A DNA stretch of 64,000 nt from Bacteroidia bacterium. GTDB taxonomy: Bacteria > Bacteroidota > Bacteroidia > Flavobacteriales > Flavobacteriaceae. Of this stretch, positions 1 through 64,000 are shown one piece after another. Under the pieces are notes generated by a model. That model was not told where the DNA came from. It saw only the letters and a list, made by a program, of their open reading frames with translations, and did not search any database. The position numbers and the translations under genes were made by a program. Location: assembly GCA_030428705.1 (NCBI GenBank), contig JAUIDI010000002.1, positions 682,001 through 746,000 of the forward strand, written 5' to 3'. The first letter of the stretch is position 1, and the number at the start of each line of letters is the position of its first letter.

Positions 1-1
1 A

Positions 2-292
2 ACGTTCTGGGGAGGAGAACCCGCTGGAGACATATATACCAATTACCTTCGACCGGAGGAGTTGACGCTATACACTGCCGAACCGAGAAACGAATTGATG
101 AAGAACTATAGGCTTGTTCCCGATGAAGGCGGTAATGTAAGGATCTATAAAAAATTCTGGAAGGACAATACCGAGGAAAAAAACGCCGTACATCCGTTGC
201 TAGCTTACGCCGATCTGATAATGAAAGGGGATAGACGGTGTACCGAGACCGCAGAAAAAATATATAATGAGTACTTACAGGATAAATTTTAA
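2..292 (+). CDS. AbiEi-family antitoxin-like protein, C-terminal part (5' end outside window)
   Basis: Open frame from base 2 reads TFWGGEPAGDIYTNYLRPEELTLYTAEPRNELMKNYRL..., typical of the AbiEi C-terminal region; next gene is an AbiEii-like nucleotidyltransferase. Confidence 0.7.
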   Translation, partial: TFWGGEPAGDIYTNYLRPEELTLYTAEPRNELMKNYRLVPDEGGNVRIYKKFWKDNTEEKNAVHPLLAYADLIMKGDRRCTETAEKIYNEYLQDKF

Positions 293-1124
293 ACAACTCC
301 GACAAAGACCCGATTTTTTGGAAATGTTGGCAGCTTTGGAACGAGGTTTTGCGGCATTCCATGTTGATTTTTATTTGGTCGGTGCGATAGCCCGTGATAT
401 ATGGATGACCGCCATCAATAAGATTCCACCTATTCGAATTACAAGGGACATCGATTTCGCGGTCTTCATCGAGGACAAGGGAACTTATGAAAGCTTAAAG
501 CGATATCTAATTGAAATAGAACACTTTCAACCTTCCAAAGAGAATAATTTCGTGTTGTTGTGGCAGGGAAGAATGCAGGTTGACCTACTACCCTTCGGAA
601 ACATCGAAGACAAAAATGCAAAGGTAAGTTTGGAAGGTACTGGCCTTACCAGCTTGAACATGCCTGGCTTCAAAGAAATCTATGAGAGCGGATTGCCCGA
701 AGCAGAATTGGAAGGGGAACATCGGTTCAAGTTCTGTACCTTGCCCGGAATTGTTATTTTGAAACTCATCGCTTGGGAAGACCGTCCCGAAATCAGAAGG
801 GATGATCTAAAGGACATCCTTACCATCCTATCCCATTTTTTTGAGATGTACACCGACCAGATTTACAAACTTCATTCAGACCTTTTCGGCAACGATGATT
901 TTGGACTTGATCTCATCGCCGCACGTGTAATGGGTCGTGAAATGAACAAAATTGCGAGCAGAAACGAAAAACTTCATGGCAGACTGTCCCATCTTCTAGA
1001 AAAAAATACCATGGATGTTAGCAAAAGCCAAATAGCAAAAATTATGGCAAATATGTCTGACACCACAGTTGAAGAAAGCCTTAGGCCGTTATCGGAAATG
1101 TGGCTCGGTTTTCAAGGTGATTAA
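267..1124 (+). CDS. AbiEii/AbiGii-type nucleotidyltransferase (putative toxin)
   Basis: LVGAIARDIW and TRDIDFAV nucleotidyltransferase-like motifs; overlaps the upstream gene by 26 nt. Confidence 0.7.
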   Translation: MSTYRINFKQLRQRPDFLEMLAALERGFAAFHVDFYLVGAIARDIWMTAINKIPPIRITRDIDFAVFIEDKGTYESLKRYLIEIEHFQPSKENNFVLLWQGRMQVDLLPFGNIEDKNAKVSLEGTGLTSLNMPGFKEIYESGLPEAELEGEHRFKFCTLPGIVILKLIAWEDRPEIRRDDLKDILTILSHFFEMYTDQIYKLHSDLFGNDDFGLDLIAARVMGREMNKIASRNEKLHGRLSHLLEKNTMDVSKSQIAKIMANMSDTTVEESLRPLSEMWLGFQGD

Positions 1125-1290
1125 AAAATTAATTTTCCGCCTCCCCCAAATCTTTCCATAACTAACCTGCGCGAGGATCCTGCGGAGTTTCTTTAGCGTT
1201 CCGATAGATAAGCGTAAAAAAGAAACGCCGTAGGGCGCAACCGAACTTTGGCTTTGCACGCCATACTTCTTTTCTCCCTATCCACAAAAA

Positions 1291-1310
1291 GCGCCCGTCA
1301 GGGCGCAAAA
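1291..1310. terminator. Bidirectional terminator-like hairpin
   Basis: AAAAA-GCGCCC-GTCA-GGGCGC-AAAA between convergent genes. Confidence 0.65.
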
Positions 1311-1338
1311 TTCCATATCGAAATCGCTTCTTTGAATT

Positions 1339-3630
1339 TTACCATGTATGACCCATACCTTTTCCTTTATATTTCGAGTAATCGGTCAATTCATCCTTAA
1401 AACCGTTGAACATTTCTTCTTCTACAAAACTGTTGCTCCCCAACATATTGCCAAGGGCATAAATACCATTTCGAAGTAGTCGCGCCTGTTTTCTGCTTAC
1501 TTGCTTTTGCGAAACGGCAACTAGGGCTTCCTTCAACCCGTTCTGCATATGGTGTTCCACTATTTGCAATGGGAGATTTGGTCTTACCCCGTCCAATACG
1601 AAAAGATAAGCTGCCTTATTATATTGTCCGGTCTCTACCAAATGACCTGCCCAAAGACTCTTCAGATTATCCCGTCCAGATATCTCGATGTTCTCCAAAG
1701 TTTTTGTTTGCTCTCCTAAAACCCTGTTCAAGTCCGACAATGATTCCAGATAGGTCTGTGTTTTCGGTGGAATGGAAACACTTACCGGATATTTGGAATA
1801 TATCGAACCGATGAACAGCTTTCCCTCCTTTTTCTCAAAACGAAAGCCTTTTTCATTGAAAAACTGCACATAGTCTTTCGGGGATTTCTCGAAGGATACC
1901 TGCATACGTTCAGCATATTTATGATAAGATTTGAGGCTCAAACGTTCGAACCGTTCCCTGTATCTTTGTGCCATGGCCGCGTAAAGGTTCGAGAATATCA
2001 ATGGCAGGAATATCGCCGTTGGGCCATGGCGGATTTCTTTTTCTGCTTTGTCGTTCAAAAATTCGACCAATACTTTTTCGTTTTCCCTTATAAAACTGAG
2101 GGAAGCATAAAAATCTATTTGTTCTGGAAACTGCACCTTCCCTATATCAAGTTTTAACTGATGCTTATAGGAATTCGCATAACATAGATTGTCCCCATTC
2201 GGTTTAGTGCCAAGGCTATGCATCAGCTCAAATAGCACTCCCTTTTTTTTAGGTGTTTCGAATAATTGCTTGGCGATGGCCTGTTTGATCAGTTCGGCTT
2301 TTTTGTTTAGCTCTTTTTCCTCTCTGACCGATTCCAAATTGTACAGTTTCTCCTTTGTTATATCGAATTGTTCCTCAACCATATTACCCAAGTTCCGGCT
2401 GTCGGTATGCAGATACTTTTTGAGAAATAGAAAACGTTCCGATTTGGTCATTTCCGTCACTATCGGTTTTATGGGCATCCTATAGATATGTTCCGAGAAA
2501 ATAATTTTTCTCCCTGAATTTCGATAGGTTTCTATATAGGCCTCTTTGATGCACTTTTGAAGTTCCAGTTTTAACTGACTGCTTTCCGTGTACATCTGGG
2601 TGTATCCGGTATTGAACAGTTCGGGGTTTTTGTGGATTCCGATATTGAGTGCTATTTCCTCTAATCTGAGGACATAGCCCGACTTGTCATAAATGATAAA
2701 GTCCATGGTATTTTCTTCCACGTCATATTCCACCTTGCAGTCCAGTTTTTGGAAGGATTCCAGGATATCCGGCAAATGTTCGGGGTTTATCGTCCTGAAA
2801 AGTCCGTAAGTGGTTCGCAGTTGTTTTTCCAGCCGTTTTTTGACCATTGGCAACAGTTTCGAGCATTGGTTCCTTTTGAAGACCTTTTGCAGTTTTGGTC
2901 CGCTCAATTGAGGGTGGACGATATAGCCATTGATGAACCTTGACTTATAGCCGTCTTGTATGGCGATTCCATAGGATACTCCTACCCTGCCATTTCGCTC
3001 GGTCGTCCTTACCTCAATGTGATGGTCTTTGAGGTGTCCTGCCAGTTCATCAAAGCTTCGCACCTTGTACTTTTGAAGGGTATTGTTCACGATGTCCTGC
3101 ATATAGAACCTGACCCCGTTGATGTCCCGGTTGCGGAATTCTGGCATTTCGTATTTCGGGAGTTCATTGGTCTGTCTAGTATCGGGTGATGGGGAAAGTC
3201 CGAATTCTTTTTCGAGATATTTCTGCGTGGCGATACTCCTTCTTATATCATTGGAGAGGTTGATCTGTAAACAGTCTTCCTTTATGGTGGACGAGACAAT
3301 ATGCACATGCTCGTGCTTGGTATCATGATGACGAATTACGACATAGGGCTGTTCGCCATAGCCCATGTGTTTCATATAACTTTTGGAGAGTTCGAAAAAC
3401 TCCCTGTCGTTCAAGTTTTCGCCTCGGGGAAGGTTCAAAGAAGCGTGCAGATACCTCTTTTCTGAATCATGACGATTGCCGAGATGATAAAGAACCCTGC
3501 CGAAAAACTCCATGTCGGTACTGGTATCGGAATAGGTATTTTGGAAGCCGAGTACGGTGCTCTCCTCTTTTCCCAGGACATATTTCAGCACGCCTTGCAC
3601 GCTTTTCCGATAAAGTACCCTTGCTATCAT
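1339..3630 (-). CDS. Relaxase/mobilization nuclease (MobA-like)
   Basis: MIARVLYRKSVQGVLKYVLGKE N-terminus and HHDTKHEHVHIV HUH-type motif; follows mobC. Confidence 0.88.
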   Translation of the reverse strand: MIARVLYRKSVQGVLKYVLGKEESTVLGFQNTYSDTSTDMEFFGRVLYHLGNRHDSEKRYLHASLNLPRGENLNDREFFELSKSYMKHMGYGEQPYVVIRHHDTKHEHVHIVSSTIKEDCLQINLSNDIRRSIATQKYLEKEFGLSPSPDTRQTNELPKYEMPEFRNRDINGVRFYMQDIVNNTLQKYKVRSFDELAGHLKDHHIEVRTTERNGRVGVSYGIAIQDGYKSRFINGYIVHPQLSGPKLQKVFKRNQCSKLLPMVKKRLEKQLRTTYGLFRTINPEHLPDILESFQKLDCKVEYDVEENTMDFIIYDKSGYVLRLEEIALNIGIHKNPELFNTGYTQMYTESSQLKLELQKCIKEAYIETYRNSGRKIIFSEHIYRMPIKPIVTEMTKSERFLFLKKYLHTDSRNLGNMVEEQFDITKEKLYNLESVREEKELNKKAELIKQAIAKQLFETPKKKGVLFELMHSLGTKPNGDNLCYANSYKHQLKLDIGKVQFPEQIDFYASLSFIRENEKVLVEFLNDKAEKEIRHGPTAIFLPLIFSNLYAAMAQRYRERFERLSLKSYHKYAERMQVSFEKSPKDYVQFFNEKGFRFEKKEGKLFIGSIYSKYPVSVSIPPKTQTYLESLSDLNRVLGEQTKTLENIEISGRDNLKSLWAGHLVETGQYNKAAYLFVLDGVRPNLPLQIVEHHMQNGLKEALVAVSQKQVSRKQARLLRNGIYALGNMLGSNSFVEEEMFNGFKDELTDYSKYKGKGMGHTW

Positions 3631-4076
3631 TCTTGGTTTTTAATGTTGATGGTTTCAATGAGTTCCAACATCAGTTTGCTGGCTTTGTGTATCTCCCTTT
3701 CGAGGTTCGAGTTCGGGCTTCGCATGTTCTTGTAGTTAGCCACCTTGACCAGTTGGTTGATGTTGGTGCCTATCTTGTTGATCTGGTAACTGAGGTTGGA
3801 GAAGCCATCGGGAATCCGTTTTTCTTTTACCGTTTCCTTGTTCAGGATAAGCTTTCTTAGGAAAGGGCCTACCGTTCCCCTTTTCGAAAAATCAAGATTA
3901 TAGGATTGCAAGATGGTCTTCACTTTTTCCAGTTCCGCACCGTTGAACCTGAGCGTTATGGCATGCTCCCTTTTCCTGTCTCCGAGAGGTTTTCTTCCAC
4001 CTTTATTGCTAGCCATTTTTGAACCGATTTTATCGTTTTTCACTTCGTCAGAAGTAGGCGTTTTTGCGATGCGCAA
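3627..4076 (-). CDS. mobC: Plasmid mobilization relaxosome protein MobC-like
   Basis: ITLRFNGAELEKVKTILQ...LSYQINKIGTNINQLVKVAN, typical MobC; 4-nt overlap with relaxase. Confidence 0.85.
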   Translation of the reverse strand: MRIAKTPTSDEVKNDKIGSKMASNKGGRKPLGDRKREHAITLRFNGAELEKVKTILQSYNLDFSKRGTVGPFLRKLILNKETVKEKRIPDGFSNLSYQINKIGTNINQLVKVANYKNMRSPNSNLEREIHKASKLMLELIETINIKNQE

Positions 4077-4326
4077 AACATCACTTGCTATCCACCTACG
4101 TGGATAAATATAGACATTTATTTTAATATAAATAATTGATTATCAGTTGTTTAAATTTAAAATATAGAACCATATAAGACCATTTGGAACCAATCGGTTT
4201 TGTTGTCATATGATATCGAACTATTTAGGACTATTTGGGTACAAATTTTTATGGATATATTTTTTTTGGAAAAATTGGGAAGGGGTAAAATATACCTCCT
4301 TTTTGTGGGTAGGGAGAAAAAAAGGG

Positions 4327-4401
4327 CAAGCGGCTTTTTCGCCGCTTGGGCTTTTGGCGATCCGAGGAGGTCGGGAGGGAACGCGAAGAATAACCGACCT
4401 C
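4327..4401. other. GC-rich structured intergenic region, candidate oriT
   Basis: CAAGCGGC-TTTTTC-GCCGCTTG hairpin (4327-4348) and GAGGTCGG...CCGACCTC (4367-4401) upstream of mobC. Confidence 0.35.
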
Positions 4402-4574
4402 GTGCGGCCCGGCGTAAGTGGTCACACGGGAGGTTTTCGAGCAGGGATCGACCGACTTCCGCAGGCGGTTCGGATATATGTCTACAGGTACAGGTTCTCA
4501 TTTTTAAATTTCCGTTCCACCTAAATATTTAAGAACTTCACTTATTAAAGCCCAGAATTAGGATTTCAAGTGAG

Positions 4575-5663
4575 ATGGAAACAACCGAAGCAAAACTAAA
4601 AGAACGTATCAAAGAACTGACCTGTCTTTATGAAGTCAGTTCCATCATCGTAAATTCCGACTACGACCAATTGGAACCTTCGCTAGACGCCATCGCCTAT
4701 TGCCTCAAAAAAGCATTGCGATTTGGGGACGATGCGCAAGTGGTTCTCATGAGCAAAGATTATCGGGCGGAAACCGAGGGCAACAACGAAAAGCTTGTCT
4801 CGCTAATGTCGGATATCAAGGTTTTTAATAAGGTGGAGGGGTTTTTGGAAGTAGGCTATCCTGTGGACAAATATTCGAAGTCCGATTTTTTGGAGGAAGA
4901 AGAAAAACTGCTTGAAAACGTTGCCATTGCCGTCGGAAATTTGTTGGAACGAAAGCAGATACGCGATAGCGAAATAGCCGTAAAACGGCAAATGGAACGC
5001 ACGGACAGACTACATATTCTTGGCGAAATAACCGCCGGTATCGCCCATGAACTAAATACGCCTTTGGCCAATATTCTTGGCTTCGCCGAACTGTTGAAGG
5101 AGAAAACAAGCGGCGATGACAATATCCGTGACCTCGAAAAAATCATGGACAATGCCATTTTTAGCCGCGAAATCGTAAAAAAACTGATGTTCTTCGCGTG
5201 CGAAATGCCGCAGGAAATGAAAGCGGTACAATTGAATTCGATTATCGAAAATGTTCTGAAACTTTTAACACCGTCCCTCCGGGAGAAAAAAATAAAACTG
5301 ACCAAATCCTTTAACAATGAAAACATCGAGCTAAAAGCAGACACCGTACAGTTGACTCAAGTCTTGTTCAACCTGATTATGAACGCCGTCTATTATTCCC
5401 CCGAAGGTGGACAAATAGATGTGAGCGTAACCGAGGAAGAAAAGAAAGTACGAATATGTATCGCGGACGAGGGCAAGGGCATCGATCCCAAGAACGGGGA
5501 CAAAATCTTCGAACCTTTTTTTACCACCAAACCGACAGGAGACGGTTCCGGTCTGGGGCTGAGCGTCGTCCACGGTATCATCAACAGCCACAAGGGCGCG
5601 ATCTCGCACGAACCGAATACCCCGAAAGGAACTATTTTTACCGTTGATTTTCCTAAATTGTGA
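4575..5663 (+). CDS. Soluble sensor histidine kinase (GAF-like region + HisKA + HATPase)
   Basis: ITAGIAHELNTPLANILGFAELL H-box; DEGKGIDP, GDGSGLGLSVV G-boxes; no TM segment. Confidence 0.93.
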   Translation: METTEAKLKERIKELTCLYEVSSIIVNSDYDQLEPSLDAIAYCLKKALRFGDDAQVVLMSKDYRAETEGNNEKLVSLMSDIKVFNKVEGFLEVGYPVDKYSKSDFLEEEEKLLENVAIAVGNLLERKQIRDSEIAVKRQMERTDRLHILGEITAGIAHELNTPLANILGFAELLKEKTSGDDNIRDLEKIMDNAIFSREIVKKLMFFACEMPQEMKAVQLNSIIENVLKLLTPSLREKKIKLTKSFNNENIELKADTVQLTQVLFNLIMNAVYYSPEGGQIDVSVTEEEKKVRICIADEGKGIDPKNGDKIFEPFFTTKPTGDGSGLGLSVVHGIINSHKGAISHEPNTPKGTIFTVDFPKL

Positions 5664-6991
5664 CGATGGGATTGCGCAAAGAAAATATTCTATTGGTCGA
5701 TGACGATATCGATATTCTGGAACTATTGCAACGGCACCTGCAATCGATGGACTACCATACCTATAAAGCGGTTTCCGTAAAGGAGGCACTCTACATTCTA
5801 AAGGATACGTTTATCGACCTCTTGATTACCGATATACAAATGCCGGAGGTCGATGGGCTGCAATTGCTGAAATTCACGAACGAGCATTACCCAGAAATGC
5901 CGAAACTGGTCGTTACCGGCTATCCGTCGGTGGATGGGGCCTTGGAAACCTTTAAGTCGGGAGCGACCGATTACTTGACCAAACCCTTTACCAAGGAAGA
6001 ACTGAAAAAGGCCGTTGAGAAAGCCTTTGAACAGGGGGCCAAACGAAAGACCCCTAAACCCCAAACTCAAGGTGCGGTTAAGAATGTTTATGCCGATATG
6101 GTCGGTGAATCGGAAGCCTTTCTAAAGGTTACCGATATCATAGAGCGGGTCAAAGACAACAAGGCGACCGTACTTATCAAGGGCGAGAGCGGAACGGGCA
6201 AAGAACTCGTAGCACGCGCCATCCATTATTCAGGAAAGTTTTCTCGCGCCCCTTTTGTGGCGGTCAACTGTGCTGCCATTCCCGAGAACTTGCAAGAGGC
6301 CGAACTTTTTGGCTATGTGAAGGGAGCTTTTACCGGGGCCAACGAAAACCGCACCGGATTCTTTCAAGCAGCGGACGGCGGCACACTCTTTCTCGATGAA
6401 ATCGGTACGGCCTCCTCGGCCGTACAGACCAAACTCCTACGCACTTTACAGGAAAAGGAAATTACCAAGGTAGGCTCCCGAAAATCGGAAAAAGTGGACA
6501 TCCGCATCATTGCCGCTACCAATTCCGATTTACAGGAAGACATTCAAAAAAAGAACTTTCGTGAAGACCTTTATTATCGTTTGACCGTTGTTGAAATCAA
6601 TGTGCCGCCGCTTCGAGAACGAAAATCCGATATTCCCCTTCTGGTCGAAAAGTTCTTGCGGAAATACGGTGTCGAATATAAAGACCGGCTTTTACGGATT
6701 TCTCCCGATGCCTTTCGGATATTGGAACGGTACCATTGGCCGGGAAACATCCGCGAACTCGAAAATATCATCCAACGCGCGGTTATTATGACCGATGGTC
6801 TAGTCGATGTAGATGACCTTCCCGAAAATCTAAAATACCAAATCGCTTTTCCAGATACCGGTTTTCGCACCCTCCGGGAAATGGAAAAGGAGTATGTGCA
6901 ACGGGTACTCGCCCATACCCGAGGCAACAAGACCAAGGCCGCCGAAATACTTCAGATCGACCGGAAGACCCTACGTGATAAATTGAAGTAG
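5660..6991 (+). CDS. Sigma54-dependent response regulator (NtrC family)
   Basis: Receiver LLVDDDIDIL; Walker A GESGTGKE; GAFTGA; DEIGTASS; C-terminal Fis-type HTH. Confidence 0.95.
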   Translation: MTMGLRKENILLVDDDIDILELLQRHLQSMDYHTYKAVSVKEALYILKDTFIDLLITDIQMPEVDGLQLLKFTNEHYPEMPKLVVTGYPSVDGALETFKSGATDYLTKPFTKEELKKAVEKAFEQGAKRKTPKPQTQGAVKNVYADMVGESEAFLKVTDIIERVKDNKATVLIKGESGTGKELVARAIHYSGKFSRAPFVAVNCAAIPENLQEAELFGYVKGAFTGANENRTGFFQAADGGTLFLDEIGTASSAVQTKLLRTLQEKEITKVGSRKSEKVDIRIIAATNSDLQEDIQKKNFREDLYYRLTVVEINVPPLRERKSDIPLLVEKFLRKYGVEYKDRLLRISPDAFRILERYHWPGNIRELENIIQRAVIMTDGLVDVDDLPENLKYQIAFPDTGFRTLREMEKEYVQRVLAHTRGNKTKAAEILQIDRKTLRDKLK

Positions 6992-7098
6992 ACTACGGTC
7001 AAAAATTCCCCGACCGGGGAGAATTTCCCCATTTTACAAATTCCTCCTTATTAAAATTCAAGTGTTTTACAATTGATTATCAGTTGATTATGATTTTT

Positions 7099-7132
7099 GG
7101 CATGCCTATCCATTTTATAGGCATGCCTTTTG
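7099..7132 (+). terminator. Rho-independent terminator of the HK-RR operon
   Basis: GGCATGCCTAT-CCATTTT-ATAGGCATGCC (perfect 11-bp stem) followed by TTTTGTCTTT. Confidence 0.75.
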
Positions 7133-7294
7133 TCTTTAATGGCATGAACTTAAATGATAAGATGATGCTACTTTTTATGAACTCTGTGCTGAGCACAAAG
7201 GCGCATCTCTTAAAAAGGGAGCGCGAAAAAAAAATTGAAGATCGTAAACGGTCAAAGAAGGAAAGAAAAAGTTTGGAAAATAAAGCAAGAAGAA

Positions 7295-7762
7295 ATGAGG
7301 TACGGTAGCTTGATAATGGAAAAAAAGGATTATGTAATGATCCTAAGGAATCGGATTATGGGCCACTCCGTAGAAGACTATTCCCACAAACATATGTTGG
7401 AGCGTTTGGAGGAGCAGATGGCCGATGCAATGGTGTACGGCCGAGAAGATATGCCGGAGGATATAATCCGGTTGTATTCTTGGGTAACGGTTACCTCGGC
7501 CTCGGGCTGGCACAAAACTTTTCAGGTCGTGCTGCCCTATGAAAAGGACATTAACACGGATAGAATTTCAGTACAAAGCGCCTTGGGTGCCTCGGTCATT
7601 GGCCGTTCAGAAGGGGAGGTCGTGCAGTTCGGCACCCCGATAGGCATCATTCCGCTAAAAATCGAAAAAGTGGAACAAAGCCAGGGATATATACGGGAGT
7701 TTATTTCGGAGGAAAAATTTGAAAAATTGCTTCCCAAACGCAATGTTCGAAAAGTGTCGTAA
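7295..7762 (+). CDS. Rnk/GreA-GreB C-terminal-domain-like protein, paralogue 1
   Basis: MRYGSLIMEKKDYVMIL...NTDRISVQSALGASVIGRSEGEVVQF; start refined from ORF track to ATG 7295. Confidence 0.75.
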   Translation: MRYGSLIMEKKDYVMILRNRIMGHSVEDYSHKHMLERLEEQMADAMVYGREDMPEDIIRLYSWVTVTSASGWHKTFQVVLPYEKDINTDRISVQSALGASVIGRSEGEVVQFGTPIGIIPLKIEKVEQSQGYIREFISEEKFEKLLPKRNVRKVS

Positions 7763-7852
7763 CGAGGGCTGGCTGCAAGTTGGGTCATGCCCGACCTCTG
7801 CCATTGAACCACCGACAAGAAGATTGATTTAAAAATATAAGGGTTACGAACA

Positions 7853-8320
7853 ATGAAATACGGTAGTCTGGTCTTTAGTAAGGAAAATTTTGTGATGATA
7901 AAGTATTATCAAGAAATGAACGAGATGTACGAGGATTATGCCCATAAAGATACCTTGGACATACTCTCGGAAAATATGTCGAAGGCACTTGTTATCGATA
8001 TGGACGATGTGCCAGCGGACGTCGCCCAGTTGTATTCCTCGATCACGGTAAACTGTAATTCAACATGGAACGAGACCTTTCAACTCGTACCCCCTTACGA
8101 GGAAAACATCAAGAAAGATAAAATCTCGGTCATAAGCACCTTGGGCGCATCGCTTATAGGGCTCTCGGAGTGCGATACGTTAAAGTACGGTCTTCCAGGT
8201 AACATTATCGCGCTAACTATTGATAAAGTGGTGCAACGCAAAGAACAGGTCAAATTGAACATACCTGAAGAGGCCTACGAAAGAATTTTATCGGACCGCG
8301 AAAGTAATTTGTTAACCTAA
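7853..8320 (+). CDS. Rnk/GreA-GreB C-terminal-domain-like protein, paralogue 2
   Basis: MKYGSLVFSKENFVMI...KDKISVISTLGASLIGLSECDTLKY. Confidence 0.75.
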   Translation: MKYGSLVFSKENFVMIKYYQEMNEMYEDYAHKDTLDILSENMSKALVIDMDDVPADVAQLYSSITVNCNSTWNETFQLVPPYEENIKKDKISVISTLGASLIGLSECDTLKYGLPGNIIALTIDKVVQRKEQVKLNIPEEAYERILSDRESNLLT

Positions 8321-8331
8321 AATATCAAGAA

Positions 8332-8694
8332 ATGACCAAATACATAATTGCCTTTTTATTCTCGGCAAGCGCGTTTTACGCACAAGATAATTTAAACGTG
8401 GTACCTGCCAATGTCGAAGTCGGCGATATCTTCGAGATAGGTCGGCCAGAGACGAATTCGTTCAGACATATCAAGTTTCCAAAAGCGAATTTTATTATCA
8501 AAAAAGGAGGTATCGCGAATTATAAGCGGGTTGAAGGCCAGAAAGTGGTGGTCACGTCCATTAAGGAAAAAAAGGACGGCACCACAGAGATCAAGATCAA
8601 ACGCAGAGACGGTGGACGGTTCTTCGGAAGCCATTCCGTGGTAGCCGCCGATTTTGACAAAGCCGTCGATTCTGGCGAACTGACGGTATTATAA
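8332..8694 (+). CDS. Hypothetical exported protein
   Basis: Signal peptide MTKYIIAFLFSASAFYAQ; short lysine-rich domain. Confidence 0.6.
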   Translation: MTKYIIAFLFSASAFYAQDNLNVVPANVEVGDIFEIGRPETNSFRHIKFPKANFIIKKGGIANYKRVEGQKVVVTSIKEKKDGTTEIKIKRRDGGRFFGSHSVVAADFDKAVDSGELTVL

Positions 8695-8846
8695 TATAGT
8701 TCGAATTGGTTGGTTGGTTGATGTAATCCGCTCGGCCGGTAACACTTGATTTGCTCAAATAAGGACGATGGCCGGGCGGATTTTCAAAAGAACCTTATAT
8801 GGTTTTGGACAAAAGATAATCAAACGATAAATAAAAAATTAAACCC

Positions 8847-9488
8847 ATGTTTTCAACAAAACTCACAACACAACAGCGCATACAGATAGGTCTGGTCTTG
8901 GCCATGGCATTTTTGCTGGTCTTGGGCTCGAATCGGTTGGATCAACGCCATTTTTCGACCGTTCAGACTACGGTCAATTCTGTGTACGACGATAGGGTCG
9001 TGGTACAGGACTTCATCTATCAGTTGAACAATATTTTCCACCAAAAAGAATTGCGGTTGGTACAGAACAATGAATTTAAGGTCGATGCCACCGAAAATCA
9101 AAGAGTAGAGGAACTATTGACCGACTTTGGGGAAACCCAACTTACATCAGAAGAAGCAATTCTGCTGAAAGATTTGAACTCGCGGTTTACAACTTTCAAG
9201 GAATTGGAGCAGACAATGGCAAACTCCCAAGAAGAATTGGAGGATGGCAAGCGGACAACGGCCATAAAAGAGCTCAATACGCTAGGGAAAAACTTGGACG
9301 GACTGGCCGAAATTCAGCTTGAAGAAAGCAACCAATTGACCCAGCGCTCCAAAAAATCGTTGGGAATGAACATTCTATTGTCCAAACTGGAAGTGGCCTT
9401 TTTGGTCATCATAGGCATTGCCATGCTGACCTTGATTTTCCAACCGGTCAAGACTTTACAAACCGTACCGGAAAAGGATCTGGGGTAA
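8847..9488 (+). CDS. Four-helix-bundle MCP-like periplasmic sensor module without output domain
   Basis: TM - helical region - TM architecture; ends soon after TM2. Confidence 0.65.
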   Translation: MFSTKLTTQQRIQIGLVLAMAFLLVLGSNRLDQRHFSTVQTTVNSVYDDRVVVQDFIYQLNNIFHQKELRLVQNNEFKVDATENQRVEELLTDFGETQLTSEEAILLKDLNSRFTTFKELEQTMANSQEELEDGKRTTAIKELNTLGKNLDGLAEIQLEESNQLTQRSKKSLGMNILLSKLEVAFLVIIGIAMLTLIFQPVKTLQTVPEKDLG

Positions 9489-9513
9489 CGAATTTTCAAA
9501 AAAAAAGGAACAA

Positions 9514-9717
9514 ATGAAAGATTATAGACGAAGTATCTGCTCAACATGTAGGCATGCGCCCTATTGCTCGTTGACCACGGATATGAGCAACATAAGCTCA
9601 TGCAGCGAATATGTGCATCACTTGGACACGGGGGAAGAACCCACCTACATGGTATCGATTGAAATGATGGGCAACAACCGACAACGGAACAAACGAAAAG
9701 AACCGGTTTTAAACTAA
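9514..9717 (+). CDS. Small cysteine-rich protein
   Basis: CSTCRHAPYCSLTTDMSNISSC four-Cys motif; compact spacing between neighbours. Confidence 0.6.
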   Translation: MKDYRRSICSTCRHAPYCSLTTDMSNISSCSEYVHHLDTGEEPTYMVSIEMMGNNRQRNKRKEPVLN

Positions 9718-9722
9718 ATATA

Positions 9723-11015
9723 ATGACAACATTGACAAAGACATCCAAAAAAACAAGGAAACAGGGCATGTTGGACAACGTCATGCGACAGTTCGACAAT
9801 GCCGCCGATATCATCGGCCTGAACCCCAACATCCGCAAAATATTGGAAGTGACTAACAACGAGTTCGTGGTGCACTTTCCCGTCCGTATGGATAATGGTG
9901 AGGTTGAGATATTCACGGGCTATCGTGTACAGCACAACAATGCATTGGGTCCTTACAAAGGAGGATTGCGATACCATCCCACGGTAGATATCGATGCGGC
10001 AAAGGCTCTGGCCATGTGGATGACCTGGAAGACCTCCTTGGCAGGCTTGCCTTATGGAGGTGCAAAAGGTGGCATACAATTGGATCCATCGAATTATTCG
10101 CTAGCGGAACTGGAACGGATTACCCGAAGGTTTACCTATGCTTTGGGCGACAACATCGGGCCGGAATTGGACATTCCCGCACCCGATGTGAACACCAATC
10201 CCCAGACAATGGCTTGGATATTGGATACCTATATGTCTACCAAATCTCCTTCCGAACGTTCCACTAACATGCACGTGGTTACTGGCAAGCCCATCGGTGC
10301 TGGAGGTTCGGAAGGTCGCGACCGTGCCACGGGCTACGGGGTATTCCTCAACATCAAGTTTTGGGCGGAACACAAGAAAGTAGACCTGAAGGATAAGAAA
10401 TTCATCGTACAAGGTTTCGGCAATGTGGGCTATTGGGCCGCACATTTTTTGGAAAAGGAAGGTGCGGTCATGACCGCAGTTCAGGATGCCTATGGAAGTA
10501 TCGCTAATGAAGATGGCATGTCTGTAGAAGAATTGATGGAATACGCTACGGCCAACAAGGGAAGCGTTCTCGGTTTTGCCGATGCCGTTCCTATCGACAA
10601 GAACGATTTTTTTGCGCTTAACTGTGACATCTGTATCCCATCGGCCTTGGGCAACCAGATTACGGCAAAAAATGCGCCGAAAATCAAGGCCTATCTGATT
10701 GCCGAGGGTGCCAACGGCCCTACCGATGTGGAAGCGGAGGAAATCCTTTTGAAAAAAGGCATCGATATCCTTCCTGATATACTTTGCAATTCGGGCGGGG
10801 TCATCGGCAGCTACTTCGAGTGGCTCCAAAACCGCAATGGCGAGATTTGGCAACTGGACGAGGTTATGGCCAAACTCGAAAAGAAAATGGGAGAATCGTT
10901 CAAAAGGGTCTTGGAGACTTCCCAGAGAAGAAAAGCGGATATGCGAACGGCCGCATTTATCATTGCTATTGAACGATTGGAAGAAGCTTATGTACAACGG
11001 GGGATTTTCCCTTGA
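9723..11015 (+). CDS. gdhA: Glu/Leu/Phe/Val-type glutamate dehydrogenase
   Basis: GYRVQHNNALGPYKGGLRYHP, GGAKGGI, GFGNVGYWAA. Confidence 0.95.
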   Translation: MTTLTKTSKKTRKQGMLDNVMRQFDNAADIIGLNPNIRKILEVTNNEFVVHFPVRMDNGEVEIFTGYRVQHNNALGPYKGGLRYHPTVDIDAAKALAMWMTWKTSLAGLPYGGAKGGIQLDPSNYSLAELERITRRFTYALGDNIGPELDIPAPDVNTNPQTMAWILDTYMSTKSPSERSTNMHVVTGKPIGAGGSEGRDRATGYGVFLNIKFWAEHKKVDLKDKKFIVQGFGNVGYWAAHFLEKEGAVMTAVQDAYGSIANEDGMSVEELMEYATANKGSVLGFADAVPIDKNDFFALNCDICIPSALGNQITAKNAPKIKAYLIAEGANGPTDVEAEEILLKKGIDILPDILCNSGGVIGSYFEWLQNRNGEIWQLDEVMAKLEKKMGESFKRVLETSQRRKADMRTAAFIIAIERLEEAYVQRGIFP

Positions 11016-11028
11016 AAATTTTATAAAA

Positions 11029-11451
11029 ATGAAGAAATACGGAAGCTTGGTTATAGAAAAAAAGGAGTACGTACTCCTAAAAAGAATGATGAACCTGACA
11101 GGATATTACAGGGACGATACATTGCGCACATCGGTCAAAAAACTGGTGGGCGAGCTTGAATCGGCCGTTATACTCGACGAAGCCGATATGCCGGAGGATG
11201 TAATCCGCCTCAATTCAACCCTGACCATTACGTCGAAAAACGGTTGGCAGCGAAAGTTCAAACTGGTCATGCCCAACGATAGTGATGTGAAGAGCGACAA
11301 GGTATCGATCCTTACCCCGATGGGAACGGCCGTTATCGGATATGCCGAGGGCGACCCGCTGGTATGGGAATTCCCCTCCGGCGAGCAGCGACTGACAATT
11401 GAAAAAGTGCAACAAGAAAAAAAATTCATTAACGCAAACATGATATTATGA
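11029..11451 (+). CDS. Rnk/GreA-GreB C-terminal-domain-like protein, paralogue 3
   Basis: MKKYGSLVIEKKEYVLLKRMM...SDKVSILTPMGTAVIGYAEGDPLVW; start refined to ATG 11029 because the track ORF overlaps gdhA. Confidence 0.75.
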   Translation: MKKYGSLVIEKKEYVLLKRMMNLTGYYRDDTLRTSVKKLVGELESAVILDEADMPEDVIRLNSTLTITSKNGWQRKFKLVMPNDSDVKSDKVSILTPMGTAVIGYAEGDPLVWEFPSGEQRLTIEKVQQEKKFINANMIL

Positions 11452-11840
11452 ACGTAGCGAGACCATTTTATACTCATGAATCGGACAGTAAGATCATGAT
11501 AAAAAAAGATAAGGAGGAGGTCAATAATTGGACTGAAGATCTCGAATATATGAACGAGGAGCTGGAATACCTATTGGATATCGAGGACCGCATGTTGAAC
11601 AATTCAAGACTGTACCAAGAACTACATGACATCCGCAGGGAAAACCAGTTGCGCTTGGGCGAATTGTACCGATACGAGGGCAGCATGCGTAATGCCATTG
11701 AATGTGATACCATGGAATGCGATGCCTTCTATCTGCACAAACACGAAAAAAACCGCAACGCCTATTTAGATCATGTAAAAAGGTACAGGAACCTAAAATC
11801 AAGAGTTTTGTCAAAAATCCTTTTGTATGCCAAAAGATAA
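11448..11840 (+). CDS. Hypothetical helical protein
   Basis: 4-nt overlap with upstream gene; Glu/Tyr-rich helical sequence. Confidence 0.55.
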   Translation: MNVARPFYTHESDSKIMIKKDKEEVNNWTEDLEYMNEELEYLLDIEDRMLNNSRLYQELHDIRRENQLRLGELYRYEGSMRNAIECDTMECDAFYLHKHEKNRNAYLDHVKRYRNLKSRVLSKILLYAKR

Positions 11841-11857
11841 TCATTAAAACAAACATC

Positions 11858-12703
11858 ATGAGAAAAAAGATATTATTGCCTACCGATTTTTCCAAGAATT
11901 CTTGGAGTGCCATTCAATATTCGGTAAGGTTGTACGAGCACCAAGAGTGTGATTTCTATATACTGAACACCTATTCGACAGAGGCCTTCGGCCTGAAAAA
12001 TGCGCTGCTGGTCGACCCGGAGGAAAGTCTGAACAAAATTTCGGAAAGAAGGTCCGAAGAGGGCTTGGGCGATATCCTTAACAGGCTTATGGTCGAATAT
12101 CCGAATCCAAAGCACAATTTTTTCGTCGTCTCACGTGCCACCACCTTGTTGGAGGCGGTGGAAGACCTGACCAACAGTTTCGACATCGATTTAATCGTTA
12201 TGGCTGCAAAGGGTATCTCTGACGAACGCGAAGGCAAATATGGAAGAAAGACACTCGAGATCATCCAAGATATAAGGAAGTGCCCTGTACTGGTGATTCC
12301 GAAGGATGTGACTTTTGACCAGCCGAAAGAAATCGTTTTGGCCACGAACTTCGATTCCGATTTCAGGGCTTCCGAGGTAAAATATCTGTCAGAAATCGCC
12401 AAAATTGGAAATGCCCGTATCCGAGTTGTGAGCCTTGTGGAAAACGGTTCGTTAAGCCAGAAGCAAAAACAGAACAAGATGATGTTGCGCAGCTATTTCA
12501 AGGATGTCGATCATAGTTTTACCGCACTCGACAACGTACAAATGGCGGAAGCCTTAAGTTGTTTTGTTGAAATCAACAAGAGCAATATGATAAGCTATAT
12601 CAACAAGAAACCCTCCATTTGGGAACGATTTGGTTTCGCCAAACCTTCCTTGGGCAAATTGGGTTATTTCAAAAACGTGCCGGTATTGGCACTACATGAT
12701 TGA
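11858..12703 (+). CDS. Universal stress protein (UspA family)
   Basis: MRKKILLPTDFSKNSWSAIQYSVRL; start refined to ATG 11858. Confidence 0.88.
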   Translation: MRKKILLPTDFSKNSWSAIQYSVRLYEHQECDFYILNTYSTEAFGLKNALLVDPEESLNKISERRSEEGLGDILNRLMVEYPNPKHNFFVVSRATTLLEAVEDLTNSFDIDLIVMAAKGISDEREGKYGRKTLEIIQDIRKCPVLVIPKDVTFDQPKEIVLATNFDSDFRASEVKYLSEIAKIGNARIRVVSLVENGSLSQKQKQNKMMLRSYFKDVDHSFTALDNVQMAEALSCFVEINKSNMISYINKKPSIWERFGFAKPSLGKLGYFKNVPVLALHD

Positions 12704-12811
12704 AAAACCTTTAGTATAGATTCCCAAATATGGAAATTTATTTTCTTTCGCAATCCTGTTTATTTTTCATAACGCAAGTTTGCCGAATAAGGATATTAAG
12801 CTGAATATGTA

Positions 12812-14077
12812 ATGGAAAACGGATTTGGCCGATTGCTTTACGACTATCTTTTAAAAACTGGTATGGGCGAAACCCTGGCCTCGTACCTTAATCTGTTGAT
12901 CTTGTTAGTTGCCGCCTTGATCTTGGCGTGGATTTTAGACCTTATTATCTGGCGCATTCTGCGTTCAGTGTCCTTAAGGTTGGCACGCAAGTCAAAGAAC
13001 AATTTCGATAACTTTTTGGTAGCGAACAAGGTGCCACGCTATGCGGCGCACATTATTCCCTTGCTGCTACTGTTCGAAATTGTTCCCGTTGCGTTTATCG
13101 GTTTTGATTATGCGGGCGGCATCGCCCTGAAAATTCTTCAGATCCTGTTCGTGGTGCTGACCCTTTATGTGGTCAAAAGTGTTTTCAGGAGCACGAACGA
13201 CTACCTGAAGACCAAGCCAAGGTTTCGCGATAAGCCGATGGACAGCTACATTCAGGTCTTTATGATCTTTGCTTGGATCTTGGGCATCCTGACTATTTTC
13301 GCGATCATAACAGACGTCCAGATCTGGAAATTCTTTACCGCACTTGGTGCCGGTTCCGCCATCATCCTATTGATTTTCAAGGATTCCATTCTCGGCCTGG
13401 TCGCCAGCATTCAGGTCAGTGCCAACGATATGGTACGTATCGGCGATTGGATAACGTTCGATAAATACGGGGCCGACGGCGATGTCATCGAGATTACCTT
13501 GGCAACTGTAAAGGTGCAGAACTTCGATAAGACGATAACCACCATCCCCACCTATGCGCTGATCTCCGATTCGTTCAAGAATTGGCGCGGCATGCAGGAA
13601 TCGGGCGGCAGGCGCATCAAACGCTCCTTGCTCATCAGCCAAAAAAGCATCCGGTTTTTGACCAAGGACGATGTCGAGGCCTTTAAAAAAATCCAATTGA
13701 TCGAACCCTACCTCATCGCCAGAAGCGAACAGATAGACAGTTATAATACCGAAAACGAAGTTGACAAGATATTAGCCGTAAACGGTCGGAATTTGACGAA
13801 TATTGGTGTCTTTAGAAAATACGTGCAGGAATACTTAAAGAACCATCCTGCCGTTAACAAGGGCATGACCCTGATGGTACGACAAATGCCCCCGTCCCCT
13901 CAGGGAATCCCTTTGGAAATCTATGCCTTTAGTGCCGACAAGCGTTGGGAAAACTACGAGTTCATCATGGCCGATATTTTCGACCATCTCCTGGCGGCAT
14001 TGCCCTATTTTCAACATGAGGTCTATGAACTGCCGGTTTCGTTGGATGGAAAATCGCAGTTGCGGGAAGGAAAATAA
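12812..14077 (+). CDS. MscS-family mechanosensitive channel
   Basis: Multiple TMs; KDSILGLVASIQVSANDMVRIGDWI MscS pore/beta domain. Confidence 0.9.
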   Translation: MENGFGRLLYDYLLKTGMGETLASYLNLLILLVAALILAWILDLIIWRILRSVSLRLARKSKNNFDNFLVANKVPRYAAHIIPLLLLFEIVPVAFIGFDYAGGIALKILQILFVVLTLYVVKSVFRSTNDYLKTKPRFRDKPMDSYIQVFMIFAWILGILTIFAIITDVQIWKFFTALGAGSAIILLIFKDSILGLVASIQVSANDMVRIGDWITFDKYGADGDVIEITLATVKVQNFDKTITTIPTYALISDSFKNWRGMQESGGRRIKRSLLISQKSIRFLTKDDVEAFKKIQLIEPYLIARSEQIDSYNTENEVDKILAVNGRNLTNIGVFRKYVQEYLKNHPAVNKGMTLMVRQMPPSPQGIPLEIYAFSADKRWENYEFIMADIFDHLLAALPYFQHEVYELPVSLDGKSQLREGK

Positions 14078-14350
14078 AGATTGCCCTTTAAATGCTATAA
14101 ATCGTTTTGTAGAAATTACGGCATTTAGAACCATAAGCTTTAAGGTTCCCGATTGCGGTTCTATAAAGGTCTACCAATCGATGTGCCCAATTATTCGCTC
14201 GCTTCATAACGGATACTCTTTAGACTTGAGATGTTAAAATTAGTTTGATTACATAAAATTTACAATTAATTAACGTTAAATTTACATTAAAATTGCTCTG
14301 AAGCTGGAAGATTTAAACTTTATAAAACAGTGTTCAGCCATATTTGTAGG

Positions 14351-14563
14351 TTACTTATTTCCAATCATCCGCTTCCGCACCTTGCTCAAGAATTCATGGG
14401 AAATGCCCAGATATGCAGCAATCTGATGTTGTGGAATGCGCTGTTCGAGGGTGGGATATCTTTTCTTGAAATCGAGATACCTTTTGTCAGAGGTTTTATG
14501 TAGCATGCTGATCAGCCGTTGCTGCAATGCCCCGAATGATTTTGCCAAAAGTAGGATGGCCAA
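14351..14563 (-). pseudogene. Crp/Fnr-family regulator, C-terminal remnant
   Basis: YPTLEQRIPQHQIAAYLGISHEFLSKVRKR HTH only, no cNMP-binding domain. Confidence 0.65.
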
Positions 14564-14630
14564 GAAGTGAAATTGCTTGAACTAGCTCAAGAAAGCCTGG
14601 CAGCAGATATGGTCCTTATTTTGTAGTTCG

Positions 14631-15050
14631 TCAAACGGTTTCGATTGTATCGATTTCCTGTACCAACCGAGGCGTTTCCGATTGTGGCAACTGTTGCAGG
14701 CCGCGGCCTAAATCCACGAGGCTCCAAAAACCTCGGACATCTTTGGGATAAGATATACTGGAAAAATCAATCTTCGAAGACTCCTTGTATTTTTCACGGT
14801 AGCTCGTCGAATGCAATACGGCATAAATATAGTCCCGTAAATCATTGGGAGTGAACGTGCCCCTATAGTCATCGCGGACTTCGGGACTGTTCGCCATACA
14901 GACATTGCCCTCATCAAAGGGCTCGGCCACAAAGGTCAGGCCCAGCTGTTCTTCGATATTTTTGACGATCTTGAGATTTGCCCAATCCCTATTGGCATGG
15001 ATACTGTGGTACCATTTGTTTAAGTCCTTCAGATATTTTGATATAGCCAT
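14631..15050 (-). pseudogene. Type ISP restriction-modification enzyme, C-terminal remnant
   Basis: LGLTFVAE...TFTPNDLRDYIYAVLHSTSYREKYKESSKIDFSSISYPKDVRGFWSLVDLG, C-terminal specificity-region signature without motor or methylase domains. Confidence 0.65.
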
Positions 15051-15131
15051 AAACTTGAAAATTCGGTTTTTGGGGCTCTGTACCGAACACAGGCCATGAA
15101 CGAACTCGCTAGGTCCAAACCTGTTGCTGCC

Positions 15132-15740
15132 CTAGACCCTTTCTTCAAACTCAGGGCAGTCAAGCCGGATATCTTCGTTGAAAAGTTCCTTTTTTAACAG
15201 ATTACAATAGTCCGTCTTTTTATTTTTTTGATAGTAGGTACACCCGTAACAGGTGCGCTGTACCGTCAAGATTCCATTGCGGTTGAGTTTGTAGATCAAT
15301 TCGCCCAAGGTCTTGAAAACGTTTTCCAGTTCGTTTGATCCAATAGTATCGATCTGTGCCTTTAGCGGTTCGGCAAAGTCATTGGTTTCCGCTACTATCT
15401 TCTTGCCCAAAGCGGACAAGTGTATGGTGTAACTTCGGCTGTCAGGGGATGAAAAATCCTTGAGGATCATTTCCTTCCTGTCCAATACTTTGATGGCATC
15501 GCTGACCGTGGGTTTACTGATGTTGAATTCCTTGGCCAGATGGCTCACATTGCAGAGTTCCTGTTTGTGAAAGGCGATAAAGATCAATATCTGGATCTGT
15601 ATCGGGCTCAATCCCACCTTTTTGGCCTTTTCCCATAGCAATACCTTGAAGACCTCTGAAATACGTTCAAGACCGGCCACGATCTTGCTGGAAATCTCCT
15701 TTTGTTGCTGTTCGGGATTGAAAACACTGTTGTTCATCAT
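15132..15740 (-). CDS. MarR-family regulator with C-terminal four-Cys extension
   Basis: HLAKEFNISKPTVSDAIKVLDRKEMI winged HTH; tail CYGC...YCNLLKKELFNEDIRLDCPEFE. Confidence 0.85.
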   Translation of the reverse strand: MMNNSVFNPEQQQKEISSKIVAGLERISEVFKVLLWEKAKKVGLSPIQIQILIFIAFHKQELCNVSHLAKEFNISKPTVSDAIKVLDRKEMILKDFSSPDSRSYTIHLSALGKKIVAETNDFAEPLKAQIDTIGSNELENVFKTLGELIYKLNRNGILTVQRTCYGCTYYQKNKKTDYCNLLKKELFNEDIRLDCPEFEERV

Positions 15741-15772
15741 AAAAAAAACCTGCCGGGATTTGTCCGACAGGT
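15741..15772 (-). terminator. Terminator/attenuator-like hairpin abutting the marR start codon
   Basis: Minus strand ACCTGTCGG-ACAAATC-CCGGCAGGT followed by T-tract, then ATG. Confidence 0.55.
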
Positions 15773-15775
15773 AAA

Positions 15776-15790
15776 GTTAGCAATCCTAAC
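15776..15790. promoter_or_regulatory. Putative MarR operator 1
   Basis: GTTAGCAATCCTAAC inverted repeat; matches sites at 16819 and 17133. Confidence 0.6.
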
Positions 15791-15793
15791 CGA

Positions 15794-16057
15794 TTAATCG
15801 CAATTTTCCATTTCTATAATCGCATAGCCGTTTTTACGTATGGCCGCCATCATTTCCTCGGAAGCCTGTTCAATATGGCAGAACCTGCATTCCTTGGTGG
15901 ACAGTTCACGGTTCTCCACGGATTTCGTTTTCAAATACTCCTTTCCAAAACCGAATACGGTGCGCTCATCCTTTACATCGCTCGGCACAAGAATATCAAA
16001 GTGCATCCTGCGTCCGTCTGTACGCTGTACATAGGTGTCCCAAACTGAAATTTCCAT
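15794..16057 (-). CDS. DUF2024-family protein
   Basis: MEISVWDTYVQRTDGRRMHFDILVP...ECRFCHIEQASEEM. Confidence 0.8.
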   Translation of the reverse strand: MEISVWDTYVQRTDGRRMHFDILVPSDVKDERTVFGFGKEYLKTKSVENRELSTKECRFCHIEQASEEMMAAIRKNGYAIIEMENCD

Positions 16058-16780
16058 CTATTTTACTTTATAAGGTAACGACAAATCGCCACTGGCCACA
16101 CTGAAAACTTCGTACACGCCCAACATGGGCAGGTCTTCCTTGCTCGTATTGACTTTCATGAAGGCGGTTACCCCGTCATAACTGAAATCGGTCCTGTTGT
16201 TCATGCGATAGTCGGGCACCACTACTTTTATGGTGTTGCTTTTCGTTGTTACGGCATATCCGGGGGAGTCCATATACATGGGCATGCCCGGATTTGTCGG
16301 AGGAAGTACCACCGTCTCATCGGCCTTTTGGAACTGTTTGACGGAAAGACCGCCCGCGACCCTCTTGTCCTCATGAAGAATTACCCAATGCGGATGCCAA
16401 ATTACTCCGTCATTGTCGTAGACCCTATCGTTGTTTTCGTCCCATAAAGGGGTATCGTCAAAATCGGGATGCGAGGTCAATGCCAAGGCCACGATGCCCT
16501 CGGTTTGATTGAATCCCACATCCGTAGATTTTAAATTGGTGGGAAAAACATACCCCAGGACCGGGGCCCCATCTAATTGGCCTGCCTTGGTCGGGGTGGT
16601 TTTTCCGGCCGTACCGGCCACACTTATTTCCCAAAGGGTCACCCCCATATCAGGATGGTGACTCACTTGCACCTGCTCGATGTCGAAGTCCGCATTCTTG
16701 TATCCGCTCGCTTGGGAATAGGAAAATGTACCCATCCAAGAAAAGAGCATTGTCGAAATCAATATTGCTTTTGCTTTCAT
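16058..16780 (-). CDS. Exported protein of unknown function
   Basis: Signal peptide; directly abuts DUF2024 gene. Confidence 0.65.
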   Translation of the reverse strand: MKAKAILISTMLFSWMGTFSYSQASGYKNADFDIEQVQVSHHPDMGVTLWEISVAGTAGKTTPTKAGQLDGAPVLGYVFPTNLKSTDVGFNQTEGIVALALTSHPDFDDTPLWDENNDRVYDNDGVIWHPHWVILHEDKRVAGGLSVKQFQKADETVVLPPTNPGMPMYMDSPGYAVTTKSNTIKVVVPDYRMNNRTDFSYDGVTAFMKVNTSKEDLPMLGVYEVFSVASGDLSLPYKVK

Positions 16781-16818
16781 TTTTAGTGTTTTAAAAAAAC
16801 TGGAATCCCAAATTATTT

Positions 16819-16833
16819 ATTAGGAATCCTAAC
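16819..16833. promoter_or_regulatory. Putative MarR operator 2
   Basis: ATTAGGAATCCTAAC, containing perfect palindrome TTAGGAATCCTAA, 39 bp upstream of the 16780 start. Confidence 0.65.
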
Positions 16834-16854
16834 TTTATAGGTTAAAAAATAGTC

Positions 16855-17088
16855 TCAGCCCTTGACATCGGCCATGGAGGCACCAAAATTGATATGAAGC
16901 GCATTACTTTCTGGCGTTACTAAGGCGGGAACGGACTTGACCCCCGCAGCTTCGGCCTCGGAAATTCTGGACTTGTCCTCACCAATATTGACGACTTCGA
17001 TATTCTCGGAACCGACCAAATTAACGATGTCGTGTTCGGCACTGACGCATACGGGGCATCCCGCATGATAAAAAATCGATTTTTTCAT
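16855..17088 (-). CDS. Small thioredoxin-like protein (CPVC)
   Basis: MKKSIFYHAGCPVCVSAEHDIVNLV. Confidence 0.75.
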   Translation of the reverse strand: MKKSIFYHAGCPVCVSAEHDIVNLVGSENIEVVNIGEDKSRISEAEAAGVKSVPALVTPESNALHINFGASMADVKG

Positions 17089-17132
17089 TTTACGTTGTTT
17101 TTAAGTTTTTGCAATAGTGCGGTACAAATATA

Positions 17133-17147
17133 GTGAGGATTCCTAAC
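17133..17147. promoter_or_regulatory. Putative MarR operator 3
   Basis: GTGAGGATTCCTAAC, 45 bp upstream of the thioredoxin-like gene. Confidence 0.6.
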
Positions 17148-17185
17148 TATACAAATAATTTGACGATTCTATTCGGATTTAAGAC

Positions 17186-17512
17186 CTACCTGTCCCCCTC
17201 AATTTTAAAGACAATGCCGTTCAATTCGGGGGTAACCGGAATTTGGCAGGCCAAACGGCTTACTAAACTGCAGCCCTCTATTTTTGACAGGGTCAGTTTT
17301 TCATCGATCCCCATTTTTTCGGTAACCGTACCTTCAACGATTCGGATATGGCAGGTACCGCACCAGGCCCTGCCCTTACAGTCGCCCCATTCCTCGATGT
17401 ATTTGTCAAAGAGCAGTTCCATAAGGTTGTGGTATTCGCGGTTCCTGAAATCCGCGGTACACTCCTCGCCAAATTCGTTAAAGTAGGTCAGTCTATAGGT
17501 ATTCAACGTCAA
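17186..17512 (-). CDS. 2Fe-2S ferredoxin-like protein
   Basis: DCKGRAWCGTCHIRI...LACQIPV. Confidence 0.8.
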   Translation of the reverse strand: MTLNTYRLTYFNEFGEECTADFRNREYHNLMELLFDKYIEEWGDCKGRAWCGTCHIRIVEGTVTEKMGIDEKLTLSKIEGCSLVSRLACQIPVTPELNGIVFKIEGDR

Positions 17513-17546
17513 GATCTTAGCTATTTATGCAGATGACCGATCTCTT

Positions 17547-17894
17547 TCAGAACAGATGCGCGATAATGACGACCGTGCTGAAAACCAAGCTAATTATCAA
17601 AAGGTTGAACGCAAGTCTGGGCTTCAGTTGCGCCAAAACCGCCCCGTTAAAGGCCATACAAAAGATCGTGACCAAAAAGAGCAGAACAAGGTTCATCTCA
17701 TGCTGCACACCTCCCATAAGCACTACCATGGCGGCCACCGACCCGATACAGCTCTGGCCTATGATAGCGATGGCCGCATAGCCCGTCTGTTCCCTTTTGA
17801 ATTCGGCCAACAGGCTATTGTACAGCTTCAATAATAAATTCGTTCTTCTCTTATTCCCAGAACGGGTCATCGGTATTGTCATTGAATCTTTCAT
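17547..17894 (-). CDS. Small membrane protein
   Basis: Three hydrophobic segments; located in the redox cluster. Confidence 0.6.
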   Translation of the reverse strand: MKDSMTIPMTRSGNKRRTNLLLKLYNSLLAEFKREQTGYAAIAIIGQSCIGSVAAMVVLMGGVQHEMNLVLLFLVTIFCMAFNGAVLAQLKPRLAFNLLIISLVFSTVVIIAHLF

Positions 17895-18312
17895 CGGTGT
17901 GTATTTTTGAGATTATTTTTAATTGTTCTTCACTTGCGACTTCTTGTATCTCCTTAAAAAGCACCCGTTCCTCAAAACGGATATGCTTTTCGAGTTCTTC
18001 CTCGATTAGACTGAGGCATCTTGAAATGTCGCTCGTATCCTTAAAAAGCCGATGTAGCCTTTTGTGCTGCGAAAGAGCTTTCTTGACCAATTCGTTGTCG
18101 TTGCCTAAAATGGGAAAAACATGTTCTTCCTCCATTTCAAAATGGGGCACTAGGTGGGTCGAGTAAAACCAAACCGCATATTTCTTAATGCGCCGTCCTT
18201 CAATCCCTTTCGAAAATCCTGTACGAATCTTCCAACAGAGCAACAGACCGTGATGGTGATCGCGGCTCAGGGGCTGAAGTTCTTTTTTACGCTTTATGGG
18301 TTTGGTGTCCAT
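17851..18312 (-). CDS. Hemerythrin HHE-domain protein
   Basis: LSRDHHHGLLLCWKIR...HFEMEEEHVFPIL...HIRFEERVLF; start refined to ATG 18312. Confidence 0.85.
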   Translation of the reverse strand: MDTKPIKRKKELQPLSRDHHHGLLLCWKIRTGFSKGIEGRRIKKYAVWFYSTHLVPHFEMEEEHVFPILGNDNELVKKALSQHKRLHRLFKDTSDISRCLSLIEEELEKHIRFEERVLFKEIQEVASEEQLKIISKIHTDERFNDNTDDPFWE

Positions 18313-18316
18313 ATCG

Positions 18317-19051
18317 CTATGAAATAAATTTCTGTTCCAAAATTTCCGCTTTTGGAAATAGAATGTTGTTCTCCAGATGGATGTGCAGATGTAGGTCGTC
18401 CTGAAATTCCTTGAGCAGCGCAAAGGCCACGGTATACGTGTTGCAGGCATCTTCTGGCGGCGTATAATTACCGCTCAAAGTTGCTATCTGCCTAAAACGT
18501 TCCCCTTCGTTATCGTGTTCGTGCATCATGGTCTGTATCGGGTTTTTGACCGTACCGAAACGGGGAGCAGCTAACTTTTCGCCATTCTGTTTTGCTTTGA
18601 CCATTTTCCGGATGTACGGAAAAAGTACCAGTTCTTCCTTTTTCATGTGCATGGCCAGTTCCCCGGCAGAGGCGTTGAAATGTTCATTGATTTCGAATAG
18701 TTCTGGGTGTCTTTCGCCATGAACCTTACAGAGTTTGTTTAGATATTGCCTTAAAACCGGAATACGCTCTTCCACATAGCGATGGTGTTTCTTCTCGATA
18801 TAATCGGCAAGCAGGTCCAGGGGCCAAGATCTAAAATCGGTAGTATCATCGGAATTCTGTCGTCGTGCCGCTTCGAGCTCGCCCAACAGTTCATCGATAT
18901 CGATTTTGTGCTTCTCTGCCACCTCGACCACGTTACGGTCGCCCTTACAGCAAAAATCGATTTTGTGGTTCTTGAACACCTGTGCGGCGCGGTAATCGTC
19001 TGCCACGATCTGGCCTATTGTCTTTTCCATAGTATTGTTCATGATATCCAA
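18317..19051 (-). CDS. ric: Iron-sulfur cluster repair di-iron protein (RIC/ScdA/YtfE)
   Basis: KTIGQIVADDYRAAQVFKNHKIDFCCKG and HHE-type motifs. Confidence 0.92.
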   Translation of the reverse strand: MDIMNNTMEKTIGQIVADDYRAAQVFKNHKIDFCCKGDRNVVEVAEKHKIDIDELLGELEAARRQNSDDTTDFRSWPLDLLADYIEKKHHRYVEERIPVLRQYLNKLCKVHGERHPELFEINEHFNASAGELAMHMKKEELVLFPYIRKMVKAKQNGEKLAAPRFGTVKNPIQTMMHEHDNEGERFRQIATLSGNYTPPEDACNTYTVAFALLKEFQDDLHLHIHLENNILFPKAEILEQKFIS

Positions 19052-19078
19052 TTTTAATTTTTGGTTTTCGGTGTACTA

Positions 19079-19092
19079 GGACAAATTTGTCC
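19079..19092. promoter_or_regulatory. Putative Rrf2-family operator upstream of ric
   Basis: Perfect palindrome GGACAAATTTGTCC, 28 bp upstream of ric. Confidence 0.6.
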
Positions 19093-19110
19093 GATTTATG
19101 TTCAAATTTT

Positions 19111-19545
19111 TTACCGCTTCAAATAAGTGGTCCCCACTTCCAACCCCATTGTCATTTCTCGCAGACTGGTAGCTTCGAGCATATTTTTTAAATCGTCCCG
19201 AATCGCTACAAATCTATCGTGTACGGGGCAGGGTTTGTTCGCGTTGCATTTTTTTAGCCCCAGTCCACAGCCTACATAAACCTTGTCTCCGTCAATGGCA
19301 TGTACGATCTGGCCAAGTTTTATTCTCTCGATATTTGATTTTTCGATTTCAAAGCCACCGTACGCTCCTTTGCTCGAAGCGACGATCTTATTTCTTGATA
19401 ATTGCTGAAGTATCTTTGCGGTAAATGCCACGGGGGAATCAATTTCTTCCGCGATTTCCTTCAGGCTTACTCGCCTACCCTCCAATGATTGTGAGGCGAT
19501 ATAGGTCGCTGCCCTGATACCGTATTCGCATGCTTTTGAGAACAT
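19111..19545 (-). CDS. Rrf2-family transcriptional regulator (NsrR/IscR-like)
   Basis: MFSKACEYGIRAATYIASQS...CGLGLKKCNANKPCPVHD Cys cluster. Confidence 0.9.
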   Translation of the reverse strand: MFSKACEYGIRAATYIASQSLEGRRVSLKEIAEEIDSPVAFTAKILQQLSRNKIVASSKGAYGGFEIEKSNIERIKLGQIVHAIDGDKVYVGCGLGLKKCNANKPCPVHDRFVAIRDDLKNMLEATSLREMTMGLEVGTTYLKR

Positions 19546-19592
19546 TGGATTGTTTTGAAATCGAATACAAAGATAAAGGTATTTTTTAATTC

Positions 19593-19606
19593 GGACAAAA
19601 TTATCC
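19593..19606. promoter_or_regulatory. Putative Rrf2-family operator upstream of rrf2
   Basis: GGACAAAATTATCC, near copy of the 19079 palindrome. Confidence 0.55.
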
Positions 19607-19646
19607 TAATTAAATTCAATCTTCTGCTTGTCTTTCTCTTTACCTA

Positions 19647-20351
19647 TTAAAAACCCCTAAGAACACGTCGTAATTCATCTACATCGGCAACACCGATTTT
19701 CTTGCCCGAAGTTCTTAACCATCCTCTTTTCTTGAATTCCGATATAATCCGAATGCACGATTCCGTTGCAGTTCCTACTAGGCTGGCAATATCATCCCTT
19801 GATAATTTCAGTTTAAGAAATCCATCCTTATCTTCCCCAAAAGTATCTCTGACATGTAAAATTGCCTCGGCCATACGTTGTTTCACGGTCTTTAGTGACA
19901 TATTGACAATTACCGAATCAGCCTCCTTTACATCCTGGGCCAGTTGGTGGAGAAGTTCCATGGCGTATTCCGGGTTGCCTTGTACCGCTTCCATTATCCT
20001 CTCCTTTGGTATGAAGCAAACTTCCATGTCATCAACGGCAGTTGCGCTGAGATAGGCAGCATCCATGGTGAATAATGACGTTAGCCCCAGCACTTCTCCG
20101 CTAGTGGCAAGTTTCAAGATCTGTTTTCGGCCCTCGGAACTAATTTTCGATAATTTGGAGACCCCTTTACGCACACAAAAAATACCTTGAAGATGCTCTC
20201 CTTCGTTGAAAACCGGATTCCCTTTTTTGATTATCTTTGTTACTCTCGAATCGGATATCCTTTTCAACTCCTCCTTTCGTAAAATGCAAAGTGCATTGAT
20301 TTTACGTATAATACAATGCTCGCATGTCTCTTGTAAGCGCGTATCTCTCAT
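19647..20351 (-). CDS. FNR-like Crp/Fnr-family regulator with N-terminal Cys cluster
   Basis: CEHCIIRKINALCIL; cNMP-fold; DDIASLVGTATESCIRIISEFKKRGWL HTH; start refined to ATG 20351. Confidence 0.88.
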   Translation of the reverse strand: MRDTRLQETCEHCIIRKINALCILRKEELKRISDSRVTKIIKKGNPVFNEGEHLQGIFCVRKGVSKLSKISSEGRKQILKLATSGEVLGLTSLFTMDAAYLSATAVDDMEVCFIPKERIMEAVQGNPEYAMELLHQLAQDVKEADSVIVNMSLKTVKQRMAEAILHVRDTFGEDKDGFLKLKLSRDDIASLVGTATESCIRIISEFKKRGWLRTSGKKIGVADVDELRRVLRGF

Positions 20352-20606
20352 GCCCAAAAATTTACCTGACGGATTAAAGATACCACTTAGAGTATAAAAA
20401 TTCGTACCCGGAAACTGTTTTAAAATAGTTGGGCCCAATAGAAGTAGAAGCAACCAATTCAGCCCGGTAGCCCATTGGTGGCAGCTCTTTTTAAATTCTT
20501 GTCTAAAATTGTTGTAGAATGAATTTAAGACTATTTCAAAACAACAGAAGATTTTCATCAAGGAAATTACATATCTTCAACCGTATTAAAATATTATTAT
20601 ATATTT

Positions 20607-20626
20607 GTATATGTTATACATAATAC
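20607..20626. promoter_or_regulatory. Putative GntR operator A (sialic-acid locus)
   Basis: GTATATGTTATACATAATAC; core ATATGT-N3-ACATAA. Confidence 0.6.
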
Positions 20627-20630
20627 ATTT

Positions 20631-21548
20631 ATGAAAGACCTCATAGCTGCGACTTATGCTCCGATGCTTCCGGACGGTGGACTCAACTTGGATATTGTAC
20701 GCCAATACGGACAGTTCTTAAAATCCAATAAAGTTACCGGAGCCTTTGTGAATGGCTCTACCGGGGATTTTGTATCGTTAAACACCATTGAGCGCAAGCA
20801 ACTTATTGAAGCGTGGTCGAAAAACAAGCCTAAGGATTTTTTTCTTACGAACCACGTAGGACACTCCAATCTAAGGGAAGCAAAGGAACTTGCAGCGCAT
20901 TCAGAAGGCTTGGTGGATGCTATATGCGCCCTTCCTCCTTCCTATTTCAAACCGAAGACTTTGGAAAGCTTGTTATTTTATTGTAGCGAGATTGCAAGTA
21001 GCGCGCCCAGCATACCTTTTTATTATTACCACATTCCGCTACTCACAGGGGTCGATTTTCCGATGATCGATTTCTTAAAACTGGCCGTTAAGACCATCCC
21101 CAACTTCGGGGGAATAAAATATTCCAAATACAATCCGAGCGATTTTGCCAAGTGCCTACATTTCAACCAAGGTTCGCAAAATATACTTTTCGGTGTCGAT
21201 GAAAATCTCGTGTCAAGTTTGCCTCTTGGCGCTACCGGATGGGTTGGTAGCACCTATAACCATTTGGCACCACTCTATTATGAGATAATATCCTCATACA
21301 AAAACGGTAACGAACAAAAAGCCAATGAACTTCAGGAGAAGGCCGTTTTTTTTGTGGAAACCTTAGATAAGATAAGTGGTTTCAACGGTGCGGGAAAGAG
21401 TTTTATGCGACTTTTTGGCCTGGATATGGGCCCTAGTAGGTTTCCGCATAACACCATGACCAATGAACAATTAAATATCGCGATTCAGACCTTGGACAAA
21501 AAAGGAATACTACCCTACTTTGGCCAACGCTTTTCTACAAATGCATAG
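20631..21548 (+). CDS. nanA: N-acetylneuraminate lyase (DHDPS superfamily)
   Basis: MKDLIAATYAPMLPDGGLN, GAFVNGSTGDFVSL, FGGIKYSKYN; in sialidase-containing locus. Confidence 0.88.
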   Translation: MKDLIAATYAPMLPDGGLNLDIVRQYGQFLKSNKVTGAFVNGSTGDFVSLNTIERKQLIEAWSKNKPKDFFLTNHVGHSNLREAKELAAHSEGLVDAICALPPSYFKPKTLESLLFYCSEIASSAPSIPFYYYHIPLLTGVDFPMIDFLKLAVKTIPNFGGIKYSKYNPSDFAKCLHFNQGSQNILFGVDENLVSSLPLGATGWVGSTYNHLAPLYYEIISSYKNGNEQKANELQEKAVFFVETLDKISGFNGAGKSFMRLFGLDMGPSRFPHNTMTNEQLNIAIQTLDKKGILPYFGQRFSTNA

Positions 21549-21643
21549 TTAGAATTATCTAAGGCGGCATAGACTCCTATTTTTTAGCCGCACAATCCTA
21601 TATGTAAAACATTGATGAATGTTAAAATCTCTATTTTTTATTT

Positions 21644-21664
21644 GCATTATGTATAACATAATAC
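21644..21664. promoter_or_regulatory. Putative GntR operator B upstream of susC
   Basis: GCATTATGTATAACATAATAC; palindrome ATTATGT-A-TAACATAAT-like. Confidence 0.6.
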
Positions 21665-21723
21665 TTTTTATAGTATATTGCGCCCAGATTGTCCAACTAA
21701 TATTCACTCAAACTCAAAAGGAT

Positions 21724-24700
21724 ATGAAATTATCTGAAATAATTCATAGGGTTGAAAAGCACGGACCGACCCGCGTGTCTTATCACAACCTTAAAGCAAG
21801 AACATCCGTGCTTATATCGGCATTGGCAATGTTCTTTTTTAGCCAATTTACATTTGCGCAGGAACAAACGATAACAGGAACGGTCACGGATGCCGAAGGC
21901 GTACCCTTGCCGGGCGCAAGTATTATAGTCCAAGGTACTACAACTGGAACACAAACTGATTTTGATGGAAATTACGCCCTTGATGCGAGTGTCGGCGACG
22001 TATTGGTATTTAGCTATTTGGGTTTTGATTCGCAAGAGCTAACGGTCTCCACCGAGACTACCATCAACGTTGCCCTGGCCCAAAATACAGCAATGCTCGA
22101 CGAAGTCGTTGTTACAGGTTACGGTAGCCAAACCAGGGGAACTTTGACCACATCGGTTTCTAAATTGGACACCGAGATTTTAGAAACTTCGACAAGATCG
22201 AACGCCGCAACCGCCTTACAAGGTACGATTGCCGGTCTTAGGGTAACGAACACAACAGGACAACCAGGTGCTACGCCCCAAATTGTTCTACGTGGCGGTA
22301 CCAATTTTGACGGCACTGGTTCTCCCCTGATATTGATTGATGGAATTCCAGGTTCATTTTATGCCCTGAATTCCGATGATATCGAGTCCATCGAAGTCTT
22401 GAAAGATGCGGCTGCAACCGCGATTTACGGTGCAAGGTCGGCGAATGGGGTTATTCTGGTGACTACCAAAACGGGAAAGGCCGGAAAAGCCTCGATTAAT
22501 TATAAATACAAGTATAGTATCAATAAGGAAAGAGACGACCAACGGTACCTTTCCGCTGCGGATTTTATCAATTACAACCGACAAGGCCATGCCTATTCAG
22601 AGCAGGTTCTTGGTAACCCCAATTTCATACGCCAGTTTATCAATGGTGACAATTCTTTTGGAATAGGTGGCAACACGACCAACTCTCCCTTTACAACACA
22701 ATTGCTGACACCAGAAAATCAATATTTGCTGAATCAACCCGGCTGGAGTGCGATACCCGATATTTTGGATCCAAGTCGACAAATACTTTTTTTTGACAAC
22801 AAGAATGTGGGTGATCGTATCTATCAAGATAGCGAGACAAAAGACCACTATATATCATTTGACGGAGGTAATGAAAAAGGATCTTACTATTTAGGCCTTG
22901 GACTTTTGGACAATGACGGTCTCATATTAGGTTCAGGCTTTAAAAGATACTCGGGCAAGTTTAGCGGGTCCTATAGAATTTCGGATAAACTAAAAGTCAA
23001 CTCCAACGTTTTGTACTCACATTCCAACTTAAGTTTAAGCCCTTTAGGAGGTGATGATACCGTTTTTAGAAGATTTCAGGGTCAAGCACCTACATCAAGG
23101 GATTTTGACAACAATCCTGACGGCACTTTTTCAGATAGATATGCGGTAGGACAAAATCAAGGTTTTGGTAACCCACTATACTATCAGGATAAATTTGTAA
23201 GAAAAAATTTAGAACAGCGATTAGCGGCATCGGTAGGTTTCGACTGGAATATTTTCGAGAACCTGATCTTATCGGTCGATGGCAGCCATTTTACCATAAA
23301 CAATCATAATGAAAGCTTTAACAGGGCATATCGCGTTGGCAGTAATGAAGGTCCTTTGCGCACAGCTAGGGAGGCTTCCGTAAGTCTTGACCGAACATTG
23401 AGAAATCAATTGACGGGCACCTTGAACTACACTAAAAAGTTCGGCAACCATAATGTCAATGCATTGATCGGTGCCGAATATTTTAAGGACAATTTTTTTA
23501 CTACCGCGGCGGGAACGAGAAATTCACCAACCGACCTAATCGAAACGCTCAATGCTGGAGCAGAGGCCGATGGTATTCCTTTTAGTTTTGAAACTGAATA
23601 TGTAATTACTTCTGCGTTCGGTAGATTATTATATGATTACGATGATAGATATTTATTGGGGTTTACCTTTAGAAATGATGGTTCATCTAGGTTAGGTAAC
23701 AACAAGACCGGTTTTTTCCCCGGAGTATCTTTTGGTTGGAACGTACATAACGAAGACTTCTTCATTGATTCGTCGATTAGCAATATAATAAGCAGGTTAA
23801 AGCCAAGATTGAGCTACGGTGTTAACGGTAACCAAGATGTATTGGGCGGAACTCAAAATATCGCAGGGTTCAATGTACCTATCAATTATAGGGTTTTTGG
23901 TGCTTACGGAGCCCAAGGGGTTTATAATGGGCAAACAGGTTATGCCAACTCGCTCTTACCTACGTTGGATTTGAAATGGGAAAAATCAACAACTTTCAAT
24001 GTTGGTTTGGACATCTCGTTCTTTAATGAAAGAATTACGTTTATAACGGATGTATACTCTAGGGATATTAAAGATAAACTAGCGAATCTTACCCTACCCT
24101 TCTATACCGGATTTAGCAGCATTCTAACCAATAACGGAACCATCAGAAATAAAGGTTTTGAATTACAGGTGAACGGGGATGTTGTCAGGAATGACAATTT
24201 AACTTGGAATGTAGGTGCCACTTTTACCACCAATAAAAACTACGTGATAGCCCTTCCAGAGAATGACAATGAACTAAATCGACAAGGAGGTGAACTTATA
24301 TGGAATCCGAATACCGGACAGGAAGAATGGGTCGGTGGTTTTCAGGAAGGGCAAAGGTCGGGCAACGACCTTGTGGTAGCCTTTGAACAAGCAGGAATAT
24401 ATGCCACTCAAGCAGAGGCCGATGCCGATAATGCGATAACCGATGAATTTATGCCCGCTGCCAGTACAAATCAGCGTTGGGCCGGTGACGTAAAATGGGT
24501 AGACCAGAACAATGATGGTATCATCAATGGGCTTGATCGAAAAGTAATAGGGCGTACAACGCCAAACTTTATTGGTGGCTTGACGACTAGCTTGAACTAC
24601 AAGAACTTTGGTTTATTCGTCAAAACGGATTTTGCGACAGGCCATTTGGTTTGGAACCACATTCGGGCCAAGGGCTATGCACAAACCCAGGGAAACCTGA

Positions 24701-25071
24701 ATCAACCCATCGAAGTATTGGATTCTTGGACTCCTACCAACACTGAAACGGATTGGCCGCGCATGGTATTCGTCAATGCCGCGAAAAACGTATGGAGAGG
24801 AAATGAATCACGAGAGAGTTTGCAAAACTTTGGCAATGAACAATTCTGGGAAAAAGGGGATTATTTGGCTCTTAGGGAAATAACCCTCAGTTACAATGTG
24901 CCATCGGAATATTTTAACGAAGTCATTCAACGATTAAATATCTATTTAACAGGATCCAACCTTCATTATTTTAAAAGTATGAGCGGTGACACTCCTGAAA
25001 TCGGTGGTGTTCAATATGGAGCATTCCCCCTTCCCAAGACGATTACCATTGGATTAAACGTAACATTTTAA
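21724..25071 (+). CDS. SusC/RagA-family TonB-linked outer membrane protein
   Basis: ITGTVTDAEGVPLPGASIIVQGT, LDEVVVTGYGSQ plug motif; start refined to ATG 21724. Confidence 0.95.
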   Translation: MKLSEIIHRVEKHGPTRVSYHNLKARTSVLISALAMFFFSQFTFAQEQTITGTVTDAEGVPLPGASIIVQGTTTGTQTDFDGNYALDASVGDVLVFSYLGFDSQELTVSTETTINVALAQNTAMLDEVVVTGYGSQTRGTLTTSVSKLDTEILETSTRSNAATALQGTIAGLRVTNTTGQPGATPQIVLRGGTNFDGTGSPLILIDGIPGSFYALNSDDIESIEVLKDAAATAIYGARSANGVILVTTKTGKAGKASINYKYKYSINKERDDQRYLSAADFINYNRQGHAYSEQVLGNPNFIRQFINGDNSFGIGGNTTNSPFTTQLLTPENQYLLNQPGWSAIPDILDPSRQILFFDNKNVGDRIYQDSETKDHYISFDGGNEKGSYYLGLGLLDNDGLILGSGFKRYSGKFSGSYRISDKLKVNSNVLYSHSNLSLSPLGGDDTVFRRFQGQAPTSRDFDNNPDGTFSDRYAVGQNQGFGNPLYYQDKFVRKNLEQRLAASVGFDWNIFENLILSVDGSHFTINNHNESFNRAYRVGSNEGPLRTAREASVSLDRTLRNQLTGTLNYTKKFGNHNVNALIGAEYFKDNFFTTAAGTRNSPTDLIETLNAGAEADGIPFSFETEYVITSAFGRLLYDYDDRYLLGFTFRNDGSSRLGNNKTGFFPGVSFGWNVHNEDFFIDSSISNIISRLKPRLSYGVNGNQDVLGGTQNIAGFNVPINYRVFGAYGAQGVYNGQTGYANSLLPTLDLKWEKSTTFNVGLDISFFNERITFITDVYSRDIKDKLANLTLPFYTGFSSILTNNGTIRNKGFELQVNGDVVRNDNLTWNVGATFTTNKNYVIALPENDNELNRQGGELIWNPNTGQEEWVGGFQEGQRSGNDLVVAFEQAGIYATQAEADADNAITDEFMPAASTNQRWAGDVKWVDQNNDGIINGLDRKVIGRTTPNFIGGLTTSLNYKNFGLFVKTDFATGHLVWNHIRAKGYAQTQGNLNQPIEVLDSWTPTNTETDWPRMVFVNAAKNVWRGNESRESLQNFGNEQFWEKGDYLALREITLSYNVPSEYFNEVIQRLNIYLTGSNLHYFKSMSGDTPEIGGVQYGAFPLPKTITIGLNVTF

Positions 25072-25081
25072 ACTCAATAAA

Positions 25082-26584
25082 ATGAAAAAATATATATACA
25101 TACTGCTAGCTGTAATTACTTTTAGTGCTTGTGAGAGCGAACTTGATTTGGAAAGCCCAAGTGAATTGACTACCGCAGGATTTTGGGATTCTGAAGAAGG
25201 TGTCAGAACAGCCCATACAGGACTGTACGCAAATTTAAGGTCATCGGCCCAAAACCTATGGTTATTGGGTGAAATGAGAAGTGATATTTGGGGAGGACGA
25301 ACTTATGAGTCAGCGAATAACATTAATTTGATAGAGTCTAATTTTACCGAAGCTACGGCACCTTTTGAAGGTTGGGCCGGTCTATATACTAGAATTCATA
25401 GAATAAATGACTTTTTGGTAAATGCCCCTGATGTCAGTTTTATAAATGAGGATGATAAACAACATCTTATGGGGCAAGCTTACGGTTTGCGTGCCTTTTA
25501 TTACTACACCTTATTAAAAGCGTGGGGGGAAGTACCCATAATTTTGGAACCCGTAGGTGCCATAGACCCCTCTGACCTAAGTAAGCCCCGTTCCTCACAA
25601 GAAGAGGTAATGAGTTTGATAAAATCGGATATTGAGGCCTCTTTGGGGGCTTTCGGATCTGATGATAGTTTTTGGGAAGGCAACAGGAATTTCTGGTCCA
25701 AGGCCGCAACATTGGCGTTGAAAGGCGATGTTTATATCTGGTCCGGAAATTTACTTGGTGGAGGAACTTCCGACTTTACGGAAGCGAAAAACGCACTTCA
25801 ACAAATCTCCTCGTTCGGAGTTGATTTAGCACCTAGCGTACCTGAACTATGGGGTGTGGAGAATGAGGGGAACAATGAGTTCATTTTCGCGCTGCAATAC
25901 AAACAAGACGAAGCCGAGAACTTCTATAACAGCCTAACGGGTAGAAGTACGGAAATCAACCCACAATTTAATGATAAGGGGGAATCGATGATCGATTTTG
26001 TTATTGCCGGAGCTAACAGATATGGCCAGTCCGAGAAAACTATTTTGTTATTGGACGATAATGAGGATGGCCGTAAAGATGCTACATTCATTAGACTATA
26101 TGTCGATGACAACGCAGGAACGGGATACTCTAATTACTCCGAACCCGAATATTTTGGTTCCGTATTCAACAAATTCTTAGGTCAAGTCATAGGCACAGAA
26201 CGAATCTTTGAAAACGATGTACCGGTCTATCGCTATGCCGATGTCTTGTTGCTCTTGGCAGAAGCAAAAAATCTATTGGGAGAGGATCCTTCAGGGGAAA
26301 TCAACCAGATTCGTCAAAGAGCATACGGAGCAAGTTATGATGAAGTGGTTCACGGCTATATCAATGGTTCGCAAACCGATAACGCCAACGCTATTCTTGA
26401 TGAGCGTTACAAAGAATTTATCGGCGAAGGCAAAAGATGGTGGGATTTAAGAAGGGCTGGAGACAGTTATGTTTTAGAAAATGTCGAATTTTTAAATTCT
26501 GGGGAAGAGTTTAAATTGTTATTGCCCATAACCACCGACATGATCGGCAGAAACCCGGCATTGGTACAGACTCCTGGATATTAG
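25082..26584 (+). CDS. SusD/RagB-family outer membrane lipoprotein
   Basis: Lipobox FSACES; ERYKEFIGEGKRWWDLRRAG. Confidence 0.95.
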   Translation: MKKYIYILLAVITFSACESELDLESPSELTTAGFWDSEEGVRTAHTGLYANLRSSAQNLWLLGEMRSDIWGGRTYESANNINLIESNFTEATAPFEGWAGLYTRIHRINDFLVNAPDVSFINEDDKQHLMGQAYGLRAFYYYTLLKAWGEVPIILEPVGAIDPSDLSKPRSSQEEVMSLIKSDIEASLGAFGSDDSFWEGNRNFWSKAATLALKGDVYIWSGNLLGGGTSDFTEAKNALQQISSFGVDLAPSVPELWGVENEGNNEFIFALQYKQDEAENFYNSLTGRSTEINPQFNDKGESMIDFVIAGANRYGQSEKTILLLDDNEDGRKDATFIRLYVDDNAGTGYSNYSEPEYFGSVFNKFLGQVIGTERIFENDVPVYRYADVLLLLAEAKNLLGEDPSGEINQIRQRAYGASYDEVVHGYINGSQTDNANAILDERYKEFIGEGKRWWDLRRAGDSYVLENVEFLNSGEEFKLLLPITTDMIGRNPALVQTPGY

Positions 26585-26614
26585 GTAAGGAAAGTTGTTG
26601 AGTTAGTTTGAGAA

Positions 26615-26645
26615 AAGGTCTTGGCACGTTAACCAAGGCCTTTTT
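26615..26645. terminator. Bidirectional terminator between susD and gntR
   Basis: AAGGTCTTGG-CACGTTAA-CCAAGGCCTTTTT. Confidence 0.7.
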
Positions 26646-27375
26646 ATTTACTACCGTTTTTCTTAAAAGCATGGTCGAAATGTGGTTCCAAATGCCTTCG
26701 CATGGCACTTCTAAAAGTTTCGGGCGTACCTACTTTTAGATTCTCCAATAACATGCGGTGGGTAACGAACTTGCCTCCGGAAAAGTGGTAATCGTCAAGA
26801 TCTGTGTCTTTGGTTTCCTTTAAATAGACATAGTCGAAAACAGGTAACAAAAGGCTCTGGAACTTCTGTAACGTGGTATTGTTCGACATTTGATATAGTT
26901 TTCCGTGAAAGGCTATTTCTTTATCCAGCGTGAATCGTATTTTACCTGTCTCGGTAGCCTCTTCGGCTTCAACGATTTCTTCCAGTTCATCTAAATCTTT
27001 TTGATCTCTGTTTTCAAAAAGAAAATCGGCCATGCCCATTTCAAGGATTAAGCGTAGTTCGAAAAGTTGTTTTAACGTATCTTCCCCTAACAATGTCGGA
27101 TCTAAAATACGTTCAAAATTGTTGATGATATCCGGCTGCTTCAAAATCATGCCCCGGTGTTTTTTAGACTCGACCAACCCCAAAGTACGTAGACGCAGAA
27201 GGGCTTCACGTACGACCGTCCTGCTTACACCCAGCGATTCGGCAAATTCCAGTTCTTTGGGTATGGCGTCCCCGGGCTTGAGATTATTGTCCTTGAAAAA
27301 GGCCAACAGTTTTATCTCAACCTTATCCACAAGAGAGCCCGTGTCTACAGGTTCTATTTTCTTGTACTTCTTCAT
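26644..27375 (-). CDS. FadR/GntR-family (FCD) transcriptional regulator
   Basis: AESLGVSRTVVREALLRLRTLGLVESKKHRGMIL. Confidence 0.92.
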   Translation of the reverse strand: MKKYKKIEPVDTGSLVDKVEIKLLAFFKDNNLKPGDAIPKELEFAESLGVSRTVVREALLRLRTLGLVESKKHRGMILKQPDIINNFERILDPTLLGEDTLKQLFELRLILEMGMADFLFENRDQKDLDELEEIVEAEEATETGKIRFTLDKEIAFHGKLYQMSNNTTLQKFQSLLLPVFDYVYLKETKDTDLDDYHFSGGKFVTHRMLLENLKVGTPETFRSAMRRHLEPHFDHAFKKNGSK

Positions 27376-27543
27376 GTACTCAATTTTGTTTCTATTCGGA
27401 TAAATAATTAAAATCCATGCACGGGGTACCGATTTTAAATCGTAAAAATAACAATTGTAATTTTCTTCTCTAGATCAATCGTAATACAAGTATTTATTCC
27501 CCAGCGCGATTAACGAATTTACGTATTTTTTCATTAAATTTGT

Positions 27544-27560
27544 ATTATGTCATACATATT
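27544..27560. promoter_or_regulatory. Putative GntR operator C abutting the epimerase start codon
   Basis: ATTATGTCATACATATT matches operators A/B. Confidence 0.55.
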
Positions 27561-27562
27561 AT

Positions 27563-28723
27563 ATGGAATACGCCGAACTATATAAAAACACCTTGCTGAA
27601 CGACATACTTCTGTTTTGGGAAAAAAATTCCTTGGATAAAGAAAATGGAGGTTATTTTACGTGTTTAGACCGAACCGGAAAGGTATATGATACCGATAAG
27701 TTCGTTTGGCTTCAGGCAAGACAGGTATGGACGTTTTCAATGCTCTACAATCAAGTAGAAAAAAGAGAATCTTGGTTGCAAATCGCTACATCAGGTGCCG
27801 ATTTTCTAAAAAACCACGGAAGGGATTCCGAGGGAAACTTTTATTTTTCACTGACGCGGGAAGGAAAACCATTGGTTCAAGCGTATAACATTTTTTCCGA
27901 TTGCTTCGCCGCCATGGCCTTTGCCCAATACGCCAAGGCTTCCGAAAAAGAAGAATACGCAATACTTGCAAAAAATACCTACCATAATATCTTGAACAGA
28001 AAAGACGATCCGAAAGGAAAATATGAAAAGAGCACAGGCGAAAGAAACCTTAAGAATTTTGCCCTACCGATGATATTGTCCAATTTGGTCTTGGAACTGG
28101 AAGGTATTCTGGAAGCTGAAGAAGTGAAACAGACGATCGATTTTAGCATCAACGAAGTCATGGAGGTCTTTTTGCAAAAAGACTCTGGCTTGATTTTCGA
28201 AAACGTGCTTTCTGACGGTTCGCTCCAAGATAGTTTCGATGGCAGGCTTATCAATCCCGGGCACGGAATTGAAGCCATGTGGTTTATGATCGATATTGGT
28301 GCGCGTCAAAACGATCGGGCACTCATTCAAAGGGCAACGGAAACTATTATTCGGATTTTGGAATACGGCTGGGATGAAGAATTTGGCGGCATCTTCTATT
28401 TCATGGATGCAAAGGGCCATCCGCCCCAACAGTTGGAACATGACCAAAAATTGTGGTGGGTACATCTGGAAACCTTGGTGGCCTTGGCAAAGGTCTGGGA
28501 ACACAACCCCGTCAAATCCGTTAAATATTGGTTCCAAAAGGTACATGGTTATACTTGGTCACATTTTCCAGATCCCGACAATGGGGAATGGTTTGGCTAT
28601 CTTAACCGCCAAGGAAAACCGCATTTAACTTTAAAGGGCGGCAAATGGAAAGGTTGTTTTCATGTGCCAAGGGCGTTGTACCAATGTTGGAAGACCTTTG
28701 AACGCATAGAAGGCAAAGCGTAG
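27563..28723 (+). CDS. N-acylglucosamine 2-epimerase (AGE) family protein
   Basis: [48 protein letters not shown]. Confidence 0.92.
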
Positions 28724-28764
28724 ATAGTATCAGTAAATTTAACTTCTAAAATCCAATTTAGATT

Positions 28765-30363
28765 ATGAAAATACACAACACTATTTTTTGGATGCTGATC
28801 GGTTTGATCTTAATGGTTTCCTGTGGTAAAAATGAGAAGTCCCATCAAATTAAGGTAACCGCCTATCAGCCCATTTTGCCTGTTCTGGCTAAAAAGGAAC
28901 AAAATAAAGTACTGGCAATTAAACTTGAGGTCGGGGATAGTTCTGTTGTTAATAAAGCAACTTCCTTTGCATTTTCTTTGGAAGGTACCAGCGATATCGC
29001 CGATATTCAAACCGCTAGCCTATTCCATTCCAAAACGGATGACTTTGAGAAAGCCAGCTTGGTTGGAACCACTTCCGATATTGATTCGAGCTTCAACATT
29101 ACGGTCGACCAAGAACTATCGCACGGAGAAAATCATTTTTGGCTTTCGATCACCCTAAATGATACTCCCCATTTATTCCATAAAATCGGTGCACAACTCG
29201 TATCGGTTGAAATGGATGATGGAAGTACCGTCCAAACGCTCGACCAAGCTTCCAACAGACCTCAGCGAATAGGCATCGCCCTGAGACAAAAAAACGACGA
29301 CGACGTAAACACCTTTCGCATACCCGGATTGGCGACGACCAACAAGGGTACCTTGATCGGTGTCTATGACGTACGGCATAATGACCCGGTAGATCTGCAG
29401 GAAGATATCGATGTTGGCCTAAGCCGTAGTACCGATGGCGGCAAGACATGGGAGCCGATGAAAATTATCATGGATATGGGCGAGTTCGGCGGACTGCCCC
29501 AAAATCAAAACGGCATAGGAGACCCGACCGTTCTTATCGACCGAAATACGAACACGATATGGGTGGCCGCGCTATGGTTGCACGGTTTTCCCGGTGAAAG
29601 GGCATGGAATGCCTCTGAACCGGGTATGACACCCAAGGAGACAGGCCAATTTATGCTCGTAAAAAGTGAGGACGACGGACTCACTTGGTCCGAACCGATC
29701 AATATTACGGAACAGACCAAAAAACCGGAATGGCAATTATTTTTCAATGGTCCCGGCATGGGCATTACCATGAAAGATGGCACCTTGGTCTTTCCGGCCC
29801 AGTTCAAGGACAAAGAGCGAATTCCACATTCCACCATAATTTTCAGTAAAGACAGTGGCAAAACATGGCAGGTGGGTACTGGGGCGAAATCGGAGACTAC
29901 CGAAGCACAGGTCGTAGAATTGTCAGATGGCAGCTTGATGTTGAATATGCGCGACGACCGAAATCGTGCCGATCGCAAAGATTCACTCAATGGACGCTCC
30001 GTAGCCGTCACAAAAGATATGGGGAAAACTTGGATGGAGCACCCCACTTCCAGAAAGGCGTTACAAGCGTCGAACTGTATGGCAAGCATCATTTCGTTTG
30101 ACCATCCTGAAAAAGGAAGGTTATTTTTCTTTTCCAATCCCGATACCAAGGTACAGCGTGACCATATTACGATAAAGACCAGTTTTGACGAAGGCACGAC
30201 CTGGCCCAAGGAAAACCAGTTGGAACTCTATGAAGAAAACACCTATGGTTATTCCTGTTTGACGATGGTCGATAAAAACCACATCGGCATTTTGTACGAA
30301 GGCAACAAGGAACTTTATTTTGAAAAAATAAGTTTGGATGAACTTTTAGAGGAAAACCAATAG
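28765..30363 (+). CDS. Exo-alpha-sialidase with N-terminal domain
   Basis: FRIPGLATTNKGTLIGVYDVRHN; repeated Asp-boxes STDGGKTWEP, SKDSGKTWQ. Confidence 0.93.
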   Translation: MKIHNTIFWMLIGLILMVSCGKNEKSHQIKVTAYQPILPVLAKKEQNKVLAIKLEVGDSSVVNKATSFAFSLEGTSDIADIQTASLFHSKTDDFEKASLVGTTSDIDSSFNITVDQELSHGENHFWLSITLNDTPHLFHKIGAQLVSVEMDDGSTVQTLDQASNRPQRIGIALRQKNDDDVNTFRIPGLATTNKGTLIGVYDVRHNDPVDLQEDIDVGLSRSTDGGKTWEPMKIIMDMGEFGGLPQNQNGIGDPTVLIDRNTNTIWVAALWLHGFPGERAWNASEPGMTPKETGQFMLVKSEDDGLTWSEPINITEQTKKPEWQLFFNGPGMGITMKDGTLVFPAQFKDKERIPHSTIIFSKDSGKTWQVGTGAKSETTEAQVVELSDGSLMLNMRDDRNRADRKDSLNGRSVAVTKDMGKTWMEHPTSRKALQASNCMASIISFDHPEKGRLFFFSNPDTKVQRDHITIKTSFDEGTTWPKENQLELYEENTYGYSCLTMVDKNHIGILYEGNKELYFEKISLDELLEENQ

Positions 30364-30370
30364 ATTTCTA

Positions 30371-32446
30371 ATGGGGTACAAGACTAGGGTCGCTTTCTGG
30401 AATTACCGAATAGCACTTACCATAGGATTATGGTTTTTGGGCTACACCTCAATGAACGCAATTCAGAAGCAAGAAAATCTGCTCGCCAAAACATATCCTA
30501 TAATTCCCTCCCCAAAGGAAATAACCTACGGTCAAGAAGAAGTTTCGTTCGATGGTATTTCCCTCAATCAAGGCGACTTCGATGCCGAAGCCTTGAAATT
30601 GGCCAACTATTTTAAATCCGAAGGTATTCCAACGATTACCAATGGACTGAAAATTCAATTTAGAAAAGAGAAGCTTGGAGAATTAGGTCATCTGGAAGCC
30701 TATCAACTCGAAATAGATACTGCCATCACAATTACGGCCCAGACATCCAAAGGTGTCTTTTATGGGGTGCAGACATTAAAACAACTTTTCAGAAAGTCAG
30801 GACACGAAGGCACGCTACCCAAGGTCAAAGTAACCGATTGGCCCGTGTTTAAAATCCGTGGTTTTATGCACGATACAGGGCGAAACTTTCAATCGGTAGA
30901 TCAGTTGAAAGAACAGATCGAGGTAATGGCCCAGTATAAATATAATGTTTTCCATTGGCACTTGACCGATGATCCGGGCTGGCGCCTTGAGAGCAAAATA
31001 TATCCTGAACTTCAGGCCGATTCGACCTTTTCAAGAGGTGTGGGAAAATTTTATAGTCAAGAAGACTTTAAGAATGTTCTTGCCTTTTGTAAGGAACGAC
31101 ACATCACGGTCATTCCGGAATTCGATATTCCCGGCCACACCACTGCATTAAGAAAAGGGTTGGGAATCGAAACCATGAAAGATGAGAAAGTCTTACCTGT
31201 TCTTTTAGACTTGTTCGATGAACTCTGCGGGTTGACAGATGCATCTGAAATACCCTATATCCATATAGGTACCGATGAAGTCCGAAATAAGGAGGAATAT
31301 GTTTCCGACGGCTTTATCTTGAAGATAATGAACCATCTAAAGGCAAAAAATAGGGAAATTATCGTTTGGAAAGAAGGCATAGAAGTTGAGAACGATTCTA
31401 CCTCTATCAAACAACTTTGGGCACAGCATCCGCCTGAAAAAGGACATCGTTTTATCGATTCCCGCGCCAACTACATCAATCACTTAGACCCCTTTGCGGG
31501 CATGTCACGACTTTACTTTCAACAACCTTGCCGACAACCCAAAGGAGATTCATTGGCCTTGGGCGGAATATTGTGCGCCTGGCCCGATAACAATGTGGGG
31601 CATGAAAGGGATATTTTAAGGCAAAACCCTATTTACCCTTCCCTGGTTTTTTATTCGGATGCTATTTGGAACGGAAGGAAAAAAAACCATAAGGAGTATT
31701 GGGCAAAATTACCGCCATTGGATTCGCCGGAATATCAAGAGTTCAAAACATTCGAGGCCAAAGTTATGACCCATAGGGATGCATTTTTCAAGGGAAAGGA
31801 ATTCCCCTATGTAAAACAATCTGAGATTCAATGGCAAGTCATCGGGCCCTTTGACCATAAAGGCGATCTGTCAACAACTTTTCCCGTAGAAGAAGAATTA
31901 AAAAATAGTTACAACGTAGATGACCAAACCTATACATGGAAAGATTCTGTGGTCGGAGGGACCATTCACTTGAAACATTTTTTTGGTTTCCCTGCCATGA
32001 CCGAAGCAGAAAGCGGCACTTATTACGCGTATACCAATATCTATTGCCCCGATACTAGAATTCAAGATTTCTGGATAGGTTTTCAGGGTTGGTCGCGCTC
32101 TGGAGGGCGACGTGGAGGGCCATTTCCGGAAATCGGACAGTGGCATACCACAAACCCTAAAATTTGGGTCAATGCCAAAGAAGTAGCACCACCGAATTGG
32201 AAGCAGCCTAATTTGGGGGTCAAAACCGACGAGATACCCTTTTTGGATGAAGATTATTTTTATCGGAAAACCACAAAAATCCGACTTAAAAAAGGATGGA
32301 ACAAAGTCCTGCTCAAAATACCGCAGGACAAAAACTCATGGAAATGGATGTTTACCTGTGTTCCTATAGACCTGACAAAAGATGGAGTTCAAGAAGTGGC
32401 CGAACTCAAATTCGAAACCAAATTGAACATCGAGCAAAATGAATAG
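30371..32446 (+). CDS. GH20 beta-N-acetylhexosaminidase
   Basis: FKIRGFMHDTGRNFQSVDQLK, VFHWHLTDDPGWRLE, YIHIGTDEVR. Confidence 0.9.
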   Translation: MGYKTRVAFWNYRIALTIGLWFLGYTSMNAIQKQENLLAKTYPIIPSPKEITYGQEEVSFDGISLNQGDFDAEALKLANYFKSEGIPTITNGLKIQFRKEKLGELGHLEAYQLEIDTAITITAQTSKGVFYGVQTLKQLFRKSGHEGTLPKVKVTDWPVFKIRGFMHDTGRNFQSVDQLKEQIEVMAQYKYNVFHWHLTDDPGWRLESKIYPELQADSTFSRGVGKFYSQEDFKNVLAFCKERHITVIPEFDIPGHTTALRKGLGIETMKDEKVLPVLLDLFDELCGLTDASEIPYIHIGTDEVRNKEEYVSDGFILKIMNHLKAKNREIIVWKEGIEVENDSTSIKQLWAQHPPEKGHRFIDSRANYINHLDPFAGMSRLYFQQPCRQPKGDSLALGGILCAWPDNNVGHERDILRQNPIYPSLVFYSDAIWNGRKKNHKEYWAKLPPLDSPEYQEFKTFEAKVMTHRDAFFKGKEFPYVKQSEIQWQVIGPFDHKGDLSTTFPVEEELKNSYNVDDQTYTWKDSVVGGTIHLKHFFGFPAMTEAESGTYYAYTNIYCPDTRIQDFWIGFQGWSRSGGRRGGPFPEIGQWHTTNPKIWVNAKEVAPPNWKQPNLGVKTDEIPFLDEDYFYRKTTKIRLKKGWNKVLLKIPQDKNSWKWMFTCVPIDLTKDGVQEVAELKFETKLNIEQNE

Positions 32447-35042
32447 AACAAATATTACAGCCACAATAGCCCTACTTTTTTTGTTCGTTTTGACCGGCTT
32501 CGGTCAAGAAATACCTAAGCTGAGCATTACCGAACTGCCAAGCCTACCCGCCCAAGAAGAGGGAAAAACTTCTCTGGGCTTTGCCGGTATGGTCGGTGGT
32601 TTTCATAACGATGCCATCATTGCGGCGGGCGGAGCCAATTTCCCGAACGCCCTGCCGTGGGAAGGCGGTGAAAAAATATACAGCGATAAGATCTATATGT
32701 TCAAAGACGGAGAATGGCAATTGTCCGAACAGGTGCTACCCTCTCCCCTCGCTTATGGGGCATCCGTATCTATTCCCCAAGGTGTTCTGGTCATCGGCGG
32801 GGAAGACGGAACTACGACCGGCGATCGGGTATTACTATTAAATTATGATCCGGCATCCAGCGTTATCGAAATTACCGACTACCCTGCTTTACCCGAACCC
32901 TTGGCGTATTCGGCAGCCGTGGTCGAAGAAAATTATGTATACTTAGCTGGCGGCAAAAACAACGAGCGAAGTGTCAACTCCTTTTATCGCTTGGCTTTGG
33001 ATGGAAAGCAACAGTGGGAAAAACTTACTGATTTTCCGGGTGCTCCAAGGGCGTTGAACTCCATCGCCGTTCAAGAAACCAAAGATTCAAGAAAGCTCTT
33101 CGTTATCGGTGGACGCAATCAAATCGCCGGAAAGAAGTCGAAAACTTTGACCGATTTCCTTTCCTATGATTTAAAGGACGGCGTCTGGAAAAACGAAGGG
33201 GAACTTTTGATCAACGGAGAACCAAAAGTACTGATGGGCGCCTCAGCGGAAACCATGGGTTCGATGCACTTGATAGTTTATGGCGGTTCGGATGAAGTGC
33301 TGTTCGACCAACTCGAAAATATCGCTTTGCAATTGGGCAAAACCGAAAACGATTCGCTAATTGCCCAATTGACAGCAAAAAGGGATAAAATCTTGAACGA
33401 CCATCCCGGTTTTTCCAAAGAAATTTTAGGATACAATTCCATTACCAAAAAATGGTTCGTGTATGATAGTCTGCCACATCAAATTCCGGTAACCGCACTT
33501 CATTTTAAAAAGGACGACGAATTTTTTATCATTTCCGGAGAAATTTCCCCGGGCATTCGAACACCTAAAGTCCGGAAATACAAAATAGCCGAGGCCGTCG
33601 AACCGTTCGGCATAATTAACTATACGGTTTTGGCACTCTACCTTTTGATTTCGCTCGGTATCGGCATCTATTTTATGCGCAAACAGAAATCGACCGAGGA
33701 TTATTTCGTTGGTGGTGGCCGTATTCCGTGGTGGGCTTCCGGTCTTAGTGTTTTTGGAACTTTGTTGAGCGCGATTACCTTTATGGCCATCCCTGCCAAG
33801 GCCTTTATAACGGATTGGTCTTTCTTCTTTTTGAACATTACCGCCATTCTGATCACCCCGGTAATCGCCTTCATTTTCATCCCGTTTTTTAATACGCTCA
33901 AAATTCGGACGGCCTACGAATATTTGGAAGACCGTTTCAATTATCTGGCACGTGCTTTCGGAAGCCTTTCCTTCATCCTCTTTCAACTGGGACGAATAGG
34001 AATTGTATTGCTCTTACCGTCATTGGCCATTTCGATAGTTACGGGAATTCCGGTGGAAACCAGCATTCTTATCATGGGTGTACTGTGTATTCTCTATACC
34101 ACCTTTGGGGGCATCGAGGCGGTCATTTGGACGGATGTCATGCAGGTCATCGTGCTTTTGGGAGGCAGTATTTTGGCAGTGGTTTGGATCATGTTGAATA
34201 CCGAAACTTCTTTTGGGGATATGATAACGTATGCGTCGGAACGTGATAAATTCAACATCGCCAACATGGATTTCGATTTTACCGAATCCACTTTTTGGGT
34301 GGTGTTCATTGGTGGTCTCGCCTCGGCCATGGTCACACAGGGCACCGATCAAACCATCGTACAGCGTTTTCTGACCAGTACCGATGTAAAGAATTCCCAG
34401 AAGACCTTATATACGAATGCGGTATTGACGCTCCCTGCGACCATCATCTTTTTTGGTCTTGGAACCTTGCTCTTTATTTTCTATTCTGAAATGCCCACTG
34501 CCCTATCGCCCGCGATTTCGAATAATGATTCCATTTTTCCGTGGTATATCGTAAGGGAACTTCCCATTGGAGTTTCCGGTCTTTTGGTGGCCGGAATTTT
34601 CTCGGCGGCCATGTCGAGTATCAGTAGTAGCTTGAATTCCGTATCGACAGCCTATTGCAATGATTTCCATGAGCGTTTCAGGTCCGAAACGACGGACACG
34701 AAATTGTTGAAAATAGCAAGAATTGCCACCGTATTGACCGGTATTATCGGGGTACTGTTGGCTTTATGGATGGCAAATTCCAACATCAAATCACTTTGGG
34801 ATGAGTTCTACAAATTCCTCGGATTGTTTACTGGTGGATTGGGTGGTATGTTCCTATTGGGAATGCTGACAAAAAAAGCCAATGCCACAGGAACGCTATT
34901 GGGCTTGGTGGTAAGTGCCTTGTTGATATGGTACATCAGCGTTTTTACCGAAATCAACTTTTTGATGTACGCATTCTTTGGGGTAGCTTCTTGCTTTATT
35001 TTTGGATATATTTTTAGTTTGATCTTTAAGGATAAGAATTAG
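32439..35042 (+). CDS. Fusion: NanM-like kelch mutarotase + sodium:solute symporter
   Basis: N-terminal kelch-type repeats (GGANFPNALPWEGG, VIGGEDGTT), then SSS domain (STEDYFVGGGRIPWWASGLSVFGT). Confidence 0.9.
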   Translation: MNRTNITATIALLFLFVLTGFGQEIPKLSITELPSLPAQEEGKTSLGFAGMVGGFHNDAIIAAGGANFPNALPWEGGEKIYSDKIYMFKDGEWQLSEQVLPSPLAYGASVSIPQGVLVIGGEDGTTTGDRVLLLNYDPASSVIEITDYPALPEPLAYSAAVVEENYVYLAGGKNNERSVNSFYRLALDGKQQWEKLTDFPGAPRALNSIAVQETKDSRKLFVIGGRNQIAGKKSKTLTDFLSYDLKDGVWKNEGELLINGEPKVLMGASAETMGSMHLIVYGGSDEVLFDQLENIALQLGKTENDSLIAQLTAKRDKILNDHPGFSKEILGYNSITKKWFVYDSLPHQIPVTALHFKKDDEFFIISGEISPGIRTPKVRKYKIAEAVEPFGIINYTVLALYLLISLGIGIYFMRKQKSTEDYFVGGGRIPWWASGLSVFGTLLSAITFMAIPAKAFITDWSFFFLNITAILITPVIAFIFIPFFNTLKIRTAYEYLEDRFNYLARAFGSLSFILFQLGRIGIVLLLPSLAISIVTGIPVETSILIMGVLCILYTTFGGIEAVIWTDVMQVIVLLGGSILAVVWIMLNTETSFGDMITYASERDKFNIANMDFDFTESTFWVVFIGGLASAMVTQGTDQTIVQRFLTSTDVKNSQKTLYTNAVLTLPATIIFFGLGTLLFIFYSEMPTALSPAISNNDSIFPWYIVRELPIGVSGLLVAGIFSAAMSSISSSLNSVSTAYCNDFHERFRSETTDTKLLKIARIATVLTGIIGVLLALWMANSNIKSLWDEFYKFLGLFTGGLGGMFLLGMLTKKANATGTLLGLVVSALLIWYISVFTEINFLMYAFFGVASCFIFGYIFSLIFKDKN

Positions 35043-35081
35043 CACATATCGTTACATTACCGACGCAAAACCACCTGGTCT

Positions 35082-35660
35082 TCAATTCTTCGAGATTCCT
35101 TCAAAAATCAAAGTTGTCAACTGCCTGTCAATTTCTACGGGATTAAGTTTTACTTCCGTTTCAAGATACCTCTGGTAAAGCCAACGCAGTGAAGCTAGAA
35201 TGGTTTGTGTCGCTATTTCAACATTCAGCGACCTGAACTCACCTTGTTCGACTCCGGCTGTAACAACGCCCTGCAACTTGTTTTCATACGCCTTTCTGCG
35301 TTCAACGAATTCTTGAAGTTTCGGTTCTTTCAAATTGCGCCATTCGTTAACCAATAAGGCTTGCTCGTATGGCCGTTGTGCCGTTATTCGAATATAAGAC
35401 GATATAATCAAACTTAATTTCTCCTTGGCGGTATGGCTAGAGTCTAAAATAGGGTCGATCGCACTGTGAAACTCGTCTTGAATATCAAAAAGATACTCCT
35501 CGAGTAATGACTGCTTTGAATCAATATAGTTGTACACATTGGCAACTTCAAAATTCAAATCATGCGCAATATCACGCATGGTCGTTGCCTTAAAACCCTT
35601 CTTATGAATAAGTTTTAATACAACGGTTAAAAACCGTTCTTTCTTGGTGCTTTTTTTCAT
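35082..35660 (-). CDS. TetR/AcrR-family transcriptional regulator
   Basis: IHKKGFKATTMRDIAHDLNFEVANVYNYIDSKQSLL. Confidence 0.9.
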   Translation of the reverse strand: MKKSTKKERFLTVVLKLIHKKGFKATTMRDIAHDLNFEVANVYNYIDSKQSLLEEYLFDIQDEFHSAIDPILDSSHTAKEKLSLIISSYIRITAQRPYEQALLVNEWRNLKEPKLQEFVERRKAYENKLQGVVTAGVEQGEFRSLNVEIATQTILASLRWLYQRYLETEVKLNPVEIDRQLTTLIFEGISKN

Positions 35661-35737
35661 CCGTCCGAACCGATACTTTTTGACTCATTGCAAAAGAAAG
35701 AAAAGTTTGTGGATTATTAACAATAATATATATTTAC

Positions 35738-35753
35738 ATGAACAAATGTTCAT
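35738..35753. promoter_or_regulatory. Putative TetR operator
   Basis: ATGAAC-AAAT-GTTCAT dyad between divergent tetR and Rieske gene. Confidence 0.6.
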
Positions 35754-35773
35754 CTTTTTTTAAATGTAATATT

Positions 35774-36775
35774 ATGGCACAGACTGAAACGATATTTCCA
35801 GAAAAATTAATGGCATGCTGGCACCCGGTAGCATATGGTCATGAAATCAATGATGATTCCCCATTCGGCACTTTTCTTTTGGACGAAGCCGTTGTGGTTT
35901 GGCGAACATCCGATGGCGAAGTGCACGCGATGCGCGATGTCTGCATCCACAGAGGAACCGCTTTGTCTTTAGGTTGGATAAAAGACGATTGTCTGGTTTG
36001 CCCCTATCACGCTTGGGAATTCGACAAAAAAGGAGATTGTGTAAAGATTCCGCAGGCTCCGGAAGCTGAAATTCCTAGCAAGGCGAAAACCCCAACATAC
36101 TATTGCCAAGAAAAATTCGGTTTGGTCTGGGTTGCATTGAAAGAGCCGGTTTATGACCTCCCCAATATTCCCGAATACGAGAACAAGGATTGGAAATTAG
36201 TGAATACCGGCCCCTTTGATTGGAAAAGCGATAGCTCAAGGCAAGTAGAGAATTTTACGGATTTCGGACATTTCCCATGGGTACATCCTGGTCTTTTGGG
36301 AGACCCTGAAAGACCTAAAGTGCCAGATTGCAAAGTGACGGTAAAAGATTCAGTTCTTCATTACTCCGTGATACGGCCTGAAGCCACCAACAGCGATGAC
36401 TTTCCAATTTTTGCCAATGAGGATGTCGTGAAACCTGAACGACAAAGTAGGTATGAGCTTCATCTGCCATACACCATTGTTCTTCGGTTGGGTTGGGGCG
36501 GAGAGAAAGGAATGGTCTATTTTTTTACCTCGCAACCGATTTCACATAATAAATGCCGTGGATATTGTATCATCGGCCGCAATTATGACCATGATGAGCC
36601 CGATGCGATTTTACAGGAATTCGAACAAGTCATCTTCGACCAAGACAAACGCATTGTTGAATCACAACGCCCCGAGCAGGTACCGTTTGACTTTACAGAA
36701 GAGTTGCATTTGAAATTCGATGCCGTGGCCATGAACTATCGGCGTGCTATGAAAAAGCAAAAATTAAACTATTAA
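35774..36775 (+). CDS. Rieske 2Fe-2S aromatic ring-hydroxylating oxygenase, alpha-subunit-like
   Basis: CIHRGTALSLGWIKDDCLVCPYHAWEFD Rieske motif; DFGHFPWVHPG; start refined to ATG 35774. Confidence 0.9.
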   Translation: MAQTETIFPEKLMACWHPVAYGHEINDDSPFGTFLLDEAVVVWRTSDGEVHAMRDVCIHRGTALSLGWIKDDCLVCPYHAWEFDKKGDCVKIPQAPEAEIPSKAKTPTYYCQEKFGLVWVALKEPVYDLPNIPEYENKDWKLVNTGPFDWKSDSSRQVENFTDFGHFPWVHPGLLGDPERPKVPDCKVTVKDSVLHYSVIRPEATNSDDFPIFANEDVVKPERQSRYELHLPYTIVLRLGWGGEKGMVYFFTSQPISHNKCRGYCIIGRNYDHDEPDAILQEFEQVIFDQDKRIVESQRPEQVPFDFTEELHLKFDAVAMNYRRAMKKQKLNY

Positions 36776-36829
36776 TAGAGAAGGCTTTATTTACTTTTAT
36801 TCCATCTTATTAATCCTAATATTGGTTTT

Positions 36830-36943
36830 ATGAGAACCTTGTTTTTAACGTTCATTTTTTCTGTTATAAGCCTTATTGCCTATTCGCAGAACAATATCCT
36901 AATCAAAAATGTCAATGTTTGGGAAAGAATCTTCTTAAATTGA
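36830..36943 (+). pseudogene. Truncated exported protein, amidohydrolase-like N-terminus
   Basis: MRTLFLTFIFSVISLIAYSQNNILIKNVNVW then stop. Confidence 0.4.
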
Positions 36944-37024
36944 TGCCAAGACTTGGCCAGAAAGACCAAAGTATGTGCATCTTTGGGAGAAGGTTGTTCG
37001 GTTGTTATCGCGGTTTTTGTAGTT

Positions 37025-37363
37025 TTAATAAAACAAATCTCCATACCCCCAGATAATCGTTCCCACAAGTCCTGTTGCGACAGATGCTCCAGAGATAAAA
37101 TCGTGCACTACATCCTTTTCCCGCACTTCCTTGAGTTTTTCCCGTAATGCCATATCGGAATTAAACAGATTCTCGATCTCGGATTTTTTCAGGTTCGACA
37201 ATATAAACTGAATCGCGACCGAAGCAAAACTAAGCACCGCCCCCGAGCGCATAAACCAGTTTTCTTTGGAATCTATTGAAATAATCGCCGATATGAGGCA
37301 GAATATTATTCCGAACACAAGAAGAACGATTGGAATTCTGTACTTTTTCTTAGCTATTAACAT
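37025..37363 (-). CDS. Small membrane protein of unknown function
   Basis: Two N-terminal hydrophobic segments and one near C-terminus. Confidence 0.5.
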   Translation of the reverse strand: MLIAKKKYRIPIVLLVFGIIFCLISAIISIDSKENWFMRSGAVLSFASVAIQFILSNLKKSEIENLFNSDMALREKLKEVREKDVVHDFISGASVATGLVGTIIWGYGDLFY

Positions 37364-37432
37364 AGTTTTAGATTTTAATTCCGTTTTGAAATTTATCCAA
37401 AAATTACAAAACTAAATTTCCTATTTAAACCC

Positions 37433-37573
37433 GTGCTAAAAAATCTTATCATATGCTCCGGCCTTGCAGGTGCGACCGTATTTTTGGGCAGACTGTTGGC
37501 CAATTATTTCAATCACCATATCAAGGAAAGTCCGAAAAATAGGTCTATCCCCAATAATCAAAGATTTGGTTAA
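37433..37573 (+). CDS. Possible small membrane peptide (GTG start)
   Basis: VLKNLIICSGLAGATVFLGRLLANYFNHHIKESPKNRSIPNNQRFG; below ORF-track length cutoff. Confidence 0.3.
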   Translation: MLKNLIICSGLAGATVFLGRLLANYFNHHIKESPKNRSIPNNQRFG

Positions 37574-37842
37574 GGCGTTAAGCCTTTACCTTTGTTTTTC
37601 CCAAAAGTCTTTTTCATTGATTTTCTTTTCAAGACGTCATTGTTGATATTAATCTTTTTATCTATAATAACTTGCCTATCCTGAACAAATTGAAACATTC
37701 CGGCTTGTATCGGACTTTTTAAAGTGATGTCGGAACTTTCGTTTTGGAACATGGGCGTTTTTAAATCTAATTCTTTGGCCACTTCGTAACCTAGATTGAA
37801 TGCCCGCTTAAACTTTTGGTCAACTTTTAAATTTTCCTCCAT
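37570..37842 (-). CDS. Hypothetical protein
   Basis: Adjacent to the helix-turn-helix gene; Lys-rich. Confidence 0.5.
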   Translation of the reverse strand: MEENLKVDQKFKRAFNLGYEVAKELDLKTPMFQNESSDITLKSPIQAGMFQFVQDRQVIIDKKININNDVLKRKSMKKTFGKNKGKGLTP

Positions 37843-37843
37843 T

Positions 37844-38113
37844 TTAAAATGTTTCTCGAATATGCTTTTCTATATATTCAGCAATTGATTCTCGATCGTA
37901 TAGTATTATTTTCTTCTGAGGTTGGGAAAACCTGATTTTCCCCTCATCCCTAAGCTTCTGTAAAGTAGTGGTCGATTTTATCCTGAGCTCCCGCATTGCT
38001 TCCTCGCCATCAATCCATTTGTCAGGCTTATCTTTTGTGTTTGCTCGGACATGTTCGATGACTTTATCGAACAAAGCATAGAATGCTTCTTCTTGTAGAC
38101 ATACAACTTCCAT
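37844..38113 (-). CDS. Excisionase/MerR-like helix-turn-helix protein
   Basis: WIDGEEAMRELRIKSTTTLQKLRDEGKIRFSQPQKKIILYDRESIAEYIEKH. Confidence 0.8.
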   Translation of the reverse strand: MEVVCLQEEAFYALFDKVIEHVRANTKDKPDKWIDGEEAMRELRIKSTTTLQKLRDEGKIRFSQPQKKIILYDRESIAEYIEKHIRETF

Positions 38114-38282
38114 TGTTCCATTGGTAAATAATGTTCAGCAAAATTTATGTTATTCCATTGGGAAGGGTATTTAATTTCGTCCATCCACGTTTTAATTCGT
38201 TGATAAGTAATCGGTCTTTTATGATTTTTTCTATTCATCAAGTAAAAACCTCATTTGTTTTAACATTGTTTTACCAAAATAA

Positions 38283-38310
38283 AAAAGCCGAGATTAACAT
38301 CTCAGCTTTT
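38283..38310 (-). terminator. Terminator downstream of tRNA-Leu
   Basis: Minus strand AAAAGCTGAGAT-GTTA-ATCTCGGCTTTTTT. Confidence 0.65.
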
Positions 38311-38314
38311 CCCT

Positions 38315-38399
38315 TGGTACAGGCGGAGAGACTCGAACTCTCACACCTTTCGGCACTAGATCCTAAGTCTAGCGTGTCTACCAATTCCACCACGCCTGC
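38315..38399 (-). tRNA. tRNA-Leu (anticodon UAG), CCA encoded
   Basis: GCAGGCGTGGTGGAATTGGTAGACACGCTAGACTTAGGATCTAG...GTTCGAGTCTCTCCGCCTGTACCA; class II tRNA. Confidence 0.95.
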
Positions 38400-38519
38400 A
38401 TTTCCCTCCCGATAGTATTGGGAAACGGGATGCAAATATACGGCAAAAAATCAATTTTGAAATACATCGACTTTAAAAAGTTCTTTTGCTTATTTTAGAC
38501 GGAGAACAAATTTCCTTCC

Positions 38520-39908
38520 ATGCAAAATATTCAAGAATACATTGCCCAAAACAAAGAACGTTTTATCGATGAACTTTTCGAATTGCTTAAAATTCCTTCT
38601 ATCAGTGCCGACTCAGCATTTTCGCAAGATGTCATAAATACGGCCGAAGCGGTCAGACTATCTTTGATGGAGGCTGGTTGTGATATCGTGGAAATCTGTG
38701 AAACCGATGGATACCCGATCGTATATGGCGAAAAAACAATTGACAAAAATTTACCAACGGTTCTGGTCTATGGCCACTACGATGTGCAACCCCCGGATCC
38801 ATTGGATTTATGGGACTCCCCGCCATTCGAACCCACCATCAAGAAAATACCCCAACATCCTGATGGTGCCATTTTTGCCCGAGGTGCTTGTGATGACAAA
38901 GGACAATTCTATATGCATGTCAAGGCAGTGGAATTTATGATCAAAACAAATCAACTACCCTGTAATGTGAAATTCATGATCGAAGGGGAAGAAGAGGTTG
39001 GTAGTAAAAGTCTTTCTGCATTTGTTGCCGACAATCAAGAAAAACTGGCCAATGGTATCATTTTGATCTCGGATACGGGAATGATCGCGAACGACGTGCC
39101 CTCTATCACGACCGGCCTTCGAGGCCTCAGCTATGTGGAAGTCGAGGTGACCGGCCCGAACCGAGATCTACATTCGGGACTCTATGGCGGAGCAGTGGCC
39201 AATCCGATAAATGTTCTGACCAAGATGATCGCGTCGCTCCATGACGAAAACAACCACATCACCATTCCCGGTTTTTATGATAAGGTCGAAGAATTAACCA
39301 ATGAAGAAAGGGTCGAAATGGCCAAGGCACCCTTTAATCTTGAAGATTACCAAAAAGCGTTGGAAATCGAATCCGTTTACGGCGAAAAAGGATATACCAC
39401 CAATGAAAGGAATTCCATTAGGCCTACCTTGGATGTCAACGGTATCTGGGGCGGTTATATCGGCGAGGGCGCCAAAACGGTTATCGCCAGCAAAGCCTAC
39501 GCGAAAATCTCCATGCGATTGGTCCCCCACCAAGACTGGAAGGAGATTACCCGATTGTTTACCGAACATTTTGAAAGTATCACCCCAAAAGGAGTTAAGG
39601 TAAAGGTTACACCGCATCATGGTGGCCAAGGGTATGTTACCCCTATTGACACCGTGGGTTATCGGGCAGCTTCAAAAGCGTATGAGACCGCCTTTGGAAA
39701 AAAACCGATACCACAACGTAGCGGAGGAAGTATTCCCATCGTTTCCCTCTTCGAAAAAGAATTGGGCAGTAAAACCATTTTAATGGGCTTCGGTCTCGAC
39801 AGTGACGCCATACATTCGCCCAACGAACATTTTGGGATTTGGAATTACCTAAAAGGCATTGAAACTATTCCCTATTTTTATCAATATTTTACGGAAATGA
39901 GTTCTTGA
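38520..39908 (+). CDS. M20-family dipeptidase
   Basis: VLVYGHYDVQPPDPLDLW, GACDDKGQFYMHVKAVE, EGEEEVGS. Confidence 0.94.
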   Translation: MQNIQEYIAQNKERFIDELFELLKIPSISADSAFSQDVINTAEAVRLSLMEAGCDIVEICETDGYPIVYGEKTIDKNLPTVLVYGHYDVQPPDPLDLWDSPPFEPTIKKIPQHPDGAIFARGACDDKGQFYMHVKAVEFMIKTNQLPCNVKFMIEGEEEVGSKSLSAFVADNQEKLANGIILISDTGMIANDVPSITTGLRGLSYVEVEVTGPNRDLHSGLYGGAVANPINVLTKMIASLHDENNHITIPGFYDKVEELTNEERVEMAKAPFNLEDYQKALEIESVYGEKGYTTNERNSIRPTLDVNGIWGGYIGEGAKTVIASKAYAKISMRLVPHQDWKEITRLFTEHFESITPKGVKVKVTPHHGGQGYVTPIDTVGYRAASKAYETAFGKKPIPQRSGGSIPIVSLFEKELGSKTILMGFGLDSDAIHSPNEHFGIWNYLKGIETIPYFYQYFTEMSS

Positions 39909-40021
39909 TGTTGGATGTTGGATGTTGGATGTTGGATGTTGGATGTTGGATGTTGGATGTTGGATGTTGGATGTTGGATGTTGGATGTTGGATGTTGGAT
40001 GTTGGATGTTGGATGTTGGAT
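39907..40021. repeat. Tandem heptamer array (GATGTTG)n
   Basis: ~16.4 perfect copies. Confidence 0.98.
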
Positions 40022-40029
40022 AAGGAAAC

Positions 40030-40090
40030 AACTATTAACTATTAACTATTAACTATTAACTATTAACTATTAACTATTAACTATTAACTA
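40030..40090. repeat. Tandem heptamer array (AACTATT)n
   Basis: ~8.7 perfect copies. Confidence 0.98.
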
Positions 40091-40098
40091 CCAAAAAC

Positions 40099-40677
40099 TT
40101 ATAACTTTTTCACATATTTGGTAATGATCACAATATGTTGACCGTCTACCTTGCCCTCAATATATTCAGCATTTTCGCGATCTAAAGAAATCCTTCTGAC
40201 GGCCGTGCCTTGCTTTGCCACCATGCTCGAACCTTTGACCTTTAGATCCTTGACCAGCACAACGCTATCTCCATTTTCAAGGATTGCACCATTGACATCC
40301 CTATGTATTATTTTTTCGCTTTCCGACAATCCTTCACCAGTCGCCTTCGCCCAAAGCAGTGTTTCATCATCCAAATAAAGCATATCCAATAAATCCTGTG
40401 GCCATCCTTCGGCTTTTAGGCGTGTAAGCATTCGCCATGCCACTACCTTTACGGCATCGTGTTCGCTCCACATACTGTCGTTCAAACAACGCCAATGGTT
40501 GGGATCCATCTTACTGGCATCCTCAATTTGACCGATGCAGGTGCTACAAGCCAACAGACTTCCGTCAAGACCTCCGACCGATATTGGTGGAACTTCATAA
40601 ATGCTCAACCTATCCGTCGAGCTACATAATTCGCATGTTGAACTACTTCGCTCTTGTAAGTCTTCGAGTAAACCCAT
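40099..40677 (-). CDS. PhnA-domain protein
   Basis: ERSSSTCELCSSTDRLSIYEV; C-terminal NGDSVVLVKDLKVKGSSMVAKQGTAVRRI. Confidence 0.88.
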   Translation of the reverse strand: MGLLEDLQERSSSTCELCSSTDRLSIYEVPPISVGGLDGSLLACSTCIGQIEDASKMDPNHWRCLNDSMWSEHDAVKVVAWRMLTRLKAEGWPQDLLDMLYLDDETLLWAKATGEGLSESEKIIHRDVNGAILENGDSVVLVKDLKVKGSSMVAKQGTAVRRISLDRENAEYIEGKVDGQHIVIITKYVKKL

Positions 40678-40728
40678 TCTTGGTGTTTAAAACAAATTGC
40701 AAAATTACAGCTAAAATCCATTAAAGAG

Positions 40729-41604
40729 CTATTCCTTTTTCAAATAGCCATTGTCAAAAAACCAATCCGCCAAACGATCGGGCCATGAAGCCAAGGTTTT
40801 TAACTCCGTGCGATAACCCATATTAAATGCATGGCCGCCTTTTGCATAAATATGTGCTTCTATCGCCCCATTTACCTTACGGTAGCCTTCTAAAATCTTG
40901 ACCACGGGACCCGAGCAACATTCGTCATCATTTGCTACCACCAAGAAAGCAGGTGGAACGTTACTCGGAAACTCTTCGGGTATACCCAACGGCCCGGGGT
41001 AAACCAAAATTTGAAAATCGGGCTTCCCATCGACTTCATCGATATCGTCAATGGCCCCTAAATTTGCATCATCGGTATCGTAAGCCACCATGGAAACCAC
41101 CTCTCCTCCTGCCGAAAAACCAAGCATCCCGATTCTATTTGGATCAATATTCCATTTTCCGGAATTCTTTCTTATCATTCTCATGGCACGATAAGCGTCC
41201 TGTTTTGCGTGCACTTGTAAATCATAGGGCGAACCCTCTTCCCTGGCCAATCTGTATTTAAGAACAAAGGCGGTGATACCGAGTTTGTTTAAATAAAGGG
41301 CCGCGTCTTTTCCCTCTGAATTAAAGACCAATGCCCTATGTCCTCCACCTGGGCAAATCAATACTGAAGTGCCATTGGCCAAACTATCCGGTGCTTTGTA
41401 CATCGTTATGGAAGGATTGTGTATGTTCTTCACCCACCAATCTTTTGCCTGCTCGGGCTCATTTTTCAAATGCTCAAATCCGGGTGCCCCATTCTTCCAT
41501 AGATCAATGACAATAGGTTCGTTTTGGGCATATATAAGAAGTGAAAAAAGAAATGGACAAATTTTAAGTAACAGTTTCATACGCTTTGTTGCTTTTGTTG
41601 TCAA
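40729..41604 (-). CDS. Alpha/beta hydrolase (acetyl-esterase-like), exported
   Basis: VLICPGGGHRALVF; IGMLGFSAGGEVVS. Confidence 0.88.
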   Translation of the reverse strand: MTTKATKRMKLLLKICPFLFSLLIYAQNEPIVIDLWKNGAPGFEHLKNEPEQAKDWWVKNIHNPSITMYKAPDSLANGTSVLICPGGGHRALVFNSEGKDAALYLNKLGITAFVLKYRLAREEGSPYDLQVHAKQDAYRAMRMIRKNSGKWNIDPNRIGMLGFSAGGEVVSMVAYDTDDANLGAIDDIDEVDGKPDFQILVYPGPLGIPEEFPSNVPPAFLVVANDDECCSGPVVKILEGYRKVNGAIEAHIYAKGGHAFNMGYRTELKTLASWPDRLADWFFDNGYLKKE

Positions 41605-41662
41605 TAAATATAGAGATAATTAACTCCAATCTACACGAGGCTATAATTACAAAAAAAATAGT

Positions 41663-41706
41663 TTCTACATTTGTAGAATTAAAATATTTATTCTATGTTT
41701 GTAGAA
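41663..41706. promoter_or_regulatory. Putative BlaI/MecI operator pair
   Basis: TTCTACATTTGTAGAA (41663-41678) and TTCTATGTTTGTAGAA (41691-41706), 28 bp apart, upstream of blaI-like gene. Confidence 0.7.
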
Positions 41707-41726
41707 CATTCTCTAAAAACGTAGAA

Positions 41727-42092
41727 ATGCAGCTATCAAAATCGGAAGAAGAACTAATGAATTTGCTCTGGAAACAGAAAAAGGCCTTTATGAAAGATTT
41801 GTTGGATGCCTACCCTGAGCCAAAACCCGCTACGACAACGGTTGCCACACTTTTAAAGCGTATGACCGATAAGGGTTTTGTCAACTATAAAAGTTTTGGC
41901 AGGTCTAGGGAATACTATCCGTTGGTCAAGAAGAAAGACTATTTCTCAAAACATGTGAACGGACTCATAAAAAACTTTTTTAACGATAGCGCCAGTCAGT
42001 TTGCCTCGTTCTTTACCCAAGAAACAAACCTGAGCAAAACAGAATTGGAAGAATTGAAAAAACTAATCGATAACGAAATAAAAAAGAAATAA
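41727..42092 (+). CDS. BlaI/MecI/CopY-family repressor
   Basis: MQLSKSEEELMNLLWKQKKAFMKDLLDAYPEPKPATTTVATLLKRMTDKGFV; start refined to ATG 41727. Confidence 0.9.
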   Translation: MQLSKSEEELMNLLWKQKKAFMKDLLDAYPEPKPATTTVATLLKRMTDKGFVNYKSFGRSREYYPLVKKKDYFSKHVNGLIKNFFNDSASQFASFFTQETNLSKTELEELKKLIDNEIKKK

Positions 42093-42094
42093 CC

Positions 42095-44734
42095 ATGGTC
42101 ATTTTTCTTGTAAAATCCGCTGCCTGCATGCTTGTTTTCTTTCTTTTCTATAAGCTTTTACTTGAACAAGAAAACATGCATACCTTCAAAAGGTTTTATT
42201 TGTTGGCAGCTCTTATGGTTTCCTTTATAATTCCAAGTATTGTATTCACGGAGTATATAGAAGTACAACCCACAACATCGTCTTTAACCACTACTTTGTC
42301 TTCTGAAACCCTTGCGACAAACCCAACTCCCATAGCTGCCCAAGCCATGAATCCACTTGATTGGACGCTGTTTTTTTGGGTTGTTTACGGAATAGGTGTC
42401 CTGGGTTTTGGAATCCGGTTCTTTGGTCATCTTTTTCAGATAGGCAGAAGAATCAAGGGAAATCCCAAATTAAAAAGCCTTTTTATCACGAAAGTGCTTT
42501 TGTTGGAACAATTACCTCCGCATACCTTTTTCAAATACATCTTCGTGAACAAAAAGAAATTTGAAAATAATGATATCCCCGAAGAAGTAATGCTTCATGA
42601 AGAAACCCATGCCAGACAGGGGCACAGTATCGATGTGCTGTTCGTGGAGTTTTTACAGATTATTTTCTGGTTCAATCCGCTAGTGCATTTGTATAAGACG
42701 GCCATAAAACTCAATCACGAATTTTTGGCGGATAGTGCCGTATTAAAAAAGAACCAAGATAGGATCAACTATCAAAATACGTTGCTCTCGTATTTATCCC
42801 CCGAGAGCGCGGAAAAATATCAGTCGACCGGCATCGCGAATGCCATTAATTATTCATCAATCAAAAAACGTTTCACCATCATGAAAAAACAAACATCAAA
42901 AAAGGGGGTTCTTTTTAGAAGCCTATTGGTATTGCCTTTACTGGCTATCTTGCTCTACAGTTTTACCGAAACCAAAATGGTTCCGAAAGAAACATTGACC
43001 AAAGGAACCTATGGTATCGAAGGGCTTTCACCTAAGACCGATAATCTTGACGAAAATTCAAATATAGCTCGAGTTTCCAACCGAGTCGTCGAACTTGCTG
43101 GCTTGGTAATAGATTCTGAAACCTTTCAGCCCATTAAAAATGTCGGAATCTATGATGCCTATGGTAATTTGCTTTCCAAAAGTGACGGCCGGGGTTACTA
43201 TAAGGTCGAATTTGATAAACTGGGAACAGGTGAAATTCAGTTCGAATTTTCCTTACACAAAGAAGGCTACAAACCACTGGCCGAAAGACAACATTGGGGC
43301 AATCTTCAAGGTAAAATCAAATCGACCTTTTATTTCGGCTTACAAAAACATGGTTCCGATTCGCCGGAGTTGTCAGACCTTGCCACCAACAATAAAGACC
43401 TCTCCTATCAAGGTGTACTAGATCGCTATGCTTCAATAAAAAAAGGGTTTGAGTTTGAGAAACAGGTCGATATCGCCAAAAAAGGTAATCTTCAGGTTTT
43501 CTTCGAGTTCAACGGTTCGTATTACCTAGTAAACGATTCAGGTTGGATAAAGCTAGGTTCAAAATCCGATTTGGTCTCGATCGATGATGAAAAAATAGTT
43601 AGGGCCTATGAACTAAACGATGAAATAGAAAGAAACCAGGTTTTGGGCATGACACCGTTGGCAAACGACAATGCTCAGTTCGCAATCTACACGGAGTCGA
43701 GCAAACTTCCCGAATCTTTACAAGATAGGGCCTCTTTGGAGGAAATCAAGAAATTCAACACCTTGGCCAAAAAATACAATGCCGTCCCCATTGAGAAAAG
43801 AGCAATCCCTTTAAAAGATTTAAATGTGTTGGAGACCATTTATCGTCAAATGTCCAAGGACCAAAGAAAAGAAGCACAGCCTTTTCCGGAATGTCCGTCT
43901 CCCGATAAAGTTCAAGAAATCGATAATTTAATCGAAATCAATATTAACAATGATGGCAAACTTTTAGTCCAATCGAACATTTTAGAGCTTAAAGAACTGA
44001 AAGATTATCTATCAAAAATAAATAAACACCTTTCCTTCGAACAGCGAAAGAAAACAGTTCGGTCCGTTGTAAAAGTGGGTACCAACACACCCAAAGATGT
44101 AATACAACAAGTAAATCAAATTCTAACCGAGTATGGCTGCGCCATGATTAATATTATAGGTCCAGAGGATTCGCCTCGATCGAAAGGGCAAAGCAGTGCC
44201 ACCCGCAAAGAAATGAAAGAGTACAACACCTTGGCCAAAAAGTACAACAAAATGGACCGCACAAACATGAACATCAAAAAGAAGGATGTTGAACGACTAA
44301 AATATATTTATGGCTTAATGTCGGACAAACAACGTGCCGATACCGAACCTTTTCCCGATTTCCCAAAACCGCCTCCACCACCGCCTCCTGCTCCAGTTCC
44401 CGATACAGAGAAAGTGGTAGAACTTCCTCCACCCCCTGCTTCACCAAGAATGCAAGAAGGGCAGAAATCAGATGTTCTTCCACCACCTTCCCCAACGACG
44501 GTAAATGAGATTATCGAGGTTCCACCCCCTCCTCCTCATCCAAAATCGCCATTGGATTACATAATCGAAATGGCAAAACAAGATGCGGTTTTCTACTATC
44601 AAGACGAAAGAATAAGCTCTGATAGGGCGATTCAAATTCTGAAAGAGAACGATAAGATCAATATCGATTTACGCCCGAACGGAAAGAACCCTATTGTAAA
44701 ATTATCGACAGCGCCAATCGTAATCGAAAACTGA
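42095..44734 (+). CDS. BlaR1-like M56 peptidase with long C-terminal extension
   Basis: HEETHARQGHSIDVLFVEFLQIIFWFNPLVH; proline-rich segments. Confidence 0.9.
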   Translation: MVIFLVKSAACMLVFFLFYKLLLEQENMHTFKRFYLLAALMVSFIIPSIVFTEYIEVQPTTSSLTTTLSSETLATNPTPIAAQAMNPLDWTLFFWVVYGIGVLGFGIRFFGHLFQIGRRIKGNPKLKSLFITKVLLLEQLPPHTFFKYIFVNKKKFENNDIPEEVMLHEETHARQGHSIDVLFVEFLQIIFWFNPLVHLYKTAIKLNHEFLADSAVLKKNQDRINYQNTLLSYLSPESAEKYQSTGIANAINYSSIKKRFTIMKKQTSKKGVLFRSLLVLPLLAILLYSFTETKMVPKETLTKGTYGIEGLSPKTDNLDENSNIARVSNRVVELAGLVIDSETFQPIKNVGIYDAYGNLLSKSDGRGYYKVEFDKLGTGEIQFEFSLHKEGYKPLAERQHWGNLQGKIKSTFYFGLQKHGSDSPELSDLATNNKDLSYQGVLDRYASIKKGFEFEKQVDIAKKGNLQVFFEFNGSYYLVNDSGWIKLGSKSDLVSIDDEKIVRAYELNDEIERNQVLGMTPLANDNAQFAIYTESSKLPESLQDRASLEEIKKFNTLAKKYNAVPIEKRAIPLKDLNVLETIYRQMSKDQRKEAQPFPECPSPDKVQEIDNLIEININNDGKLLVQSNILELKELKDYLSKINKHLSFEQRKKTVRSVVKVGTNTPKDVIQQVNQILTEYGCAMINIIGPEDSPRSKGQSSATRKEMKEYNTLAKKYNKMDRTNMNIKKKDVERLKYIYGLMSDKQRADTEPFPDFPKPPPPPPPAPVPDTEKVVELPPPPASPRMQEGQKSDVLPPPSPTTVNEIIEVPPPPPHPKSPLDYIIEMAKQDAVFYYQDERISSDRAIQILKENDKINIDLRPNGKNPIVKLSTAPIVIEN

Positions 44735-44754
44735 ACAAAATCATAATTTTCATC

Positions 44755-44782
44755 CAAAGCCTCGATTTTCGAGGCTTTTTTT
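44755..44782 (+). terminator. Rho-independent terminator
   Basis: AAAGCCTCGA-TTT-TCGAGGCTTTTTTT. Confidence 0.8.
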
Positions 44783-44914
44783 GTAACAAATCCGTCAGGG
44801 TTGCGTTCTAATACTATTGTTCCCTTTTCTTACACATACTTACTAGTCACCCAATGCTAGTTCGAGATGTCTTCCTCAGTTATGTCGAAGAAGCATTGAG
44901 AACTATTTGACAAC

Positions 44915-44956
44915 CTCTCGACTGCGCCTGTCTGCTGACAAAGGCAAGCTCGAGAG
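44915..44956. repeat. REP-like palindromic element, degenerate
   Basis: CTCTCGACTGCGC...GCAAGCTCGAGAG; shares CTCGACTGCGC with 56785 and 57672 copies. Confidence 0.55.
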
Positions 44957-44988
44957 AACATTGTTTTTAATTCATCGATCGAATAATT

Positions 44989-46089
44989 ATGTTACAGAAC
45001 TTTTTCATTCTCTGCTCCGGGGCCGATGCGGCCATTCTAAAAACCTGTTCTAGTGGTGAACGTACCAAATACGCCGGTATCGGCGCGACCGTTTTCTTTA
45101 CCGCTGTAATGGCATTCATTGCCAGTTCTTATGCCCTTTACACCGTATTTGATACTATTTTGACCTCGATTTTTTTCGGTTTGCTATGGGGTCTTTTGAT
45201 TTTTAATTTGGACCGGTTTATCGTTTCCACGATCAAAAAAAGAAACAGTTTCGGCAGCGAGCTTGTACAGGCAACCCCAAGAATTATTCTGGCCATTATT
45301 ATTGCAGTGGTCATTTCGAAACCTTTGGAAATGAAGATTTTTGAAAAGGAAATCGATCAGGTGTTACTCGAACAGAAGAACGAGATGACCTTGGCCAACA
45401 AACAGCAGCTCGCACTCCAATACACCCCGGCCGTGGACAAATTGAATCAGGATATCACCGATCTTAAAGCGGAAATAGCAGCGAAGGAGGCCGAAACGAA
45501 CGCGCTTTACGACACCTATATTTCGGAAGCGGAAGGAAGGGCTGGAACGATGCTGTTGGGAAAAGGCCCCGTCTATAAAGAAAAACGTGAAAAGCACGAT
45601 GCCACATTGTCCGAACTTACAGCATTAAAGCAAACCAATGGAGAGAAAATCAAGGCAATCGAGACGCAAATCGTCGCCCTGAATACCGAATACGCCCAAG
45701 TGGTGAACGATTCGCAACCCATTATCGATGGCTTCGACGGACTCATGGCCCGGATCAATGCCTTGGGAGAACTACCTTGGATGCCCTCGTTCTTTATTTT
45801 CCTGCTGTTTTTGGCTATTGAAACGTCGCCTATTATTGCCAAATTATTGGCTCCAAAGGGTGAGTACGACCTAAAATTGGAAGATGAGGAAAGTGCCTTG
45901 AAAACCTGGGTAACGCAAAAGGTATTGCAGCGTGAAAAAATATTGGCCACCGATACCGGGCTGAACGAAAAAATCTATGGCGAAATTGCCGAAGAAGAAG
46001 CGGTATACGCCTATAAAAAACAGAAGGCCGAAGAGCTTTTAAAGTTACAGGCCGATGCTTTTCACGATTTGCAGGTAAAAGGCCTATAA
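44989..46089 (+). CDS. DUF4407-family membrane protein
   Basis: TKYAGIGATVFFTAVMAFIASSYALYTVF...; TM-coiled coil-TM. Confidence 0.8.
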   Translation: MLQNFFILCSGADAAILKTCSSGERTKYAGIGATVFFTAVMAFIASSYALYTVFDTILTSIFFGLLWGLLIFNLDRFIVSTIKKRNSFGSELVQATPRIILAIIIAVVISKPLEMKIFEKEIDQVLLEQKNEMTLANKQQLALQYTPAVDKLNQDITDLKAEIAAKEAETNALYDTYISEAEGRAGTMLLGKGPVYKEKREKHDATLSELTALKQTNGEKIKAIETQIVALNTEYAQVVNDSQPIIDGFDGLMARINALGELPWMPSFFIFLLFLAIETSPIIAKLLAPKGEYDLKLEDEESALKTWVTQKVLQREKILATDTGLNEKIYGEIAEEEAVYAYKKQKAEELLKLQADAFHDLQVKGL

Positions 46090-46094
46090 CGTTC

Positions 46095-46475
46095 TTAGCC
46101 CGCGTAATCGCTCTCCATACCTGATTCCATCTTTTTCAGAAAAACGTCGATGGTCTTTAGAATCCTTTTGAAGTCTTCGTCAAGACCCGTCTCGCCGATA
46201 TGCAATTTTTCCTCGTGTCGTTCTGCGAACTCCGATGCGTTGGGCATTCCCAACACCCGAATCTTATATTTCAATTTATGGACCATTTCTGCCGCGGCCC
46301 TTGGCTCTCCCCGATTGATATGAAAAAGGTATCTACCCAAGTCCCATGAAAATTCTTGCTTAAGAATAGCCACGAACTTTTGCTCAAAATCAAAGTCGGA
46401 AGTGCCTGCCAGTTCCACTACATAGGCCAGATTCGGGGATTCTTCCCTGTAATTAATATGCTGCATAACGACCAT
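46095..46475 (-). CDS. Hpt (histidine phosphotransfer)-like protein
   Basis: PRAAAEMVHKLKYKIRVLGM. Confidence 0.7.
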   Translation of the reverse strand: MVVMQHINYREESPNLAYVVELAGTSDFDFEQKFVAILKQEFSWDLGRYLFHINRGEPRAAAEMVHKLKYKIRVLGMPNASEFAERHEEKLHIGETGLDEDFKRILKTIDVFLKKMESGMESDYAG

Positions 46476-46760
46476 TGAATGACAAAAAGGGGGAACTTAC
46501 TACTCCGAGCTAAAGTTTTTCCTTGAAGTCAATTACTCAAACAAAGGTAAGAATTATATTACTTTCAACTAATTTTTGTTGCAAAAGCCTCAATTTGATG
46601 GGTCATTCATTCAACTATGTATTTTTGCCATAAAAGTTGAATCCTAATTTTGGGGACATAATGCTAAAAGGGAGACACCCAAAAGAGTTTGAAAAAACAT
46701 TTAAATCTACAAGCTATAGGAGGTAGCAGAGCGGAATGATCGCACAAACTTCTAGACTGT

Positions 46761-47843
46761 TTATTCAAGTTTTTCCGGATTTAAAGTTATGTACTTGACA
46801 GTCTTTCGATTCCATGTGTAGACCAAATGTATTATTCCGTCTTCCGCTTGGATGACCGTAGGATACGAATACTCCTCACCTTCTTTGTCCGTTGTTTTGC
46901 GTAAAGGTTCAAGATCTAAAACCCGCTTCCACTTTTTCCCGTCATTTGAAATGGCAATACTCAAGGGAACCCTATCGCCCCAATTTTTATCCGTTGGATT
47001 ATACACCAAAAGTTGTCGCCCATCTTTTAACGTGACACCATCGATACCCGAATTGGGGTTCGGAAGCGAAGTGGCCGTCATTTCACTCCAAGTTTGTCCA
47101 CCATCAGTAGACCAATTTTGACCGATTACACCATTTTTTGTCCGGCTCAACAATTGAAATTTTCCATTGCCATACTTATAGATTACGGGTTGGATGGCTC
47201 CAAATTTATCCGGTTCATTAAGCGGGCCGGTTTTTGACCAACTCTTTCCAAAATCATCGCTGGTTTCAATATGAATCGTCCAAACTCCATCTTTTGTTTC
47301 GTTGCTCGATGGAGAAAGAATCGTACCATCGTCCAATTGGATCGGTTGGTTTTTAATAGGACCTAAAATGCCTTCAGTAAGTTTTACGGGATCGGACCAT
47401 GTTCTACCATCATCATCGGAGGTCATTACCATACCCCACCACTCTCGTGGACTGGGCCCAACTTTATAGAACAAATGTAATGACCTATCTTCGGGTTTGA
47501 ACAGTACCGGATTCCAACATGGATATCGCGTACCATCATCTTGAACCCCGTTGACGACCTCGACCGGAACCGACCAAGAACCGTTTATATTCCTAGAGAC
47601 CCAAATACCGACATCCTTGTTTTTTTCCTTGGTGCCCCCGAACCAAGAAGCAACGACCGTTCTATTGCTCACTTCGACCGTAGAGGCGTGGCATTCAGGA
47701 GTCAAGGCGTCCTCCAAATCGTAAATAAACTCTTGGGTGATTACGGCCGGATGATCTAGGGGTAGAACCGAAGGTAATTTCTTTTCTTGCCCTAGACCAA
47801 AAATGGTCATATTCAGGGCTACAAGGGTGAATAGTATTTTCAT
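46761..47843 (-). CDS. Sialidase-family (BNR repeat) exported glycoside hydrolase
   Basis: TPECHASTVEVSNRTVVASWFGGTKE; Asp-boxes SDDDGRTWSD, STDGGQTWSE. Confidence 0.85.
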   Translation of the reverse strand: MKILFTLVALNMTIFGLGQEKKLPSVLPLDHPAVITQEFIYDLEDALTPECHASTVEVSNRTVVASWFGGTKEKNKDVGIWVSRNINGSWSVPVEVVNGVQDDGTRYPCWNPVLFKPEDRSLHLFYKVGPSPREWWGMVMTSDDDGRTWSDPVKLTEGILGPIKNQPIQLDDGTILSPSSNETKDGVWTIHIETSDDFGKSWSKTGPLNEPDKFGAIQPVIYKYGNGKFQLLSRTKNGVIGQNWSTDGGQTWSEMTATSLPNPNSGIDGVTLKDGRQLLVYNPTDKNWGDRVPLSIAISNDGKKWKRVLDLEPLRKTTDKEGEEYSYPTVIQAEDGIIHLVYTWNRKTVKYITLNPEKLE

Positions 47844-47876
47844 ATCAGTGGTTATTTATAAATATTTGAGCCAAAA

Positions 47877-48731
47877 TCAAATAAGGCTTTTTCGGTACTC
47901 CGAAGGGGTCATGCCCATGATACTCTTAAAATAATAGTTGAAATTGGCCAGATTATTATAGCCGCTTTCGAAACATATCTGTGTAATCTGTCTATCCGAT
48001 TCTGCCAACAACTTGGCCGCAATACCGACACGCACCCGTTTGACGTACTCCATAAAAGTAAGGTCGGTCTTTTTTTTGAAAAACCTACAAAACGAACCAG
48101 GGGCCATGTGCAACAATGCCGCAGCTTCTTCCAAGCGAACTCCTTCTTGAACATGCTGAAAAACATATTCGTAGACCTTGTTGATCTTCTCAAGATTCTT
48201 GGAGAAGGAATCCGTTTTATCTATGGGATTCGAAAGTTTTTCGCGCCCCTCGACCTGTAACAGCAAATTAAACACCTTCAATAGCTCTATATAATATTCG
48301 AGGCCTTCGAGCCGTGTCATTTTTTCAAGCGTTGCCTGAATTCTATAGTAATCTTGAACTTTAAAGCGCAAGCCACGTTCCGATTGCTTCAGAAGTCGCA
48401 ATACTTTTTCCAGCTCGGGCATCCTGAAAAAATCGGATTTCATAATATTCTCTGAAAAATGGGTGACAATGCAAAAAGAGGCATTTTCCTCCTCTGAAGG
48501 TGACAATTCCCAACAATGTGGAAGATCGGGGCCCATCAGCACCAAATCGCCCTTTTCAAATCCGGAAATGTTGTCGCCCACGATTCTACGTCCCGATCCC
48601 GATAGGATAAAATTGAGTTCGAAATTTTTATGGGAATGGATATTGTCCACAGACTTCAAGGGAAGTTTTCTCGTAATGAACGAATGTCTATCGGGTACAT
48701 GTATCTTTTCAAAAACAAATTCCATTAACAT
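47877..48731 (-). CDS. AraC-family regulator with cupin domain
   Basis: HSHKNFELNFILSGSGRRIVGD; ITQICFESGYNNLANFNYYFKSIMGMTPSEYRKS. Confidence 0.92.
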   Translation of the reverse strand: MLMEFVFEKIHVPDRHSFITRKLPLKSVDNIHSHKNFELNFILSGSGRRIVGDNISGFEKGDLVLMGPDLPHCWELSPSEEENASFCIVTHFSENIMKSDFFRMPELEKVLRLLKQSERGLRFKVQDYYRIQATLEKMTRLEGLEYYIELLKVFNLLLQVEGREKLSNPIDKTDSFSKNLEKINKVYEYVFQHVQEGVRLEEAAALLHMAPGSFCRFFKKKTDLTFMEYVKRVRVGIAAKLLAESDRQITQICFESGYNNLANFNYYFKSIMGMTPSEYRKSLI

Positions 48732-48849
48732 TTATATTAACTCCAATTCTTCAATATACAACTTAAATAGGAATTTAAAGTTAAAATATCATGTATTTGT
48801 TACAATATAACAGTGGTTTGAAAATCAATTTTAGACGTTATTTGTTTTT

Positions 48850-49773
48850 ATGGATTTACCGCTCAAAGGAATCATACCACCTTTGGTCACCCCATTAACG
48901 GAAAATGGCGAACTCGACTTACATGGCCTCAACAATTTAATTGACCATGTCATAGGTGGCGGGGTACACGGATTGTTCCTTTTGGGCACTACGGGAGAAG
49001 GAACAAGCCTATCCTATAAAATAAGAAGACAAATGGTTACTGAGACCTGTAACCTTGTTCAAAAGCGTATTCCTGTACTGGTGTGTATCACCGACACGGC
49101 ATTGGAAGAATCATTGCATTTGGCCGACTACGCAAAGCAAGCGGGAGCGGATGTTCTGGTCATCGCACCTCCCTACTATTTACCCATTTCGCAACTTGAA
49201 ATGCAAGACTATTTGGAACTATTGTTGCCCAAATTGCCGTTACCGTTCTTATTGTACAATATGCCTAGTTGCACCAAATTGAACCTATCCATAGATACAA
49301 TCAAAAAGGCCAAAAAAATGGGTGCTCTGGGAATAAAGGATAGTTCAGGTGATTTGGACTACATGAAAACGTTGCTCAAAGAATTTAAGAACGATGAAGA
49401 TTTCTCGATAATTACCGGTTCCGAACGATATCTCCCTGAGACCATCCTGAACGGAGGGCGTGGTGCCGTCGCCGGGGGCGCCAACTTTTTCCCCAAGCTG
49501 TTCGTAGACCTTTATGAAGCCTCATTGGCAAGGGATATGCAGAGAATTACGTTACTTCGTAAAAAAATAGTCCAAATCGACAAGACCATCTATAGCGTGG
49601 GGCAGAACACTTCAAAATATATCAAGGGCATTAAAAGTGCGCTTGCGGCGTTGAATATCTGCAGTGATTTTACGGCTCCACCCGTTACGCGTTTTGACGA
49701 ACATGACCGTGGAAAAATCAAAGCACATATGGATGAATTTTTCTTGGATACCGCATTCAGCCTTACCAAATGA
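48850..49773 (+). CDS. Dihydrodipicolinate synthase-family aldolase/lyase (second copy)
   Basis: GIIPPLVTPLTENGELDLHGLNNLIDHVIGGGVHGLFLLGTTGEGTSL; GIKDSSGD. Confidence 0.9.
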   Translation: MDLPLKGIIPPLVTPLTENGELDLHGLNNLIDHVIGGGVHGLFLLGTTGEGTSLSYKIRRQMVTETCNLVQKRIPVLVCITDTALEESLHLADYAKQAGADVLVIAPPYYLPISQLEMQDYLELLLPKLPLPFLLYNMPSCTKLNLSIDTIKKAKKMGALGIKDSSGDLDYMKTLLKEFKNDEDFSIITGSERYLPETILNGGRGAVAGGANFFPKLFVDLYEASLARDMQRITLLRKKIVQIDKTIYSVGQNTSKYIKGIKSALAALNICSDFTAPPVTRFDEHDRGKIKAHMDEFFLDTAFSLTK

Positions 49774-51260
49774 ACTATGAACTAGGTTACGTTGATCTTA
49801 CCATAATTGTCGTCTATGGTCTCATACTATTGGGTATGGGCGTCTTCTTTTTTAAAAAGAGCAGATCTTCCGAGCAATTCATGGTCGCCGGCAAGAGTAT
49901 TCCTGCCTGGGCGGCGGGCATAGCCGTAATGAGTACTTACACCAGTAGCATCTCGTATATCGCCGTTCCGGGCAAGGCTTTCGATGATAATTGGCATCCT
50001 TTGATCTTCGCACTGACCGCAATCCCCGTAACCTGGTTCGTGACCAAATATGTCATTCCCCATTACAGAAAAAACAAGATTGTATCGGTCTATAGTTATT
50101 TGGAAGAAAAAATAGGCGGTTGGGGACGACTGTACGCCGCACTTTCATTCTTGCTTTTTATGGTGGGAAGGGTGGCCGTCATACTATATCTTTCATCGCT
50201 TTTGTTGACCTCGTTCGTCAATACGGATATCGTTACCGTCATCGTACTTGTAGGAATCGTAACGATATTGTACACATTAATGGGAGGTATGGAAGCCGTC
50301 ATTTGGACGGATGTAATGCAGTCGGTCATTATGGTCGGGGGCATACTTTTCGTAAGCTATGTGCTGACCGCCGAAGTTTTTGCACGGCCTGAATATCTGA
50401 TACAGAAAGCTATCGACCAAAATAAGTTCAGTTTGGGAGATTCCGACCTTTCTTTAGGAAGCCGAACGATCTGGGTCATGGTCATTTACGGTATTACCGA
50501 GAACATTCGCAATCTCATCGCCGATCAGAATTATACCCAAAAATACAGTTCGGTAGCCACCGAAAAAGAAGCTAAAAAATCTGTTTGGATCGCCATGTTG
50601 ATCTATTTGCCGTTGACGATCATCTTCTTGTATATTGGCACCGCCCTATTTTCATACTATGGGGGAAGTGCCCACATTCTAAATGAAGGAATATCCAAGG
50701 GTGATGAAGTCTTTCCTTTTTTTATCGCCACTGAATTGCCGGTTGGCATAAAAGGATTGATGATCGCCGCTATTATGGCGGCATCGATGAGTACCGTTGA
50801 TTCCGCCCTGAACAGTTCGGCAACCGTTATGTTCATCGACTTTTATAAAAAGTATTTTAAGCCCAACGCTTCCGAAAAAAGCAGTTTGAAATTCTTACGT
50901 CTTTCGACCGTTATCTGGGGAGTTCTCGGTATCGGGTTTGCGCTTTTAATGATCCGGGCAAAAAGCGCTTTGGACGTTTGGTGGCAGATTTCCGGAATTT
51001 TTGGCGGGGGAATTCTAGGTCTATTTCTACTGGCTATTTACAACGTGAAAATCACAAGATTACAGGGAATCTTATCGGTAGTCTTTAGTATTCTGATCAT
51101 CATCTGGGGTACTTTTGCAAGGGATTTGCCCGAAAACTATTCGTGGATCGAATGTACCATTGACCCCATACTGATCGGGGCGATCGGCACTGCGGCCCTT
51201 ATTGGGTTGGCATTGTTTTTTGCCATGGGCAACAAACGAACCAAAAAGGTCAAGATCTAG
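49770..51260 (+). CDS. Sodium:solute symporter (SSS family)
   Basis: FFKKSRSSEQFMVAGKSIPAWAAGIAVMSTYTSSISYIAVPG. Confidence 0.93.
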   Translation: MNYELGYVDLTIIVVYGLILLGMGVFFFKKSRSSEQFMVAGKSIPAWAAGIAVMSTYTSSISYIAVPGKAFDDNWHPLIFALTAIPVTWFVTKYVIPHYRKNKIVSVYSYLEEKIGGWGRLYAALSFLLFMVGRVAVILYLSSLLLTSFVNTDIVTVIVLVGIVTILYTLMGGMEAVIWTDVMQSVIMVGGILFVSYVLTAEVFARPEYLIQKAIDQNKFSLGDSDLSLGSRTIWVMVIYGITENIRNLIADQNYTQKYSSVATEKEAKKSVWIAMLIYLPLTIIFLYIGTALFSYYGGSAHILNEGISKGDEVFPFFIATELPVGIKGLMIAAIMAASMSTVDSALNSSATVMFIDFYKKYFKPNASEKSSLKFLRLSTVIWGVLGIGFALLMIRAKSALDVWWQISGIFGGGILGLFLLAIYNVKITRLQGILSVVFSILIIIWGTFARDLPENYSWIECTIDPILIGAIGTAALIGLALFFAMGNKRTKKVKI

Positions 51261-51287
51261 TTTCGGGGTTATGTAATGGTGACAAAA

Positions 51288-53090
51288 TCAACTCACTATC
51301 CCCATCTTCTTTAAAAGAAAGGAAGCATTCATGTTCTGGCAAATGCCTTCCTTGAATTTGTAGTCAAAATGAAGTTCATTGTCCATGATCTCCGCATCGA
51401 AAAAGTAATTTTTAATCTGTGGCAGTTCTTCGCTTACTTCGCATAAACTAAGATCGTGCGTTGCGATGATTCCTGTTGATCTTGAGGCCACTAATCGCTC
51501 GAGGAACTTTCTTGATCCCTTGGCCTTATCGGTACTGTTCGTACCTTTCAATATTTCATCAAGAACGATAAAATAGCGGTCCTTTTGAATTTGATCGACG
51601 ATAAACTTCAGACGTTTCAACTCGGAAAAGAAATACGATTCATCATCGGTCAAAGAATCGGTGGTACGCATGCTCGTAATCAATTTAATGGGAGCATAGA
51701 TCATGCTTTTGGCACAGACCGGAAGACCGATGTTGGCCATCATAATCTGTAGCGAAACCGTTCGTAAAAAAGTGCTTTTACCCGCCATATTGGCCCCGGT
51801 AATGATGAAAAATTGTTCATCGTCGATTTGAAAATTGTTAGGCACACACTTTTCAGGGTGCAAAAGGGGATGCCCAGCCTCTTCGGATTTTATGACTATC
51901 TTCTCAGATGTCAGTCGGGGAAAAGTATAAGCAGGGTGATTAAATGCAAAATTTCCCAAACTGTTATAGGCATCGAAAAAAGCGATGGTGTCGAACCAAG
52001 CTTCGGTTTTTGTCCCGTGCTTTGCAACCCACTCCTCGATTTTAAAGCTCAGGTCAAGGTCTCGAAGCAAGAAAGCGTTGGTGAAAATACTTACAATAAT
52101 ATTATTACGTTGATCCAAGGCACCAAGCAATTTGGAAAACCGTTTTAAAATAGCAGAGGTCTTTTCATTTTCCGAAATAATTGTTTCCCTTCTTTCCTTA
52201 AGCAATTCAGAATCAAAATCAACGTCTTCCAATTCACGAATCAATTTTTGATATTGGTAGAAAGTGCTTTGGATTCTTCCGGTATCCGATGAAAGTTTAT
52301 TGACCGCTTTAAAATACCTTGCTGTTATGCCCAGACCCAACAGAAACCACAGACCCAGTATCCATCCCGGAACAAAATCCACAAAAAAACCGGTGAACAA
52401 GACTCCAGAAATTATGGAAAAAATCATCGGAAGGGTTTTCATAAAAGCTGGCAAAAATGTTCGGTAACCCTGCATCCATTTATTAATTGCCGTATAGGAA
52501 GTTTCGGTTTTCACCAATGCGGCTATGGCCGAAAACTCTTGACGCCAATCGGGCATCCAGGCCAGCACTTGAATCGCTTTTTGTTTTTGCGCAATGTCGA
52601 GAATTGCGTTTTCAGTCAACAAAGCGGCCAGAGTATCACTCCCCTGCGGTAAGACCGTGCGGTTCAAATATTGGTAAAAAGAACCCCTACCGAACAAATC
52701 GATATCTTGGCTAAAATGATGAGTAGGATCCTTATATTCGTTGCCCTGAGGCAAATCGTTGAAATCCCGGCCGAGGACTTTCAGTTCGGTTTTATTCAGG
52801 TCGATAAGTGCCTGAAGTTTATTCTTTTGATACTGTAAATCGGTATGTCGGGAAACCAAATAAAGAAAAAGTGCCATCCCTGGAATCAGAATGGCCAAAA
52901 TCAACTTTATATTTCCCCAGCTCAGATAAATGCCGAACACCGTAACTATAAAGACCAACAAACGCAACAAGCTGGAACCCGAGAGATTTTGCTTGACTTT
53001 TGCCAAATGTCCTTTATATCTATTGATTCGGCCTTGATAAAATGAAAGGAGGTCCTGCATGAAAAGATACCCTGAATTAATGAGGCCCAA
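51288..53090 (-). CDS. Membrane-anchored MutS-family ATPase
   Basis: ITGANMAGKSTFLRTVSLQIMMANIGLPVCA; hydrophobic segments near N-terminus and mid-protein. Confidence 0.88.
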   Translation of the reverse strand: MGLINSGYLFMQDLLSFYQGRINRYKGHLAKVKQNLSGSSLLRLLVFIVTVFGIYLSWGNIKLILAILIPGMALFLYLVSRHTDLQYQKNKLQALIDLNKTELKVLGRDFNDLPQGNEYKDPTHHFSQDIDLFGRGSFYQYLNRTVLPQGSDTLAALLTENAILDIAQKQKAIQVLAWMPDWRQEFSAIAALVKTETSYTAINKWMQGYRTFLPAFMKTLPMIFSIISGVLFTGFFVDFVPGWILGLWFLLGLGITARYFKAVNKLSSDTGRIQSTFYQYQKLIRELEDVDFDSELLKERRETIISENEKTSAILKRFSKLLGALDQRNNIIVSIFTNAFLLRDLDLSFKIEEWVAKHGTKTEAWFDTIAFFDAYNSLGNFAFNHPAYTFPRLTSEKIVIKSEEAGHPLLHPEKCVPNNFQIDDEQFFIITGANMAGKSTFLRTVSLQIMMANIGLPVCAKSMIYAPIKLITSMRTTDSLTDDESYFFSELKRLKFIVDQIQKDRYFIVLDEILKGTNSTDKAKGSRKFLERLVASRSTGIIATHDLSLCEVSEELPQIKNYFFDAEIMDNELHFDYKFKEGICQNMNASFLLKKMGIVS

Positions 53091-53112
53091 AGATATGTAT
53101 TCTTGACTAGCT

Positions 53113-53592
53113 CTATGTGTTTGCCCTATGCATGGCGTCCAACATGGCTATTTGGCCCAAGTGGTAGATATCATGCTGCGAAATACTGGTCAAAATGGGC
53201 AGAAAATTGTACTTTTTACCGGGAACCTGTTCTTGCAGTATAGTCTCGGGCAGGTCGGATAGCTTTTCGAGAAGTTCATTCTGTGTCTCGACCAACCTGT
53301 CTTTCAGACCGTCCCATTCCTTCTCGGTATGTATGTGAATGGCCGTCCAATCTTCAGGGCTGTCTATTTTTAGGTCATATCCCAAATCCCCCTCCAACTT
53401 TTTTAAAAGAAAAATACGCCAGTTGATTATGTGTTGTACTAAAACGGCGATCGACTTTGCGCCATATTTCTGGTCGTTCACAATTTCCCAAGGGATGGAA
53501 TCCAACTTTTCCATCATTGAGATTCCGTACCAGGGTTTGCCGTTAAAACATTCCTTAAGATTATGGATAATATGTTCAAATTCAGTAGCCAT
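53113..53592 (-). CDS. DinB-family protein
   Basis: VQHIINWRIFLLKKLEGD; SISQHDIYHLGQIAML. Confidence 0.8.
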   Translation of the reverse strand: MATEFEHIIHNLKECFNGKPWYGISMMEKLDSIPWEIVNDQKYGAKSIAVLVQHIINWRIFLLKKLEGDLGYDLKIDSPEDWTAIHIHTEKEWDGLKDRLVETQNELLEKLSDLPETILQEQVPGKKYNFLPILTSISQHDIYHLGQIAMLDAMHRANT

Positions 53593-53594
53593 TT

Positions 53595-53954
53595 TTAATC
53601 AAGGGCTTCAAATTCGGTTTTTAGCTTTCGTGTAAATTTTGAAACCACCAAGTCATACGAGTGGTCGGTCAATTCCAAAATCAATTTCGGAGGTAGGGAT
53701 TCCAACATCAGCGTATTCCAGTGCACTTTGCTCATGTGATATCCCGCAATGATATCGCCATCGTATTCCTCGCGAAGTGAAATAGCCCTTTCGGGGTCAC
53801 ATTTCAAATTGACCTGTGACGGGGTTCTTTCCAACCCCGATAGGGCAAACATTTTGCCCATAACCTTAAAGACCAAGGTCTGTTCATCAAAGGGGAAATC
53901 TTCGGTTACCCCTTTTTTTGACAGACAATAATCCCTAAATTCTTCAATGTTCAT
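53595..53954 (-). CDS. MmcQ/YjbR-family protein
   Basis: MNIEEFRDYCLSKKGVTEDFPFDEQTLVFKVMGKMFAL; start refined to ATG 53954. Confidence 0.9.
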   Translation of the reverse strand: MNIEEFRDYCLSKKGVTEDFPFDEQTLVFKVMGKMFALSGLERTPSQVNLKCDPERAISLREEYDGDIIAGYHMSKVHWNTLMLESLPPKLILELTDHSYDLVVSKFTRKLKTEFEALD

Positions 53955-54483
53955 TTTCAGCTTTTTTAGAAATAAGCTCCAAATTCGGCCAATAGTACCT
54001 TGTCTTAGTAATCTCGCGGTCGCCGATATCATAATCATTTATGGTCTCCAAAGCCTTTCCTCCGATACGTTCGTAAAACCTAGCGGCTTTTGTATTGCCG
54101 ATTAAGACCCAAAGGTACATCGAAGTCTTGCTAATAGCCTTTATATGTTCCGCAGCATTTATCATCAACTTCTCCCCGATTCGGCGCCCTATAAATTCGG
54201 AATCAACATGAAGGTTGTCGATCAGGGTACCGTATTTTGGGTCATCATCGATATAACCACAGACAAACCCTACGAGTCGATTATCTATTTCGGCAACAAG
54301 GACGAATTGGTTACGACGAGGGTTTTCAAAACGGTCTTTCCAAACGGCCAATCGTTCTTCAACAACCTTATTGTCTAAAAATTTATCACTGAGAGCCCCA
54401 CGGTAATTCTGTTGCCAACTCTTCGCATGTAACGCCGCAATAGCCCTATAATCATGCTTTGAAGCAGTCCTAAAACCGACCAT
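53944..54483 (-). CDS. GNAT-family N-acetyltransferase
   Basis: IDNLHVDSEFIGRRIGEKLMINA; LWVLIGNTKAARFYERIGGK. Confidence 0.92.
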   Translation of the reverse strand: MVGFRTASKHDYRAIAALHAKSWQQNYRGALSDKFLDNKVVEERLAVWKDRFENPRRNQFVLVAEIDNRLVGFVCGYIDDDPKYGTLIDNLHVDSEFIGRRIGEKLMINAAEHIKAISKTSMYLWVLIGNTKAARFYERIGGKALETINDYDIGDREITKTRYYWPNLELISKKAENEH

Positions 54484-54485
54484 TT

Positions 54486-54878
54486 TCAGATACCCTGCGA
54501 ATCGTAGACGATTACTTTTGTCCAGAGGTCGCTAGATTCTTCAATAAATAATTTATGCGGTGCCTCGTCTTGGTAATTCTGTTGCGCTTCGGCCGATTCA
54601 AATGTTACGATCAACGAATAGGTAAATGAGCCGTCTACCACATCGCGGCTTGCCTTTGGGGGCTTACCGATAAAATTGGTCTTGGCATAAGCGGAATTAT
54701 CCAAAAACTTCTGTAGGGAAGTCTCAAAAGCCTTTCGATCTTCTTGGCTATCGGGATTCTTTAGCCAAAAATAGACGGTGTGCGCAAAATTAGGGTCGAA
54801 TTGTTTCATTTCATTTTTCGTTTGGCCGTAAGTCGTAACGGCGGTAATTAATAATAAAGTGCAAATAATTTTTTTCAT
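54486..54878 (-). CDS. Dabb-family (stress-responsive A/B barrel) protein, exported
   Basis: FAHTVYFWLKNPDSQEDRKAFETSLQKFLD. Confidence 0.82.
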   Translation of the reverse strand: MKKIICTLLLITAVTTYGQTKNEMKQFDPNFAHTVYFWLKNPDSQEDRKAFETSLQKFLDNSAYAKTNFIGKPPKASRDVVDGSFTYSLIVTFESAEAQQNYQDEAPHKLFIEESSDLWTKVIVYDSQGI

Positions 54879-54899
54879 GTGTTGAATTTTATTGTTATT

Positions 54900-54917
54900 T
54901 CCCGATAGCTATCGGGA
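54900..54917. repeat. Perfect 18-bp intergenic palindrome
   Basis: TCCCGATAGCTATCGGGA, no T-tract. Confidence 0.8.
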
Positions 54918-54989
54918 GTCACATGTAACCTTTGATGACTAAAATAATCATTGCTCTGAGTGTTTAAGATTATTTTAATCATTTCGGTT

Positions 54990-55613
54990 TCATTTCCCAA
55001 GTATTTTTTTCCGGTTTTCGGTCAATTCCAAAGCGGAATAATCCAGTTTCCAACCGATGGTCTCCGCAATTTTCTCTATCAAAAGTACGGCTTCCAAAGC
55101 TTCCTTTCTTGCCGTTTCCATGAGTCCGCTTTTCGGTATTTTATCCATGATATGTTGCCGCGCCTCTTTATTCAGGTTGGTCAGGTCATCCGAAGAAAAG
55201 GTATTGAACATGCTGTTCTTGATATCGTAGAATTTCAAATGGGGCTCGATCGACAATACTTCGGGCTGTGGAAAATGGGTCAGGATAATTTTCTTTTTAT
55301 TCGTATCGGCATGCATTTCGATTTTTCTAAAATCATAGCCAATATGGGTTTTGGCATTTATAATGACCAAGGCTTTCTTTCTGCCGGCGAAAAGGTTCAT
55401 GAACAAGTCTTTAGTGTTCTCATATGAATATATTTCGGCAAAATCACCTTCGACCGATATCAGTTTACAGACACTTCTGATCTTTTCCAACAGAATGACC
55501 GATTGTTCGTTGGTACGCTCTTTCTGTTGTTTCGATCGAAAACGGGAGAAAAGCCAATACATGATGATGGCCCCGAGAATGAATCCTATAACGAGCAGGG
55601 GGAAACTATCCAT
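54990..55613 (-). CDS. DUF4230-family membrane-anchored protein
   Basis: N-terminal TM; KIRSVCKLISVEGDFAEIYSYENTKD. Confidence 0.75.
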   Translation of the reverse strand: MDSFPLLVIGFILGAIIMYWLFSRFRSKQQKERTNEQSVILLEKIRSVCKLISVEGDFAEIYSYENTKDLFMNLFAGRKKALVIINAKTHIGYDFRKIEMHADTNKKKIILTHFPQPEVLSIEPHLKFYDIKNSMFNTFSSDDLTNLNKEARQHIMDKIPKSGLMETARKEALEAVLLIEKIAETIGWKLDYSALELTENRKKILGK

Positions 55614-55965
55614 TTTTCTTTCCTATTTCACCTAAATGGGTAAACTTGAATCCGTTATCGTATTTGAGTACGTAACCAAAGATCCTGTCCATACTGACAT
55701 GGGCGAACAAAATTACCGCGGTCAATTGAAGTAAAGGTACTGAAAGATAGATTCCCATAAAATAAATGGCGCTAGCGAGACCCTTATGATGGAACAAATT
55801 ATACACAAAAGCACCTATCTTGTCGTTGAAAAGATACCCTGTCATCCCGATATCCGGAGACAATATTAGCGCAAGGAACAACCACCAGGGATAATCAAGC
55901 AAACTGAACAGATAGATGCCCAAAATGAACATAAACAATTCTTCCAACTTTAATATCGTATTCAT
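55606..55965 (-). CDS. DUF4260-family membrane protein
   Basis: ALILSPDIGMTGYLFNDKIGAFVYNLFHHKGLA. Confidence 0.8.
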   Translation of the reverse strand: MNTILKLEELFMFILGIYLFSLLDYPWWLFLALILSPDIGMTGYLFNDKIGAFVYNLFHHKGLASAIYFMGIYLSVPLLQLTAVILFAHVSMDRIFGYVLKYDNGFKFTHLGEIGKKNG

Positions 55966-56714
55966 TCTTCCAAAATTTCATATAAAACGGGACGGCTCGG
56001 ACTGGCATCGTTTTCAAAGGGAGCCGTCTGTAAATTCAAAAAGTAAGTACCGTCTTTTATGGAATTGGGCACAAAAACGAACTCGGTTATGGTAGCATTT
56101 TTTCTAATATTCCCGGTAGTGTTCCAGAAGGCATTATGCGCCAACAAGGCCCCATTGTCTTTTTCCTTGTCCACGGACGGTAAATCGACCAGCAAATGCT
56201 CGATATTCCCGGTCGCCAAAAATTCGGCCGTCTGCTCCAATAAGTAGGGTGGATTCGTATTCGAATATTGCCGCGATAACTTGTCTTTCAAGTTGGGGAG
56301 TGTTCTAATTACAACGGCATCCCTTTTTTTATCGCCCAAGGCATATTGCATCTGCTTTCTCGAAATCACAAAATCGTTTTGGTACTTCTCGGGGGCAATG
56401 GTCACCAACTCGGCCAAAAAGAAAAACCGGTCCAAGTTCTTATTGACCGAATGGAATTCTTCAGTGATATGGCCGACGCATTCGGTATGGGTACCATGCG
56501 CATGCGGATTGAACCAAACATCGTTGAAGTTCGTAGAAGCCCCTTCGGAAACTTTTCCGATGAATTCACCTTCGGTATGCGGTTCAATCCTCGGATGGTC
56601 AATATACCAAGCATTTATATTGGAAGTGTCACCGCGAAGTGGAATCGAAATATCCAACGGTTTGGAAAGATCGACCGTGTAGTTTCTGTTGTTGTGTTTT
56701 ATATTGGCGATCAT
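55962..56714 (-). CDS. Cyclase-family protein
   Basis: HAHGTHTECVGHI; HLLVDLPSVDKEKDNG. Confidence 0.85.
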   Translation of the reverse strand: MIANIKHNNRNYTVDLSKPLDISIPLRGDTSNINAWYIDHPRIEPHTEGEFIGKVSEGASTNFNDVWFNPHAHGTHTECVGHITEEFHSVNKNLDRFFFLAELVTIAPEKYQNDFVISRKQMQYALGDKKRDAVVIRTLPNLKDKLSRQYSNTNPPYLLEQTAEFLATGNIEHLLVDLPSVDKEKDNGALLAHNAFWNTTGNIRKNATITEFVFVPNSIKDGTYFLNLQTAPFENDASPSRPVLYEILEE

Positions 56715-56784
56715 ACGAACAATGTCTCGTCGAGCAATTAGAATACGCCTATGACGTGCTAAATCGAGATGTCATTGGCAGTTG

Positions 56785-56809
56785 GTTCTCGACTGCGCTC
56801 GAACAGACA
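56785..56809. repeat. REP-like element copy, intergenic
   Basis: GTTCTCGACTGCGCTCGAACAGACA, identical over 25 nt to 57672-57696. Confidence 0.85.
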
Positions 56810-56839
56810 AAAATCTTTAAATTATATGGCAATTCAAAT

Positions 56840-57991
56840 TTACTTCTTTTCCAAAAAAAATAAATCCGCCGCAATGCCATCGACCAAAAACTTTCCCCTT
56901 TTGGTGGCTTTGAGAATATCATCGTCAAACATCAGCAAATCTTGACTTACATATTCCTGACATTGCATTAGTAGGTAATCCAAGTATTCTGCCCCTAAGG
57001 ACGATGCTATTTTTTTCAACGATACGCCCCAGATCGTTCGGAGGCCGGTCATGATATATTCGTTATACCGATCGGTCGTGGTCAATATTTCGCTTTCCAT
57101 AGGAAGCTTTCCTTCGTTGATGGCCTTTAGATATTTTGAATTGTTCCTCACGTTCCAACTGCGTCGATCGCCATCAAAAGAATGTGCCGAAGGGCCTATA
57201 CCCAAATATTTTCTTCCTTGCCAATAGGCCGAATTGTTTTTTGAGAAAAAGCCTTCCCTTCCAAAATTCGAAATTTCATAATTGATAAAACCATTGGCTT
57301 CCAAGACATCGACCAGCATATAAAATTGCCGCCCTGCATCTTCCTCGTCTACGTCGGCCACTTCTCCCTTTTTGATCATATATGCTAGGGCCGTCCTTGG
57401 TTCAACGGTCAGTGCATAACTCGAAATATGCGGAATGCCAAACGACAGGGCTTTCTCTATGTTTTGCATCCAGCGTTTATCTTCCATTCCGGGAATACCA
57501 TAGATCAAATCGATTGAAATATTTTCAAACTTTTTAGAGGCTTCCGAAATGCAATTTTCAGCTTCTTGGGCGTTATGTGCCCGGTTCATCAATTTTAAAT
57601 CGTCATCGAAAAAAGATTGTATGCCGATGCTGAGACGGTTGATCCCGCTGTCAATATAGTCCGCAAAGATAGTTCTCGACTGCGCTCGAACAGACACCAA
57701 GTCATCGGGATTGGCCTCTAAGGTGATTTCAGGGTTTTCGGAGACTTGATAATTATCGTAAACCGCATTGATCAATCGATCGATTTCTTGGGATGTCAGC
57801 ACCGAGGGCGTGCCTCCCCCAAAATAAATGGTTTCGACGATTTCACTTCCAAATTCATTCTTTCGCAGTTCCAGTTCTTTTTGCAAAGCCAAGACCATCG
57901 CATCCTTTTTTGCCATAGAAACAGAAAAATGGAAATCGCAGTAATGACAAGCTTGTTTACAAAAAGGAATGTGGACGTAGATGCCGGACAT
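56840..57991 (-). CDS. hemW: HemW-like radical SAM protein carrying an in-frame repeat insertion
   Basis: MSGIYVHIPFCKQACHYCDFHF; YFGGGTPSVL; INRLSIGIQSF. Confidence 0.92.
   Translation of the reverse strand: MSGIYVHIPFCKQACHYCDFHFSVSMAKKDAMVLALQKELELRKNEFGSEIVETIYFGGGTPSVLTSQEIDRLINAVYDNYQVSENPEITLEANPDDLVSVRAQSRTIFADYIDSGINRLSIGIQSFFDDDLKLMNRAHNAQEAENCISEASKKFENISIDLIYGIPGMEDKRWMQNIEKALSFGIPHISSYALTVEPRTALAYMIKKGEVADVDEEDAGRQFYMLVDVLEANGFINYEISNFGREGFFSKNNSAYWQGRKYLGIGPSAHSFDGDRRSWNVRNNSKYLKAINEGKLPMESEILTTTDRYNEYIMTGLRTIWGVSLKKIASSLGAEYLDYLLMQCQEYVSQDLLMFDDDILKATKRGKFLVDGIAADLFFLEKK
57672..57696. repeat. REP-like element copy inside the hemW coding sequence
   Basis: Identical 25-nt GTTCTCGACTGCGCTCGAACAGACA; encodes ...SVRAQSRT... 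in hemW frame. Confidence 0.85.
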
Positions 57992-57997
57992 TTGTTA

Positions 57998-58032
57998 GTA
58001 ATAAGTGAACAGTTAAGAGTGAACAGTTTAGG
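57998..58032. repeat. Degenerate heptamer array downstream of the four-helix-bundle gene
   Basis: GTAATAA GTGAACA GTTAAGA GTGAACA GTTTAGG. Confidence 0.8.
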
Positions 58033-58405
58033 AGTAATCCTTTTTGGAACCAAATTTCTCTGGATGGTTCATCATAAAATAAATCAACTTACCTATTTCA
58101 TTACTCTTCACTGTTAAATCATATAGCGTATCCTTATCGATATAACCACATGAGAAGGAAAACGCTAGCCATTCCTGGGTTTCCAAATTTTCTGCATCGG
58201 AGTCTGTGAGCTTGCTAATAAAATGCTTTTGATAGCGTCTTTTCGCATAAGCCTCTGCAATATTAATGGCAGTACTTCTCGACGAACGCCGTACCTGATC
58301 TGTCAAAGAATACGTTTTGTTTTTGGGGAATGATTTGCTTTTTTCATAAATCTCCATAGCAAGTGCAAATGCCTTTTTATAAGCCAAGAGATCTTTAAAA
58401 GTCAT
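58028..58405 (-). CDS. Four-helix-bundle protein (S23 / 23S rRNA intervening-sequence protein family)
   Basis: AYKKAFALAMEIYEKSKSFPKNKTYSLTDQVRRSSRSTAINIAEAYAKRRYQKHFISKLTDSDAENLETQEWL. Confidence 0.92.
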   Translation of the reverse strand: MTFKDLLAYKKAFALAMEIYEKSKSFPKNKTYSLTDQVRRSSRSTAINIAEAYAKRRYQKHFISKLTDSDAENLETQEWLAFSFSCGYIDKDTLYDLTVKSNEIGKLIYFMMNHPEKFGSKKDYS

Positions 58406-58422
58406 AACAAATCTTATTGATT

Positions 58423-58478
58423 ACTGCTTACTGTTCACTGCCCACTGCCTACTGCTCACCGCCTACTGTTTACTGATC
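58423..58478. repeat. Degenerate heptamer array upstream of the four-helix-bundle gene
   Basis: ACTGCTT ACTGTTC ACTGCCC ACTGCCT ACTGCTC ACCGCCT ACTGTTT ACTGATC. Confidence 0.88.
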
Positions 58479-59073
58479 ACTTTTTCACCCTCGATCCATT
58501 ATTCCTCACGAAAGCCTCCCACCCTGAATAGGACTTGCCTACCTCGATACGCCCCTCATTATAGAAATGGCACACGGCCGCTGCTAACCCGTCGGTACTA
58601 TCAAGATTTTTGGGCAAAGTTTTTAATTGCAGGGTACTCTGCAACATTTTTGCGACCTGCTCTTTGCTGGCATTTCCGTTGCCCGTAATGGCCATCTTTA
58701 TTTTCTTGGGGAGGTATTCCGTAATAGGAATCTGTCGCGATAATCCGGCGGCCATGGCAACACCTTGTGCACGGCCCAACTTTAACATCGATTGTACGTT
58801 CTTGCTATAAAAAGGTGCCTCAATGGCCATTTCATCGGGGTGATAGGTGTCAATGAGTTGCAACGTGCGCTCAAAAATGAGTTTGAGTTTGGTATAAGGG
58901 TCTTTGTACTTACTTAACTGCAGCTCGTTCATCTGAACGAATTCCATCTTCTTGTCAACGACCTTGATAATACCGAACCCCATAATCGTGGTTCCCGGGT
59001 CGATACCGAGTATAATCTTTTCCTTGGACAATTTTTGCGTTTTGTTTTTAATTATTCCACAGCACTTCGACAA
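58477..59073 (-). CDS. ruvC: Holliday junction endodeoxyribonuclease RuvC (start uncertain; TTG 59041 also possible)
   Basis: IILGIDPGTTIMGFGII; AIEAPFYSKNVQSMLKLGRAQGVAMAAG. Confidence 0.93.
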   Translation of the reverse strand: MSKCCGIIKNKTQKLSKEKIILGIDPGTTIMGFGIIKVVDKKMEFVQMNELQLSKYKDPYTKLKLIFERTLQLIDTYHPDEMAIEAPFYSKNVQSMLKLGRAQGVAMAAGLSRQIPITEYLPKKIKMAITGNGNASKEQVAKMLQSTLQLKTLPKNLDSTDGLAAAVCHFYNEGRIEVGKSYSGWEAFVRNNGSRVKK

Positions 59074-59082
59074 GCTCAGTGC
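59062..59082. repeat. Palindromic repeat-like element at the ruvC 5' end
   Basis: GCACTTCGACAAGCTCAGTGC with GCACT/AGTGC ends. Confidence 0.5.
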
Positions 59083-59135
59083 GACGGATTAAGGTTTTAG
59101 GCCTACATATTTGAAATTGTACTCGTGGTTGAACT

Positions 59136-59612
59136 TCATTTGGCATTCAATTCAATGGGAATTCGATATTTACTTTTAACGGGAATTCCTCTTTTCAGGG
59201 CGGGCGCAATTTCAGGAAGCCCCTTAAGGCTCTGAACAATGATACCGTCGAATTCGGGCATCTGTAAATCGATCATTCTACTTTTCTCGATATCCAAAAC
59301 CTCTATATTCCCCTCTTGATCCACAATGAAATCAACATAGACCGTAGCATTTATCCCTTCGTTTAAAACAAACTCGAATTCCTGCAATGTCATTGTAAAG
59401 TGTTTTATTACTTCGCCTGTAAAACACTCTTTCTGCGCCGATTTGTTCAAAAGCTCGTCACAATTTTCAAAAAGGGGATAATTATCGACCTCGTTCCAAT
59501 CGATATCGCGCATTTCTTGATTGACCAATTCGCGCGTTTTTTTTTCCTTCGACTTTTCAAAATCACAGGAAACAAAAAGAAAAGGAATCACTAAGAACCA
59601 AAATTTTCGCAT
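59136..59612 (-). CDS. Lipoprotein with TonB-C-like domain
   Basis: LFVSCDFEKSKE lipobox; ATVYVDFIVDQEGNIEVLDI; start refined to ATG 59612. Confidence 0.65.
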   Translation of the reverse strand: MRKFWFLVIPFLFVSCDFEKSKEKKTRELVNQEMRDIDWNEVDNYPLFENCDELLNKSAQKECFTGEVIKHFTMTLQEFEFVLNEGINATVYVDFIVDQEGNIEVLDIEKSRMIDLQMPEFDGIIVQSLKGLPEIAPALKRGIPVKSKYRIPIELNAK

Positions 59613-59649
59613 CCACCTCATTACTTGCGCTGAAATTACGATTTTTAAG

Positions 59650-60789
59650 TCATTCTTGTGCCATATGGATTTCTTGCTTGAGCTCTGAAATCCGTTTTTT
59701 AACGAAATCGGATAAGTATGTTTTCTTGTCGCCAAACTTTTTTATGAAGCCTTCATAGAGTTCCAATTTGGCCTTGGGATCCTCATAATATTGATCGGCG
59801 ACCGTACAAATTTGATAGTAGGCCCTATGATCGGTTTCATCTTCCTTATAGGCCAATCGATAGTAACTCAGGGCGGACTCTAAATCTTTCCTTGTGCGAG
59901 CCAGGCTCGCCAATGCAGTATATTCTTGGCTTAAATCGGGCCTTTTGGCCGCAATGGCCTTCTTGAAATAGACCTCGGCACTATCAATCTGTCTTTCCTT
60001 ATAGAAAGTGTATCCCAGACCGTTATAGGCTTCGGGCGTAAAATCAGGAAACTGTAGCAAGCCCCGATACCTGTTTTTGGCCTTTTCGAATTCCCACAGC
60101 TGATAATAACTGTGTCCCAGTTTTTGATAGATGTGGGGTTTTTCCTCCCCCAGTTCAAGCAGGCGCTCGAAAAGAGGTGCCGCTCCTTTATAATCGTAAT
60201 CGTTAAACAATGCCAGGGCCTTAAGATTGAGTAGGGCTACATCGGCTTCATAAAACCTTAATCCCATATCGATAAAGCGCAAAGCTTGTTGCTTCTCCTT
60301 TTTGACAATGAAGTATCTACCCAACTGAAAAAGGCTTCGTAAATGTGTGCTATCGATAGCGACCGCATTTTTATAGGCGACCAGACTACTAGCATCATTT
60401 GCCATTTCGCGATACGTTTCACCCAAGTAATAATAGTATTCAGGGTTGTCTTTTTCTTCTTGGGTCAAAGCGTGAAAAACCACATTGGCCTTTTGAAAAC
60501 TGTCCATTTTAAAATACAGTTTGCCCAATTCGAATTTAGCGACTTGGGAAGTGTTGTCAGAGGCGATTAGGCCCTCATATTCAATTATTGCCTTATCATA
60601 ATTGCCAATGGCATTGTATGCCCTGGCAATCTGAAGTTTTGAAGTCACAGAACCATCTTTTGCATACTGATTTATGGATTCTGAATAATTTCCCAGGCGA
60701 TACAGGCTATCGGCAATCATTATCGGCCCGTCTTGTGCATAAACGTTAAAACAAGAGATTGTAAGGAAAAATAAAATCGCCTTTTTCAA
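59650..60789 (-). CDS. Tetratricopeptide repeat protein, exported
   Basis: Signal peptide; repeated TPR signatures (YNGLGYTFYKERQIDSAEVYFKKAIA). Confidence 0.9.
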   Translation of the reverse strand: MKKAILFFLTISCFNVYAQDGPIMIADSLYRLGNYSESINQYAKDGSVTSKLQIARAYNAIGNYDKAIIEYEGLIASDNTSQVAKFELGKLYFKMDSFQKANVVFHALTQEEKDNPEYYYYLGETYREMANDASSLVAYKNAVAIDSTHLRSLFQLGRYFIVKKEKQQALRFIDMGLRFYEADVALLNLKALALFNDYDYKGAAPLFERLLELGEEKPHIYQKLGHSYYQLWEFEKAKNRYRGLLQFPDFTPEAYNGLGYTFYKERQIDSAEVYFKKAIAAKRPDLSQEYTALASLARTRKDLESALSYYRLAYKEDETDHRAYYQICTVADQYYEDPKAKLELYEGFIKKFGDKKTYLSDFVKKRISELKQEIHMAQE

Positions 60790-60804
60790 TTATCAACTGC
60801 TGTT

Positions 60805-62454
60805 TTATTGCAACTTAAATGTAATAGGTAGAGAAAATGAAACTCCTGTGACCTTTCCTTGCTGCTTACCAGGTCTTAATTTTGGTAACAAGTTAATAAT
60901 TCGTTCAGCTTCGGCCTCCAAAGATGCGTCGGGTCCCTTCTTTTTTAATTGGGTGATATTGCCTAGTTCATCAATAACAAAATTAGTGAGTACCCTCCCC
61001 TGTATACCCTTTTCCTGTGCTTCTTTTGGGTATTTAAAATGCGATACGATGTGCTTCCGAAGTTTTTCCTCAAAACAATTGCGTTTGTCGGCAACATTTT
61101 CGCATCCCGGAAAGACTGGAACCTCGTCGACTAAAAAAAATGGCCAAGAACTAGTACCTCCCAAATTGCTTCCTTTCAACATAATCCGCAATTGTTTGTC
61201 AATACTCTTAACTTCAGAATTATCATCCATTGAGCTTGTAGACAATCGCCTGCGTTTGTCCAATAGTTCTTGATATTTATTCATTACCTCTTCGGAATAA
61301 GTCTGGGCGTGTTTAATAGTTCCGGTAGTTTGGTCAAGGTTAGACTTATCAATAAATACCCCTAATTTAGAGTCAATCGCAAGTTTAGCTTTAATCCTTT
61401 CGCCATTTAATCCAGAGATGTACGACTCGTCTTCAGATGGAACAAATCTCATCGTGGAATTTCCATCTTTGACGAACAATTGCCAATCATCTTGGTTCTC
61501 CGATAGGAGCATTAGCCGTTGAAAGACCTGATTTTCTTCTTCATTCGTAAGGTTTTCTATATCGCCAACGGTAATAGATTCTTGAATAATATCTTTACCT
61601 GTTTCTTGTTCACAAGAGGTATAGGCCAACATCCCTAAAACCAAGGGCACCAACATCAAATACTTTAATTGCCAAACTTTTTTTGATCTTGCTTTTTGTA
61701 ACATGACGATTCGTTTTTTGATTAATGAACTTTTAAAAAATTGATTGATAAAAGAAATATTCTCCGTTTCGAATATTTGCGAAAGCAATACTTCGTACTG
61801 CTCTTTTTTATGGGTCTTGGCGACATGCGAATCGGCGATGAACTCGTGCAGTTCAGAAACCCGTTGCTGATAAACATATACCAAAGGGTTGAACCAACCG
61901 ATGATACGCATCAATTCGAAAAACAGAAGGTCCCATGAATGTTTTTGCTCGATGTGTACCAATTCGTGCTGTATGATACTTTGATGTTCCCTTTCCAAAA
62001 CCTTGTCCCCCAAGAAAATGGACCTGAAAAATGAAAAGGCGATTTGGCTATTCGCTATGAGTATTCTTGTGAATTTCGAAAAATGTTGGATCGCTCCGTT
62101 TTTTCGAAGTCGGTAGATCTGAAACAATTTATAGCCAAAATAAATCGCGGCAAAAAACATTCCCCCGAACAAAATCGTCTCTTCCCAAGAAATATTGAAT
62201 CGTGGGCCTTCGGTCAGAGAACCGTTACCGGTTACATCGATGTTCATCAACAATTCAGGATATACAAAATACCGTTCGGGCAAAGAACTCTTTAAAGCCT
62301 CGATCTTGATCCAGGGGAGCCCCAAGGACAATATATAGGTGCCAATCAGATACGCACGGTTCCATTGGAAAAAAGTTTCCCTTTTGAGCATAAAATCATA
62401 GATGACGAGGAACACCAATTGAAAGGCGATACACTCCAATATATATTGTATCAT
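60805..62454 (-). CDS. BlaR1-like M56 peptidase with TonB C-terminal domain
   Basis: IIQHELVHIEQKHSWDLLFFELMRIIGWFNPLVY; FPGCENVADKRNCFEEKLRKHI; GRVLTNFVIDELGNI. Confidence 0.92.
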   Translation of the reverse strand: MIQYILECIAFQLVFLVIYDFMLKRETFFQWNRAYLIGTYILSLGLPWIKIEALKSSLPERYFVYPELLMNIDVTGNGSLTEGPRFNISWEETILFGGMFFAAIYFGYKLFQIYRLRKNGAIQHFSKFTRILIANSQIAFSFFRSIFLGDKVLEREHQSIIQHELVHIEQKHSWDLLFFELMRIIGWFNPLVYVYQQRVSELHEFIADSHVAKTHKKEQYEVLLSQIFETENISFINQFFKSSLIKKRIVMLQKARSKKVWQLKYLMLVPLVLGMLAYTSCEQETGKDIIQESITVGDIENLTNEEENQVFQRLMLLSENQDDWQLFVKDGNSTMRFVPSEDESYISGLNGERIKAKLAIDSKLGVFIDKSNLDQTTGTIKHAQTYSEEVMNKYQELLDKRRRLSTSSMDDNSEVKSIDKQLRIMLKGSNLGGTSSWPFFLVDEVPVFPGCENVADKRNCFEEKLRKHIVSHFKYPKEAQEKGIQGRVLTNFVIDELGNITQLKKKGPDASLEAEAERIINLLPKLRPGKQQGKVTGVSFSLPITFKLQ

Positions 62455-62465
62455 CGTAACAAGTT

Positions 62466-62828
62466 TTAATTATCGTTTTTCTTTATCTCCTTTAAAATGG
62501 ATTCCAATTCGGACAGACTCAAATCGTTCTTCTTCATAAAAAAGGAAACCATACTCTTAAAGGAACCCTGAAAATAACCATCGACCAATTTGTTGATGGA
62601 CTGGTTGCTGTATTCCGATTTCTTGACTACCGGGAAATACAGGTATCCCTTACCCTCTTGCTCGTGATCCACGAAACCCTTGCTTTCTAAAATGCGCACA
62701 ATGGTAGACACCGTATTATATGCCGGTTTCGGTTCGGGCAGTTTTTCGATGATGGCCGCCACATTGCATTTTTGCAATTGCCATAAAATTTGCATGACTT
62801 CCTCTTCTGCCTTGGTCAATTGTTTCAT
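62466..62828 (-). CDS. BlaI/MecI/CopY-family repressor (second copy)
   Basis: MKQLTKAEEEVMQILWQLQKCNVAAIIEKLPEPKPAYNTVSTIVRILESKGFV. Confidence 0.92.
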   Translation of the reverse strand: MKQLTKAEEEVMQILWQLQKCNVAAIIEKLPEPKPAYNTVSTIVRILESKGFVDHEQEGKGYLYFPVVKKSEYSNQSINKLVDGYFQGSFKSMVSFFMKKNDLSLSELESILKEIKKNDN

Positions 62829-62831
62829 TCA

Positions 62832-62889
62832 ACTAAGTTTTTAGTTTAATAATAAAACAAATATAACTAAATAATTAGTAAGGCCCAAA
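62832..62889. promoter_or_regulatory. Putative operator pair for the second BlaI-family repressor
   Basis: ACTAAGTTTTTAGT (62832-62845) and ACTAAATAATTAGT (62876-62889), both ACTAA-N4-TTAGT. Confidence 0.65.
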
Positions 62890-62984
62890 AATCATGAAAG
62901 CTCCTAAAGTTTGATCTGTAACAAATTCGGTTTATCTTCGTCCAACAGAAAAATACTCCCTTTGGAGAAATTGAAAAAGAGCTT

Positions 62985-63494
62985 ATGGATATTGCACTTT
63001 TGATTATCGGATTTATCTTGATGTTCGTAGGTATTTTGGGAAGCTTCCTACCTGTACTTCCTGGGCCACCGGTAAGTTGGCTGGGGCTGCTCTTGCTCTT
63101 CATGACCCAAGCAATACCTGACGATTGGTGGGTATTGGGAATTACTGGGGCGGTTGCGCTTATCGTTTTTGGTCTTGACTATGCCATACCCGCCATGGGC
63201 ACCAAGAAATTCGGGGGCACCAAAGCAGGAATGATCGGTGCGACCCTCGGATTGATAGTCGGTCTTTTGGCCCCTATCCCCGGAGGTATTATTATCGGAC
63301 CTTTCGTAGGCGCATTTATCGGTGAGATCATCAACAAGGCGGATCAAAAAACGGCCTTAAGGGCAGCCTTTGGATCGTTTCTCGGATTTTTAACGGGCAC
63401 TTTCATGAAATTGATCGTTACCCTAATATTCTTGGGCATCTTTATCTCCACGGCTTGGGACTATCGCAGTGCCCTATTTCCTTTTTTTGATTGA
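62985..63494 (+). CDS. DUF456-family membrane protein
   Basis: LIIGFILMFVGILGSFLPVLPGPPVSWLGLLLL; glycine-rich repeats. Confidence 0.9.
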   Translation: MDIALLIIGFILMFVGILGSFLPVLPGPPVSWLGLLLLFMTQAIPDDWWVLGITGAVALIVFGLDYAIPAMGTKKFGGTKAGMIGATLGLIVGLLAPIPGGIIIGPFVGAFIGEIINKADQKTALRAAFGSFLGFLTGTFMKLIVTLIFLGIFISTAWDYRSALFPFFD

Positions 63495-63498
63495 TCGG

Positions 63499-63999
63499 TC
63501 ATCCCCAGACAACTTTATCCTCGATCGGTCTTCGCGTCATTTCAGGAATTTCCCCTTCGTAATATCCCATATAGAAAAAGCCCAAACACTTTTCACCGGG
63601 TGCCAGTTCAAAGAACTCATCCATGTACTTGATGAGCCCCGGGGAACTCCAATAACAACCAATGCCCATTTCGGTGCAACAGAGCCACATGTTCTGAACG
63701 GCCATCGCGGTCGCGGCGATCTCTTCCCATTCCGGCAAGCTTTCCAATGGGTCTCGTTGCATACAAATGGCAATGACCGCACCTGCCTTCTTCGGATTAT
63801 CGATCAGTTTCTTTACCTTGAACTCCTTCGGATTAGGCTCGGTCTCCATATACTTCAGGGAAAGAAACAGGCCCAGCTTTTCACATGATTCACCCTGCAA
63901 TACCTTAAAGCGCCAAGGTTCCGTTTTTTTATGGGTGGGTGCCCAATTGGCCGCCTCCAAAATCTTTTCAATATCGGCTTTCGCTATTGGTTTATCGAT
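63499..63999 (-). CDS. Nitroreductase-family protein (5' end outside window)
   Basis: IDKPIAKADIEKILEAANWAPTHKKTEPWRFKVLQGE; frame stays open to the window edge. Confidence 0.92.
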   Translation of the reverse strand: MDKPIAKADIEKILEAANWAPTHKKTEPWRFKVLQGESCEKLGLFLSLKYMETEPNPKEFKVKKLIDNPKKAGAVIAICMQRDPLESLPEWEEIAATAMAVQNMWLCCTEMGIGCYWSSPGLIKYMDEFFELAPGEKCLGFFYMGYYEGEIPEMTRRPIEDKVVWG

Positions 64000-64000
64000 A

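Follow-up and report, generated by a model that had tools for sequence, protein, structure and literature searches.

Recurrent REP-like palindromic inserts in one linker loop of HemW across the Flavobacteriaceae

The hemW gene and its in-frame repeat

The window analysed here is a stretch of 64,000 nucleotides covering positions 682,001 to 746,000 on the forward strand of contig JAUIDI010000002.1, from the assembly GCA_030428705.1 of a Bacteroidia bacterium of the family Flavobacteriaceae (4.16 Mb in 17 contigs). It contains a gene for the heme chaperone HemW, the product of which scores 279.6 bits with the NCBIfam equivalog model TIGR00539 against a cut-off of 205.4, and the predicted fold of which matches HemN from Escherichia coli (1olt) with an E-value of 2.1e-28. 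The features of this locus are as follows:

56840..57991, minus strand: hemW, radical SAM heme chaperone of 383 amino acids (ORF translation and TIGR00539)
57672..57696, minus strand: REP-like palindrome with a TGTC tag, within hemW; coding-strand sequence TGTCTGTTCGAGCGCAGTCGAGAAC (exact repeat)
57671..57697, minus strand: REP-coded part of the linker, VSVRAQSRT, 27 nt, HemW residues 99-107 (translation; missing from the 12-residue linkers of relatives)
57644..57670, minus strand: IFADYIDSG, residues 108-116, helix segment of the linker that is exchanged along with the insert (linker comparison)
56785..56809, minus strand: identical REP unit 30 nt 3' of the hemW stop codon, in the same orientation as the hemW copy (exact repeat)

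The 25-mer GTTCTCGACTGCGCTCGAACAGACA is present exactly at 57672-57696, within hemW, and at 56785-56809, and no third match was found in the window at up to three mismatches, with shuffled sequences expected to give 0. A first-pass annotation of this DNA had reported the identity between the intergenic and hemW copies, which we confirm, and had given the position in hemW as 57672-57697, of which the start is right and the end one base too long. On the coding strand the unit has the form TGTCTGTTC-GAGCGCAGTCGA-GAAC, and the hemW copy carries the core GAGCGNAGTCGA with four complementary arm pairs, GTTC/GAAC. The region downstream of hemW in the closest relative, G002, is without the REP unit. 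Other features of the window include a small ORF at 58028-58480, resembling a four-helix bundle and situated between hemW and ruvC beside TACTG/CACTG-rich repeats, a different short palindrome at 59063-59081, CACTTCGACAAGCTCAGTG, which lies just 5' of the ruvC-like gene and is present once in the window, and adjoining tandem arrays of the heptanucleotides GATGTTG and AACTATT at 39893-40099.

Within hemW the in-frame translation of the repeat is VSVRAQSR, and the surrounding stretch translates as EANPDDL-VSVRAQSRT-IFADYIDSG-INRLSIG, in agreement with the first-pass reading of a repeat-coded segment between EANPDDL and INRLSIG. The reading frame is open across the insert and the rest of the protein is conserved. 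The linker between NPDDL and INRLSIG measures 18 residues in this HemW and 12 residues in all 29 outgroup Bacteroidia compared, which argues that the insert is the derived state. That HemW proteins usually have a shorter and different linker, as the first-pass annotation stated, is borne out by these outgroups and by 136 of the 190 Flavobacteriaceae HemWs described below, which also have 12 residues. In the predicted structure (mean pLDDT 93.1) the insert block occupies the loop between the strand formed by residues 82-93 and the helix formed by residues 108-115; residues 101-110 reach a pLDDT of only 66, and the mapping proposed at first pass places the insert in that internal loop of the model where confidence is lowest. 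This loop comes directly after the strand with the conserved ExNP motif; in enzymes of the HemN type, loops that lead from strand to helix in this way lie on the side of the active site.

The HemW of G002 is 88% identical to that of the genome studied, and the DNA of the insert is identical in the two. Between these hemW genes the longest stretch without a difference is 65 nt and coincides with the insert and the helix. A second relative, G001, belongs to the same genus as our genome and has a hemW without the insert. The relatives do not, therefore, all share these residues in diverged DNA, the observation named at the outset as counting against an inserted repeat.

A dispersed family of TGTC-tagged palindromes

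In the genome the 25-mer has nine sites at up to three mismatches, and a 14-base core, TCGAGCGNAGTCGA, has 15 exact copies, against 0 for the reversed control pattern; the genome search suggested at first pass thus did find the repeat elsewhere. Thirteen related genomes have 10-143 cores each, with the control pattern occurring 0 or 1 times; the count of 143 belongs to the genome of L011. Most copies in our genome, that in hemW included, have TGTC ahead of the stem, and four intergenic loci consist of inverted pairs with the tags outside; such dimers are also frequent in the related genomes. The arms vary between copies yet stay complementary (GGTC/GACC, CCTC/GAGG, GTTC/GAAC, CATC/GATG and CTTC/GAAG), a covariation that points to a hairpin as the form being selected or copied. 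As a DNA hairpin the single hemW unit folds no better than its shuffles (z 0.67), the best folds having 4-7 pairs and a 6-nt loop, and no CCA-like tail was seen in the copies of this genome. The repeat is a TGTC-tagged, REP-like palindrome unit of 25-27 nt that is dispersed through flavobacterial genomes.

The repeat is also translated in other genes. In the genome studied (G000) gltX (L256:1501-3042) contains an in-frame REP dimer, HSVDTERSRSDAGGLDSARPDSS, which is also present in G002 and absent in G001. The same gltX loop, the length of which varies across the family, contains a core in L316 and, in L263, a core with one mismatch. Another in-frame unit, read as CQVERSRD, is found in a LACTB-like serine hydrolase of our genome (L092), at a gap in the alignment with LACTB structures.

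GTAG REPs and REPINs are dispersed, tagged hairpins that occur in inverted pairs and are mobilised by RAYT (TnpAREP). The flavobacterial repeat resembles them in being a dispersed, tagged hairpin found in inverted pairs, but its tag is TGTC, which sets it apart from that class. A search for Y1 transposases (PF01797) in 26 relatives and 14 genomes, REP-rich ones among them, found no REP core within 1.5 kb of any of the 22 Y1_Tnp loci examined, and no Y1_Tnp gene was found in the genome studied. On the basis of these loci we rejected a RAYT/Y1 transposase as the mobiliser. The missing linkage fits the CGTC-tagged REPs, for which no association with a transposase gene was found either (PMC3733652, Table 1).

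CGTC-tagged REPs are palindromes of 20-40 nt with a CGTC tag that is often TGTC; head-to-head dimers with the tags outside predominate, intragenic units have been reported, and the Bacteroidetes are among the phyla listed (PMC3733652). The flavobacterial repeat is like them in its TGTC tag, complementary arms, multi-copy dispersal, tag-outside dimers and intragenic units, as well as in its lack of Y1_Tnp linkage. Their definition, however, includes a stem of 8-9 bp, a loop of 4-5 nt, a CCA-like tail and A-T pairs first (PMC3733652), and the flavobacterial unit, with its core GAGCGNAGTCGA, departs from this in stem, loop and tail. It is for this reason best called a CGTC/TGTC-type REP-like element, short of a proven member of the superfamily.

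Longer linkers across the Flavobacteriaceae

We compared 190 HemW sequences from the Flavobacteriaceae (188 of them different), a sample biased toward similarity to the query. A longer linker, of 15-34 residues, was observed at exactly this place in 53 of them; that of L154 was counted as 18 residues once its motif match had been corrected. The exact REP core is present in 23 of the 53, and in 32 if up to two mismatches are allowed, compared with none of 137 short linkers. The insert site is thus recurrent across the family and is not an event private to our genome.

The inserts differ in how the repeat is read and arranged. The REPs in HemW are translated in three frames (RAQSR, ERSR and SAVE, for example) and from both strands. 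The hemW linkers of L013, L016 and L044 each contain two REP units, and in L130 a second core is nested within the first, giving VSVRA-GHIERSRDA-RTIF. The three frames, the dimers and the nested REP demand several separate insertions of the repeat. In L019 the REP is interrupted by an unrelated palindrome-like insert, the status of which as a repeat is weak, with just two occurrences at 16 exact bases in that genome. Linkers of 18 residues without a recognisable repeat, which we take as decayed, are present in L162, L169 and L150.

In Flavobacterium solisilvae (L084) the 18-residue linker, SPSLSFRRNLFEELKAIG, is apparently coded by a different palindrome, TTTGTCATTCCGTAGGAATC. We also considered whether the TTGTC of the Leu-Ser codons serves as an insertion target, and judged this too weak; of 136 genes that lack the insert, 47 have a TGTC at this position.

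Helix exchange, recombination and the origin of the inserts

A HemW tree from which the linker was left out needs 36 changes of the insert state, and well-supported branches force 14 or more of them; a single origin is rejected by the AU test (p 1.4e-48, in a 46-gene subset with 20 insert-bearing genes held together). An ancient insert that was inherited vertically and lost many times would accommodate the decayed linkers of L162, L169 and L150, and also a GTTC-type insert common to distant genera. Its losses would, however, need to recreate one and the same I..L..SP linker of 12 residues over and over, the outgroups uniformly have 12 residues and the single clade is rejected, making this history extremely improbable in our view.

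The insert is accompanied by a change in the helix that follows. The last residue is glycine in all 53 longer linkers, with tyrosine at -5 in 47 and phenylalanine at -8 in 44. Linkers of 12 residues mostly read I..L..SP, the short linkers mostly having leucine at -5 and proline, lysine or arginine at -1, and the SP-type helix is retained in none of the insert-bearing genes. The insert and the final glycine change together, with about 13 of 14 independent pairs in agreement (p 2.4e-4). The change exceeds a plain insertion, since the following helix has been exchanged too.

Several close pairs show local divergent tracts that are centred on the linker or end at it. Between L012 and L046 the differences amount to 13/72 around the linker versus 10/363 elsewhere (p 7e-6), and the linker has changed throughout its length, in contrast to the first 80 codons, which are almost the same in both. 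L021 diverges at the linker from each of five Flavobacterium sisters (p 7e-5 to 5e-10), and directly after it regains 96% identity with insert-free sisters. A similar tract separates L037 from L153 (p 1e-6), and to the left of the linker L021 and L011 have bases in common with L013. Variation in the left segment is also seen among insert-free controls, where two of five pairs give p < 0.1. The switching of the helix with the insert, together with the short divergent tracts, indicates that at least some gains occurred by recombination. When all 35 testable insert-bearing genes are taken together, divergence beside the linker is not raised in general (p 0.4), and the conflict between sliding-window trees dips only mildly near it (29-36 versus 34-43 changes); recombination is accordingly evident for some cases only, and older gains may have come by either recombination or insertion.

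Insertion alone, in which a REP transposed into the same tolerant loop in each lineage and the helix then became adjusted to the longer loop in every case (with F at -8, Y at -5 and G at -1), is a real possibility, if on the unlikely side. The three frames, different arms and dimers do need several separate events, the divergence around the linker shows no general excess, and the helices of L044 and L084 are partly intermediate (I/F..L..G). The uniform final glycine, the prevalence of F and Y and the lack of any insert-bearing SP-type helix speak against repeated adaptation, as do the wholly changed linker beside near-identical codons in L012/L046 and the L013 bases to the left of the linker in L021 and L011.

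The recurrence of REP-like inserts in this HemW loop is probably due to recombination as well as fresh and nested insertion, with subsequent decay. The REP unit is read into a flexible loop between the EANPDD strand and the next helix, where extra residues may be tolerated; HemW would then keep its function, and the repeat would remain in the gene as a near-neutral passenger. By one route, perhaps the main one, homologous recombination in short, gene-conversion-like tracts would swap the 12-residue linker for the REP-bearing linker of another lineage; as the whole linker is replaced, the following helix would switch with the insert. By the other, fresh or nested insertion of REP units, presumably still mobile, would give the three frames, the dimers and the REP within a REP. 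Later decay of the REP would leave a longer linker of unrelated sequence.

It is also conceivable that the loop itself is selected, with REP-coded residues altering HemW function or mRNA behaviour, and that a favoured insert allele spreads between species. The repeated gain, in 53 of 190 genes, and the coincidence of the 65-nt identical run in our genome and G002 with exactly the insert and helix would fit such a role. The sequence is nevertheless unconstrained, occurring in all frames, at 15-34 residues and in decayed forms, and lies at the point of lowest internal confidence in the HemW model, and we regard selection of this kind as improbable. A more tentative and rather unlikely reading is that the linker of HemW acts as a trans-species cassette open to exchange, in which a plain 12-residue form and a form with REP and FxxYxxxG helix circulate family-wide by short-tract recombination. 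The translated REP might then act as homology that promotes exchange, or as a source of new copies, such as the unit just 3' of hemW.

Like the Rickettsia palindromic elements, with which the first-pass annotation had compared it, the flavobacterial repeat is a palindrome lying in frame within a housekeeping protein, for which insert-free orthologues exist (G001 and most relatives). The likeness holds for a dispersed, in-frame palindrome. It does not extend to the longer RPE-1 type, the unit being a short, TGTC-tagged, REP-like one; RPE-4 and RPE-6 correspond to CGTC REPs, and RPE-1 is longer (as cited in PMC3733652). The flavobacterial case further differs in its phylum, in the element, in the unit of only 25-27 nt and in recurrent gain at one site. 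Different REPs have been described at about the same recB site in two Xanthomonas species (PMC3733652); unlike the CGTC-tagged REPs in general, those described here have hit one HemW loop family-wide, and the next helix is exchanged along with them. Our literature search found no report of translated REPs in Flavobacteriaceae, nor the flavobacterial core in a relevant context, its text matches falling in studies unrelated by title. Translated palindromes are already known, from Rickettsia and as intragenic REPs, and it is the recurrent hotspot in the HemW loop, with exchange of the helix block, that appears to be new.

The HemW linker thus offers a natural, replicated record of mobile palindromes turning into protein sequence, in one loop of one protein and within one family. 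It includes inserts that are fresh, nested or decayed, alongside insert-free sisters, and would allow one to test by which means REPs get into genes and pass from one species to another, and at what cost to the protein.
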